IMG/VR virus record: IMGVR_UViG_3300005613_000249
Span: 1 to 32,800 of that record
DNA from: a virus
DNA: 32,800 nt
Reading direction: 5' to 3' (one strand)
In this document: positions 1 through 32,800 of the stretch, in pieces
Numbering within the stretch: position 1 is the first letter of the stretch
Layout of the letters: each line of letters opens with the position of its first letter
The notes under the pieces: generated by a model
The model's database searches: none
Seen by the model: only the letters and a program-made list of their open reading frames with translations
What the model was told of the DNA's origin: nothing
Made by a program: the position numbers and the translations under genes

Positions 1-67
1 AGAAGAAGTAATTCTTCTTGAAAAAGGTACTTATTTTAAATTTGACAAATCTTTTAAATCTATATAG
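1..67 (+). CDS. 3' end of ADP-ribosyltransferase-like gene (continues from the right end)
   Basis: On the circular map this is the last part of the gene at 31938-32744, reading the C-terminal residues up to the TAG at 65-67. It is not a separate gene. The full description is given with the complete copy. Confidence 0.9.
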   Translation, partial: EEVILLEKGTYFKFDKSFKSI

Positions 68-123
68 AATTTATAGATACACGGAGGTATCTATGTATTG
101 TTCTAAAAAAGAATTAAGAGAAA
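1..123. repeat. Direct terminal repeat, left copy (circular-map overlap)
   Basis: These 123 bases are identical, base for base, to 32678-32800. They contain the 3' end of the ADP-ribosyltransferase-like gene and the first codons of the following HTH gene. The repeat lies in ordinary coding sequence, so it is most simply the overlap of a circularly closed assembly. A genuine short terminal redundancy is the alternative. Confidence 0.95.
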
Positions 124-398
124 TTGAAAGTCTTATTAAGAATCATTTTAAAAACAGCACCGAAGTAAAAAATATCTTTACGGATCGAGATATTTTAGAA
201 ACAATTCTCGAAACCTTAAAACCTTACACAGAGCAAAAAACTTTCACGACCTGGAAAATGCATAATAATAAGGAATTTAAAAAAGATTTAAAGATTCTTC
301 CTAAAAAACAAATTAGTAATAAATATGGAATTTCTCTTTCTTCGGTCTATTACCACCTAGGCATGGATAAAAAAATTAGTAATAAATGTTCCTATTAA
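93..398 (+). CDS. Small protein with C-terminal helix-turn-helix
   Basis: This 101-residue basic protein starts at ATG 93, chosen because GGAGG stands just upstream; a TTG further up (18) lies inside the preceding gene and has no such site. The last third, around KKQISNKYGISLSSVYYHLG, has the pattern of a helix-turn-helix recognition unit (I-S-x-x-x-G-I-S-x-x-S-V-x-x-H-L). The rest is charged and probably helical. It follows the ADP-ribosyltransferase-like gene by 25 nt on the circular map and is probably co-transcribed with it. It could be a small DNA-binding regulator of the plus arm. Its 3' end overlaps, in antisense, the last 42 nt of the holin-like gene on the minus strand. The HTH call rests on pattern alone; the gene call is firmer. 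Confidence 0.75.
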   Translation: MYCSKKELREIESLIKNHFKNSTEVKNIFTDRDILETILETLKPYTEQKTFTTWKMHNNKEFKKDLKILPKKQISNKYGISLSSVYYHLGMDKKISNKCSY

Positions 399-512
399 AG
401 ATACTCCAATCACAATTCCAAAAATTTGATATTTGAGAGCGATTAAACTTTTCACATCTCGTTTTAATTCTTTTAGATCGCTTAAAATCATATCTATCAC
501 TTTATCATCCAT
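357..512 (-). CDS. XhlA/holin-like small membrane protein
   Basis: This 51-residue protein was read directly from the sequence. It starts at ATG 512 behind AGGAG at ideal spacing, 16 nt after the upstream gene stops. Residues 1-27 (MDDKVIDMILSDLKELKRDV then a few more) form a charged amphipathic helix of coiled-coil type. Residues 28-49 form one hydrophobic membrane segment ending in a short polar tail. A soluble helix followed by a single transmembrane helix is the plan of the XhlA (haemolysin/holin-associated) family found in phage lysis cassettes. It is the last gene of the long minus arm, directly after the ejection protein genes, a usual place for lysis functions. Its 3' end overlaps the convergent HTH gene by 42 nt. 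No endolysin is recognised beside it. A membrane anchor of other function is possible. Confidence 0.75.
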   Translation of the reverse strand: MDDKVIDMILSDLKELKRDVKSLIALKYQIFGIVIGVSLIGTFITNFFIHA

Positions 513-528
513 AAATCGCTCCTATATT

Positions 529-2331
529 TTAATCTTCTTCAGCTTTCCTCATGTATTTTTTTCTGTATTCCGGGTCTCTAGACATTAGAATTTTATGATT
601 TACAGCATTTTCTTTTTGATCTTGACTTTTAAATATTTGTTCGTACTTAGTTCCTCGTGCTGCTTCCCAGGGTGTTTGTGGAGTATCTTCTGCTTCCCAT
701 GGTTTTTCTTCGGATGTAGGAGGAGAGATAACTTCTTGTGTGAGTTGTTGAGTGACAGCAGGTCTGACGGGTAAAGTATCCAATCCTTTCTGTAACATTC
801 CCCCGACTTTCTCTACTTTCTTTAAAGCTTCTGGTGCATATAAAGCGGCACGAGGTGCGGTATAGTCAAATGCTTTTTTAGCAGCAATAGGAAGTAACAT
901 AGCAGGATTACCTGTAGCTATTCCAGCAGCAGCTCCTAGAGCACCTAAAGTAGTATCCGTTTTAGAGATTGCTCCACGTTTTACCACTTTTCCTGAAGCT
1001 TTATCTATTAAATCCTGTACTTTAGAACCCATGAAGTATTCACGATTAGCTTTAGATAATCGTTCAACAGAACTATCTAATTTACCAAGTAATTCATCAG
1101 GCACTCCATTTTTTCTCAACTCATATCGAAACTCATCCAGATGTTTAAGCATTTTGTCTTTGACATGAGAAACAATATCCCTTCTTACTGTTTTATAAAT
1201 ATCATCCATAATGGAGGGTTTAGCTTTTCCCCAAGTAACTAGTTTATCTAGTTCTTGTCTTATGTTATTTAATTTACCAAGAGAATCTACTTCCCCAGCT
1301 TCCCTCAATTCTTTTATATAGTTACTAACTTTTTTTATTTGAGGCTTATAACCAGGAACTCCTTGTATTTTTTCAAGTACATCTTTTTCTAAATCATTAG
1401 CAACTTTATTAAAGTCATACTTACTTAATTTTTTTAAACTTTTATCAAAACCGGTAAATATCTCAGCAGCTCCTTCATTTCCTTCTTTTTTAAATTTATC
1501 TGCTATTCTTAAGAAATAGTTATCATAAGTTTCTGCTACTTCTCCAATTGTTTTACCAGCTTCTTCCATGGAATCCGCAACTTTATCACTTAATTTTTTA
1601 ACATTACCTGTAAAACCTTTTTCTTTTAAATATGTAGGAAGATCTTCTAAAGCTTTAGTTCTTTTAAGTTTTGTAATATCCCCAGGCGTAGCATCTAATA
1701 GTTCTGTTGCTCCACGTTTAGCAGATTCTTGTGCTCTAGCTGCCATTTTTGGCTTTATAAGTTTATTATATCCCTTACCAACTCCGTGTAAAGCCCCTGC
1801 AGTTATGCCTCCGATAGCAGCTCCTTTTGCTGTATCTTTAGCAGCTTCTTTAAACTCTCCTTTAGTAAGATCAGCTTCACTTGTACCTAATCCAAAAGCA
1901 GCACCTTCAGCTACCGCACGAGGAATTAAAGGTATCTTACCAATTGCTCCAGTTCCTATTGCTCCAGCTATTTCCGAACCAGTCGAAATAGCTGGATGTT
2001 CTTTTTTTAATAAATCTAAATATTTTTGGTGTTTATCACGTTGAGCTTGATATTCCTCTTTTAAATTTACATCCTTATCAAAAATAGATTTAGTTTCACT
2101 ATCAGCTAATCCTAATTTTGCTGCTAAAGCTTTAGCACCTCCCATAAGCTCACTGCTAAAACCTCCCATTCCACCTTCAGAGATTCCTCCAGCAATTGCT
2201 TCTATTTTAGAAGTTTGTTCTTCTGGTAAAATCTCCTCACCGCCCCAATCTTCTTCCCAAGGTGCTTTTTCGGATTCAGCTTGAGGTGCCGAAGCACTCC
2301 AATCTTCTTCCCAAGGTTTTTTATCTTCCAT
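529..2331 (-). CDS. Probable internal virion (DNA-ejection) protein with PWE motifs
   Basis: This 600-residue protein starts at ATG 2331, preceded by GGGAG and overlapping the upstream stop as TAATG; a TTG at 2346 would add five residues without a ribosome site. Both ends carry short acidic, Trp-containing motifs: KPWEEDW and APWEEDW near the N-terminus, KPWEAED and TPWEAAR near the C-terminus. Gly/Ala-rich hydrophobic stretches around residues 120-190 and 460-510 flank a long Lys/Glu-rich, coiled-coil-like centre. The C-terminal tail (…ILMSRDPEYRKKYMR) resembles the endings of podoviral ejection proteins. This gene, the next two upstream and the Hint-tailed gene form a block where podoviruses keep proteins injected with the DNA. 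The role is inferred from composition and position; no enzyme motif is seen. Confidence 0.6.
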   Translation of the reverse strand: MEDKKPWEEDWSASAPQAESEKAPWEEDWGGEEILPEEQTSKIEAIAGGISEGGMGGFSSELMGGAKALAAKLGLADSETKSIFDKDVNLKEEYQAQRDKHQKYLDLLKKEHPAISTGSEIAGAIGTGAIGKIPLIPRAVAEGAAFGLGTSEADLTKGEFKEAAKDTAKGAAIGGITAGALHGVGKGYNKLIKPKMAARAQESAKRGATELLDATPGDITKLKRTKALEDLPTYLKEKGFTGNVKKLSDKVADSMEEAGKTIGEVAETYDNYFLRIADKFKKEGNEGAAEIFTGFDKSLKKLSKYDFNKVANDLEKDVLEKIQGVPGYKPQIKKVSNYIKELREAGEVDSLGKLNNIRQELDKLVTWGKAKPSIMDDIYKTVRRDIVSHVKDKMLKHLDEFRYELRKNGVPDELLGKLDSSVERLSKANREYFMGSKVQDLIDKASGKVVKRGAISKTDTTLGALGAAAGIATGNPAMLLPIAAKKAFDYTAPRAALYAPEALKKVEKVGGMLQKGLDTLPVRPAVTQQLTQEVISPPTSEEKPWEAEDTPQTPWEAARGTKYEQIFKSQDQKENAVNHKILMSRDPEYRKKYMRKAEED

Positions 2332-3860
2332 TAAATCTTCTCCCAAGAATTTTTATCTTTAGGATCTCCTCCTAAAAATTTATATCCATTCTTAACAGTT
2401 CCAACCTCTAACATAGGTCTTCCAATACTTTGTGGAGCGGGTCTCTGATAATTATTCTTCACCATTGAATCTACATAATCATCTACTTTCTTAAAACCTT
2501 GTTTTTCTAATTGTGCTACTTCATTTTTAGGTACTAATTGCATCTCCCCATTCTTATCAACTAAAGTAGTTACTTTGCCTTGTAAAATAGGATTATCTTG
2601 CTCAAATCCATCAAGATTTCCATGTTTAGCTACATAAGCTTGCTGTGCTTCAGCTACTGCCCTATCTTTTAATAAGGTACTTTTAGCACCCATTAAAATA
2701 TTTAAGTTTACTTCGTCATCATTCGATAAAGAAGCTTGGGTTGATTCCCATGCCCTTCTTTCAGCATCCGAGTCAACTGCTTTACTCATTCCAGAGAAAG
2801 TTGAAACCATGTTCTTTAAATTAATATCCCTAAATTTAGCTTCTAAATTCTGAGCGTCTTGAGAAAGATATTTCTTCATTCCAAAACCAGTAGCTAATGG
2901 ACCAGTACCACCAAGAGACTCCCTACTATATTTTAATTGAGAATTAAGAGCATCTTCTACCTTGTCTAAATTCTTAGAAATTTGAGGAATAGCTTCTTGT
3001 GTTGCAGCGTATCTTTCTGCTTGTTTCTGTTCAGTTTTCTTTCCAAATTCTGATGGTTTTCCAGTAATAGCTCTTTCTCTTTGTTCATAATTCCTTTGTT
3101 TCCAATCTTCATCACTCTCATATTTTTTCTTCTTCAAAAATTGATCTATATATACTTTAGCTTGAATTGCATTTGTATCTTCAGGTAGATTAAGTCCTAA
3201 TTCCTTAGCAAAATCTCTAGCTGCGGCGGATTCTTTAGATTCCGGATTCGATGAAGCTATTTTATCTTTAAGAATCATGGAATCTAATTCTCTTTTTCCC
3301 ATGGCATCATATTCTTTTAAGTATTCACCTTCTGAAGCTAAAGCTTCTTTATAAGCTTCTCTACCTTCTTTTTTCTGGTCTTTAATACTTCCCATGGCTT
3401 GAGCAGTATAACCACCTTTCTGACCAGCCATACCAGCCATGGTATCAGCAAATGCTCCTAACCCTTTAGCTAGACCCCCACGCCATCCTTCACCTGCTTC
3501 CTGTGATTTTTTATAAGCTTTTTCTGCTTCTGATAATTTATCTCTTGATTTAGATATTCTAGATAATAGATCCGCTTTATACTCATCCATTACCCTTTCT
3601 CTAGCATCTTTATTAGTACCTATATCTGCAGGTAATTCGCCATATAAAAGACCGTCATCACCCTTCTCCATAGCTCCAATCTCATCATCATCCCAACCAG
3701 AGAAAGGATCCTCTGCAGACATTAATTCCTGAGTAGAAGTTGTCATATCAGGTTCTTGTAATTGAGGTAAATCGAGTTGTTGACCAGATTGAAGTTGCTC
3801 TGAAATTTTTTGTCTTTCAAGTTCTTCAAGAATTTTTGGATCAATACTAAAATTATTCAT
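2331..3860 (-). CDS. Probable internal virion/ejection protein, long helical
   Basis: The 509-residue product starts at ATG 3860, overlapping the upstream stop as TAATG and preceded by AGGA. It is rich in Lys, Glu, Gln and Ala. Predicted coiled coils cover roughly residues 95-125 (KSRDKLSEAEKAYKKSQEAG), 150-190 and 260-310. A Gly/Ala stretch (GGLAKGLGAFADTMAGMAG, about residues 127-147) could associate with membrane, as in other ejection proteins. The N-terminal 70 residues are acidic and Gln-rich and resemble a capsid- or scaffold-binding tail. No catalytic motif was found. The tight coupling to both neighbours argues for production in fixed ratio. The assignment is by composition and position. 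Confidence 0.55.
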   Translation of the reverse strand: MNNFSIDPKILEELERQKISEQLQSGQQLDLPQLQEPDMTTSTQELMSAEDPFSGWDDDEIGAMEKGDDGLLYGELPADIGTNKDARERVMDEYKADLLSRISKSRDKLSEAEKAYKKSQEAGEGWRGGLAKGLGAFADTMAGMAGQKGGYTAQAMGSIKDQKKEGREAYKEALASEGEYLKEYDAMGKRELDSMILKDKIASSNPESKESAAARDFAKELGLNLPEDTNAIQAKVYIDQFLKKKKYESDEDWKQRNYEQRERAITGKPSEFGKKTEQKQAERYAATQEAIPQISKNLDKVEDALNSQLKYSRESLGGTGPLATGFGMKKYLSQDAQNLEAKFRDINLKNMVSTFSGMSKAVDSDAERRAWESTQASLSNDDEVNLNILMGAKSTLLKDRAVAEAQQAYVAKHGNLDGFEQDNPILQGKVTTLVDKNGEMQLVPKNEVAQLEKQGFKKVDDYVDSMVKNNYQRPAPQSIGRPMLEVGTVKNGYKFLGGDPKDKNSWEKI

Positions 3861-5056
3861 TATTTTTCCTCCACCTTTTTCAAGCGGTCATTTAATCTGC
3901 CAACACTTGCTAAAACAGCAGGTAATATCTCTGCATTATTTAATACTTTTAAATTATCTTCCTCACCCTTTAAATCCATTACCGCTTCAGGAAGAATATC
4001 TTCTATATCCTGTGCCATTACTCCAACTTTCTTTCCAGGAGTACCTATCCCTTTTTCAATATCTTCATCCTTATACCTAAAAGAATATCCAGTTAAATCT
4101 TCTAATAAAGCATCAATCTCTTCTGGATTCATTTTAATATCTTTCTTGACATCTTCATCAGATGCTGCAATAATAGCTCCTGCTCCTAACAATCCACTCA
4201 TTCCACCCATGCCAACTTGATTTTGTTGACCAATCATCTGAGCACCAGCTTGATATTGTCCTGCTCTACCAGAAGCAATAGCCATTTGGTTATTGAATTG
4301 TTGCTGAGCCATCTGATTTCTTTGCATTGCTTCTTGATTAGATAACCCAACATTTTGATTCATGAGGTCTTGTCGTGCTCTTAAATTAGCTTCTCTAGCA
4401 GCATTCTGTGCTCTTGCCCTCTCAGCTAACTGAGCTTGTGTATTCTGCACATTAAATTGCTCCAACATTTGCTGTGCCTGAGCAATATTTGCTTGCTCCC
4501 CATATTCCTGACTTCTTATACTCCCCGCAAGTTGTCCTGCTTGTTCCAAAGCCTGAATTTTTCTTTGAGCAGCAATCCCAGCAATTTCAGTATCACGAGC
4601 ACTTCTTCGAGAAGCACCTTCTTGCTGACTGATTAATTTTTGTGCTTGTTCCAAACCACTTCCAGATACACCTCGCATCTGAGCTTGCTGAATAATAGCT
4701 TCTCTTGATCCTCTTTCAGCTACACCTTCTTCTTGTGCAATCCTTGCTAAATCCGCACGATCTTCTGCAGTCATCCCCGTTTTGGATAGCTCTTTCATTC
4801 TTTCCAGAGTTTCCATCTGTTGAGCTTTTAAACGTGGGTCTACATAAATATCTTTATAAGCATTCCCTTGGAGTTTTATGATTTCAGCAAATTCTGGTGT
4901 GATTTCTCCAGCAGAAACTAAACGCTCTAATTCTAAAGGAGAAAGTTGAGGAATTTCCATGCCCGCAAACTGTGCTTGAGCCATCCCCATTTGAGCTGAC
5001 TGACCACCATAGTCAGTAATTCCTAGTGTATCAGTTACTGTTTGGAAAATTCCCAT
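3860..5056 (-). CDS. Virion protein with C-terminal S74 intramolecular chaperone domain
   Basis: This 398-residue protein has a Gln/Ala-rich helical body (residues about 60-290, full of short QAQ/AQ runs) and a compact C-terminal domain from about residue 297. That domain has the Peptidase_S74 signature: SDEDVKKDI, then LTGYSFRYKD, KKVGVMAQDIEDILPEAV and a final leucine-rich helix. The catalytic pair would be Ser299 and Lys304, five residues apart as in the family. In tailspikes and fibres this domain helps trimerise the upstream part and then cuts itself off. Here it sits on a protein resembling an ejection or tail-needle component instead of a fibre. The start at ATG 5056 follows AGGAG. The domain call is confident; the role of the body is not. 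Confidence 0.75.
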   Translation of the reverse strand: MGIFQTVTDTLGITDYGGQSAQMGMAQAQFAGMEIPQLSPLELERLVSAGEITPEFAEIIKLQGNAYKDIYVDPRLKAQQMETLERMKELSKTGMTAEDRADLARIAQEEGVAERGSREAIIQQAQMRGVSGSGLEQAQKLISQQEGASRRSARDTEIAGIAAQRKIQALEQAGQLAGSIRSQEYGEQANIAQAQQMLEQFNVQNTQAQLAERARAQNAAREANLRARQDLMNQNVGLSNQEAMQRNQMAQQQFNNQMAIASGRAGQYQAGAQMIGQQNQVGMGGMSGLLGAGAIIAASDEDVKKDIKMNPEEIDALLEDLTGYSFRYKDEDIEKGIGTPGKKVGVMAQDIEDILPEAVMDLKGEEDNLKVLNNAEILPAVLASVGRLNDRLKKVEEK

Positions 5057-5057
5057 T

Positions 5058-5327
5058 TTACTCTCCTTGAGAGATACTATTCAGAGCAGATAAGTTAGCT
5101 TCTTGAGCTTCTTGAGGACCTTGTGTAAATTTCTCCCTCATTGCTGCTGCCATTTGAGGAGCCATCTGTTTTAATTGTTCCATGGTAATAGTTGGATCCT
5201 TAGCTTTTATTTCATCATAAATTTGAGGAATTTCTTCTTCATCTACAAGCTCTAAAATATCAGGAGCTACATCTAATACTATCTGTGTAAATTGTGCATA
5301 TTCTTCTGGTGATATTTCATTTTCCAT
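5058..5327 (-). CDS. Small acidic virion-region protein, unknown
   Basis: This 89-residue acidic protein starts at ATG 5327 after TGGAG. It is predicted all-helical, with ISPEEYAQFTQIVLDVAPDI followed by an Asp/Glu-rich turn and a Met/Gln-rich helix (EQLKQMAPQMAAAM). It lies 1 nt before the S74 protein gene and 5 nt after the GNAT-like gene, inside the ejection protein block. It may be a minor virion protein or an assembly chaperone for its neighbour. I do not recognise the family. Confidence 0.7.
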   Translation of the reverse strand: MENEISPEEYAQFTQIVLDVAPDILELVDEEEIPQIYDEIKAKDPTITMEQLKQMAPQMAAAMREKFTQGPQEAQEANLSALNSISQGE

Positions 5328-5332
5328 TTTTA

Positions 5333-5665
5333 TTACTCCATTAGTTTACGATAAAAGTAGATTACACCGTTATTAAAATGACTATACTTAAATCTGTTTC
5401 TTAACATCATGTACATAGCACGTTCTGGATTTGTTTGATAAGTTTCTACATTACAAGTCACCTTATCACATTTATTAGCAATACCTATTTCCCCAATCTT
5501 GTCATACATCTTTTTAAAAGCTAATCCAGTACGCTTATCCGGTTTTACATACATATCACCAATATCTAATATATGTGATACTGGATATATCCTATAAGTA
5601 AATATTCCATCTTCAGTCTCTAGAGTCTCATACTCTTTTGTCTCTTTTAGATATTTAGCAAACAC
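5333..5665 (-). CDS. GNAT-fold acetyltransferase-like protein
   Basis: This 110-residue protein starts at GTG 5665, supported by GGAG at good spacing; it overlaps the end of the Hint-tailed gene by 11 nt. The order of segments matches a compact GNAT fold: ILDIGDMYVKPDKRTGLAFK (beta-4 and the acetyl-CoA loop region), a helix, KCDKVTCNVETYQTNPERAM, then LRNRFKYSHFNNGVIYFYRK as the closing strands. The usual Q/RxxGxG/A pyrophosphate loop is weak (KRTGLA), so acetyl-CoA binding is uncertain. Small GNAT-like proteins are common among tail and internal virion genes of podoviruses, where they may be structural. The fold is likely; activity is unproven. Confidence 0.6.
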   Translation of the reverse strand: MFAKYLKETKEYETLETEDGIFTYRIYPVSHILDIGDMYVKPDKRTGLAFKKMYDKIGEIGIANKCDKVTCNVETYQTNPERAMYMMLRNRFKYSHFNNGVIYFYRKLME

Positions 5666-7586
5666 TCTTTAGTTCTCCATGGTTTAAAACAGTTAAACAT
5701 TGATTTAAATCTAAAGATTGTGAATTAGGTACTTCATCATAATCAGCTAATACAACTCCATGTGAAATCATCACATGGTTTTCACATGATAAAGAATAAA
5801 CTTCTGTTACATTATGATCATATACTACCGATGCTTTTCTAGAATTTTCTATTCTCTTCCAGACTCCATCTTCTTTAACAGCATGTTTTCCTGTCACCCA
5901 AATATAAGAGTTTTCTTCATCAGTTGGATAAGAATAAAGAACATCTTCCAAGATATGTTTACTTACAGTGTATACCAGTCCACCTTCAAATAAAATATCC
6001 CCTAATTGAATATCTTTTATTTTCTTATATTTTCCATCCATCATCTTAAATTCTGAATCACCATCGAAACAGGTTACTACATAACCTATTGCCCCACCTA
6101 CAACTGCTCCTGCGGGTCCACCTACTACTCCACCTGCAACAGCTCCTATTATTACTCCTTGACTTTGTTTCTTTTTAGCTTCTTCTTCAGCTTTTCTTGC
6201 TGCTTCTTCAGCAGCTACCGCTGCTAATCTAGCAGCTTCCGCTGCTGCCGCATCTTCTCTAGCTTTTTTTGCTTTAGCTACATCAACTTGAAATGCTTCT
6301 TTATTAAAATCTGCAGCAGGATCTATATAATCTTTATATTTTCCAGCCTGTTCAGAAAAAGGAGTCAAGGTACCAATGCCTCCAGTTAATTCTTCTAATG
6401 CTCTCATTCGAGCATAGTCATCAGCAGAAGCAACATTAGCAGCTTGAATATTCTGATAATCCTGTGGATTCGTAAAATATTTTGATCCACTCGCTAAAAT
6501 ACCTTCTTGAGTACCATAAGTTTTATTAATATAATCTAAATAACTTTCATAATCAGATTTAGCTTTAGCAGAGACTTCGGAAGTATAATCTCTTATCTCT
6601 TGTTCTTCTTTTGTTAGATCAAACTGTTTCCTCATTGCTTCTTTAGTAGCTTTAGTTGTTTCTAATGCTTGCTCATATTCTTGTTGAGACATCTCTCCTA
6701 GACCCTTAATCTGACCTTCAAGTCCAAGACCAGCATCAGCAGCAGCTTGTAGCTGAGCATAAGCTTCTTCATTTCCTGTTAATAGAGCTTCATCTAAAGC
6801 TAGAGCACCTTTAGAAAATCTTCCTGATGGGTTTTCATAAGTTCTGGTCAACAATTCTTGACGACCAGTAATATCTCCGATTAGTCCTGCTGTCCTTTTA
6901 GCTTTTTCTGTATCTCTTAAAGCTTGGGCATAATAATCTTGAGAATATATATCAGTTGGTCCACCATATTCTGCACTATATTGTTTTTTAAATGCATCTG
7001 CATAGGAGAGTTCTTCTTGTGGTGTAAACCCAGCTACATATTCATCATATAGTTTCTGATAATCTTGTTCTTGAACAGGAACTTCACCAGTTTGAGGATA
7101 ATTAGCACCATACCAATCTTCATATTCTTGAGCTTTAGTAGCTGGTTGGTATACACCAGATAAGAAATCTTCTGCTGCACCAGTTTGATATGCTTGTTGA
7201 TCAACTAATGATTCTGTAGCTCTCTTATATAACTCTTGATCTAATTTAGTAGTACCAGCACCAACTGCACTTTTATATTTTTCTCCAGCACCGGTCAGGG
7301 ACTCCTGTGCTCCAGTTATATCCCCAGATATAACACCAGCAGTTTTACCAGCTAACTCTAAAGCTTTCTGTTTGTTCGCTTCCATGTACTTTTGCTGAGT
7401 AGAAACATCTTGTCCCCCAGCAGGAGCAGCAGCTTGACCAGTTCCAGTTTGAGTTACATCTTGGGCACCACCCCCAGCTTGTAGATAATCTCCAGTTTGT
7501 GAAATCTGTTTTACACCTTCACCTTCTGTACCTTGTAAAACATCTTCTTCCTTTTCTTCTTCTAATTTATTAGCTTCATATGCCAT
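5655..7586 (-). CDS. Internal virion/ejection-like protein with glycine zipper and C-terminal Hint (intein-like) domain
   Basis: This 643-residue protein starts at ATG 7586 behind AGGAG. Residues 1-450 are Gln/Gly/Tyr- and Glu-rich with helical stretches. Residues about 445-475 are an Ala/Glu/Lys coiled coil. Residues 479-505 are a Gly-zipper membrane-type segment (IIGAVAGGVVGGPAGAVVGG…). Cys506 opens a 138-residue Hint domain: CFDGDSEFKMMDGKYKKIKD with GDIL, block-B T565-G-K-H568, and the closing VYSLSCENHVMISHGVVL. The Cys1 nucleophile and TxxH are present. The usual C-terminal His-Asn is replaced by Ala-Asp (about residues 614-615), followed by a 28-residue tail. N-terminal thioester cleavage therefore looks possible, but splicing does not. 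The location suggests a protein ejected or membrane-inserted during DNA entry, perhaps released by self-cleavage. Confidence 0.75.
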   Translation of the reverse strand: MAYEANKLEEEKEEDVLQGTEGEGVKQISQTGDYLQAGGGAQDVTQTGTGQAAAPAGGQDVSTQQKYMEANKQKALELAGKTAGVISGDITGAQESLTGAGEKYKSAVGAGTTKLDQELYKRATESLVDQQAYQTGAAEDFLSGVYQPATKAQEYEDWYGANYPQTGEVPVQEQDYQKLYDEYVAGFTPQEELSYADAFKKQYSAEYGGPTDIYSQDYYAQALRDTEKAKRTAGLIGDITGRQELLTRTYENPSGRFSKGALALDEALLTGNEEAYAQLQAAADAGLGLEGQIKGLGEMSQQEYEQALETTKATKEAMRKQFDLTKEEQEIRDYTSEVSAKAKSDYESYLDYINKTYGTQEGILASGSKYFTNPQDYQNIQAANVASADDYARMRALEELTGGIGTLTPFSEQAGKYKDYIDPAADFNKEAFQVDVAKAKKAREDAAAAEAARLAAVAAEEAARKAEEEAKKKQSQGVIIGAVAGGVVGGPAGAVVGGAIGYVVTCFDGDSEFKMMDGKYKKIKDIQLGDILFEGGLVYTVSKHILEDVLYSYPTDEENSYIWVTGKHAVKEDGVWKRIENSRKASVVYDHNVTEVYSLSCENHVMISHGVVLADYDEVPNSQSLDLNQCLTVLNHGELKSVC

Positions 7587-7596
7587 GAGTGATCTC

Positions 7597-8022
7597 CTAG
7601 AAAATCAGTAAATTGAGTTGATATTTATTACTATCCGCTAATCCAGTTACATATTTTATTTTTATGTAACCATCAAGATAATCCCAAAATAAAGTAACTG
7701 GATCTGTAACCACACTATAAGCAGTTAAATCAATTACTCTAACTATGTGTACCCCACTGGGTTTAATTCTTAATGGATTATAAACTTGTTGTATTACCCA
7801 CCCGTCAGTTTTTGGATCTGCAGAAGAATAATCCGATCTAGTAGTAAATTTAATTTCTTTTATTGCTGCAGATATATTTTCTTGAAAAGTAATATCTTTA
7901 TCTAGAGCATAATACACACTACTCATAAAAGAGTTAAGAGGAGTGAGTAATCCGGTAATCCACTCTGGAGCATCTTTAAAATCTTCTCTCATTAAAACTT
8001 TAACAGTTGGTAGTTTAGCCAA
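7597..8022 (-). CDS. Conserved-type virion-associated protein, unknown function
   Basis: This 141-residue protein starts at TTG 8022, supported by a very strong GGGAGG; it overlaps the nozzle gene by 8 nt. The N-terminus (MAKLPTVKVLMREDFKDAPE) and the following LLTPLNSFMSSVYYAL helix resemble a small protein often found among podoviral tail genes. The second half is beta-rich (GWVIQQVYNPLRIKPSGVHI). It lies between the nozzle-like and Hint-tailed genes, so it is probably a minor tail component or tail assembly protein. No enzyme motif is visible. Confidence 0.6.
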   Translation of the reverse strand: MAKLPTVKVLMREDFKDAPEWITGLLTPLNSFMSSVYYALDKDITFQENISAAIKEIKFTTRSDYSSADPKTDGWVIQQVYNPLRIKPSGVHIVRVIDLTAYSVVTDPVTLFWDYLDGYIKIKYVTGLADSNKYQLNLLIF

Positions 8023-10585
8023 GACCTGCCTCCCTTCCTTTCATTGGAACTCTTTCAGAAATCAGTTCAAATTGTGAAGATACTCCTGATAAAGCAAATG
8101 GACTATATATATTACTTGTAGATGCTACAGAAAAACTAATACCAACACATCTCTGTTTATTTCTAGGGATTCCTACTCTTAAAGGTTGAAAATAGGTGGG
8201 ACCGGTCCCACCCCAAGGAGTGTTACCCCAATTATTTTGACCCCACAATCCAATATTATAAATTTGTGAAGAGGTACTCTCATATCCAGGTCTTAACGAA
8301 GTTTCATAACCTATTGTCAATTCTGCAGTAGTATCATTTCTAAAAAAGAATAAAGCTTCTCTAAATTGTTTGATCATTCCGGGATTCCCCGCAGTGTTCA
8401 TAACATATTTGAGTTTTACCTGAATTGGCTGGAAAATTACGGAAGTATTAACAGGATTATTATCAAATTCTCTACTACTAGTAACATTAATAGTAAGCTG
8501 TTTAGTATCATAATCTATATCAATTATTTTTCCTAGGGATTGTTCCTCTGTTGCAACATCTGTTTGTACTAACCAGTATCCAATAGCTACATCATCAGTT
8601 GTATCTACCTGAACTACTTTATAAGTACCACTATCTCCAATAATTAACTCAATAACAATTTGATAATCAATATCTACAAAGTCTCTAACAGTAAAAGTTT
8701 TTCTCTCCTGCATTAACCAATACTGTTCATAACCCGTTTCTTTTCCACCTAAGTAAAGTTTATCGTTTGTAGGATTGACCAAACCACTTGTAGCTGCGAA
8801 AGTATGTCGCACCCAAGTGTTTGTGAAAGAATTATAAACATAGCTCTGCACAGGGAAAGAATGAGTATTAGCATTAACACAATATAACATATAACTTCGT
8901 TCCGACTCATAAGAAACACCAAAAGTTGTGGTAGCAAAGTTATCAAATTGTATTAATTGTAATAATTCTTGCTCAATATTTCTTGATACTACTGCTACTC
9001 CTGATTCACTTACTGAAATGACTCCCTGAAGAGACATACAGAAAATTGTATTATTAAACTGTACTGCTGAATCAGGTGCTATTAAAGCTGTGGTACTATC
9101 ATGTAAAGTAGCTCTAAAGTTATTTATATTCTCCCCAGAAATTTTCCAAATTGAATCCTCTTTGAAAACAAATAAAGATTCTCTCAAATCTAATATTCTT
9201 AAAATAGCTTTATTCGCTGACCCTACATCAATATAGTTAAGTAGAGGCACCGATTCAGGCTGTTGATTTTTTGAAATGTATATTCTATTTACTTTAGCAT
9301 CATTTGAAGAACTTTCAGTTGTACCTGAAGAAGGTAAAGTTGGATTCCAAGCATCTCCATTTGAACTTGTTAAATAATATTGATCATCTCCGAGACTTCT
9401 AGCCTGAAGCATAATTTGACCAGGTAGATCTTCATACCCAGACATATAATAGGCATATACTTTTGTATTAGCATCATACTTATTTATTACTCTAACTAGA
9501 GAAAGTGCTGTAGCTTCAATATCACTCGCTGGAGAACCAGTGTCTACTAATTCAAAATATCCACTAGCTGAATTCTCTGTTGCTTTAGCAGTATAAACTA
9601 CATCTGCAATAGTTATAGTATCTTCTTCATCAAAACCATCTGATCCAGTACCCAGCAAAGTTATATTAAAAGTATGTTTTGTCTGAGTATTAGCATAAAA
9701 CATATGATCTTTAAAAACGGTCATATCCTTACAAAGAGGGGGTTCATAATTAGCATTTATAGCACCCTCTTGACTAGGAGATATATAAAGAAAAGTACCT
9801 TTTAAAGTATCAGATACATTATCCAAAATTGTAAATTCATTAGCAGCTACTTCACCAGAGGAAGGAGTACCAGATAAAACTAGTTGGAGTTCATCAGTAG
9901 GTTCATCAGTAATCGTCTCGGTCATGTTTGATCGATAAATCTGATATTTATGATTAGTAGTAATTTCACTAGGTATAAGAAATGTTAAAGCAACATTACT
10001 TGATGACCCGGTGTTATTAATAACAACAAATCTACTTGAAGGTGCTCCTATTACTAAGTTCTCATTTGCATCTTCTCTCGTCCACACCATTCTGTAGGCT
10101 ACTGCAGTACCCGCGGTAAACCACCCTGTTCCACCAGAAGCACTACCAAAACCATCTAAACTAGGAACTACCCCAGCATTATAAAACTCTGAATCTACAG
10201 CATCTAATTTTTTTACTCCAGAAGAAGTAGTAACATATAAATTCTGGTTTTCTTCTACTCCTTGCATTTTATATGCAGAAGGACTTACAAATGTTCCAGT
10301 GTATGCAGTCCAAGAACTACCCCCACCCACATCTCTTGAAATTTGATTACTATGATGTACTAGAATTGTGTCTTGATAGGAATAAATATTTCCAATTACT
10401 CCATTAGCAGAATCTAAATTTAAGTAGTTATTATATTTTCCAAATCCTCTTCTACTTTCAGCAACATTATCTTTATTTATAACAATGTTATCAGCATAAG
10501 AGAGAGCACCATCAATTAAATCTTGATTTATAGTATTTGGATTAGTAATCAATCCTTTAATTTTGAGACTTAGGGTTTGACTCAT
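8015..10585 (-). CDS. Tail nozzle / tail tubular protein B-like
   Basis: This 856-residue, beta-rich protein starts at ATG 10585, overlapping the adaptor stop as TGATG with GGAG upstream; a TTG one codon earlier is less likely. The N-terminus (INQDLIDGALSYADNIVINK and AESRRGFGKYNNY) is typical of podoviral nozzle proteins, whose first strands describe a solution list then a self-similar beta propeller. Later stretches such as PPLCKDMTVFKDHMFYANTQ and SLFVFKEDSIWKISG repeat blade-like patterns. The size agrees with T7 gp12-type and P22 gp10-type tail proteins. It follows the adaptor gene directly, as in those phages. It would cap the short tail and hold the DNA until ejection. The family call rests on pattern and order. 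Confidence 0.65.
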   Translation of the reverse strand: MSQTLSLKIKGLITNPNTINQDLIDGALSYADNIVINKDNVAESRRGFGKYNNYLNLDSANGVIGNIYSYQDTILVHHSNQISRDVGGGSSWTAYTGTFVSPSAYKMQGVEENQNLYVTTSSGVKKLDAVDSEFYNAGVVPSLDGFGSASGGTGWFTAGTAVAYRMVWTREDANENLVIGAPSSRFVVINNTGSSSNVALTFLIPSEITTNHKYQIYRSNMTETITDEPTDELQLVLSGTPSSGEVAANEFTILDNVSDTLKGTFLYISPSQEGAINANYEPPLCKDMTVFKDHMFYANTQTKHTFNITLLGTGSDGFDEEDTITIADVVYTAKATENSASGYFELVDTGSPASDIEATALSLVRVINKYDANTKVYAYYMSGYEDLPGQIMLQARSLGDDQYYLTSSNGDAWNPTLPSSGTTESSSNDAKVNRIYISKNQQPESVPLLNYIDVGSANKAILRILDLRESLFVFKEDSIWKISGENINNFRATLHDSTTALIAPDSAVQFNNTIFCMSLQGVISVSESGVAVVSRNIEQELLQLIQFDNFATTTFGVSYESERSYMLYCVNANTHSFPVQSYVYNSFTNTWVRHTFAATSGLVNPTNDKLYLGGKETGYEQYWLMQERKTFTVRDFVDIDYQIVIELIIGDSGTYKVVQVDTTDDVAIGYWLVQTDVATEEQSLGKIIDIDYDTKQLTINVTSSREFDNNPVNTSVIFQPIQVKLKYVMNTAGNPGMIKQFREALFFFRNDTTAELTIGYETSLRPGYESTSSQIYNIGLWGQNNWGNTPWGGTGPTYFQPLRVGIPRNKQRCVGISFSVASTSNIYSPFALSGVSSQFELISERVPMKGREAGLG

Positions 10586-11463
10586 CAATGTCTCCTAGAT
10601 CTTTTTCCCCATAAAGGTGAACTAGTATTTACTATCTTTTTCACCTCATTTTCTATTCGGGGACTGATAAGACCAGATAAAGTGATCTTCAAAGATTCCA
10701 AATTTTCTTTAGCTATCTTATAACCGTCTTTATCCTTCATACTCATCATAGCTGCAACAACAGCAGATTGAGCTAAGAGTGATCTTAGTTCCACGGGTAC
10801 TTTAGGAAAAGCACAATAACCTTGAGGACATAAAATATCCCCAACAGTAACTAAAGCAGCATCAGCTTCACTTAAAACAATATGATTAGTCCCAGTAATA
10901 GATCCTGTCCCCGTCATATTCACAACATCAAAAGGTTGATAAGATTTTGATAGTGTCAAATTAATTGATCCTACCGTAGGTGCCTTATTTATATTGATAT
11001 CTGTAGCAACTATGGAAGTTACTGTGTAAACAGTGTCATCATCTGAATCAATCATATAATTAGGTCTTTTAAAATAGACCAATCTTACTGTTGAATCAGG
11101 AATCCTAGGATAAAAAACTATAGAGTTATCTTGAATGTAAAATCCAAGAGGTCTGCTATTTTGTGTAGTAATTTCATCCATGGATAAACGAGGAAGATTC
11201 TCAAAAGTATAAGTACCCCTCTTTAGCTGCACATCTTTTAATTTCTGCATAATAGCATCAGTAGGAATACTTATAGTTGCTGCAGCAGAATAATCTGCAT
11301 AAGTGATAAAAAAATCTTCTCGATGCCTCATAATATAAGGAAGTACTTCAGAATAAAAACCATCATTCAAAAATGAAATAATGTCTGCATTGGTATACAT
11401 ACCATCTGGTAAGAGAGCGTTTAATTGAATGTCATCAATTAAACCTGCGGTAGTAAGATCCAT
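10585..11463 (-). CDS. Head-tail adaptor (tail tubular protein A-like)
   Basis: This 292-residue protein starts at ATG 11463 with GGGAG upstream. The N-terminal half has the helix-rich pattern of phage adaptors: LNALLPDGMYTNADIISFLN, FYSEVLPYIMRHREDFF, then SIPTDAIMQKLKDVQ and a strand-rich YIQDNSIVFYPRIPDSTVRL. The middle is beta-rich. The C-terminal part (VPVELRSLLAQSAVVAAMMS) is a long helix like those that pack under the portal. It precedes the nozzle-like gene with a stop-start overlap. It probably joins the portal to the tail nozzle. No sequence motif separates it from other connector families, so the call is by pattern and order. Confidence 0.6.
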   Translation of the reverse strand: MDLTTAGLIDDIQLNALLPDGMYTNADIISFLNDGFYSEVLPYIMRHREDFFITYADYSAAATISIPTDAIMQKLKDVQLKRGTYTFENLPRLSMDEITTQNSRPLGFYIQDNSIVFYPRIPDSTVRLVYFKRPNYMIDSDDDTVYTVTSIVATDININKAPTVGSINLTLSKSYQPFDVVNMTGTGSITGTNHIVLSEADAALVTVGDILCPQGYCAFPKVPVELRSLLAQSAVVAAMMSMKDKDGYKIAKENLESLKITLSGLISPRIENEVKKIVNTSSPLWGKRSRRH

Positions 11464-11476
11464 GGTTACTCCCTAA

Positions 11477-11857
11477 TTATAAATTTTTAATTTTCTCAAT
11501 AAGTCTTTTCTTAAATTCTGCTCGGGATTTTTCTGGAAGCATCTCTAAAACATCTTGATCTTCTTCATCAAGCATATCTTCATCAAATTCTTCTTCCATT
11601 TCATCATCAAATTCTTCTTCTTCCATTTCTTCATCAAATTCATCTTCCATTTCTTCTCCCATTTCTTCTTCATCAGGAAGATCTACCTTTTGAAGTTGAT
11701 CTAGAATTTTTTGTTTAGCATCTTCAGGGGAATCACCTTCAGCAGAAACTTCTAATATGCCTTTAGGTTCTACTTCCTCTTTAAGAATCTTTTTAGATAC
11801 CAAATCTTTATCAGCTAAGATTTCTTTAAGAAGTCTAATTTTATCCATATCTTTCAT
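11477..11857 (-). CDS. Highly acidic small protein, unknown
   Basis: This 126-residue protein starts at ATG 11857 after TTGGAGG. It has a mixed-charge N-terminus (KIRLLKEILADKDLVSKKIL), then residues 60-105 are almost all Asp/Glu broken by Met and Phe (such as EFDEEMEEEEFDDEM). A basic amphipathic end closes it (EKSRAEFKKRLIEKIKNL). It sits between adaptor and small tail genes. The acidic centre could mimic nucleic acid or bind basic protein surfaces during head or tail assembly. No known family is recognised. The corresponding DNA is an imperfect TTC/TCA-rich tract. Confidence 0.7.
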   Translation of the reverse strand: MKDMDKIRLLKEILADKDLVSKKILKEEVEPKGILEVSAEGDSPEDAKQKILDQLQKVDLPDEEEMGEEMEDEFDEEMEEEEFDDEMEEEFDEDMLDEEDQDVLEMLPEKSRAEFKKRLIEKIKNL

Positions 11858-11891
11858 ACAAGTACCTCCAATTGTACTTTAGATTATTAAA

Positions 11892-12446
11892 TTATGCGTT
11901 GGGATCATTACCCATATAAATTAGTGGGATATATCTAGGGTTAGTTGAGAAAGATCCATCAAATTTAAGATTTACAATCTTAAATATATATAAATTTACT
12001 GATTCAGGCTGTAATCCTCCAGCCGTATAGCTATCCTTTAGATTATCTATCCAATCCTCATAATTAGATTCTGGATTACTCCATCCAGCTACATACCACT
12101 GTACCCCAGTAAAAGCAGTATCATATCCAGATCTATCATTATCAAATGCTATAAACTTAGGATCTACCATGGGTATTCTGTATAATTGAGAAGGATTATA
12201 AGTAATTCCTTCATAATAATAATCTTCATCATATCTAGTAGGGTCTGCTCCTAACTCACAAGGGGAAAAAATATAGGAGGTACCATCATCTTGGAAATAT
12301 CTACTTTTAAAGGATATCTGCATGTATTTCCTTGCAGATACTGTATCCTCAGCAGTTACTTCTAACATATCATTACTAGATCTCTTAGACGATTCTAAAT
12401 CTTGAAAATCACATATCCATTGTTTTGTATAAAAAGTGAAAGCCAT
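11892..12446 (-). CDS. Small tail/adhesion protein A, paralogue of its neighbour
   Basis: This 184-residue protein starts at ATG 12446 with AAGGAG upstream. It is aromatic- and Asn/Asp-rich and looks beta-structured. The C-terminus (VNLYIFKIVNLKF…PRYIPLIYMGNDPNA) matches the ending of the next upstream gene product (MNLYLFELYLRD…FIPFFIKGNDPARD). Both also have a central W-Y-x-x-G-W segment followed by an acidic helix. The two are therefore probably diverged duplicates. They lie between LamG/fibre genes and adaptor genes, so a receptor-binding or fibre accessory role is plausible. I do not recognise a family. Confidence 0.65.
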   Translation of the reverse strand: MAFTFYTKQWICDFQDLESSKRSSNDMLEVTAEDTVSARKYMQISFKSRYFQDDGTSYIFSPCELGADPTRYDEDYYYEGITYNPSQLYRIPMVDPKFIAFDNDRSGYDTAFTGVQWYVAGWSNPESNYEDWIDNLKDSYTAGGLQPESVNLYIFKIVNLKFDGSFSTNPRYIPLIYMGNDPNA

Positions 12447-12454
12447 ATGTCTCC

Positions 12455-13054
12455 TTAAGGAATTAATGAAGCAGTATATATTCTGTCACGAGCTGGATCA
12501 TTTCCCTTAATAAAAAAAGGTATAAATAATATTTCTTCTGAATCTCTTAAATATAATTCAAATAAATATAAATTCATTGTTGAAGGAATAGTTCCAAAAG
12601 TTCCTATATTAGCAGGTTGTTCCTGTGTAATAGTATAAAAAAAATCACATAATTCTTCTTCAAAAGTAGCTAAAGTTCCTGTAGTCCAACCCTTAGAATA
12701 CCACCATCCTTTTAAAAAACCCCCAGCGGATTCCTCAAATTTAGGTGAAGAATAAAAAGCCGAAAAAGGAGCTGCAGGCGGAGTTCCTGGCGTTGTATAT
12801 CTTCTTATATAATCCCCGCTAGTTACAGAATGATGAATAGGGATTTGAGGGAAAGAGGTATTAGTTGAATAATTTCCATTAGAAATAGTATAAACAACAC
12901 TATTTGCTCCAGGATTTATTAAATTAAATCCCACTCCTATAATGCTATAAGTTCCAAAGGGATTTTGAATACCTAATCCTCCATCTGTAGAACGATCATT
13001 AGCTCCAAGTCCTTCATCAGCTTCACCATAAAAATAACGTATATAAAAATCCAT
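12455..13054 (-). CDS. Small tail/adhesion protein B, paralogue of its neighbour
   Basis: This 199-residue protein starts at ATG 13054, with AGGG a few bases upstream. It is Gly/Ser/Pro/Tyr-rich and beta-like (GLGIQNPFGTYSIIGVGFNL). It shares the C-terminal pattern MNLYLFELYL…IPFFIKGNDPA and a central WWYSKGW segment with the protein encoded just downstream. The LamG-fold gene lies 4 nt upstream, so the three are probably made together. A host-surface-binding accessory of the fibre is plausible but not shown by any motif. Confidence 0.65.
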   Translation of the reverse strand: MDFYIRYFYGEADEGLGANDRSTDGGLGIQNPFGTYSIIGVGFNLINPGANSVVYTISNGNYSTNTSFPQIPIHHSVTSGDYIRRYTTPGTPPAAPFSAFYSSPKFEESAGGFLKGWWYSKGWTTGTLATFEEELCDFFYTITQEQPANIGTFGTIPSTMNLYLFELYLRDSEEILFIPFFIKGNDPARDRIYTASLIP

Positions 13055-13057
13055 ATA

Positions 13058-13765
13058 TTAACCCTGTGTAAAAGGATATTGATTACCAATTCCTGCCCAG
13101 TATAGTTCTTGTACTTCTGATAAAGTCAAAGCCTTATTCCATAGACCTAGTTCATCTATATACCCTTTAAAAAATTCTCCAGGAGTACCCTGGACATTAG
13201 CACCTATTCTTGTTGATAAATTAGTATTAGATACAGTTGATCCAGTCATAGACCCACCATTGTTATAAGCTCCATTTTTATATAGAGTCCAAGTTTGATT
13301 TGGTAAATCAAAGACACCTACAAAATGTGCCCAAGTATTTAATGGAAAAGCATTAACGGTAGTATATATAACTTCATAACTACCAGATATATTTGCTAAA
13401 AATCGACCTCTTACTGCTCCACTGCCTGGAAATACCTGAAAATAAACTTCTCCTTCATGAGTAGTAGCAAAAATATTTCCATATTGTGAACCTGTGGGAT
13501 ATATCCAAGCAGCATAACTTCTAGCAGTTGTAGTACTATCAAAGACTGCAGTGGTAGTTTGTCCGAGTTTTATAAAATTAGAAGCACCATTTAAATTGAT
13601 ACCTTCATTTATTACCCCATAAGAACTGTTATATGAAACGGATTCTGTGGTGCCATCAAGAGAAGCATAAGCATCCGTACTATCCCCATCTAATTTATAG
13701 TAATGTGCTATATCTGTAGTTAAAGTTGTTTCCTGTTTTCCAAAAAGCATTACAGCATTTAACAT
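13058..13765 (-). CDS. LamG/concanavalin A-like lectin domain protein
   Basis: This 235-residue protein starts at ATG 13765; the ribosome site is weak and the gene follows the fibre gene by 2 nt, so coupling is likely. Residues about 18-225 form one LamG_3-type jelly roll: IAHYYKLDGDSTDAYASLDG, INEGINLNGASNFIKLG, RSYAAWIYPTG, NTWAHFVGVFDLPNQTWTLY KNG and the closing FKGYIDELGLWNKALTLSEV. These are the recurring strands of the family, which binds glycans in many surface proteins. There is no signal peptide. Placed next to a collagen-like fibre, it probably forms or decorates the receptor-binding tip. Confidence 0.85.
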   Translation of the reverse strand: MLNAVMLFGKQETTLTTDIAHYYKLDGDSTDAYASLDGTTESVSYNSSYGVINEGINLNGASNFIKLGQTTTAVFDSTTTARSYAAWIYPTGSQYGNIFATTHEGEVYFQVFPGSGAVRGRFLANISGSYEVIYTTVNAFPLNTWAHFVGVFDLPNQTWTLYKNGAYNNGGSMTGSTVSNTNLSTRIGANVQGTPGEFFKGYIDELGLWNKALTLSEVQELYWAGIGNQYPFTQG

Positions 13766-13767
13766 TC

Positions 13768-16287
<2,520 letters not shown>

Positions 16288-16327
16288 TTAGTTCTACTGC
16301 TTAAAGGATGAGATTATTAAATTATAC

Positions 16328-16357
16328 AAAAAAGGGGAAGCATATAATCTTCCCCTT
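16328..16357 (-). terminator. Rho-independent terminator after the capsid block
   Basis: Read on the minus strand, AAGGGGAAG, an 8-nt loop and CTTCCCCTT form a perfect 9-bp stem (16332-16340 with 16349-16357), followed by six T (16328-16333). It lies between the 62-aa gene and the fibre gene, so it separates head from adhesion transcription. A TATAAT box (plus-strand attata, 16321-16326) follows at once and could start the next transcript. Confidence 0.8.
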
Positions 16358-16391
16358 GTCACAATATCAAAAATGTATTAGCTAATACTCT

Positions 16392-16580
16392 TTATTCTAC
16401 GCCAAGTACCGTGTAAGTTGTATCATCAACATTTACTAATGCCGATGCTGTTAATACTCCCGATTCTACCGCACCAATAAGATTGATAACCTTTGTCAAT
16501 TCCCATCTTTCTCCAACAAGATCACCTACCATTTCCGCAGAGTCCAGATTAGCTAATGTCAATGTAAATGTATGACTCAT
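16392..16580 (-). CDS. Small protein downstream of the capsid gene, unknown
   Basis: This 62-residue acidic, beta-rich protein starts at ATG 16580 with ATGGAG upstream. It reads MSHTFTLTLANLDSAEMVGD, a short helix (ELTKVINLIGAVESG) and a two-strand end (ALVNVDDTTYTVLGVE). It lies just after the major capsid gene and just before a terminator, so it is probably made in quantity with the capsid. A head decoration or minor head role is plausible. No family is recognised. Confidence 0.65.
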   Translation of the reverse strand: MSHTFTLTLANLDSAEMVGDLVGERWELTKVINLIGAVESGVLTASALVNVDDTTYTVLGVE

Positions 16581-16598
16581 AATTACTCCATTATAATA

Positions 16599-16620
16599 AT
16601 GGGTGGATTACTCCACCCAT
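16599..16620 (-). other. Perfect 9-bp intergenic hairpin after the capsid gene
   Basis: ATGGGTGGA and TCCACCCAT pair around a 4-nt loop between the major capsid stop and the 62-aa gene. No T tract follows, so this is unlikely to be a full terminator. It may stabilise or process the capsid mRNA. Confidence 0.55.
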
Positions 16621-16633
16621 CTAGCTAATCTAA

Positions 16634-17908
16634 TTACTCGTTTGTAAAACCATATAGTTTAACAGAAGTAGAAACTAACCTAGGGAACAATGCCTGGTTA
16701 CACATACAACGAAGCTCGTACCCGAAATTGTTTTCTAGGTGATGGAAAATTTCATCACCTTTTCCGGGAGTTTTAAAAGTAATTTCACTTGCTCCAACCC
16801 TTCGATACTTATCTACAGGAATAGCAAATGCTTCATTCTCTTTTAAGAAAGGATGAGATTTAATTGCAACTTCACCAGATTGACCGATGAATACAATCTC
16901 AGATGCTCCCATTTTAGCTTTGTCACCATAAGAACTGTCATATCTACGTAGAGCAGCTTGGTCAGCATTCAAATTCTGCCATGTTGCTACTGGTACATAT
17001 ACAACCAATTTCTCTTGAAGACCTTTGATAACAGCGTTGTTAAGAGCAGCAATCAATTTAGCAAAAGTCAAACGACCTGATACACTTACAGCATTTCCTG
17101 CCCAAAGAGCATAAGAACTGTTGTTAATTCCAAATAAAGAACCTGAAGTAGTCAAGATCTTATCCAAACCAATCATTTCTCTAAAAGAAGTATAGTCAGT
17201 CAAAAGAACTGTTCCATAAAAATGAAGTGCTAGTCCAGTTGTTGAAGTGATATCATCAATATCACTTGTAGATGCACCATCTGCTCCATTGGTATCAGTT
17301 GTTTCATCTAAAGTAATTGTCTTATTTGTAAAATCTACTGCAGTAATCTTATAAGGACCATACATAGTACCTGATTTGTTTACTGCTACCCTAGCTTGTT
17401 CTGCACCTGCCCAAATACCGGACCATTCACCAGTTTGAAATGTACAAACAACAGTTGTACCAACCTTAGTTGTTGAATTCACAAGTCCCAAATCTGATTG
17501 ACCATAAATTAAACTGATTTCTAATCTCTTAGAAAGAGATTCAGTCATGTTCTCAACGATCATAGGTACTAAAGAAGCAAATGCTTTCTTATCCGAAGAA
17601 GCTCTTTCAGCATCTTCATAGGAAATACCAGCTCTAAGTAAAAGGTTAGAACCTTTAACTGAAGCTTTACCAGTAATCATAGGTACTCTGTCATTTAAGC
17701 CAGAAAGTCCTGCATCACTAGCAAGATAAGATACTCCATGCTCTTGTGTGAGAATTACGTTATTCACATAATCACCACCATTTTGCTTGGAAGCCTCTAT
17801 AAATTTAATGTCTTTTTGTAATTTTGCTATGTCAGGAATAACTTTGACTTGTTCCCCGTACATATCCTTATAAAACCCTGTCAGGGTTTGTGATGTTAAA
17901 TTAGCCAT
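16634..17908 (-). CDS. Major capsid protein (HK97-type)
   Basis: This 424-residue protein starts at ATG 17908 behind GAGGT. Its length, its place after portal and scaffold, and its mixed alpha/beta pattern fit a HK97-fold coat protein of the P22-like podoviral kind. Features include an N-terminal arm (LTGFYKDMYGEQVKVIPDIA), a long spine-like helix (APMIVENMTESLSKRLEIS region, about residues 110-135), a beta-rich insertion (about 170-235) and the A-domain-like end (HHLENNFGYELRCMCNQALF). It would assemble the icosahedral shell on the scaffold encoded just upstream. It has the longest leader in the genome (199 nt) with repeated elements, which suggests special control of the most abundant protein. 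Confidence 0.8.
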   Translation of the reverse strand: MANLTSQTLTGFYKDMYGEQVKVIPDIAKLQKDIKFIEASKQNGGDYVNNVILTQEHGVSYLASDAGLSGLNDRVPMITGKASVKGSNLLLRAGISYEDAERASSDKKAFASLVPMIVENMTESLSKRLEISLIYGQSDLGLVNSTTKVGTTVVCTFQTGEWSGIWAGAEQARVAVNKSGTMYGPYKITAVDFTNKTITLDETTDTNGADGASTSDIDDITSTTGLALHFYGTVLLTDYTSFREMIGLDKILTTSGSLFGINNSSYALWAGNAVSVSGRLTFAKLIAALNNAVIKGLQEKLVVYVPVATWQNLNADQAALRRYDSSYGDKAKMGASEIVFIGQSGEVAIKSHPFLKENEAFAIPVDKYRRVGASEITFKTPGKGDEIFHHLENNFGYELRCMCNQALFPRLVSTSVKLYGFTNE

Positions 17909-17974
17909 GACAATACCTCATGCTTTAAAGTTAATATAAAAATCAATTTCTTGACTCAAATATCTTCTTCATGA

Positions 17975-17993
17975 GGGATAGGAAGGACCGTCC
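17975..17993. repeat. 19-bp direct repeat in the capsid leader, copy proximal to the gene
   Basis: The plus-strand sequence gggataggaaggaccgtcc is identical to 18042-18060. On the transcribed strand it reads GGACGGTCC then TTCCTATCCC. The GGAC/GTCC halves are self-complementary. It may be a protein- or ribosome-related site in the capsid mRNA leader. Confidence 0.85.
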
Positions 17994-18020
17994 CGTCTGA
18001 AACGATAATTTTGAATCTTC

Positions 18021-18106
18021 ATAGACTGAAATAAATAATATGGGATAGGAAGGACCGTCCTCAATTAAAAATTTAACAGTCTATTCATGACCAATATTAA
18101 TAGACT
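18021..18106 (-). promoter_or_regulatory. Possible alternative-pairing leader of the capsid mRNA
   Basis: On the minus strand three segments occur in order: AGTCTATT (18106-18099), AATAGACTG (18085-18077) and CAGTCTAT (18028-18021). The middle one can pair perfectly over 8 bp with either the first or the third, but not both. Such exclusive pairing is the arrangement used in attenuators and translational switches. There is no T tract to make either form a plain terminator. The pairing is seen directly; a switching role is inference. Confidence 0.4.
18042..18060. repeat. 19-bp direct repeat in the capsid leader, copy distal to the gene
   Basis: This copy is identical to 17975-17993 over 19 bases, with start points 67 bp apart. 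It lies between the two halves of a possible alternative stem (18021-18028 and 18077-18085). Confidence 0.85.
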
Positions 18107-18107
18107 A

Positions 18108-19037
18108 TTAATCTAACCCGTATTCCTGCTCGATCTTCTTTCTTAATTCAGAAGGAGTCATATATTTATCTTTCTTCTTTCTAGGAGTAGATCCTCCTTT
18201 TGTTTTGATATTAGTCTTCTTCTCGATACCATGTTTTTGACGAAACTTTTCAATATCATAGTTTCTGATTTTAGAAGCTACATCTTCACCTAGTAGTTTC
18301 ATAAGAGTCTCTTCACTTGATGACCCATAAAGTGCTTTAGTATCTTTAACAAATTGAGCATGGACTAAATCAATAACATCAGCAGCTCTGACATTAGTGA
18401 AACCCGCTTTAATAGCTTTAGTCATCTCAGTCACTATCCGCTGTACTGTGTAATCATTCTTAGGAAGACCAGCATTTGATAAAGCATCTGTAATATCCTG
18501 TACATATGCTTCTTTTCTTTGATTCATCAAAGAATCCTGCTCTTGTCTTATCTGATCTTCTTTTATTTTCTTCTGATGTGCCTCATATGCTTGGACTTTT
18601 TTCTTATACTCCATCAACTCTCGTTGCTCTGGAGTCATCATCTCCTGTTGAAGATTCTCATAAATTATATCTTCTGCCATTTTCTTGACATCAATACCAA
18701 TACGTGGATCTGATAAAACTTTTCTAGGATCAGCTTTTAACATTTGAAGAAAAGCTTCTGCTTGTCTCCTAGCTTTTACTCCTTCTTGTAATCTTTGATC
18801 ACTGACTTTTCTAAGCTGATAACTGTTGATAAGTTCGTCTTCATCAACCTCAACTTCTTTTCCATCAAGTTTGACTTTGTACTTTCTGGCAATCTTATCG
18901 ACAATTTTGTCAGTATTTGTTCTAGATTCCGGTTTACCTTCTCCAGTATTTTGAAGATCTCCTTGAGCTTCACCTGTGTCTGTTCCTTCTCCTGTACTTT
19001 CAAAGGATTCTCCTGTCTCTAATGCTTCATCACCCAT
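18108..19037 (-). CDS. Scaffolding protein
   Basis: This 309-residue protein starts at ATG 19037 behind AGGAGG. The N-terminal 40 residues are acidic and Gly-rich (GESFESTGEGTDTGEAQGD). The middle is charged and helical (TPEQRELMEYKKKVQAYEAH onward). The C-terminal 45 residues are strongly basic (KTNIKTKGGSTPRKKKDKYM) and end in a short helix-turn-helix-like segment. An acidic start, coiled-coil body and basic C-terminal coat-binding end is the plan of podoviral scaffolds. Its place between portal and coat genes agrees. It would guide procapsid assembly and then leave. Confidence 0.75.
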   Translation of the reverse strand: MGDEALETGESFESTGEGTDTGEAQGDLQNTGEGKPESRTNTDKIVDKIARKYKVKLDGKEVEVDEDELINSYQLRKVSDQRLQEGVKARRQAEAFLQMLKADPRKVLSDPRIGIDVKKMAEDIIYENLQQEMMTPEQRELMEYKKKVQAYEAHQKKIKEDQIRQEQDSLMNQRKEAYVQDITDALSNAGLPKNDYTVQRIVTEMTKAIKAGFTNVRAADVIDLVHAQFVKDTKALYGSSSEETLMKLLGEDVASKIRNYDIEKFRQKHGIEKKTNIKTKGGSTPRKKKDKYMTPSELRKKIEQEYGLD

Positions 19038-19065
19038 TGTGCCCTCCTGTGGTTATAAGGTGGTT

Positions 19066-19090
19066 GTCCCCGTCCTAAAGGATAGGGGAC
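19066..19090 (-). other. Imperfect GC-rich hairpin between two head genes
   Basis: GTCCCC (19066-19071) pairs with GGGGAC (19085-19090), with a further inner TCC/GGA pairing. No T tract follows on the minus strand. It lies in the 64-nt gap before the scaffold gene. Its GGACGG and CCTATCC words recall the capsid-leader repeats in reversed order. Confidence 0.45.
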
Positions 19091-19101
19091 ATATAATAAA
19101 C

Positions 19102-19377
19102 TTAAGCTTTTAAAATACTTGTAACTTCTGTCTTAGATGCATCTTCATACACTACTGTAAAAGTAAGTGCTGCTACTCCAGTAGCACCACCATTTACAAG
19201 AGTATAAATCTCTGTAGTAGAATCTGCATAATTTACATCGACATAATCAAAAGTAGCAGCATCTATAGCAGCCTGAAATGGTGATAACACACCAAAATTA
19301 TGAACTATACTTCTAAATCCTTTTTTTGTTTCATCATAACTCAAACTTAGAGCATCTGATCCATTTTCCATTGACAT
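19102..19377 (-). CDS. Small protein between portal and scaffold genes, unknown
   Basis: This 91-residue acidic protein starts at ATG 19377 behind AGGAG. It reads as a short helix (SPFQAAIDAATFD) between beta strands (YVDVNYADSTTEIYTLV and ALTFTVVYEDASKTEVTSIL). The general pattern, small and strand-rich, resembles the 62-aa protein after the capsid gene, but no clear identity is seen. A minor head or decoration role is plausible from its place. Confidence 0.65.
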   Translation of the reverse strand: MSMENGSDALSLSYDETKKGFRSIVHNFGVLSPFQAAIDAATFDYVDVNYADSTTEIYTLVNGGATGVAALTFTVVYEDASKTEVTSILKA

Positions 19378-19379
19378 TG

Positions 19380-19544
19380 TTATTTCTCCTTTTTAGGTTT
19401 TAATTTTTGAAACAGAGCATTTACCCTAGCCCAGTGTTCATCCTTAAATTTATTTTCTGGGATGTGTTCATTACGAGATACAGCAGATTTAGCTCTATCC
19501 CATAACTTCTCATCCTTCTTAGTCTTCACTACACCTTCAGGCAT
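19380..19544 (-). CDS. 54-residue basic protein after portal
   Basis: This short gene was read directly from the sequence. It starts at ATG 19544, overlapping the portal stop as TAATG, and ends 2 nt before the next gene. The product is Lys-rich and helical: MPEGVVKTKKDEKLWDRAKS followed by an E-H-x-x-x-N-K-F and a DEHWARVNALFQKLK helix. Small proteins of this shape (V-V-K-T-K-K-D-E-x-L-W-x-x-A-K) are common next to portal genes in tailed phages. The function is unknown. Confidence 0.8.
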   Translation of the reverse strand: MPEGVVKTKKDEKLWDRAKSAVSRNEHIPENKFKDEHWARVNALFQKLKPKKEK

Positions 19545-21568
19545 TAGAGACCCCCAGTCTCATTGTCGAATTCTTGACCTGATAAAGGGTTTTTGGGCAT
19601 CCTAGGCATATTTGTCTTAGCTGCCATATCCGTCTCCATCCCCGCTGGAGCTATATCTGCTGCTGCTGGTGGAGGAATAGGACCCCCACGACCCGGTTGC
19701 ATTGGAGGTTGACCTGGCATAGCTGGTCCTGGAGGACCTGCTGGTGCGGCAGGTGCTACTGGTTCTTGACCCATCTTAGCTAATAATGCCGGATCTCCTG
19801 TCCTCAATAAATTTAAGTGTTCATTTAAATGTGCTATCACAGATTTTACTACCACAGGATCCTTTCTAGACTCTGGACTAGCTAATACTGCCTTATGCTC
19901 CATAATATGCTGTAAATGAGCATCAGTAATAATTGCCTTGGGCGTTTCCCCATTCATCATTATCTCATTCTCACTCCTCATCTGATATAACTCCTTAATA
20001 TCTGCTTCATCAGCATAATCTAAATTCCCTGTCTCCATTACCATCTCATATTGCTGTGGATTCTTAATCCATCCCCTCTCTACCATCGAATCAGCTAATT
20101 GAATCTTACCTGCTAAAGTCTTAGTCAAAGGATTAGCAACATCCACTTGGACTCTGTTGACCAACTGAAGATCCTCTCCTTTAAATTCCTTCAAATAAGA
20201 TTGATTATATTTACCACTGATCGTAGCTATCCTAGGTACTTGAGCAAAATCCTTTAAGGTATACACTATTGCAGATCCTACATCTTCCAATAACTCCACA
20301 TAAGATTGCTGTAACCCACTGTTAAACTCAATTGCCTGAGAAGCTAACAATGCTAATGCATTCCCTGATTTAATATTAGGAGGCACCATTCCTCTATTCA
20401 CATCAGAAATACCTACTAATATCTGCATTAAGGTTTCTAATTGTTTTATGAAATTAAATACTTCAGGAGCAGTCATAGTCAAATTGATTGGTTCCGGCTT
20501 CCCCATTCCAGGATCATACTCAATTAGATTCAGACCACCAGTCAAGGTATCCACTGAAATATTAAAACCACGAGGAATCAATATTGATTGTACTGCAAAT
20601 GTAGATTGATTAGTGGTGACACAAGAATATAAAGCTGTGACCGCTTGTTGTATTGCTAAAATATCAAAAGCAACTGTATATCCAAATTGACAGAAATCTT
20701 GTTCCTCGGGGGCAAGCCTGTACACATTAAGATATTTATATGGAAGAGGTCCATCACTTAAAACAATCTTATCATCTAATAAAATTACTTCTCGTCCATC
20801 TGGTATCGCTGCTGATCTTCTATGTACAAAAGTATATTTAGGAATGATTTCACTTTCATTGTATCCCACAGTAGTAATATGGTTCATGTACATGAACATG
20901 CTTTCATCAAAAGATAACTCCACAATATCTTCCGCCATCTCTGGATATTGAGCAGCTAATTCATATTTATTGACAAAGTCTACTAAGACATACCAAAGAT
21001 TATCCTTTGCATCGATATTAAAATAATCTCTAGCAACAAAATGAGGCATATAAGTTTTTACCCTTAAATCCCCTGCTTTAATCATCTGTTGAGAATCCTG
21101 ATCTACAATACTATCTTCCCCAGCAAACATATCCCAAGATACTGCTGTAAAAGATTCACCATATTTTAAACCATAATCTACAGCCGTTTTAAGTGCCCTC
21201 TCTACTTTTTGCTCCCTCATATAATAATCTAGTAAAGATGCTGCTAATTTACATGCTGCTGTTGATTTTGTATCCGTATTGACTGATCTAGGTTTAAGTG
21301 CTGGTCGTTGGTTTGTGGTGAGTACCTTTATATGATTTAAAAGAGATTTGTAATGATTAGCAGGCATATTGATATATTCTTCATGATCCCCACTTCTATA
21401 TAATTCTCCGTTAGATTCTCTAGCTTCATAATATTGATCATGGGACATTGCCCACAAAGATGCTATTCCAGAACTCATTAAAAAATTATAGTAACCATCG
21501 ACTCGATCCATTATTTCTGGACCAATGTCCTCTGTTGATTTAGTAGCAAAATAAATATTATCAGACAT
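19544..21568 (-). CDS. Portal protein
   Basis: This 674-residue protein starts at ATG 21568 behind AGGAG, 4 nt after the terminase stop. The size fits the larger podoviral portals. The first 150 residues hold the conserved clip/wing features (INMPANHYKSLLNHIKVLTT, RPALKPRSVNTDTKSTAACK, LDYYMREQKVERALKTAVDY). Around residue 370 there is the helical stem segment (VFNFIKQLETLMQILVGISD with GMVPPNIKSGNALALL). The C-terminal 80 residues are Pro/Gly/Met-rich and flexible, ending in a charged tail. It forms the dodecameric vertex through which DNA is packed and released. Terminase upstream and scaffold/coat downstream support the call. Confidence 0.88.
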   Translation of the reverse strand: MSDNIYFATKSTEDIGPEIMDRVDGYYNFLMSSGIASLWAMSHDQYYEARESNGELYRSGDHEEYINMPANHYKSLLNHIKVLTTNQRPALKPRSVNTDTKSTAACKLAASLLDYYMREQKVERALKTAVDYGLKYGESFTAVSWDMFAGEDSIVDQDSQQMIKAGDLRVKTYMPHFVARDYFNIDAKDNLWYVLVDFVNKYELAAQYPEMAEDIVELSFDESMFMYMNHITTVGYNESEIIPKYTFVHRRSAAIPDGREVILLDDKIVLSDGPLPYKYLNVYRLAPEEQDFCQFGYTVAFDILAIQQAVTALYSCVTTNQSTFAVQSILIPRGFNISVDTLTGGLNLIEYDPGMGKPEPINLTMTAPEVFNFIKQLETLMQILVGISDVNRGMVPPNIKSGNALALLASQAIEFNSGLQQSYVELLEDVGSAIVYTLKDFAQVPRIATISGKYNQSYLKEFKGEDLQLVNRVQVDVANPLTKTLAGKIQLADSMVERGWIKNPQQYEMVMETGNLDYADEADIKELYQMRSENEIMMNGETPKAIITDAHLQHIMEHKAVLASPESRKDPVVVKSVIAHLNEHLNLLRTGDPALLAKMGQEPVAPAAPAGPPGPAMPGQPPMQPGRGGPIPPPAAADIAPAGMETDMAAKTNMPRMPKNPLSGQEFDNETGGL

Positions 21569-21572
21569 TTAA

Positions 21573-23126
21573 CTATCTCCTATGAGTTTTTTTATTCCTC
21601 TTAGCTGGAGTTACAAAAGCTTTCCTAAATTCTTTCTTATTATGAGATTCTTTATCTATGTTTGACATAAGTACATTAGCAACGGAGATCCCATAAGTAG
21701 TAGGTACAGGATTCACTGTCCTATTCAATGATCTTACTAAATACATGAACGCTGCTAAAGCATCCATGTGCCCCAATTCTTTAGTCCTACCAAAATCCTT
21801 CTTTAATCTCCCAGCCTCACTATCTGCCCACACCCCATTCTCTAAAGTTTTTATTAATAATTTACAACGAGGATGTACTCTTACTTGATTACAACCCACC
21901 AAAATCTTCATGGAGTTGACCATCGCTTCCAGCGTAGTCTTCTCAACAGCACTGATCCCAATCTTGTGAAGATGTACAAAATCATTTACTAATTGAGGGT
22001 TGTCGGAATCACATACCCTCCTATACAAAGCACTACTCCCAAAGACCTCTAATTCTGTTTCCTTTAATAATTTAGCAATCTCTGGCGTAGTCGTATTCTT
22101 TACATAAAATTCATTAAGCACCATTAAAGTAGCTGCAGAAAAATCATAATAAGCACATAGCCCTACAGTCCAGTCTCTCTTCACCCCTAAATCTAATACG
22201 GTATATTTATGATAGAATTGAAAGAAGGGGTCACTATCTGGGGTAAACTCCTCTGGTAAGACAAACTTATCCGTCCTCCATTCAGCCACTATTGCCTTGT
22301 CTGGATCAATCTTAAATTTACAAAGATACTCCACTTGCCATTCAATAGAATCTTCACCACCTGCTAAATCCTTATATTCTTGAATAGTCTCTGGGAGTAG
22401 GGTGGTATTAGCATAAATATCTTGATGGAAATAAGATCCTCTTAATTGTGCTTCAATACAGAAATTCTTGAATTCTTCCCCTGATGCTGTTGCTTTTTGT
22501 TCTGGGGTAGACATTATAATAATTCTTCCATTACAGGTAAGAGTTTGAGGAAGTAATACAGACATCACAATATATCTTAAAGCAGTACAAAATGCTGCCT
22601 CATCTACTAGTGCTAAATCACAACGATCCCCTCTTAAATTTTCATATCTTTGATTATCAGTGCCATGGATATGAAAACGAGTACCATTAGGAAAAATATA
22701 ACAATCATCTTTAGTTGACCATTTAGGGGCACATCCTTTTGGAGCATCTTCTACTATCTTTTTCCAAATCTCCATAAAGGTAGTCTTCATACCTTTTTGG
22801 GTCTTAGAGGTCATTTTGATTTCTGATCCAGGATTCTGCATCCCAAAGACAATAGCATAAATAATAGCTACAGCAGTCTTTCCCCATCTCCTAGAACAAT
22901 TTACTACTGTGATTCTATGAGTAGCATCATCATAAATATCAAATAATATATGTTGGTGGGGATATAGTTTGTAACGGAGTAGACCCCGCTTCCAAGCTAA
23001 TCTTAGTGCAAAATCAGGATTATCTTTAAGATACTTTTTTCTCTGTCTTTTGGTTGGCTTTTTTCTTTTTCTTAGAAGTAGATTTTTCTGCCTTTGACTT
23101 AAATTTTTTAAGTTGATTTGCTTCAT
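21573..23126 (-). CDS. terL: Terminase large subunit
   Basis: This 517-residue packaging motor starts at ATG 23126, preceded by AGGA; a TTG at 23141 has no ribosome site. The Walker A motif is CSRRWGKT (residues 77-84), Walker B is LALVDE (171-176) and the coupling motif is MSTP (205-208). The nuclease domain follows, with Asp312 in VLDLG, acidic residues in CDSDNPQ (about 372-378) and Asp455 in GHMDALAAF. The first 35 residues are extremely Lys/Arg-rich. The 5' end overlaps the preceding gene by 101 nt in another frame. It cuts concatemers and drives DNA into the procapsid by ATP hydrolysis, docked on the portal encoded next. Confidence 0.95.
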   Translation of the reverse strand: MKQINLKNLSQRQKNLLLRKRKKPTKRQRKKYLKDNPDFALRLAWKRGLLRYKLYPHQHILFDIYDDATHRITVVNCSRRWGKTAVAIIYAIVFGMQNPGSEIKMTSKTQKGMKTTFMEIWKKIVEDAPKGCAPKWSTKDDCYIFPNGTRFHIHGTDNQRYENLRGDRCDLALVDEAAFCTALRYIVMSVLLPQTLTCNGRIIIMSTPEQKATASGEEFKNFCIEAQLRGSYFHQDIYANTTLLPETIQEYKDLAGGEDSIEWQVEYLCKFKIDPDKAIVAEWRTDKFVLPEEFTPDSDPFFQFYHKYTVLDLGVKRDWTVGLCAYYDFSAATLMVLNEFYVKNTTTPEIAKLLKETELEVFGSSALYRRVCDSDNPQLVNDFVHLHKIGISAVEKTTLEAMVNSMKILVGCNQVRVHPRCKLLIKTLENGVWADSEAGRLKKDFGRTKELGHMDALAAFMYLVRSLNRTVNPVPTTYGISVANVLMSNIDKESHNKKEFRKAFVTPAKRNKKTHRR

Positions 23127-23352
23127 TTGCTTTCCTAGCAACTAAAAATGCTTCTATTTCATCATCAGTAAAAACATCTTCATCCACATCCTTATGCTCA
23201 TCAGCTAAAGCAGGAGTAGTGTGGAGAGTCTTCTTCATATTTAATAGACTCTCCAACTTTCTCATCTCAACAAGGTCAAGAGGACCTTCAGCTTGCTTAG
23301 CTTTTAGTTCTGCTATTTCTATATTAATTATATTTAGAGTTGAATTATTCAT
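23026..23352 (-). CDS. Possible terminase small subunit
   Basis: This 108-residue protein starts at ATG 23352; the ribosome site is weak. It has an N-terminal helical pair (NIINIEIAELKAKQAEGPLD, LVEMRKLESLLNMKK), an acidic linker (DEHKDVDEDVFTDDEIEAFL) and a very basic C-terminus (STSKKKKKANQKTEKKVS). A small helical oligomer with a charged tail directly before the large terminase is the expected form and place of the small subunit. No DNA-binding motif is clear, so the call is by position. Its basic tail is encoded by the same DNA as the basic start of the large subunit. Confidence 0.5.
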   Translation of the reverse strand: MNNSTLNIINIEIAELKAKQAEGPLDLVEMRKLESLLNMKKTLHTTPALADEHKDVDEDVFTDDEIEAFLVARKANEANQLKKFKSKAEKSTSKKKKKANQKTEKKVS

Positions 23353-23371
23353 AGATTTCTGGGGATATCAT

Positions 23372-23749
23372 CTAGCTCTTTCTCCTAGGCATAAAAGCTT
23401 GACCAATATTAAAAGTAGATATCTTCGTTTTAATAACATTCACATCTTCTTCTAATTCAGAGTAAGTCTTTACCTTTTCAGCAACAGCAGATAAGTCAGT
23501 CTCTACAGTATTGATATGATCTATCTCCTTTTCCAGCTTATCCATTCTTTTCATTAACTCTAACGCGGATTTAAGCAAACGATTCTTATTTTCAAATAAA
23601 AGATCTAGTCTTTTATTAATACGTACTTCTATGTCCGAGTCCATATCCTTAATTATTGTCAAATAACGACCTAGCAAACCCCGACTAAACATACATATTA
23701 AAGTGGTAATAATTATAAAAGTAACACAGATAATAATTGATATAACCAT
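23372..23749 (-). CDS. Membrane-anchored coiled-coil protein (possible i-spanin)
   Basis: This 125-residue protein starts at ATG 23749 in a TAATG overlap with the upstream stop. Residues 2-21 form one hydrophobic segment (VISIIICVTFIIITTLICMF) followed by Arg, which suggests N-in anchoring. The rest is a long coiled coil (KRLDLLFENKNRLLKSALEL and on through KVKTYSELEEDVNVIKTKIS) ending in a basic RRKS. An N-terminal anchor with a periplasmic coiled coil is the plan of inner-membrane spanins, which fuse the two membranes at lysis in diderm hosts. No outer-membrane spanin partner is recognised nested in it, so another membrane role remains open. Confidence 0.6.
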   Translation of the reverse strand: MVISIIICVTFIIITTLICMFSRGLLGRYLTIIKDMDSDIEVRINKRLDLLFENKNRLLKSALELMKRMDKLEKEIDHINTVETDLSAVAEKVKTYSELEEDVNVIKTKISTFNIGQAFMPRRKS

Positions 23750-24006
23750 TACCTGCTCTCCAAAACATCAAAATATCGTTGAGCTTCAATCTTAAACTCA
23801 TCAATCACAATAGCTCTCATAGTGGGTCCCACTCTGTCCTGTTTGATCAGTTTATCCCCTAGAGTGTAATTAGTGACAAAGTACCAGTTACTGCCATCTC
23901 TGCTTAAAGTGAAGGATTTCTCACAATCTTTAAGATCCACTTTCTTCTCCTTGGATGGTGTTGCTTTCTTCTTTGTCTTGGTTTCTGTTTGTAGTTCCTC
24001 TGACAT
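23749..24006 (-). CDS. Small basic protein, unknown
   Basis: This 85-residue protein starts at ATG 24006 behind AAGGAG. The first 25 residues are Lys/Glu/Thr-rich and disordered. The rest (KSFTLSRDGSNWYFVTNYTL, then RVGPTMRAIVIDEFKIEAQR) reads as strands and a helix, forming a small alpha/beta domain. Its 5' end overlaps the upstream gene by 77 nt in another frame. No family is recognised. Confidence 0.65.
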   Translation of the reverse strand: MSEELQTETKTKKKATPSKEKKVDLKDCEKSFTLSRDGSNWYFVTNYTLGDKLIKQDRVGPTMRAIVIDEFKIEAQRYFDVLESR

Positions 24007-24265
24007 TTCTATTCTCCTTTATTTGTTTAAGTTCATTAATTTTTGGTTGGATACTCTGATCAAATAAATAATCTATCAATCCTGGCTCTTTCATTTCTAT
24101 CTGTAATAGTTTCTCCATCAGTCTCTTCACATATCTCTCTTGTGATCTTTCGGAAGTTCTCTTTCCCCACTTAAGATTATCAAGACACGTCTGGGAATCC
24201 CATACGTCCATCTCTCTAAGCTTTAAGCATCCCATATTATGTAGATCAGTTTTATTCAATTTCAT
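23930..24265 (-). CDS. Small basic helical protein, unknown
   Basis: This 111-residue protein starts at ATG 24265, with AGGA 8 nt upstream; a TTG at 24286 is rejected. The product is helical and rich in Lys/Arg/Glu (KRTSERSQERYVKRLMEKLL) with a polar, Asn/Glu-rich C-terminus (about residues 84-111). That C-terminus is encoded by DNA that also encodes the start of the next gene. The function is unknown. It belongs to a tightly packed run of five small genes before the terminase. Confidence 0.6.
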   Translation of the reverse strand: MKLNKTDLHNMGCLKLREMDVWDSQTCLDNLKWGKRTSERSQERYVKRLMEKLLQIEMKEPGLIDYLFDQSIQPKINELKQIKENRNVRGTTNRNQDKEESNTIQGEESGS

Positions 24266-24266
24266 C

Positions 24267-24518
24267 TTAAATATCCTTTTCCTCAATAATATCTGTAGTC
24301 ACAGGAATATCCTCAAGGCATTCCTTTATATCTCTAATTCTCTGAGCGATCTGAAAGTTAAAGGAAGTCAGTATATCTATAGAATCTCTAAGACCTAATG
24401 CTGCTTCAGCATTAAATAGACCATTCTTTAGTTTGCCGACTGTACTAATAAATAACTCTTGATAGGAGCGTAGTTCTTGTTGGCTTAGATTATCTAAATC
24501 TAATTTGAGATTTTCCAT
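24267..24518 (-). CDS. Small acidic helical protein, unknown
   Basis: This 83-residue protein starts at ATG 24518 after AAGGACGG. It is helical with leucine-rich heptads (NLKLDLDNLSQQELRSYQEL, then SFNFQIAQRIRDIKECLEDI) and an acidic end. It stops 1 nt before the next start. The form suits a small oligomeric binding protein. No family is recognised. Confidence 0.65.
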   Translation of the reverse strand: MENLKLDLDNLSQQELRSYQELFISTVGKLKNGLFNAEAALGLRDSIDILTSFNFQIAQRIRDIKECLEDIPVTTDIIEEKDI

Positions 24519-24592
24519 TTATTACCGTCCTTGGTGGGTAAATAGCAAACGTCTAATGATAGCTTGCTCTTTAAAAATATATTAATAATCTA

Positions 24593-24970
24593 TTACAATT
24601 CTATTAAATCCTCTTCATCTAAAGGAGGGGGAGGTGGATCTGGTCTAATAATAAAGGGTGCTTCCCCATTTACTTCAAAATTACCATTCTCATCTCTTTT
24701 AAGATAATACTCCAAGTATTTTAAAGCTTTTTTCAAATGAAAGTCATTGCGTAAACCCTCTCTAAAGTTCTCATTCCCAGCTCTTAAAAAAACTTGGACC
24801 ATCGCATCAGAAGAAAGAGATAGTACTTTCTTCCCCAATCTAGGTTTCATCTTTTCTTTATTTACAAATTTTTTAATTTTGTATTCTAGCGTCTGTGTCT
24901 TTCTGTAATACCAGATAGTTACCCACACTAGATTCACTGCTAAGATTGTAAGTAGTAAATAAAATTCCAT
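24593..24970 (-). CDS. Membrane-anchored protein with proline-rich tail, unknown
   Basis: This 125-residue protein starts at ATG 24970 behind AAGGAG. Residues 3-21 form a hydrophobic anchor (FYLLLTILAVNLVWVTIWYY) followed by basic residues, which suggests the bulk faces the cytoplasm or inner leaflet. The middle is basic and helical (RLGKKVLSLSSDAMVQVFLR). The end is IRPDPPPPPLDEEDLIEL, a proline run followed by an acidic tail. Another single-anchor protein is encoded five genes further along. A lysis or superinfection-exclusion role is possible, but nothing specific is seen. Confidence 0.65.
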   Translation of the reverse strand: MEFYLLLTILAVNLVWVTIWYYRKTQTLEYKIKKFVNKEKMKPRLGKKVLSLSSDAMVQVFLRAGNENFREGLRNDFHLKKALKYLEYYLKRDENGNFEVNGEAPFIIRPDPPPPPLDEEDLIEL

Positions 24971-25000
24971 TAAAAACTCCTTTACCTTATATGATTTTTG

Positions 25001-25375
25001 TTAAGTATCTAGCTCTGTAAGTCTATGTTTTGAGTTAATTAGATAATAGGAGGGGTGTAAATCTATCTTTTCTAAAAACAGGTGTGACATCGCTAGCAGA
25101 CTTTCTTCTCCTTCTAAATCTTTTTTCTTAACATTAATCAAAAACTTTTTAAAATAACCCCTCAATTCTTCTTCTTTCATTAATATCGTGTTGAAAAGAA
25201 TGGGGGGGATGACCTCGTAGAGTAGAACAAATTGACCAAAAAGCCCCCTAACTCTTCGGTTAGGGAATAATCTTTCCTTTTCCAGCTCAATAATTAAAGC
25301 TTTGTCATATTGTCCGTCCTTAATTAAACGAGAAACCGATAGTCTAGTGGTCTTAATTTTTTTGTCTGGTTTCAT
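25001..25375 (-). CDS. Unknown basic helical protein
   Basis: This 124-residue protein is read from ATG 25375, where AGGGA stands upstream; an ATG at 25432 would add 19 basic residues but lies within a predicted hairpin and has poorer spacing. The product begins MKPDKKIKTTRLSVSRLIKD, then DKALIIELEKERLFPNRRVR and a hydrophobic helix (FGQFVLLYEVIPPILFNTIL). The function is unknown. The leader hairpin (25393-25443) directly upstream may affect its translation. Confidence 0.6.
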   Translation of the reverse strand: MKPDKKIKTTRLSVSRLIKDGQYDKALIIELEKERLFPNRRVRGLFGQFVLLYEVIPPILFNTILMKEEELRGYFKKFLINVKKKDLEGEESLLAMSHLFLEKIDLHPSYYLINSKHRLTELDT

Positions 25376-25392
25376 TGTTGTTTCCCTTTTTC

Positions 25393-25443
25393 TCTCGGGG
25401 TATCTCAGTTTTAAATCCGCTCTTTTCCGCATGTGCCCCGAGA
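25393..25443 (-). promoter_or_regulatory. Long-loop hairpin in the leader of the 124-aa gene
   Basis: TCTCGGGG and CCCCGAGA pair perfectly over 8 bp around a 35-nt loop, just before the ribosome site of the gene at 25001-25375. The alternative start ATG 25432 lies in the loop. It could gate start choice or protect the mRNA. Only the pairing is seen. Confidence 0.4.
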
Positions 25444-25483
25444 AGCCCTCCCAGTAGACCTTTAGAAGGCTTTTTTAAGCTAT

Positions 25484-25705
25484 CTAAGGGTTTTCGGGAA
25501 CATCCTGTTTTACTTTATTTAAATATTTATCATACACCCTAGATTTTTCTATCTCTTTTAATCTTCTTTGTTGTCTATAAAATCTATTAATATGCATAAT
25601 AGGTTGTATATCTCTTAAGCAATCCTGGACGTAATGTTTATATTGTCTAAGGATTTTGTTAACAGTTACAGATGTTAGAGATGTACTTTTTATTGTATCA
25701 ACCAT
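25484..25705 (-). CDS. Small basic protein, unknown
   Basis: This 73-residue protein starts at ATG 25705 behind AAAGGAG. It is basic and helical (VNKILRQYKHYVQDCLRDIQ, then INRFYRQQRRLKEIEKSRVY). It is the first well-supported gene after a 400-nt region with little coding sequence. A nucleic-acid-binding role would suit the charge, but there is no motif. Confidence 0.6.
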   Translation of the reverse strand: MVDTIKSTSLTSVTVNKILRQYKHYVQDCLRDIQPIMHINRFYRQQRRLKEIEKSRVYDKYLNKVKQDVPENP

Positions 25706-26109
25706 TAGTTTCTCCTTTAAGTAAGTTAGTTGTACTGTATGTCATCGCATCATACTTAGCTGTTACTTTATCTTAGCTGTTACTATATTTCGTATAGTTT
25801 AAAGAACACCTCACTAAAATTACTCTACGACATTTCACGCTACTACAGCTCACTATACCCATCGTTCCACTTTAAAGTCATTCCACCGTGATTTAATTAC
25901 ATCATATCTAGCTTCACCTACTACAGAATCACAAAAAATATTACTCCACTGATAACAGTACTGCGTATCTACTTTACTACACTTATAATCTTGCTGCATC
26001 ATACTGATCTGCACCTCACCTAACTATTACAGGATAACACTGTATCATAGGTATACATCACCTCGCTAATTACTTTATCCTTCAGCTTTTAAAGTATTAA
26101 GGAATAATA
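25706..26109. other. 404-nt region of low coding content with strong strand asymmetry
   Basis: No gene of normal size lies here. From 25801 to 26040 the plus strand holds about 68 C but only about 20 G, much more skewed than nearby genes. Short words of the tact/ctac type recur every 10-20 nt, and cttagctgttact occurs twice (25755-25767 and 25772-25784). Within it is one 49-codon minus-strand ORF (25853-26002). The region could hold regulatory sites or a replication element, or a chain of tiny genes. No terminator or tRNA is seen. Confidence 0.5.
25853..26002 (-). CDS. Possible 49-residue protein
   Basis: ATG 26002 opens 49 codons to TAG 25853. GAGGTG lies about nine bases upstream. The product would be MMQQDYKCSKVDTQYCYQWS followed by NIFCDSVVGEARYDVIKSRW and a short end. 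It has three Cys and four Trp but no known motif. A spare ORF of this size can arise by chance, so the call is tentative. Its composition is more protein-like than that of the neighbouring tiny ORFs. Confidence 0.3.
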   Translation of the reverse strand: MMQQDYKCSKVDTQYCYQWSNIFCDSVVGEARYDVIKSRWNDFKVERWV

Positions 26110-26973
26110 CTACATCCATCCTTCTTCAGAATTTTCTACTAACTCTACATAATCCTCAAGTTTTTTTAATTTAAAATCAAATGTGCCAAACATATTTGAG
26201 GATCTAAATGCTCCTAATCCTATATTTTTGCCATGACTAAATATACTCTCTAGTACTTCCAAATCATTTATTTTAGAATCTCTTCTAATTCTTAAAGTGG
26301 TTGAGAAAGTAGTTTTAGGTGGTAATTGTTCACTAGCTGCTAGGGCACTCATTATTTGTCCCATTCTAGTAAATCTTAAGGGTCTTATATTAAGTATACG
26401 TTCTTTTGTTTCTGGGTCTCTTATAATATCGTGAGAAGCTACTAAAAAAGTTTCACAAAATTTTAAATCCATGGACATGGATTCTCCCATCTGTACTTTA
26501 CTCTTTAAGATACTCTTATCCCCCCCATTAATAACATTAGCTAATACTGCTTTTACAAAGCCTAGAATCATGTGTGAAGATATCCCGACATTTCCATTAC
26601 TGTCCCTTAAAAATACAGTAGATTTGTAGAGTTCATGATCCTGCAGATAATTATCTAAACGCTGTTCTACATCTTTAGAGTACAAAAGAATATCATCTAG
26701 AGCATTAGGTATCTCTTCTTTTACATTTAGTAATTCTTGTTGTGCTCTTAAAATTCCTTTCAATTCTTCAATCTCTTTCTGCTGAGAGATGTTCTCCCCC
26801 TTGTACTTTTTAAGAGATTTACTAATCTTTTTAGAAGCAGCATTTGCTAATTTAATCTGTTCCCGAGATTTGTTAATTACATGCTCATGCATGATGTCAA
26901 CAGAAGCGTTTGTCCCCAGCATCGGCTCTCGGAGTCTTAATTGTAAATCATAATAATCAAAGATTTTGTTCAT
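26110..26973 (-). CDS. Phage early protein of unknown function, GLGAFR-type C-terminus
   Basis: This 287-residue protein starts at ATG 26973 behind GAAGGAG; an upstream ATG at 27000 has no site. After a basic, coiled-coil part (EQIKLANAASKKISKSLKKY, then QQKEIEELKGILRAQQELL) it has an alpha/beta domain ending in SHGKNIGLGAFRSSNMFGTF. That closing pattern (G-K-x-I-G-L-G-x-x-R-x-x-x-F-G-x-F) recalls a group of phage proteins often found near replication genes, but I cannot name the family. It heads the unit that leads into the packaging genes, behind its own TATAAT box and just after a terminator. Confidence 0.65.
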   Translation of the reverse strand: MNKIFDYYDLQLRLREPMLGTNASVDIMHEHVINKSREQIKLANAASKKISKSLKKYKGENISQQKEIEELKGILRAQQELLNVKEEIPNALDDILLYSKDVEQRLDNYLQDHELYKSTVFLRDSNGNVGISSHMILGFVKAVLANVINGGDKSILKSKVQMGESMSMDLKFCETFLVASHDIIRDPETKERILNIRPLRFTRMGQIMSALAASEQLPPKTTFSTTLRIRRDSKINDLEVLESIFSHGKNIGLGAFRSSNMFGTFDFKLKKLEDYVELVENSEEGWM

Positions 26974-27025
26974 CGTCTTCTCCTTCTTTTTTTTGTTCAT
27001 CTATTCTATTTTTTTGTCTTAATTA

Positions 27026-27031
27026 ATTATA
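27026..27031 (-). promoter_or_regulatory. Possible promoter (-10 TATAAT) after the early terminator
   Basis: A perfect minus-strand TATAAT lies about 53 nt before the start of the 287-aa gene and about 20 nt past the early terminator. The -35 region is only T/A-rich (TTTAAT-like), so activation or a phage factor may be needed. The arrangement terminator-promoter-gene supports a new transcription unit here. Confidence 0.4.
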
Positions 27032-27051
27032 CAGTTGATTAGGAGATTATT

Positions 27052-27081
27052 AAAAAAAAAGGGGGAAAAAGAATTTCCCCC
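27052..27081 (-). terminator. Strong rho-independent terminator after the polyamine genes
   Basis: On the minus strand GGGGGAAA, a 5-nt loop and TTTCCCCC form an 8-bp stem, followed by nine T. It ends the early unit that carries the initiator and polyamine genes. It is the strongest terminator in the window. Confidence 0.85.
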
Positions 27082-27115
27082 TAGACGACAAAACAACAAA
27101 AAATAAGAAAGGAGT

Positions 27116-27137
27116 TTAGTCATAAGTATATGACTAA
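27116..27137. repeat. Perfect 9-bp inverted repeat after speE-like gene
   Basis: TTAGTCATA and TATGACTAA flank a 4-nt centre, 27 nt past the end of the SpeE-like gene and 34 nt before the terminator. It is AT-rich for a terminator stem. It could be an operator, an mRNA 3' stabiliser or a first weak terminator. Confidence 0.5.
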
Positions 27138-27164
27138 TTAATGATACAAATTAATAGAGTATTA

Positions 27165-27836
27165 TTAAAGAAGGGGTTTAGGAGCTAGTCCAAATCGCCA
27201 GTCCTGAGTCGTTATATATTTAATTTCAGATTTAAAGTATTCCCGTACAGTTATATCTAAATAAGACTTAGAGAATTTACAACCATCTTGCCAACTTAAT
27301 AGTCCCCCGGGTTTGATGCATCTAAATATTTCTGATATCCATTCCTGCTGTTCTTCTTTAATAGCTTCCGAAGTGAGATCTAGGATTATATACTCATAAG
27401 TATGATCAGGGGTATTTTTAAGGACTTTTAGACCATCATCACAAATAAATTTCCATTCGTTAGTTCTTTTGTATATAGATTCATTCCAGTCAGAAAAGTG
27501 TGTATCTATCAAGTGGACAGCTTGTGGGTCTATATCTACTCCGGTAATATTTTTCCAACCTCTTCTTTGTAAGAGGTTAATAGAGACACCTTCTCCAGAT
27601 CCTAGTACTAGGACGTGTTCAGAGGGGTGAGGTTTGTACCAGAAGACCAGATTCTCATGATACTCCTTATAACATCTCTCCGAGGATTGTAGCTCATTAT
27701 TCATAATCAAAGATTTTCCCTGATCCTCAATATCAGCAATTAAAATTTCCTGATAAGGAGTAACTTCATGAGCTATCACTCTTCTTACTTTTAAATGTAT
27801 TTCGTGACTGTCCTGAATTACTTTAGCGTATAACAT
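27165..27836 (-). CDS. speE: Spermidine synthase-like aminopropyltransferase
   Basis: This 223-residue protein starts at ATG 27836 in a TAATG overlap with the SpeD-like gene. Its plan follows polyamine aminopropyltransferases: an N-terminal beta part with the substrate strand (KSLIMNNELQSSERCYKEYH; Gln50, Tyr59, His60, Glu61), LVLGSGEG (residues 77-83) for the nucleoside, VDID (100-103) for the ribose, CDDG (132-135) for adenine, ILDLTSE (151-157) at the active site and the family ending DWRFGLAPKP. It would move the aminopropyl group from decarboxylated AdoMet to an amine. The usual acceptor-site D-x-x-D-P has become D-L-T-S-E, and the Asp of the E-R-D-E motif is Cys55, so the acceptor may differ. 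It is somewhat shorter than cellular enzymes (about 280). Confidence 0.8.
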   Translation of the reverse strand: MLYAKVIQDSHEIHLKVRRVIAHEVTPYQEILIADIEDQGKSLIMNNELQSSERCYKEYHENLVFWYKPHPSEHVLVLGSGEGVSINLLQRRGWKNITGVDIDPQAVHLIDTHFSDWNESIYKRTNEWKFICDDGLKVLKNTPDHTYEYIILDLTSEAIKEEQQEWISEIFRCIKPGGLLSWQDGCKFSKSYLDITVREYFKSEIKYITTQDWRFGLAPKPLL

Positions 27837-28156
27837 TAGTTTCTATCCATTTCTACGATGTCTTCTACTTTAGAAGAAGTAAGTTTAGCTAGTCTTCTAA
27901 TTATGGACTTGTAAGGGATATTAGGATTACAACTAAATAGATCTACCATTACTTTGTTGTCTTCGAAGAAGGAATGGATAGAGAAGTGTGACTCACCAAG
28001 TAAGAGTACTGCAGTTATTCCTTCAAGATCTTTAAATTCATGTTTAATAGCACCTTTAATATCTAGATTAAATTCTCTAGCGGTAGCTGCTAAAGAGTTC
28101 TCCCAGATCCAATTATCTTTAATGCCATTAGTTAGTTTACACATAATATGCTTCAT
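27836..28156 (-). CDS. speD: S-adenosylmethionine decarboxylase proenzyme (small bacterial/archaeal class)
   Basis: This 106-residue protein starts at ATG 28156 behind AGGGG. The core ITAVLLLGESHFSIHSFFED followed by VMVDLFSCN is the signature of prokaryotic AdoMet decarboxylase. Self-cleavage before Ser56 (Glu55-Ser56) would give the pyruvoyl cofactor. His61 and Cys76 stand 5 and 20 residues after it, the same spacing as in the Thermotoga-type enzyme (Ser63, His68, Cys83). The length is slightly below the usual 115-130. It makes decarboxylated AdoMet, the donor for the SpeE-like enzyme coupled to it. All catalytic residues are present, so activity is likely. Confidence 0.88.
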   Translation of the reverse strand: MKHIMCKLTNGIKDNWIWENSLAATAREFNLDIKGAIKHEFKDLEGITAVLLLGESHFSIHSFFEDNKVMVDLFSCNPNIPYKSIIRRLAKLTSSKVEDIVEMDRN

Positions 28157-28217
28157 TCACACCCCTTTAATATGTATAGATCTATATAAGTATTGTATTA
28201 GTGAGAAGATTAAGTTG

Positions 28218-28658
28218 TCAATTTTTCTTATTTCTAAGTTTCAAATAGAAGATTGTTACCATAGGATCAAACCTATCAAGAAATTCCTTGTTTACTTTAA
28301 ATTTCTTTTTCCCTTCTTGTTCTTCCCTTAACTCTTCAAGGTACTTTTCCGCTTCATCTTCATCTTTCTCAGCCTCTTTAAATATAGAAGAATAGACACT
28401 AGCACACATATTAAAGGTTTCTCTTGCCCAGTAATATTTATCTACCCCCTCATATCCTTTCACACCACATAAAGAATATTCACAGTTAAGATCATCAACA
28501 AACTTAAAAAAGGATTCTTCAGGGATAGTAAATTTTCTCTTATAAGTATTAAGTCTAACAGAAGGATATTTCTGTTTAAGAGTTTCTATTGCATCTCGGT
28601 AAGATTTTTGATAGGTATAGTTATTCTTATGATTTTTAAGTTTGTCACTGAATCCCAT
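28218..28658 (-). CDS. Unknown early protein
   Basis: This 146-residue protein starts at ATG 28658 behind GAGGG, overlapping the initiator gene by 14 nt. It has a Lys/Tyr-rich start (KLKNHKNNYTYQKSYRDAIE), a central Cys-containing domain (FVDDLNCEYSLCGVKGYEGV) and an acidic coiled coil (EAEKDEDEAEKYLEELREEQ). It ends with a short hydrophobic helix and Lys/Asn. It lies between the initiator and polyamine genes, so an early role in replication or takeover is possible. No family is recognised. Confidence 0.65.
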   Translation of the reverse strand: MGFSDKLKNHKNNYTYQKSYRDAIETLKQKYPSVRLNTYKRKFTIPEESFFKFVDDLNCEYSLCGVKGYEGVDKYYWARETFNMCASVYSSIFKEAEKDEDEAEKYLEELREEQEGKKKFKVNKEFLDRFDPMVTIFYLKLRNKKN

Positions 28659-29439
28659 CTTTACCCTCTAATACTTTATCTAATACTCTTTCTTTTTCTT
28701 TTCTTAATTTACTCTCTATAAACTTTTCTGTGTTATTTACTTTTACTTTTTTATCTTTTACCCATTTAAAGGTTCTAACTAAGAATCCCCATACATCTGT
28801 ATACTCCCCATACATTGCATCCAACTGTTTAAAGTAATCACTATCCTTATTTATTATTGTAGTTCCATTTAAAGTAACAATATTATTTAGACTCAGCGAG
28901 TCCGCAGGACTTGCCAGTTCAGTCCCCATAGTATTACACCTAGATCTCCGAAGACTCGAAGAGGCTGAGGAGGAGCTAGTATTTCTTATAGAATTCGAGG
29001 GGGCAACATCCGAGGATTCTATATATTTATTGGAGCTGTAATTTGGCAGGCATGGTGGCTGTAATTTGGCAGGCATGGTGGCTGTAATTTGGCAGGCATC
29101 ATGTTTAGGGGGTTCTACATAGTCATTATACCTTTTAACGTGTATAGTCGTACCTTTTCGAGTTGTGTAATAGTTTATGTATCCTTTCTCTTTTAGAGAG
29201 TCTCTTGTCTTTTTATAGGTTCTATAGTCTCTTATATTCAACTCTTTCATTAGGGAGCGATAAGCTACCACAAAAGATCCTCTAGGGATGTCATCCCCTT
29301 TCTTACCTAACCCATACTTAAAATTTGCTTTAGTAATGCAATAGACTAAGAAGACCTTTTCGGAATGTGTTAAAGTTTCATCACTTAGTATTTTAATTAG
29401 ACTTTTTCGTCCGAAGTGGATATAGGAAATGCTTCGCAT
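28645..29439 (-). CDS. Phage replication initiator-like protein (winged helix N-terminus)
   Basis: This 264-residue protein starts at ATG 29439 behind AAGGAG and is the first gene of the minus arm. Residues 20-105 have the form of phage replisome-organiser winged helices: LTHSEKVFLVYCITKANFKY, IPRGSFVVAYRSLMKELNIR, TRDSLKEKGYINYYTTRKGT. A Ser/Thr/Arg-rich linker (about 112-180) includes residues encoded by three 23-bp DNA iterons. The C-terminal part (MYGEYTDVWGFLVRTFKWVK) is a basic helical domain that could recruit a host helicase loader. With no polymerase or helicase in the genome, it probably directs the host replisome to the phage origin, as lambda O does. Confidence 0.7.
   Translation of the reverse strand: MRSISYIHFGRKSLIKILSDETLTHSEKVFLVYCITKANFKYGLGKKGDDIPRGSFVVAYRSLMKELNIRDYRTYKKTRDSLKEKGYINYYTTRKGTTIHVKRYNDYVEPPKHDACQITATMPAKLQPPCLPNYSSNKYIESSDVAPSNSIRNTSSSSASSSLRRSRCNTMGTELASPADSLSLNNIVTLNGTTIINKDSDYFKQLDAMYGEYTDVWGFLVRTFKWVKDKKVKVNNTEKFIESKLRKEKERVLDKVLEGKDGIQ
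29035..29103. repeat. Three 23-bp iterons inside the initiator gene (candidate origin)
   Basis: Copies lie at 29035-29057, 29058-29080 and 29081-29103. The first two are identical and the third differs only in its last bases. The minus-strand core is CCTGCCAAATTACAGC. Because 23 is not a multiple of three, the copies code different residues (ACQIT, PAKLQ, LPNYS), so selection is on the DNA. An AT-rich stretch (29018-29032) adjoins. The arrangement matches lambda-type origins inside the initiator gene. Confidence 0.7.
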
Positions 29440-29466
29440 TTAGTATTCTCCTTATATACTGTCATT

Positions 29467-29495
29467 TTTTTACCAAAAAACTATTTACTTGTCTA
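29467..29495 (-). promoter_or_regulatory. Probable promoter for the minus arm
   Basis: On the minus strand TAGACA (29495-29490) and TAAAAA (29472-29467) stand 17 nt apart, giving 5/6 and 4/6 matches to sigma70 boxes. Transcription would start near 29460, leaving a 20-nt leader with AAGGAG before the initiator gene. The -35 box overlaps the divergent plus promoter. Confidence 0.4.
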
Positions 29496-29518
29496 TTCAC
29501 TTATAGAATAGTTAATAT
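29489..29518 (+). promoter_or_regulatory. Probable promoter for the plus arm
   Basis: TTGTCT (29489-29494) and TAATAT (29513-29518) stand 18 nt apart, about 35 nt before the first plus-strand gene. The -35 boxes of the two divergent promoters occupy the same bases, so only one arm may be served at a time. Confidence 0.45.
29493..29511. promoter_or_regulatory. Inverted repeat between the divergent promoters (possible operator)
   Basis: CTATTC and GAATAG flank a 7-nt centre and lie across the shared -35 region and the plus-promoter spacer. A dimeric repressor bound here would affect both arms. Candidate binders in this genome are the RHH-lipoprotein and the 101-aa HTH protein. Six-bp arms in AT-rich DNA can occur by chance. 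Confidence 0.35.
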
Positions 29519-29553
29519 AGGTTACGTAGCTGAACCCTTTAAAGGAGTATTAA

Positions 29554-29844
29554 ATGAATTATGTAAAAGTTGCTTGCCAGGTTAAGAACCTATCGGAGAA
29601 TGAAATTAAAAGAATATTTCTAAAGCACACTAAAGTAAATAAGTTTGATGATGAATACCAAAACAATTTTGATTTTCAAGGCACTATAAATGATAAGGCT
29701 TACATCCTTCATTTGATGAAGTTAAATAATAAGGGTAAACTGTTAGTTGACATGGATTTATTAGAAAATTGCGAAGTTCGGGGCATTCTTGATGAGTTTA
29801 AAAACTATTCTAATCTTAGGGTTTTCCCGCTAACAATTCAATAG
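29554..29844 (+). CDS. First plus-arm protein, unknown
   Basis: This 96-residue protein starts at ATG 29554 behind AAAGGAG. It is an alpha/beta protein of mixed charge: VKVACQVKNLSENEIKRIFL, DFQGTINDKAYILHLMKLNN, then KLLVDMDLLENCEVRGILDE. As the first gene after the plus promoter it may act early. No motif is recognised. Confidence 0.7.
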   Translation: MNYVKVACQVKNLSENEIKRIFLKHTKVNKFDDEYQNNFDFQGTINDKAYILHLMKLNNKGKLLVDMDLLENCEVRGILDEFKNYSNLRVFPLTIQ

Positions 29845-29846
29845 AA

Positions 29847-30104
29847 ATGAACACCTTTTTACAAAATAAAGCTAACCTAAAACTCTTAAGTATCTATACG
29901 CAAATTGCAGAAGATGTTTTTTTTAAAATTCCCGAAACTATCCTTACTATTAGAAAGGATAACTTAAGTAATGCAGAGTATAAAGAATATCTACTTTTCA
30001 TTGAAGCAACTCTTAAAAGAAAATATATAGTATCTAGAATGCCCATGGTTTCGATGTATTACTATATACTAAAAGTTAAAAGAAATGGATTAGGAGAAGA
30101 ATGA
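29847..30104 (+). CDS. Small helical protein, unknown
   Basis: This 85-residue protein starts at ATG 29847, 2 nt after the previous stop and without a clear ribosome site, so translation is probably coupled. It is helical and basic (NLKLLSIYTQIAEDVFFKIP, EYKEYLLFIEATLKRKYIVS). Its stop overlaps the start of the methyltransferase gene. The function is unknown. Confidence 0.6.
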   Translation: MNTFLQNKANLKLLSIYTQIAEDVFFKIPETILTIRKDNLSNAEYKEYLLFIEATLKRKYIVSRMPMVSMYYYILKVKRNGLGEE

Positions 30105-30736
30105 TGCAATATCCCACACAACAATTAATAGATAACCGAAACAAATTTTTAGCTAAAGAAGAGGAAATTAAAAATTATGTTGCATCTAAAGATGATATAG
30201 TAGCACTTCATTTAGGATGTGGTAACAAGATTTTTAAGGGGTTTAGTAATATTGATAAGTACTATAAGGAGACACGGGTTCTTAATCAAGATATGTACAA
30301 ATTAGATTTTTCTAATAATTCTGTTAATCTTATTTTTAGTTGCCATGCTCTAGAGCATTTGCCCATTAGACATGCTAAGTTAGCAATTAAAGAGTGGTAC
30401 AGAATTTTAAAAGAAGGTGGGTTACTATTTTTAGCTGTACCTGATTTAGAAACGATATGTACTTTACTAATAGATAGGGATCTACCAGCGGATCATAGAG
30501 AATGGTTTGTGTATACTTTATTTGGTTATCAGGTCGACCCCGATAAAAAGGACTTAAATTTGGATGCTCCAGTCGATCTGGGGCAATTTCACACATCAGG
30601 GTATACTGAGTATACCCTCTCTCAAGAATTCTTCCAGAATGGCTTCTATATTAAAAATCTATATAGATATGACGGCTGGTCTACACCTTCCATATTTGTA
30701 GAAGCTGTTAAAGGTAGTAGTCATGGCGCACTATGA
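30104..30736 (+). CDS. SAM-dependent methyltransferase (COG4627-like)
   Basis: This 210-residue protein starts at the second of two adjacent ATGs (30104; 30101 is also possible), which stands 7 nt after AGGAG. Class I methyltransferase features are clear: motif I HLGCGNKIFKGFSNID, the acidic turn D-x-Y-K-L-D-F, then IFSCHALEHLPIRHAKLAIK and EWYRILKEGGLLFLAVPD. This arrangement is typical of predicted methyltransferases tied to glycan or surface-polysaccharide clusters. The substrate cannot be read from the sequence. It overlaps the next methyltransferase gene by 14 nt, so the two probably act together. Confidence 0.85.
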   Translation: MQYPTQQLIDNRNKFLAKEEEIKNYVASKDDIVALHLGCGNKIFKGFSNIDKYYKETRVLNQDMYKLDFSNNSVNLIFSCHALEHLPIRHAKLAIKEWYRILKEGGLLFLAVPDLETICTLLIDRDLPADHREWFVYTLFGYQVDPDKKDLNLDAPVDLGQFHTSGYTEYTLSQEFFQNGFYIKNLYRYDGWSTPSIFVEAVKGSSHGAL

Positions 30737-31250
30737 ACAAATTCAATTCTGTTTAAGAGTAAAACAGAATTTCCCCGAACATTTTAAAAATAAGAGAGTG
30801 CTCGATGTTGGCTCGCTTGATATTAATGGCAATAACCGTTATCTATTTAAAGACTGTATCTATACAGGTCTAGACATTGCACCCGGTAAAAATGTAGATA
30901 TTATTTGTCCTGCTCATCTACATAATGGAAAATATGACACCATTATAAGCACTGAATCTTTTGAACACGATATATATTATAAGGATAGTTTAAAAAATAT
31001 TGTTAAGATGCTAGAACCTAATGGGCTGTTTTTGTTTACCTGTGCCAGTGAAGGTAGACCTGAACATGGCACTAGGCGTTCAGAACCATCTGCTGCCCCC
31101 CTTTTAAGTGGGGAATGGGCTGATTATTACAAAAATCTCACCGAAGAAGATATCAAAGAAGCACTAAATGAATTATATTTAATCTTTAGAAAGTATGAAT
31201 TTTCTCGGGAAAAACCGGATGATCTTTACTTTTACGGGATTAAATACTAG
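30723..31250 (+). CDS. SAM-dependent methyltransferase (Methyltransf_11-like)
   Basis: This 175-residue protein starts at ATG 30723. Motif I is VLDVGSLDINGNNRYLF, followed by YTGLDIAPGKNVDI, a YDTIISTESFEHD segment and ILKMLEP-like KMLEPNGLFLFTCAS. The tail GRPEHGTRRSEPSAAPLL is a loop seen in methyltransferases of environmental phages and sugar clusters. Its first bases overlap the preceding methyltransferase gene. The substrate is unknown; a surface glycan or nucleotide sugar fits the pair better than DNA, because no target-recognition domain is present. Confidence 0.82.
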   Translation: MAHYEQIQFCLRVKQNFPEHFKNKRVLDVGSLDINGNNRYLFKDCIYTGLDIAPGKNVDIICPAHLHNGKYDTIISTESFEHDIYYKDSLKNIVKMLEPNGLFLFTCASEGRPEHGTRRSEPSAAPLLSGEWADYYKNLTEEDIKEALNELYLIFRKYEFSREKPDDLYFYGIKY

Positions 31251-31308
31251 CATAACCCCCCGAAATCATTAGAATATTTAAAATAAATAGAAAAGTACCT
31301 TTTTCTTC

Positions 31309-31337
31309 TTGTATACTTTAACACTCTGTGCTATACT
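31309..31337 (+). promoter_or_regulatory. Probable extended -10 promoter before the lipoprotein gene
   Basis: TTGTAT (31309-31314) and TATACT (31332-31337) stand 17 nt apart, with TGC directly before the -10 box (extended -10). The start would fall near 31344, about 19 nt before the gene. This gives the distal plus-arm genes their own transcription, as in phage moron genes. Confidence 0.45.
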
Positions 31338-31362
31338 AAAATTAAGAAGAAAAGGAGAAAAA

Positions 31363-31800
31363 ATGAAAACTTTAAAAATTACTAACGACTTACATTTAAA
31401 ACTAAAAAAAGAAGCACTGCGCAGAAACATGACCTTAATGCAACTTGTAATAGAAATTATTACAAAGTACTTTGCAACTTTGTGTCTAACTGTGTTATTA
31501 GTAAGCTGTGCATCACAAAAAATGTATACTAAGATTGACGAGACTAACTACGAGAGATTTGAGCATAAGCAAAAAATTGAACTCGGATTAAGTATGCAGC
31601 AAGTTCTAAAAATGTTCGGCACTCCTTCGGATTATAAAAAAGGTTGGAGAGATGGAGAGGACACGGTTGAATTTATTTACTATAATAATATAGCGTGTTC
31701 TAGTGTGTATTGTTTTGTAGAGTTTAATTTAGATGATAAGGAAGTTGTACATTTTGTTAATTTTAGGATGGAATATATTAACCTTATTACTAAAAATTAA
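31363..31800 (+). CDS. Ribbon-helix-helix / lipoprotein fusion with BamE-like domain
   Basis: This 145-residue protein starts at ATG 31363 behind AAAGGAG; an upstream in-frame ATG/TTG lies inside the promoter. Residues 1-37 (MKTLKITNDLHLKLKKEALR then MTLMQLVIEIITKYF) look like a ribbon-helix-helix DNA-binding unit. Residues 38-49 (ATLCLTVLLVSC) are a hydrophobic segment with a lipobox ending at Cys49. Residues 70-145 resemble the SmpA/BamE fold: IELGLSMQQVLKMFGTPSDY followed by strands. The frame is open throughout. It may be a true fusion, or the first part may simply serve as an odd signal peptide, with an internal start at Met23. Lipoproteins of this kind in phages can alter the outer membrane. 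Confidence 0.65.
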   Translation: MKTLKITNDLHLKLKKEALRRNMTLMQLVIEIITKYFATLCLTVLLVSCASQKMYTKIDETNYERFEHKQKIELGLSMQQVLKMFGTPSDYKKGWRDGEDTVEFIYYNNIACSSVYCFVEFNLDDKEVVHFVNFRMEYINLITKN

Positions 31801-31845
31801 GGAGGGAGTTAGCTAGAGTATTACCCCTTATGGGGATTGGTTTTG

Positions 31846-31938
31846 ATGAGTTTAGACAAGAATATGTTAACTTTTTTAAAAAAAGCAATAAACACCGCAC
31901 TAAAGAAAGAAGGTTACTTCTTTAAAGAAGAAAACTAA
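31846..31938 (+). CDS. 30-residue protein before the ADP-ribosyltransferase gene
   Basis: ATG 31846 opens 30 codons ending in TAA 31936-31938, which overlaps the next ATG as TAATG. The product is MSLDKNMLTFLKKAINTALK followed by KEGYFFKEEN, a basic amphipathic helix with a short acidic end. The ribosome site is weak (GGGG about ten bases upstream, half in a CCCC-TTAT-GGGG hairpin at 31824-31835). The coupling suggests it sets expression of the enzyme, as a leader or small partner. A 31-codon ORF from 31831 in another frame is less likely. Confidence 0.5.
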   Translation: MSLDKNMLTFLKKAINTALKKEGYFFKEEN

Positions 31939-32744
31939 TGGCAACTAGAAAACAAGTAAAAACAAAGAAGAGAGAGAAAGCTATTAAGAAGAAAGCTAAT
32001 CTTACTAGAAATAAAACTCCTGAAGAGGTGGCGAAGTCTCAAGGAATTTGTTATATAGACAATGATGCTACTAATTTAATATACAACAAAGAAACTTGGA
32101 AAGAGGATTTTCGTAAAAAAGTAAGAGAAGTTATGGATGGTCAGACACTAATTGCTGATTGTTGTCTTCTAGCAGCCACGGAGTTAGTAAATTGTTCTAA
32201 AACAACAGATGAGTATATGCGTTTTACTGTGATGTTAATGAATATGGTTTCTGTTGTTACAGATTCTTATTTCAAAAAACATAAAGATAAAATATTAGAA
32301 GGTAGGGATAAAGCAATTAAAATTTGTGGTTACAGCGAAGATAAACTGTACAGAGGTTTGATAGTGGATGAGAAGTCTATCCTAGATAATAGGTTAATAC
32401 CTTTAAATGGAGCAACTACCTTGTCCTTTTCTAAATCAAAGAAGATTGCTAAACAATTTAGTGACAAGGAAGATACTCGTCTAGGTGGGGATATGCTTTG
32501 GAGGCAGCACACTAACCCCGTTGCAGTTAATATAGAGTATATAGCAAAAAAAGAAGAAGTATTATTTAGCTATGAGTGGGCTGAGATGTTAGATATACAA
32601 ACACACAGAAAGAACATAAATAATGCTTTAGCATACATTTTCGGAATGTCTAATAGTATCGATGATGTTGGCTGGCTAGAAGAAGTAATTCTTCTTGAAA
32701 AAGGTACTTATTTTAAATTTGACAAATCTTTTAAATCTATATAG
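31938..32744 (+). CDS. Putative ADP-ribosyltransferase
   Basis: This 268-residue protein starts at ATG 31938. After a very basic start (residues 1-35) and a helical domain (50-130), residues 136-265 follow the ADP-ribosyltransferase fold of the R-S-E type. Arg139 lies in KLYRGLIVDE, TLSFSKSKKIAKQF (161-174) matches the S-T-S strand and helix, and the ending LEEVILLEKGTYFKFD (247-262) matches the catalytic E-V-L-L-P-x-G-T strand, with Glu249 as the catalytic glutamate. Two residues before it is Leu247, where arginine-specific enzymes have Glu. Phages such as T4 inject or make such enzymes to modify host RNA polymerase and other proteins. The fold is likely; the target is unknown. Confidence 0.68.
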   Translation: MATRKQVKTKKREKAIKKKANLTRNKTPEEVAKSQGICYIDNDATNLIYNKETWKEDFRKKVREVMDGQTLIADCCLLAATELVNCSKTTDEYMRFTVMLMNMVSVVTDSYFKKHKDKILEGRDKAIKICGYSEDKLYRGLIVDEKSILDNRLIPLNGATTLSFSKSKKIAKQFSDKEDTRLGGDMLWRQHTNPVAVNIEYIAKKEEVLFSYEWAEMLDIQTHRKNINNALAYIFGMSNSIDDVGWLEEVILLEKGTYFKFDKSFKSI

Positions 32745-32800
32745 AATTTATAGATACACGGAGGTATCTATGTATTGTTCTAAAAAAGAATTAAGAGAAA
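32678..32800. repeat. Direct terminal repeat, right copy (circular-map overlap)
   Basis: This segment is identical to bases 1-123. Removing one copy joins the end of the ADP-ribosyltransferase-like gene to the HTH gene at 93 without any gap in the reading frames. Confidence 0.95.
32770..32800 (+). CDS. 5' end of the helix-turn-helix gene (continues at the left end)
   Basis: These are the first ten codons of the gene described at 93-398, with the same GGAGG site upstream. The gene is cut only by the window edge. Confidence 0.9.
   Translation, partial: MYCSKKELRE

Follow-up and report, generated by a model that had tools for sequence, protein, structure and literature searches.

Hint domains are known as inteins, as Hedgehog processors and as toxin-release devices. 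In Hedgehog proteins, only the first N–S shift of the chemistry is used (PMC7664689), and in many inteins the N-terminal junction is where the block-B Thr/His and the block-F Asp exert their effect (PMC4031507). The fold itself is not new in phages because annotated Hint proteins already exist for giant viruses as well as for uncultured phages. In the open-access literature, we found no description of a family of Asp-ending Hint domains at the C-termini of virion proteins, nor of a GNAT-fold gene linked to such a family. The family described below is therefore apparently an undescribed one.

The Hint domain of the 643-residue carrier

The window, i.e., the whole stretch of 32,800 bases analysed here, is an IMG/VR viral contig whose minus strand encodes proteins with family matches to terminase, portal, SU10-type adaptor, collagen-like fibre and internal-virion-type proteins. 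An 857-aa protein of the phrog_511 type and another of 141 aa come before an ORF of 643 aa (5655..7586, minus), which was assigned to the structural module because structural genes surround it; by gene order, its product is probably a virion or ejection protein. The same module contains a 398-aa protein (3860..5056, minus) ending in an S74 chaperone domain (residues 299–359; 3980..4162, minus; Pfam PF13884, E = 4.3e-11). Elsewhere in the window, an 833-aa collagen-like protein (13768..16269, minus) with many GxTG-type repeats is a probable fibre, and methyltransferase-like proteins were seen near the replication genes (27165..27836, minus; 30101..30736, plus), together with a third candidate recognized by eye only (30723..31250, plus).

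Residues 506–643 of the 643-aa ORF (5655..6071, minus, including the stop codon) are a Hint domain, well beyond chance. Single-sequence Pfam matches of the window protein were under the cut-offs (Vint, E = 1e-4; Hint, 0.02), with a Vint (PF14623) score of 22.7 bits against a gathering cut-off of 27. When 17 relatives were searched, Hom_end_hint matched 10 and Vint 9 of them, Hint was also matched family-wide, and the family profile matched the solved inteins NEQ068 (8.8e-5) and PI-SceI (7e-4). The AlphaFold model of the domain (pLDDT 94.3, pTM 0.85) was structurally matched to BIL2 (Z 12.9), the MchDnaB-1 intein (12.7), Hedgehog 1at0 (11.8), Clostridium BIL (11.7) and Vint (11.4). The original prediction of a Hint domain at the end of this carrier is hence upheld by a confident model, whose fold is Hint with Z of 11–13 to BIL2, inteins, Hedgehog and Vint.

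In addition to the fold, the domain possesses the residues of the Hint superfamily, namely the predicted block-A nucleophile Cys506 (6069..6071, minus) and the block-B sequence Thr565-Gly-Lys-His568 (TGKH; 5883..5894, minus). Cys506 directly follows a Gly-zipper segment (residues 477–505; 6072..6158, minus), as originally read, at which a weak C19orf12-type glycine-zipper Pfam match was obtained under the cut-off. The C-terminal end is of another kind. Inteins and BIL domains end in His-Asn (Asn or Gln in inteins), and Ala614-Asp615 is located there instead. Asp615 (5742..5744, minus) occupies the position of the terminal intein Asn in the structural alignments, model residue 110 being aligned with residue 145 of MchDnaB-1, 125 of gp41-1 and 198 of GyrA. 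Where inteins have Cys/Ser/Thr at +1 and a C-extein, there is Tyr616 (Tyr in most relatives) and a short conserved tail that reaches the C-terminus 28 residues past Asp615. This tail contains a helix (residues 627–636; 5679..5708, minus; model helix 122–131) with a conserved Leu-Asn motif. With both the terminal Asn and a following Cys/Ser/Thr missing, the chemistry would be confined to the N-terminal side, as was first proposed.

A family of C-terminal Hint domains in phages

A tblastn search of 50,697 phage records with the window protein and Hint domains returned no family member. The window protein alone matched no viral contig, and motif patterns were therefore used to find relatives. L031, a close relative, was the one found with a DNA pattern of the Cys motif, and a later profile search gave L036, while a block-B DNA pattern gave at least 119 viral loci, with at least 116 family members. 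PHROGs held no family matching the Hint domain. A stricter pattern applied to 257 Gb of prokaryote contigs yielded a single true member, which comes from a marine metagenome bin, against the 116 or more viral ones, so that the family is apparently phage-borne; a type-II GNAT gene lies about 1.2 kb downstream of this single member. Matches of the pattern in Treponema genomes were rejected as family members, being RNA polymerase beta' by eye.

Among the matches listed, Cys is present in all but two of the 119 loci (by our own extraction), and nearly all block-B loci carry a Hint domain of approximately 110–150 residues at the extreme C-terminus of a larger protein. Position 506 is Cys in 116/116 aligned relatives among the matches listed, a count to which the search pattern, having no Cys, did not contribute, and which was aided by anchoring every extracted domain on a Cys. 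The Cys506 named in the original prediction is thus invariant in these relatives. Also among the matches listed, Asp615 is Asp in all 115 aligned relatives long enough to include the position, and Gly535-Gly536, Tyr553 and His568 are kept in all or nearly all of the 116. In 34 representatives of less than 70% identity, Cys506, Phe507, Gly535-Gly536, Tyr553 and Asp615, all of them outside the search pattern, are present without exception (34/34), and Asn635 of the C-terminal helix is present in 29. The [ST]GxH sequence is common to the relatives, but it belonged to the pattern that retrieved them; independently of that pattern, the block-B motif was seen in L031 and L036. As judged from the aligned sequences, the terminal His-Asn is replaced family-wide by (Thr/Ala)-Asp, which is followed by the conserved helix. 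The loss of His-Asn recorded for the window protein was accordingly real and yet understated, since an Asp conserved in 115/115 relatives does not represent random decay.

The Hint domain is always C-terminal among the family members used, and their carriers are mutually unrelated; judged by eye, some are fibre-like and rich in Gly, and others have a beginning that is baseplate-like. The three nearest relatives (contigs L057/L157, L068/L158 and L111/L159) share the gene order, the Gly-zipper and the Hint domain with the window. The only deposited relative of the window neighbourhood in the 50,697 phage records is a Silvanigrella phage, in which no Hint domain was seen in the protein at the corresponding place and no GNAT gene after it. 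In L043, L069, L106 and L109, as in the window group, the Cys is preceded by a Gly-zipper, and the other lineages have poly-Gly or Gly/Ser linkers or a short amphipathic helix there. A Gly-zipper was for this reason rejected as a family-defining feature. The carrier had been described as a glycine-zipper virion protein; its place in the structural module stands and makes it probably a virion protein, whereas the Gly-zipper is not a general partner of the Hint domain. The suggestion that the domain serves to free a membrane segment is not supported as a general role for the same reason, and such release would be at most a local version of a wider function. Separately, tandem Hint pairs were seen in L042, L061, L067, L148 and L149, where the first domain has a canonical VVHN end, followed by Lys, and the second is of the Asp-ending type.

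The GNAT-fold partner gene

The conserved Asp615 with its C-terminal helix and the wide family go beyond what was originally predicted, and so does a linked GNAT-fold gene. Usually, a small ORF lies directly after the Hint gene and overlaps it, the commonest overlap being 11 nt, as is the case in the window (5333..5665, minus; 110 aa, GTG start). The GNAT-type protein of the window is 36% identical to the L057 neighbour, which matches the L048-type GNAT profile at 3.5e-9, and the L048 copy is itself Acetyltransf_1 above the Pfam cut-off. On these sequence matches, the window copy and the L048-type partners (type I) are GNAT by homology. Most other phages have a type-II partner of 141–165 aa without a convincing Pfam match, of which a model (pLDDT 90.2) gave Z of about 14–16 to RimI, Ard1 and AAC(6'). 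As modelled, this partner has a GNAT fold, whose nearest structural neighbours are N-alpha-acetyltransferases and aminoglycoside acetyltransferases. The acetyl-CoA loop [R/Q]xxGx[G/A] is absent in 81/82 type-II sequences, degenerate by eye in the window copy, and intact in L048, L051, L059 and L089.

Among the matches listed, 106 Hint loci extend 500 bases or more downstream, and a GNAT gene was found at 84 of them, many of which are closely interrelated. For a linkage control, phages were retrieved through a scaffold-like gene, whether or not they had Hint, the best 80 were kept and pooled with Hint loci holding the same scaffold-like gene, and near-duplicates were removed. In this sample, GNAT was present in 7/8 phages with Hint and in 0/31 without it (p = 5e-7). 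Furthermore, L065 (Hint and GNAT) and L162 (neither) are 92–97% identical over long flanking DNA on both sides; their carriers agree as far as the linker and diverge beyond it, and the similarity of the DNA returns immediately downstream of GNAT. This comparison and the control counts together indicate that the Hint–GNAT pair acts as a single exchangeable end module. A constant association was rejected, as GNAT is absent in L068 and L111/L159 of the window's own group, and also in L046, L060, L096, L104, L125 and others. Hint without GNAT in two of the four phages of the window group means that the partner is not strictly needed.

Other arrangements were observed at these loci. In L044, L092, L100 and similar phages, genes resembling an Asp/Asn beta-hydroxylase and an SDR by eye lie between Hint and GNAT. 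In L162–L168, L170, L174, L215 and L216, a domain of approximately 97 residues is located at the junction where L065 has Hint; it ends the proteins before the scaffold-like gene, and its Cys is the first residue after a Gly-rich or polar linker (CVIATHxxxxGGF...). This CVIATH domain had no NCBIfam match. Another Cys-led type (VCTEMYRQ...) was seen in L178 and others.

Proposed processing and comparison with known systems

We consider it probable that the domain is a one-sided, N-terminal-acting Hint autoprocessing domain, which forms a thioester and is then released, thus being a removable C-terminal cap. The Cys506 thiol would attack the Thr505 carbonyl with the aid of Thr565 and His568, giving an N–S acyl shift. 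Splicing from this thioester is not expected, as the terminal Asn, its preceding His and a C-extein are all missing. Instead, water or another nucleophile from outside would break the thioester, the invariant Asp615 probably standing in as acid/base, and residues 1–505, with the Gly-zipper at their end, would be freed from the 138-residue Hint fragment. In the simplest role, the cap would mask or solubilise the protein end in assembly and be shed on maturation. The Hint fold, the residue conservation and the C-terminal placement on unrelated carriers argue for this mechanism; the cleavage, its nucleophile and timing, the cap role and the part played by GNAT are inferred. Counting against it, the block-F Asp is not conserved (position 598 is Ser/Val/Thr/Asn among the aligned relatives), and the Gly-zipper is not general. 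An S74-type domain is known to detach itself (PMC7824862), and the S74-ended protein at 3860..5056 in the same phage makes the shedding of C-terminal domains a plausible theme.

The linkage with GNAT also bears on a Hedgehog-like acyl transfer, in which an amine or alcohol resolves the thioester and the carrier C-terminus is attached to another molecule. We regard this as rather unlikely. A virion protein, lipid, glycan or small molecule would be the candidate acceptor, and the GNAT-fold protein would present or activate the nucleophile. Such a scheme agrees with an overlapping gene gained or lost together with Hint, with a fold that handles acyl passage from thioester to amine and yet is missing its acetyl-CoA loop in 81/82 type-II sequences, and with a conserved C-terminal helix that could serve recognition; it is opposed by the several members having Hint without GNAT, of which the window's own group contributes two, and by no adduct being known. 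An idle or merely structural Hint domain, staying attached as a binding or folding module, seems quite improbable. The block-F Asp and the terminal His-Asn are indeed absent, and in L035 a separate ORF between the Hint and GNAT genes (8425..8880) is a second Hint copy, with other residues in place of Cys, block-B His and Asp alike. Their joint loss in that copy suggests that the three residues are one functional set, and the strict conservation of Cys and Asp in the 116 relatives listed, across very divergent phages, would be unexpected for an idle domain. It is doubtful that the two genes constitute a two-component system for ligating virion proteins, in which the Hint thioester is the acyl donor and the GNAT-fold partner, having given up acetyl-CoA, links the carrier to an amine of the host or of a further virion component. 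Inteins ending in Asp exist, and Asp615 occupies the position of the terminal intein Asn, but C-terminal cleavage or splicing of the intein/BIL type with Asp for Asn is very improbable, since no His precedes it, Tyr rather than Cys/Ser/Thr comes next, and in place of an extein the model shows a conserved helix in the downstream tail.

Following the favoured cap mechanism or a transfer, Hint-bearing phages may use self-cleavage or partner attachment in building or firing the particle. If active, the family brings thioester chemistry into virion maturation and could provide protein engineers with new C-terminal domains that form thioesters, while its loop-less GNAT-fold neighbour raises the testable question of acyl transfer from a protein thioester.

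Among known systems, the best structural match is BIL2 of Tetrahymena thermophila (6y75/6tmm; Z 12.9), followed among BIL domains by that of Clostridium (2lwy; Z 11.7). The phage family shares Cys1 and block-B Thr/His with BIL domains and, by analogy, would also share a cleavage-type chemistry without splicing, but it ends in an invariant Asp instead of His-Asn, has a conserved helix and lies at the extreme C-terminus. The Hedgehog autoprocessing domain (1at0) has the same fold (Z 11.8), the C-terminal position and presumably the restriction to the N-terminal acyl shift in common with it, whereas the phage domain has a short 28-residue tail and no known sterol-recognition region. Vint (Pfam PF14623, 8r2c) comes closest of the Pfam families by sequence, at E = 1e-4, and its fold matches at Z 11.4; the window protein, however, is below the Pfam cut-off, and the phage family has no VWA domain, is borne by phage carriers and has the C-terminal Asp motif. 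Inteins such as PI-SceI, DnaB, GyrA and gp41-1 share the fold, Cys1 and block B, but the phage domain has no terminal Asn, +1 nucleophile or C-extein, and no homing endonuclease within its 138 residues. The fold is also shared with the annotated viral Hint proteins of uncultured Caudovirales, giant viruses and Providencia phage PSTNGR1, although the one cultured case examined, PSTNGR1 (L247), has a different end. In this T7-like phage (L247 2675..5507), a fibre gene that is S74-ended by eye comes before a gene for a protein whose domain is of another kind, though probably Hint. The S74 (endosialidase-type) chaperone has an unrelated fold and a Ser/Lys chemistry without a thioester, yet it is likewise a C-terminal self-releasing domain of structural phage proteins, to which the Hint domain of the window phage, where an S74 domain also occurs, may be a functional analogue.

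Follow-up and report, generated by a model that had tools for sequence, protein, structure and literature searches.

A compact SpeD–SpeE-type gene pair in small phages as a putative polyamine cassette

Phage versions of SpeD that act as AdoMet decarboxylase (AdoMetDC), arginine decarboxylase (ADC) or ornithine decarboxylase (ODC) have been published, together with a single phage speD–speE pair from an uncultured Caudovirales phage (PMC9992855). Both genes of this pair are reported to be functional in E. coli, and the introduction to that work presents phages as needing spermidine. A tblastn search with canonical SpeE across 50,697 annotated phage records returned one phage, Microcystis phage MaAM05, and two Salmonella-derived records that resemble host DNA; the published survey likewise holds one phage speD–speE pair (PMC9992855). 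Here, we describe a more compact pair of this kind in a stretch of 32,800 nt (positions 1 to 32,800 of IMG/VR virus record IMGVR_UViG_3300005613_000249), hereafter called the window. The pair probably constitutes a phage polyamine cassette, in which a SpeD-family protein (SpeD1) would make dcAdoMet and a SpeE-like protein (SpeE) would aminopropylate an amine, the likeliest conversion being that of putrescine to spermidine or a close relative of it.

The gene pair, its genome and its relatives

The ORF list of the window contains a SpeD-family ORF of 106 aa at 27836-28156 and an aminopropyltransferase-family ORF of 223 aa at 27165-27836, both on the minus strand and both with an ATG start. They are joined by AAC TAA TG, where one A is common to the stop and the start codon (a TAATG overlap). 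The coordinates, the length of 106 aa and the join agree with a preliminary description of this DNA, and the observation of a coupled SpeD/aminopropyltransferase pair is confirmed. A promoter-like site (TTGACA-18-TACAAT, minus strand, 28192..28221) lies 36 bases upstream of SpeD1; it is a consensus match only (11/12 positions), and such sites are no commoner in the region than in shuffles (12 versus 10.3 +/- 2.8). Downstream of SpeE, at a distance of 83 bases, there is a terminator-like hairpin followed by a T run (AGGGGGAAA-TTCTT-TTTCCCCCT, minus strand, 27060..27082), a type of site that occurs 6 times in the region against 1.1 +/- 1.2 in shuffles. Because a promoter-like site precedes the pair and a strong terminator-like hairpin follows it, SpeD1 and SpeE may form a transcription unit of their own. 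Hairpins are also found 3′ of SpeE in two related phages (G001 and G002), and none was found at this position in a third (G004).

The window begins and ends with the same 123 bases. The record is therefore probably complete, representing a circular map with 32,677 bp of unique sequence, in line with the small genome that had been claimed. Profile searches recognised a terminase, a portal protein and a DnaD-like helicase loader (28645-29439). The label 'podovirus' is plausible in light of matches to portal, terminase and internal-virion-type proteins, with morphology being read here from genes. The claim that the phage has no polymerase of its own holds for the large ORFs that were profile-scanned, among which none was recognised; the scan took in large ORFs other than a collagen-like one of 833 aa, and part of the small ORFs. 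A long collagen-like GxTG repeat protein (13768-16269, minus strand), matched in all three relatives, is probably a fibre. By eye, a virion-region protein of 643 aa (5655-7586, minus strand) has a C-terminal part resembling a Hint/intein-type self-processing domain (CFDGDSEF..., GDILFEGG..., GKHAVKEDG), with a Hint/intein-like counterpart in G001 (24078-26174, plus strand) and no Pfam or PHROG match for the domain. Likewise by eye only, the motifs YRG, SFS and EEVILLEKG of a 268-aa protein (31938-32744, plus strand; no Pfam or PHROG match) recall ADP-ribosyltransferases.

Searching IMG/VR with the capsid protein yielded two related phages, G001 (33,425 bp) and G002 (35,572 bp), and searching it with a SpeE alignment yielded a third, G004 (32,598 bp). 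SpeD1 and SpeE are adjacent in all four IMG/VR records that are long enough, the window included, and a search for the pair in related phages, as had been proposed, thus finds it kept throughout. Identities between the window proteins and those of the three relatives are 51, 51 and 44% for SpeE and 48, 48 and 38% for SpeD1, and many further genes are common to the four phages with their relative order unchanged. G002 and G004 have identical ends of 114 bases and G001 has none; given these ends, all of the four records but G001 look like complete genomes that were assembled as circles. Two other records of the group, both fragments (8.6 and 5.6 kb), contain neither SpeD nor SpeE, nor does the Silvanigrella phage record CP017838, whose capsid and terminase mark it as distantly related. 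Terminase and capsid alignment searches gave no additional complete member of the group, single-sequence scans of IMG/VR for close relatives of the window SpeE or SpeD gave no match, and a pattern scan of genome contigs with the phage SpeE alignment gave no bacterial relative. No tRNA genes were found in the four phage records. G001 (IMGVR_UViG_3300035698_020136) comes from an Ace Lake (Antarctica) co-assembly (PMC8542988) and also encodes a DegT-type aminotransferase and a double GT2 glycosyltransferase.

Besides SpeD1, two of the relatives (G002 and G004) encode another SpeD homologue (SpeD2), which lies apart from the SpeD1–SpeE pair. In G002, SpeD2 is flanked by a small gene and a lipoprotein-like gene that are related to window genes at 29847-30104 and 31309-31800, respectively. 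The corresponding slot of the window holds two methyltransferase-like genes (30101-31250, plus strand), the second of which matches phrog_32762 at 6e-45. A homologue search of the window genome did not find SpeD2, an absence that is probably real because the window looks complete. SpeD2 has the motifs QLIETS..HF..IYLD..FSC, and both copies contain the Gln, Thr, Phe and Tyr that are diagnostic of SpeDC (Q-LIETS-...-HF-...-IYLD), as far as these four residues can be placed from published text. In a SpeD tree of 46 different rows (with identical rows, duplicate loci and the partial locus L045 excluded), both SpeD2 proteins fall within the SpeDC (ornithine-decarboxylase) clade with a support of 100/99. 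G004 SpeD2 is 58-60% identical to SpeDC domains from Desulfotignum, Krumholzibacteriota, Deltaproteobacteria and an unclassified bacterium, the value for Desulfotignum being 58%, with SpeDC there as domain two of a SpeD-SpeDC fusion. At two Desulfotignum loci, the SpeDC domain forms the second half of such a fusion and is followed by SpeE; passages of PMC10407285 ascribe both AdoMetDC and ODC activities to the D. phosphitoxidans fusion. SpeD, SpeDC and SpeE are adjacent at bacterial loci L033-L037, and three IMG/VR contigs (G008, G009 and G007; loci L052, L053 and L054) have SpeD and SpeDC homologues in tandem with no SpeE match on the same contig. In principle, G002 and G004 could encode the conversion of ornithine to putrescine and on to spermidine in genomes of less than 36 kb.

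The SpeE-like protein

SpeE (27165..27836, minus strand) is a shortened member of the aminopropyltransferase family with a remodelled acceptor side. It matches the Pfam model PF01564 (Spermine_synth) with 50.1 bits (3.1e-13; curated cut-off 22.9 bits), while the N-terminal domain model PF17284 stays slightly below its cut-off (21.1 versus 22.1 bits). Its best NCBIfam model is polyamine aminopropyltransferase, at a score well short of equivalog level, and it misses the speE equivalog cut-offs of PRK00811 (81.2 versus 260) and TIGR00417 (64.6 versus 249.55). A profile of the four phage sequences finds aminopropyltransferases in the PDB down to 8e-28. The 46 best-ranked fold matches of the structural model (pLDDT 82.3) are all aminopropyltransferases (Z 20.0-25.8), including human spermine synthase (25.8), Pyrobaculum SpeE (24.3) and the T. 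thermophilus enzyme (23.1); next in rank, and the first beyond this family, comes the archaeal m4(2)C synthase 8vyd with Z 17.9. Methyltransferase models are weaker (best 1.7e-9 versus 3.1e-13 for Spermine_synth), and the plain methyltransferase that the preliminary description had named as an outcome against its own reading did not materialise. The Spermine_synth score above its cut-off and the fold together place SpeE in the aminopropyltransferase family.

Residue roles were taken from passages on the Arabidopsis and Kluyveromyces spermidine synthases (PMC6514230, PMC10146546). The equivalents of the donor residues Gln107, Asp131, Glu151 and Asp182 are His60, Glu82, Asp101 and Asp134; the catalytic Asp201 corresponds to Asp153 (codon 27380-27378, minus strand) and Tyr106 to Tyr59. 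The dcAdoMet-site residues, Tyr59 and the catalytic Asp153 are retained in all four phages, with Glu at position 101 in G002 and G004. This His/Glu/Asp donor combination is that of a plant thermospermine synthase, for which the His is described as uninformative and the Glu as merely partly diagnostic (PMC11107197).

The acceptor side is different. The second Asp of DxxDP (Asp204), the anchor for putrescine, is replaced by Ser156 (codon 27371-27369, minus strand) in 4/4 phages, which have DLTSE, DLTSK, DLDSK and DLPSI at this place, while DxxDP is intact in the seven bacterial SpeEs, the MaAM05 SpeE and the 1uir fragment of the same alignment. In all four phage proteins, the gate loop is also shortened by a gap of 3-6 residues, and neither the Tyr-bearing PTYPSG strand nor the last ~40 residues at the C-terminus are present; the Trp/Glu of the N-terminal hairpin are not evident in the alignment. 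The acceptor features of a spermidine synthase (DxxDP, gate loop, PTYPSG) are hence absent or altered throughout. The four proteins have invariant residues of their own instead (Ser156, Gln183-Asp184-Gly185 and Asp212-Trp213). Of the acceptor changes claimed earlier, DLTSE is real and its Ser general, whereas Cys55, at the Asp of ERDE, is restricted to the window and is Asp in the other three; Cys55 was dropped as a specificity residue. By family and modelled fold, SpeE is an aminopropyltransferase, but this does not prove it to be a spermidine synthase. It seems to combine intact donor chemistry with a rebuilt acceptor groove, and the lost features argue against the label of spermidine synthase, not against the possibility of working like one.

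SpeE could instead be a minimal aminopropyltransferase without the canonical putrescine groove, fed with dcAdoMet by its own SpeD1 and acting through an opened, rebuilt groove on a non-standard acceptor, such as a larger or longer polyamine, a guanidino polyamine, a nucleotide or nucleic acid, a peptide or another macromolecule. We regard this as possible but rather unlikely, both for the minimal enzyme and for its non-standard acceptor. The loss of the same acceptor features in all four proteins, their retained donor and base residues and their shared invariant residues would fit such an enzyme, as would the fact that the best fold match outside the classical aminopropyltransferases (8vyd) is, by its title, an enzyme acting for the ribosome. 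However, Asp212 or other residues could substitute for the lost Asp, the region is poorly modelled (pLDDT <50 at 185-190 and 204-214), and no modification gene cluster was recognised; a role in DNA or tRNA modification, as suggested earlier, found no positive evidence. The best pointer to the acceptor is found beyond the window: two sister phages carry an ODC-type SpeD, which would supply the ordinary acceptor, so that putrescine is favoured over the unusual polyamine or other substrate of the preliminary description.

AdoMet or arginine as the substrate of SpeD1

SpeD1 (27836..28156, minus strand) appears to be a class 1b SpeD-family pyruvoyl decarboxylase proenzyme. It matches PF02675 (AdoMet_dc) with 53.1 bits (4.5e-14; curated cut-off 25 bits), and its best NCBIfam model is adenosylmethionine decarboxylase, at a score well under the equivalog cut-off (TIGR03330, 49.7 versus 75.65 bits). 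The AlphaFold model (pLDDT 95.3) aligns with T. maritima AdoMetDC (1vr7/1tlu) over 105 residues (Z 16.1, rmsd 1.6). Ser56 (27991-27989), His61 (27976-27974) and Cys76 (27931-27929; all codons on the minus strand) have the offsets +5 and +20 of S63/H68/C83 in T. maritima, bearing out the small-SpeD spacing reported earlier, and self-cleavage would be expected at Glu55-Ser56. Pfam score, triad and fold thus agree on the SpeD family with its class 1b AdoMetDC fold. The bare spacing is weak evidence for this identity, as S-x4-H-x14-C occurs 3 times in the 13,023 positions of the window's stop-to-stop ORFs of at least 60 aa; the identity is carried by the profile match and the fold. Loss of the pyruvoyl serine in close relatives, which had been named as counter-evidence, is not seen, the Ser being retained in 4/4.

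The triad is not diagnostic of the substrate either. According to passages of PMC10407285, SpeD homologues that decarboxylate arginine or ornithine also retain the Ser/His/Cys spacing, so this spacing cannot prove AdoMet decarboxylation, and its use as such a mark was abandoned. The same passages single out one proline ('gamma'), present in every bona fide AdoMetDC, as what chiefly separates AdoMetDC from ADC, and report several independent origins of ADC. We placed the gamma proline, from that text, at the Pro of the HTWPE motif, where G004 has it (HTYPE) and the window (HSFFE), G001 (HTFFE) and G002 (HTFHE) do not; judged by this placement, the window SpeD1 lacks the residue of a bona fide AdoMetDC.

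SpeD1 of these three phages might have shifted to arginine decarboxylation (SpeDA type), with SpeE using agmatine and dcAdoMet from the host, a reading that we consider improbable. In its favour, the Phe, Phe and His at the proline position of the window, G001 and G002 have a parallel in the validated arginine decarboxylase of pelagiphage HTVC201P, which aligns there with HSWDE (Asp for Pro), and ADC has arisen repeatedly. The proline is not a decisive marker, however, since the SpeD of phage phiN3, which aligns with HFCD, also lacks it and is reported to be a bona fide AdoMetDC (PMC9992855). All three proteins retain ESH as well as the aromatic residue and the Glu at the HTWPE motif. In the tree, all four SpeD1 proteins lie on the AdoMetDC side (support 99/92), beside the SpeDs of cyanophages P-SSM4 and P-TIM40 (98/93), so the three group with the proline-containing G004; this placement is relative to the ODC/ADC clade, the sampling being without ADCs that arose inside the AdoMetDC side. 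Furthermore, G002 already has an ODC-type copy, and a second diamine source would leave its SpeE in need of host dcAdoMet. The balance tips towards AdoMetDC activity, given the clade, the retained ESH and Glu, the coupling to SpeE and a distinct ODC-type copy in G002.

A putative polyamine cassette among known systems

If the pair functions as a polyamine cassette, SpeD1 would cleave itself to become a pyruvoyl enzyme and decarboxylate S-adenosylmethionine. SpeE would hold the resulting dcAdoMet via His60, Glu82, Asp101 and Asp134. Using Asp153 as the base, it would then pass the aminopropyl moiety on to an amine, the likeliest being putrescine. The products would be methylthioadenosine and spermidine (or a close relative, for instance aminopropylagmatine or thermospermine). 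The window phage would draw its putrescine from the host, while SpeD2 would open a route from ornithine to spermidine in G002 and G004. The benefit might lie in translation and in charge neutralisation of packaged DNA. The lost acceptor Asp (Ser in 4/4) and the other missing acceptor features, the window SpeD1 without the HTWPE Pro and the unreached equivalog cut-offs speak against the cassette. Spermidine production during infection is the simplest common reading because two apparently complete sisters encode enzymes for both putrescine and dcAdoMet. Of the preliminary interpretation, the coupled pair, conserved in 4/4, and the altered acceptor site endure, while the spacing as proof of AdoMet decarboxylation and Cys55 as a conserved trait do not.

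It is very unlikely that the pair serves to drain AdoMet and so blunt a methylation-dependent host defence, with the polyamine as a by-product. AdoMet-degrading phage enzymes do exist, such as the T3 SAMase (PMC7877911), and the cassette looks self-contained, but SpeE is unnecessary for draining, and the presence of SpeD2 in two sister phages suggests a role in supplying polyamines. That SpeE is a methyltransferase or a decayed enzyme, as its matches to several methyltransferase models and a length about 50-90 residues below that of the SpeE chains compared might suggest, can practically be dismissed: aminopropyltransferase models and folds score far better, the frames are open at about 50% identity, and the acidic Glu82, kept in 4/4, should repel the AdoMet carboxylate, as a passage of PMC3725402 indicates for the equivalent Asp.

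Under the cassette reading, a lineage of 32-36 kb phages with no recognised polymerase would encode the last polyamine steps in 4/4 members and apparently the whole ornithine route in 2/4. This suggests that polyamine supply can limit very small phages, and viruses of even this size may produce polyamines themselves. The compact proteins (106, 117-118 and 223 aa) would also suit testing of a minimal SpeE acceptor site for aminopropyl transfer.

Among known systems, the speD–speE of the uncultured Caudovirales phage (PMC9992855, Fig. 3) is alike in clustering an AdoMetDC with a spermidine synthase. Its SpeE is reported to be closest to gammaproteobacterial homologues, whereas the window SpeE is shortened and changed on the acceptor side; here, moreover, genome sizes are 32-36 kb, and an ODC-type SpeD is present in addition in two relatives. 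Microcystis phage MaAM05 (MW495066; speD-speD2-speE-speB) likewise combines two SpeD homologues with SpeE in one phage, but it is a 274-kb record with an ordinary full-length SpeE with DxxDP and an agmatinase. The second speD of MaAM05 (locus L017, 2922-5700) lacks the HTWPE proline (HSFID) and lies beside speD, speE and agmatinase, a context that suggests an arginine decarboxylase. Bacterial speD-speDC-speE operons and SpeD-SpeDC fusions (Desulfotignum, Atribacteria; passages of PMC10407285) have the same three enzyme types, yet their SpeE is canonical, and in the phages SpeD2 stands apart from the SpeD1–SpeE pair. The closest sequence relatives of SpeE with known structure, from T. thermophilus (1uir/3anx) and Pyrobaculum calidifontis (7xif), share the Glu in GGG(D/E)G but are longer proteins in which DLTDP is present and the gate loop complete. 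The SpeD-derived arginine decarboxylase of HTVC201P is also a small phage SpeD without the HTWPE proline, but its cleavage serine sits in ETS instead of ESH, it belongs to a separate clade and it has no SpeE in the neighbourhood examined. In the open-licence PMC literature, we recognised no account of small phages that combine the three genes. Polyamine synthesis by phages, one with speD–speE among them, was known before; what appears to be new is the compact variant described here.
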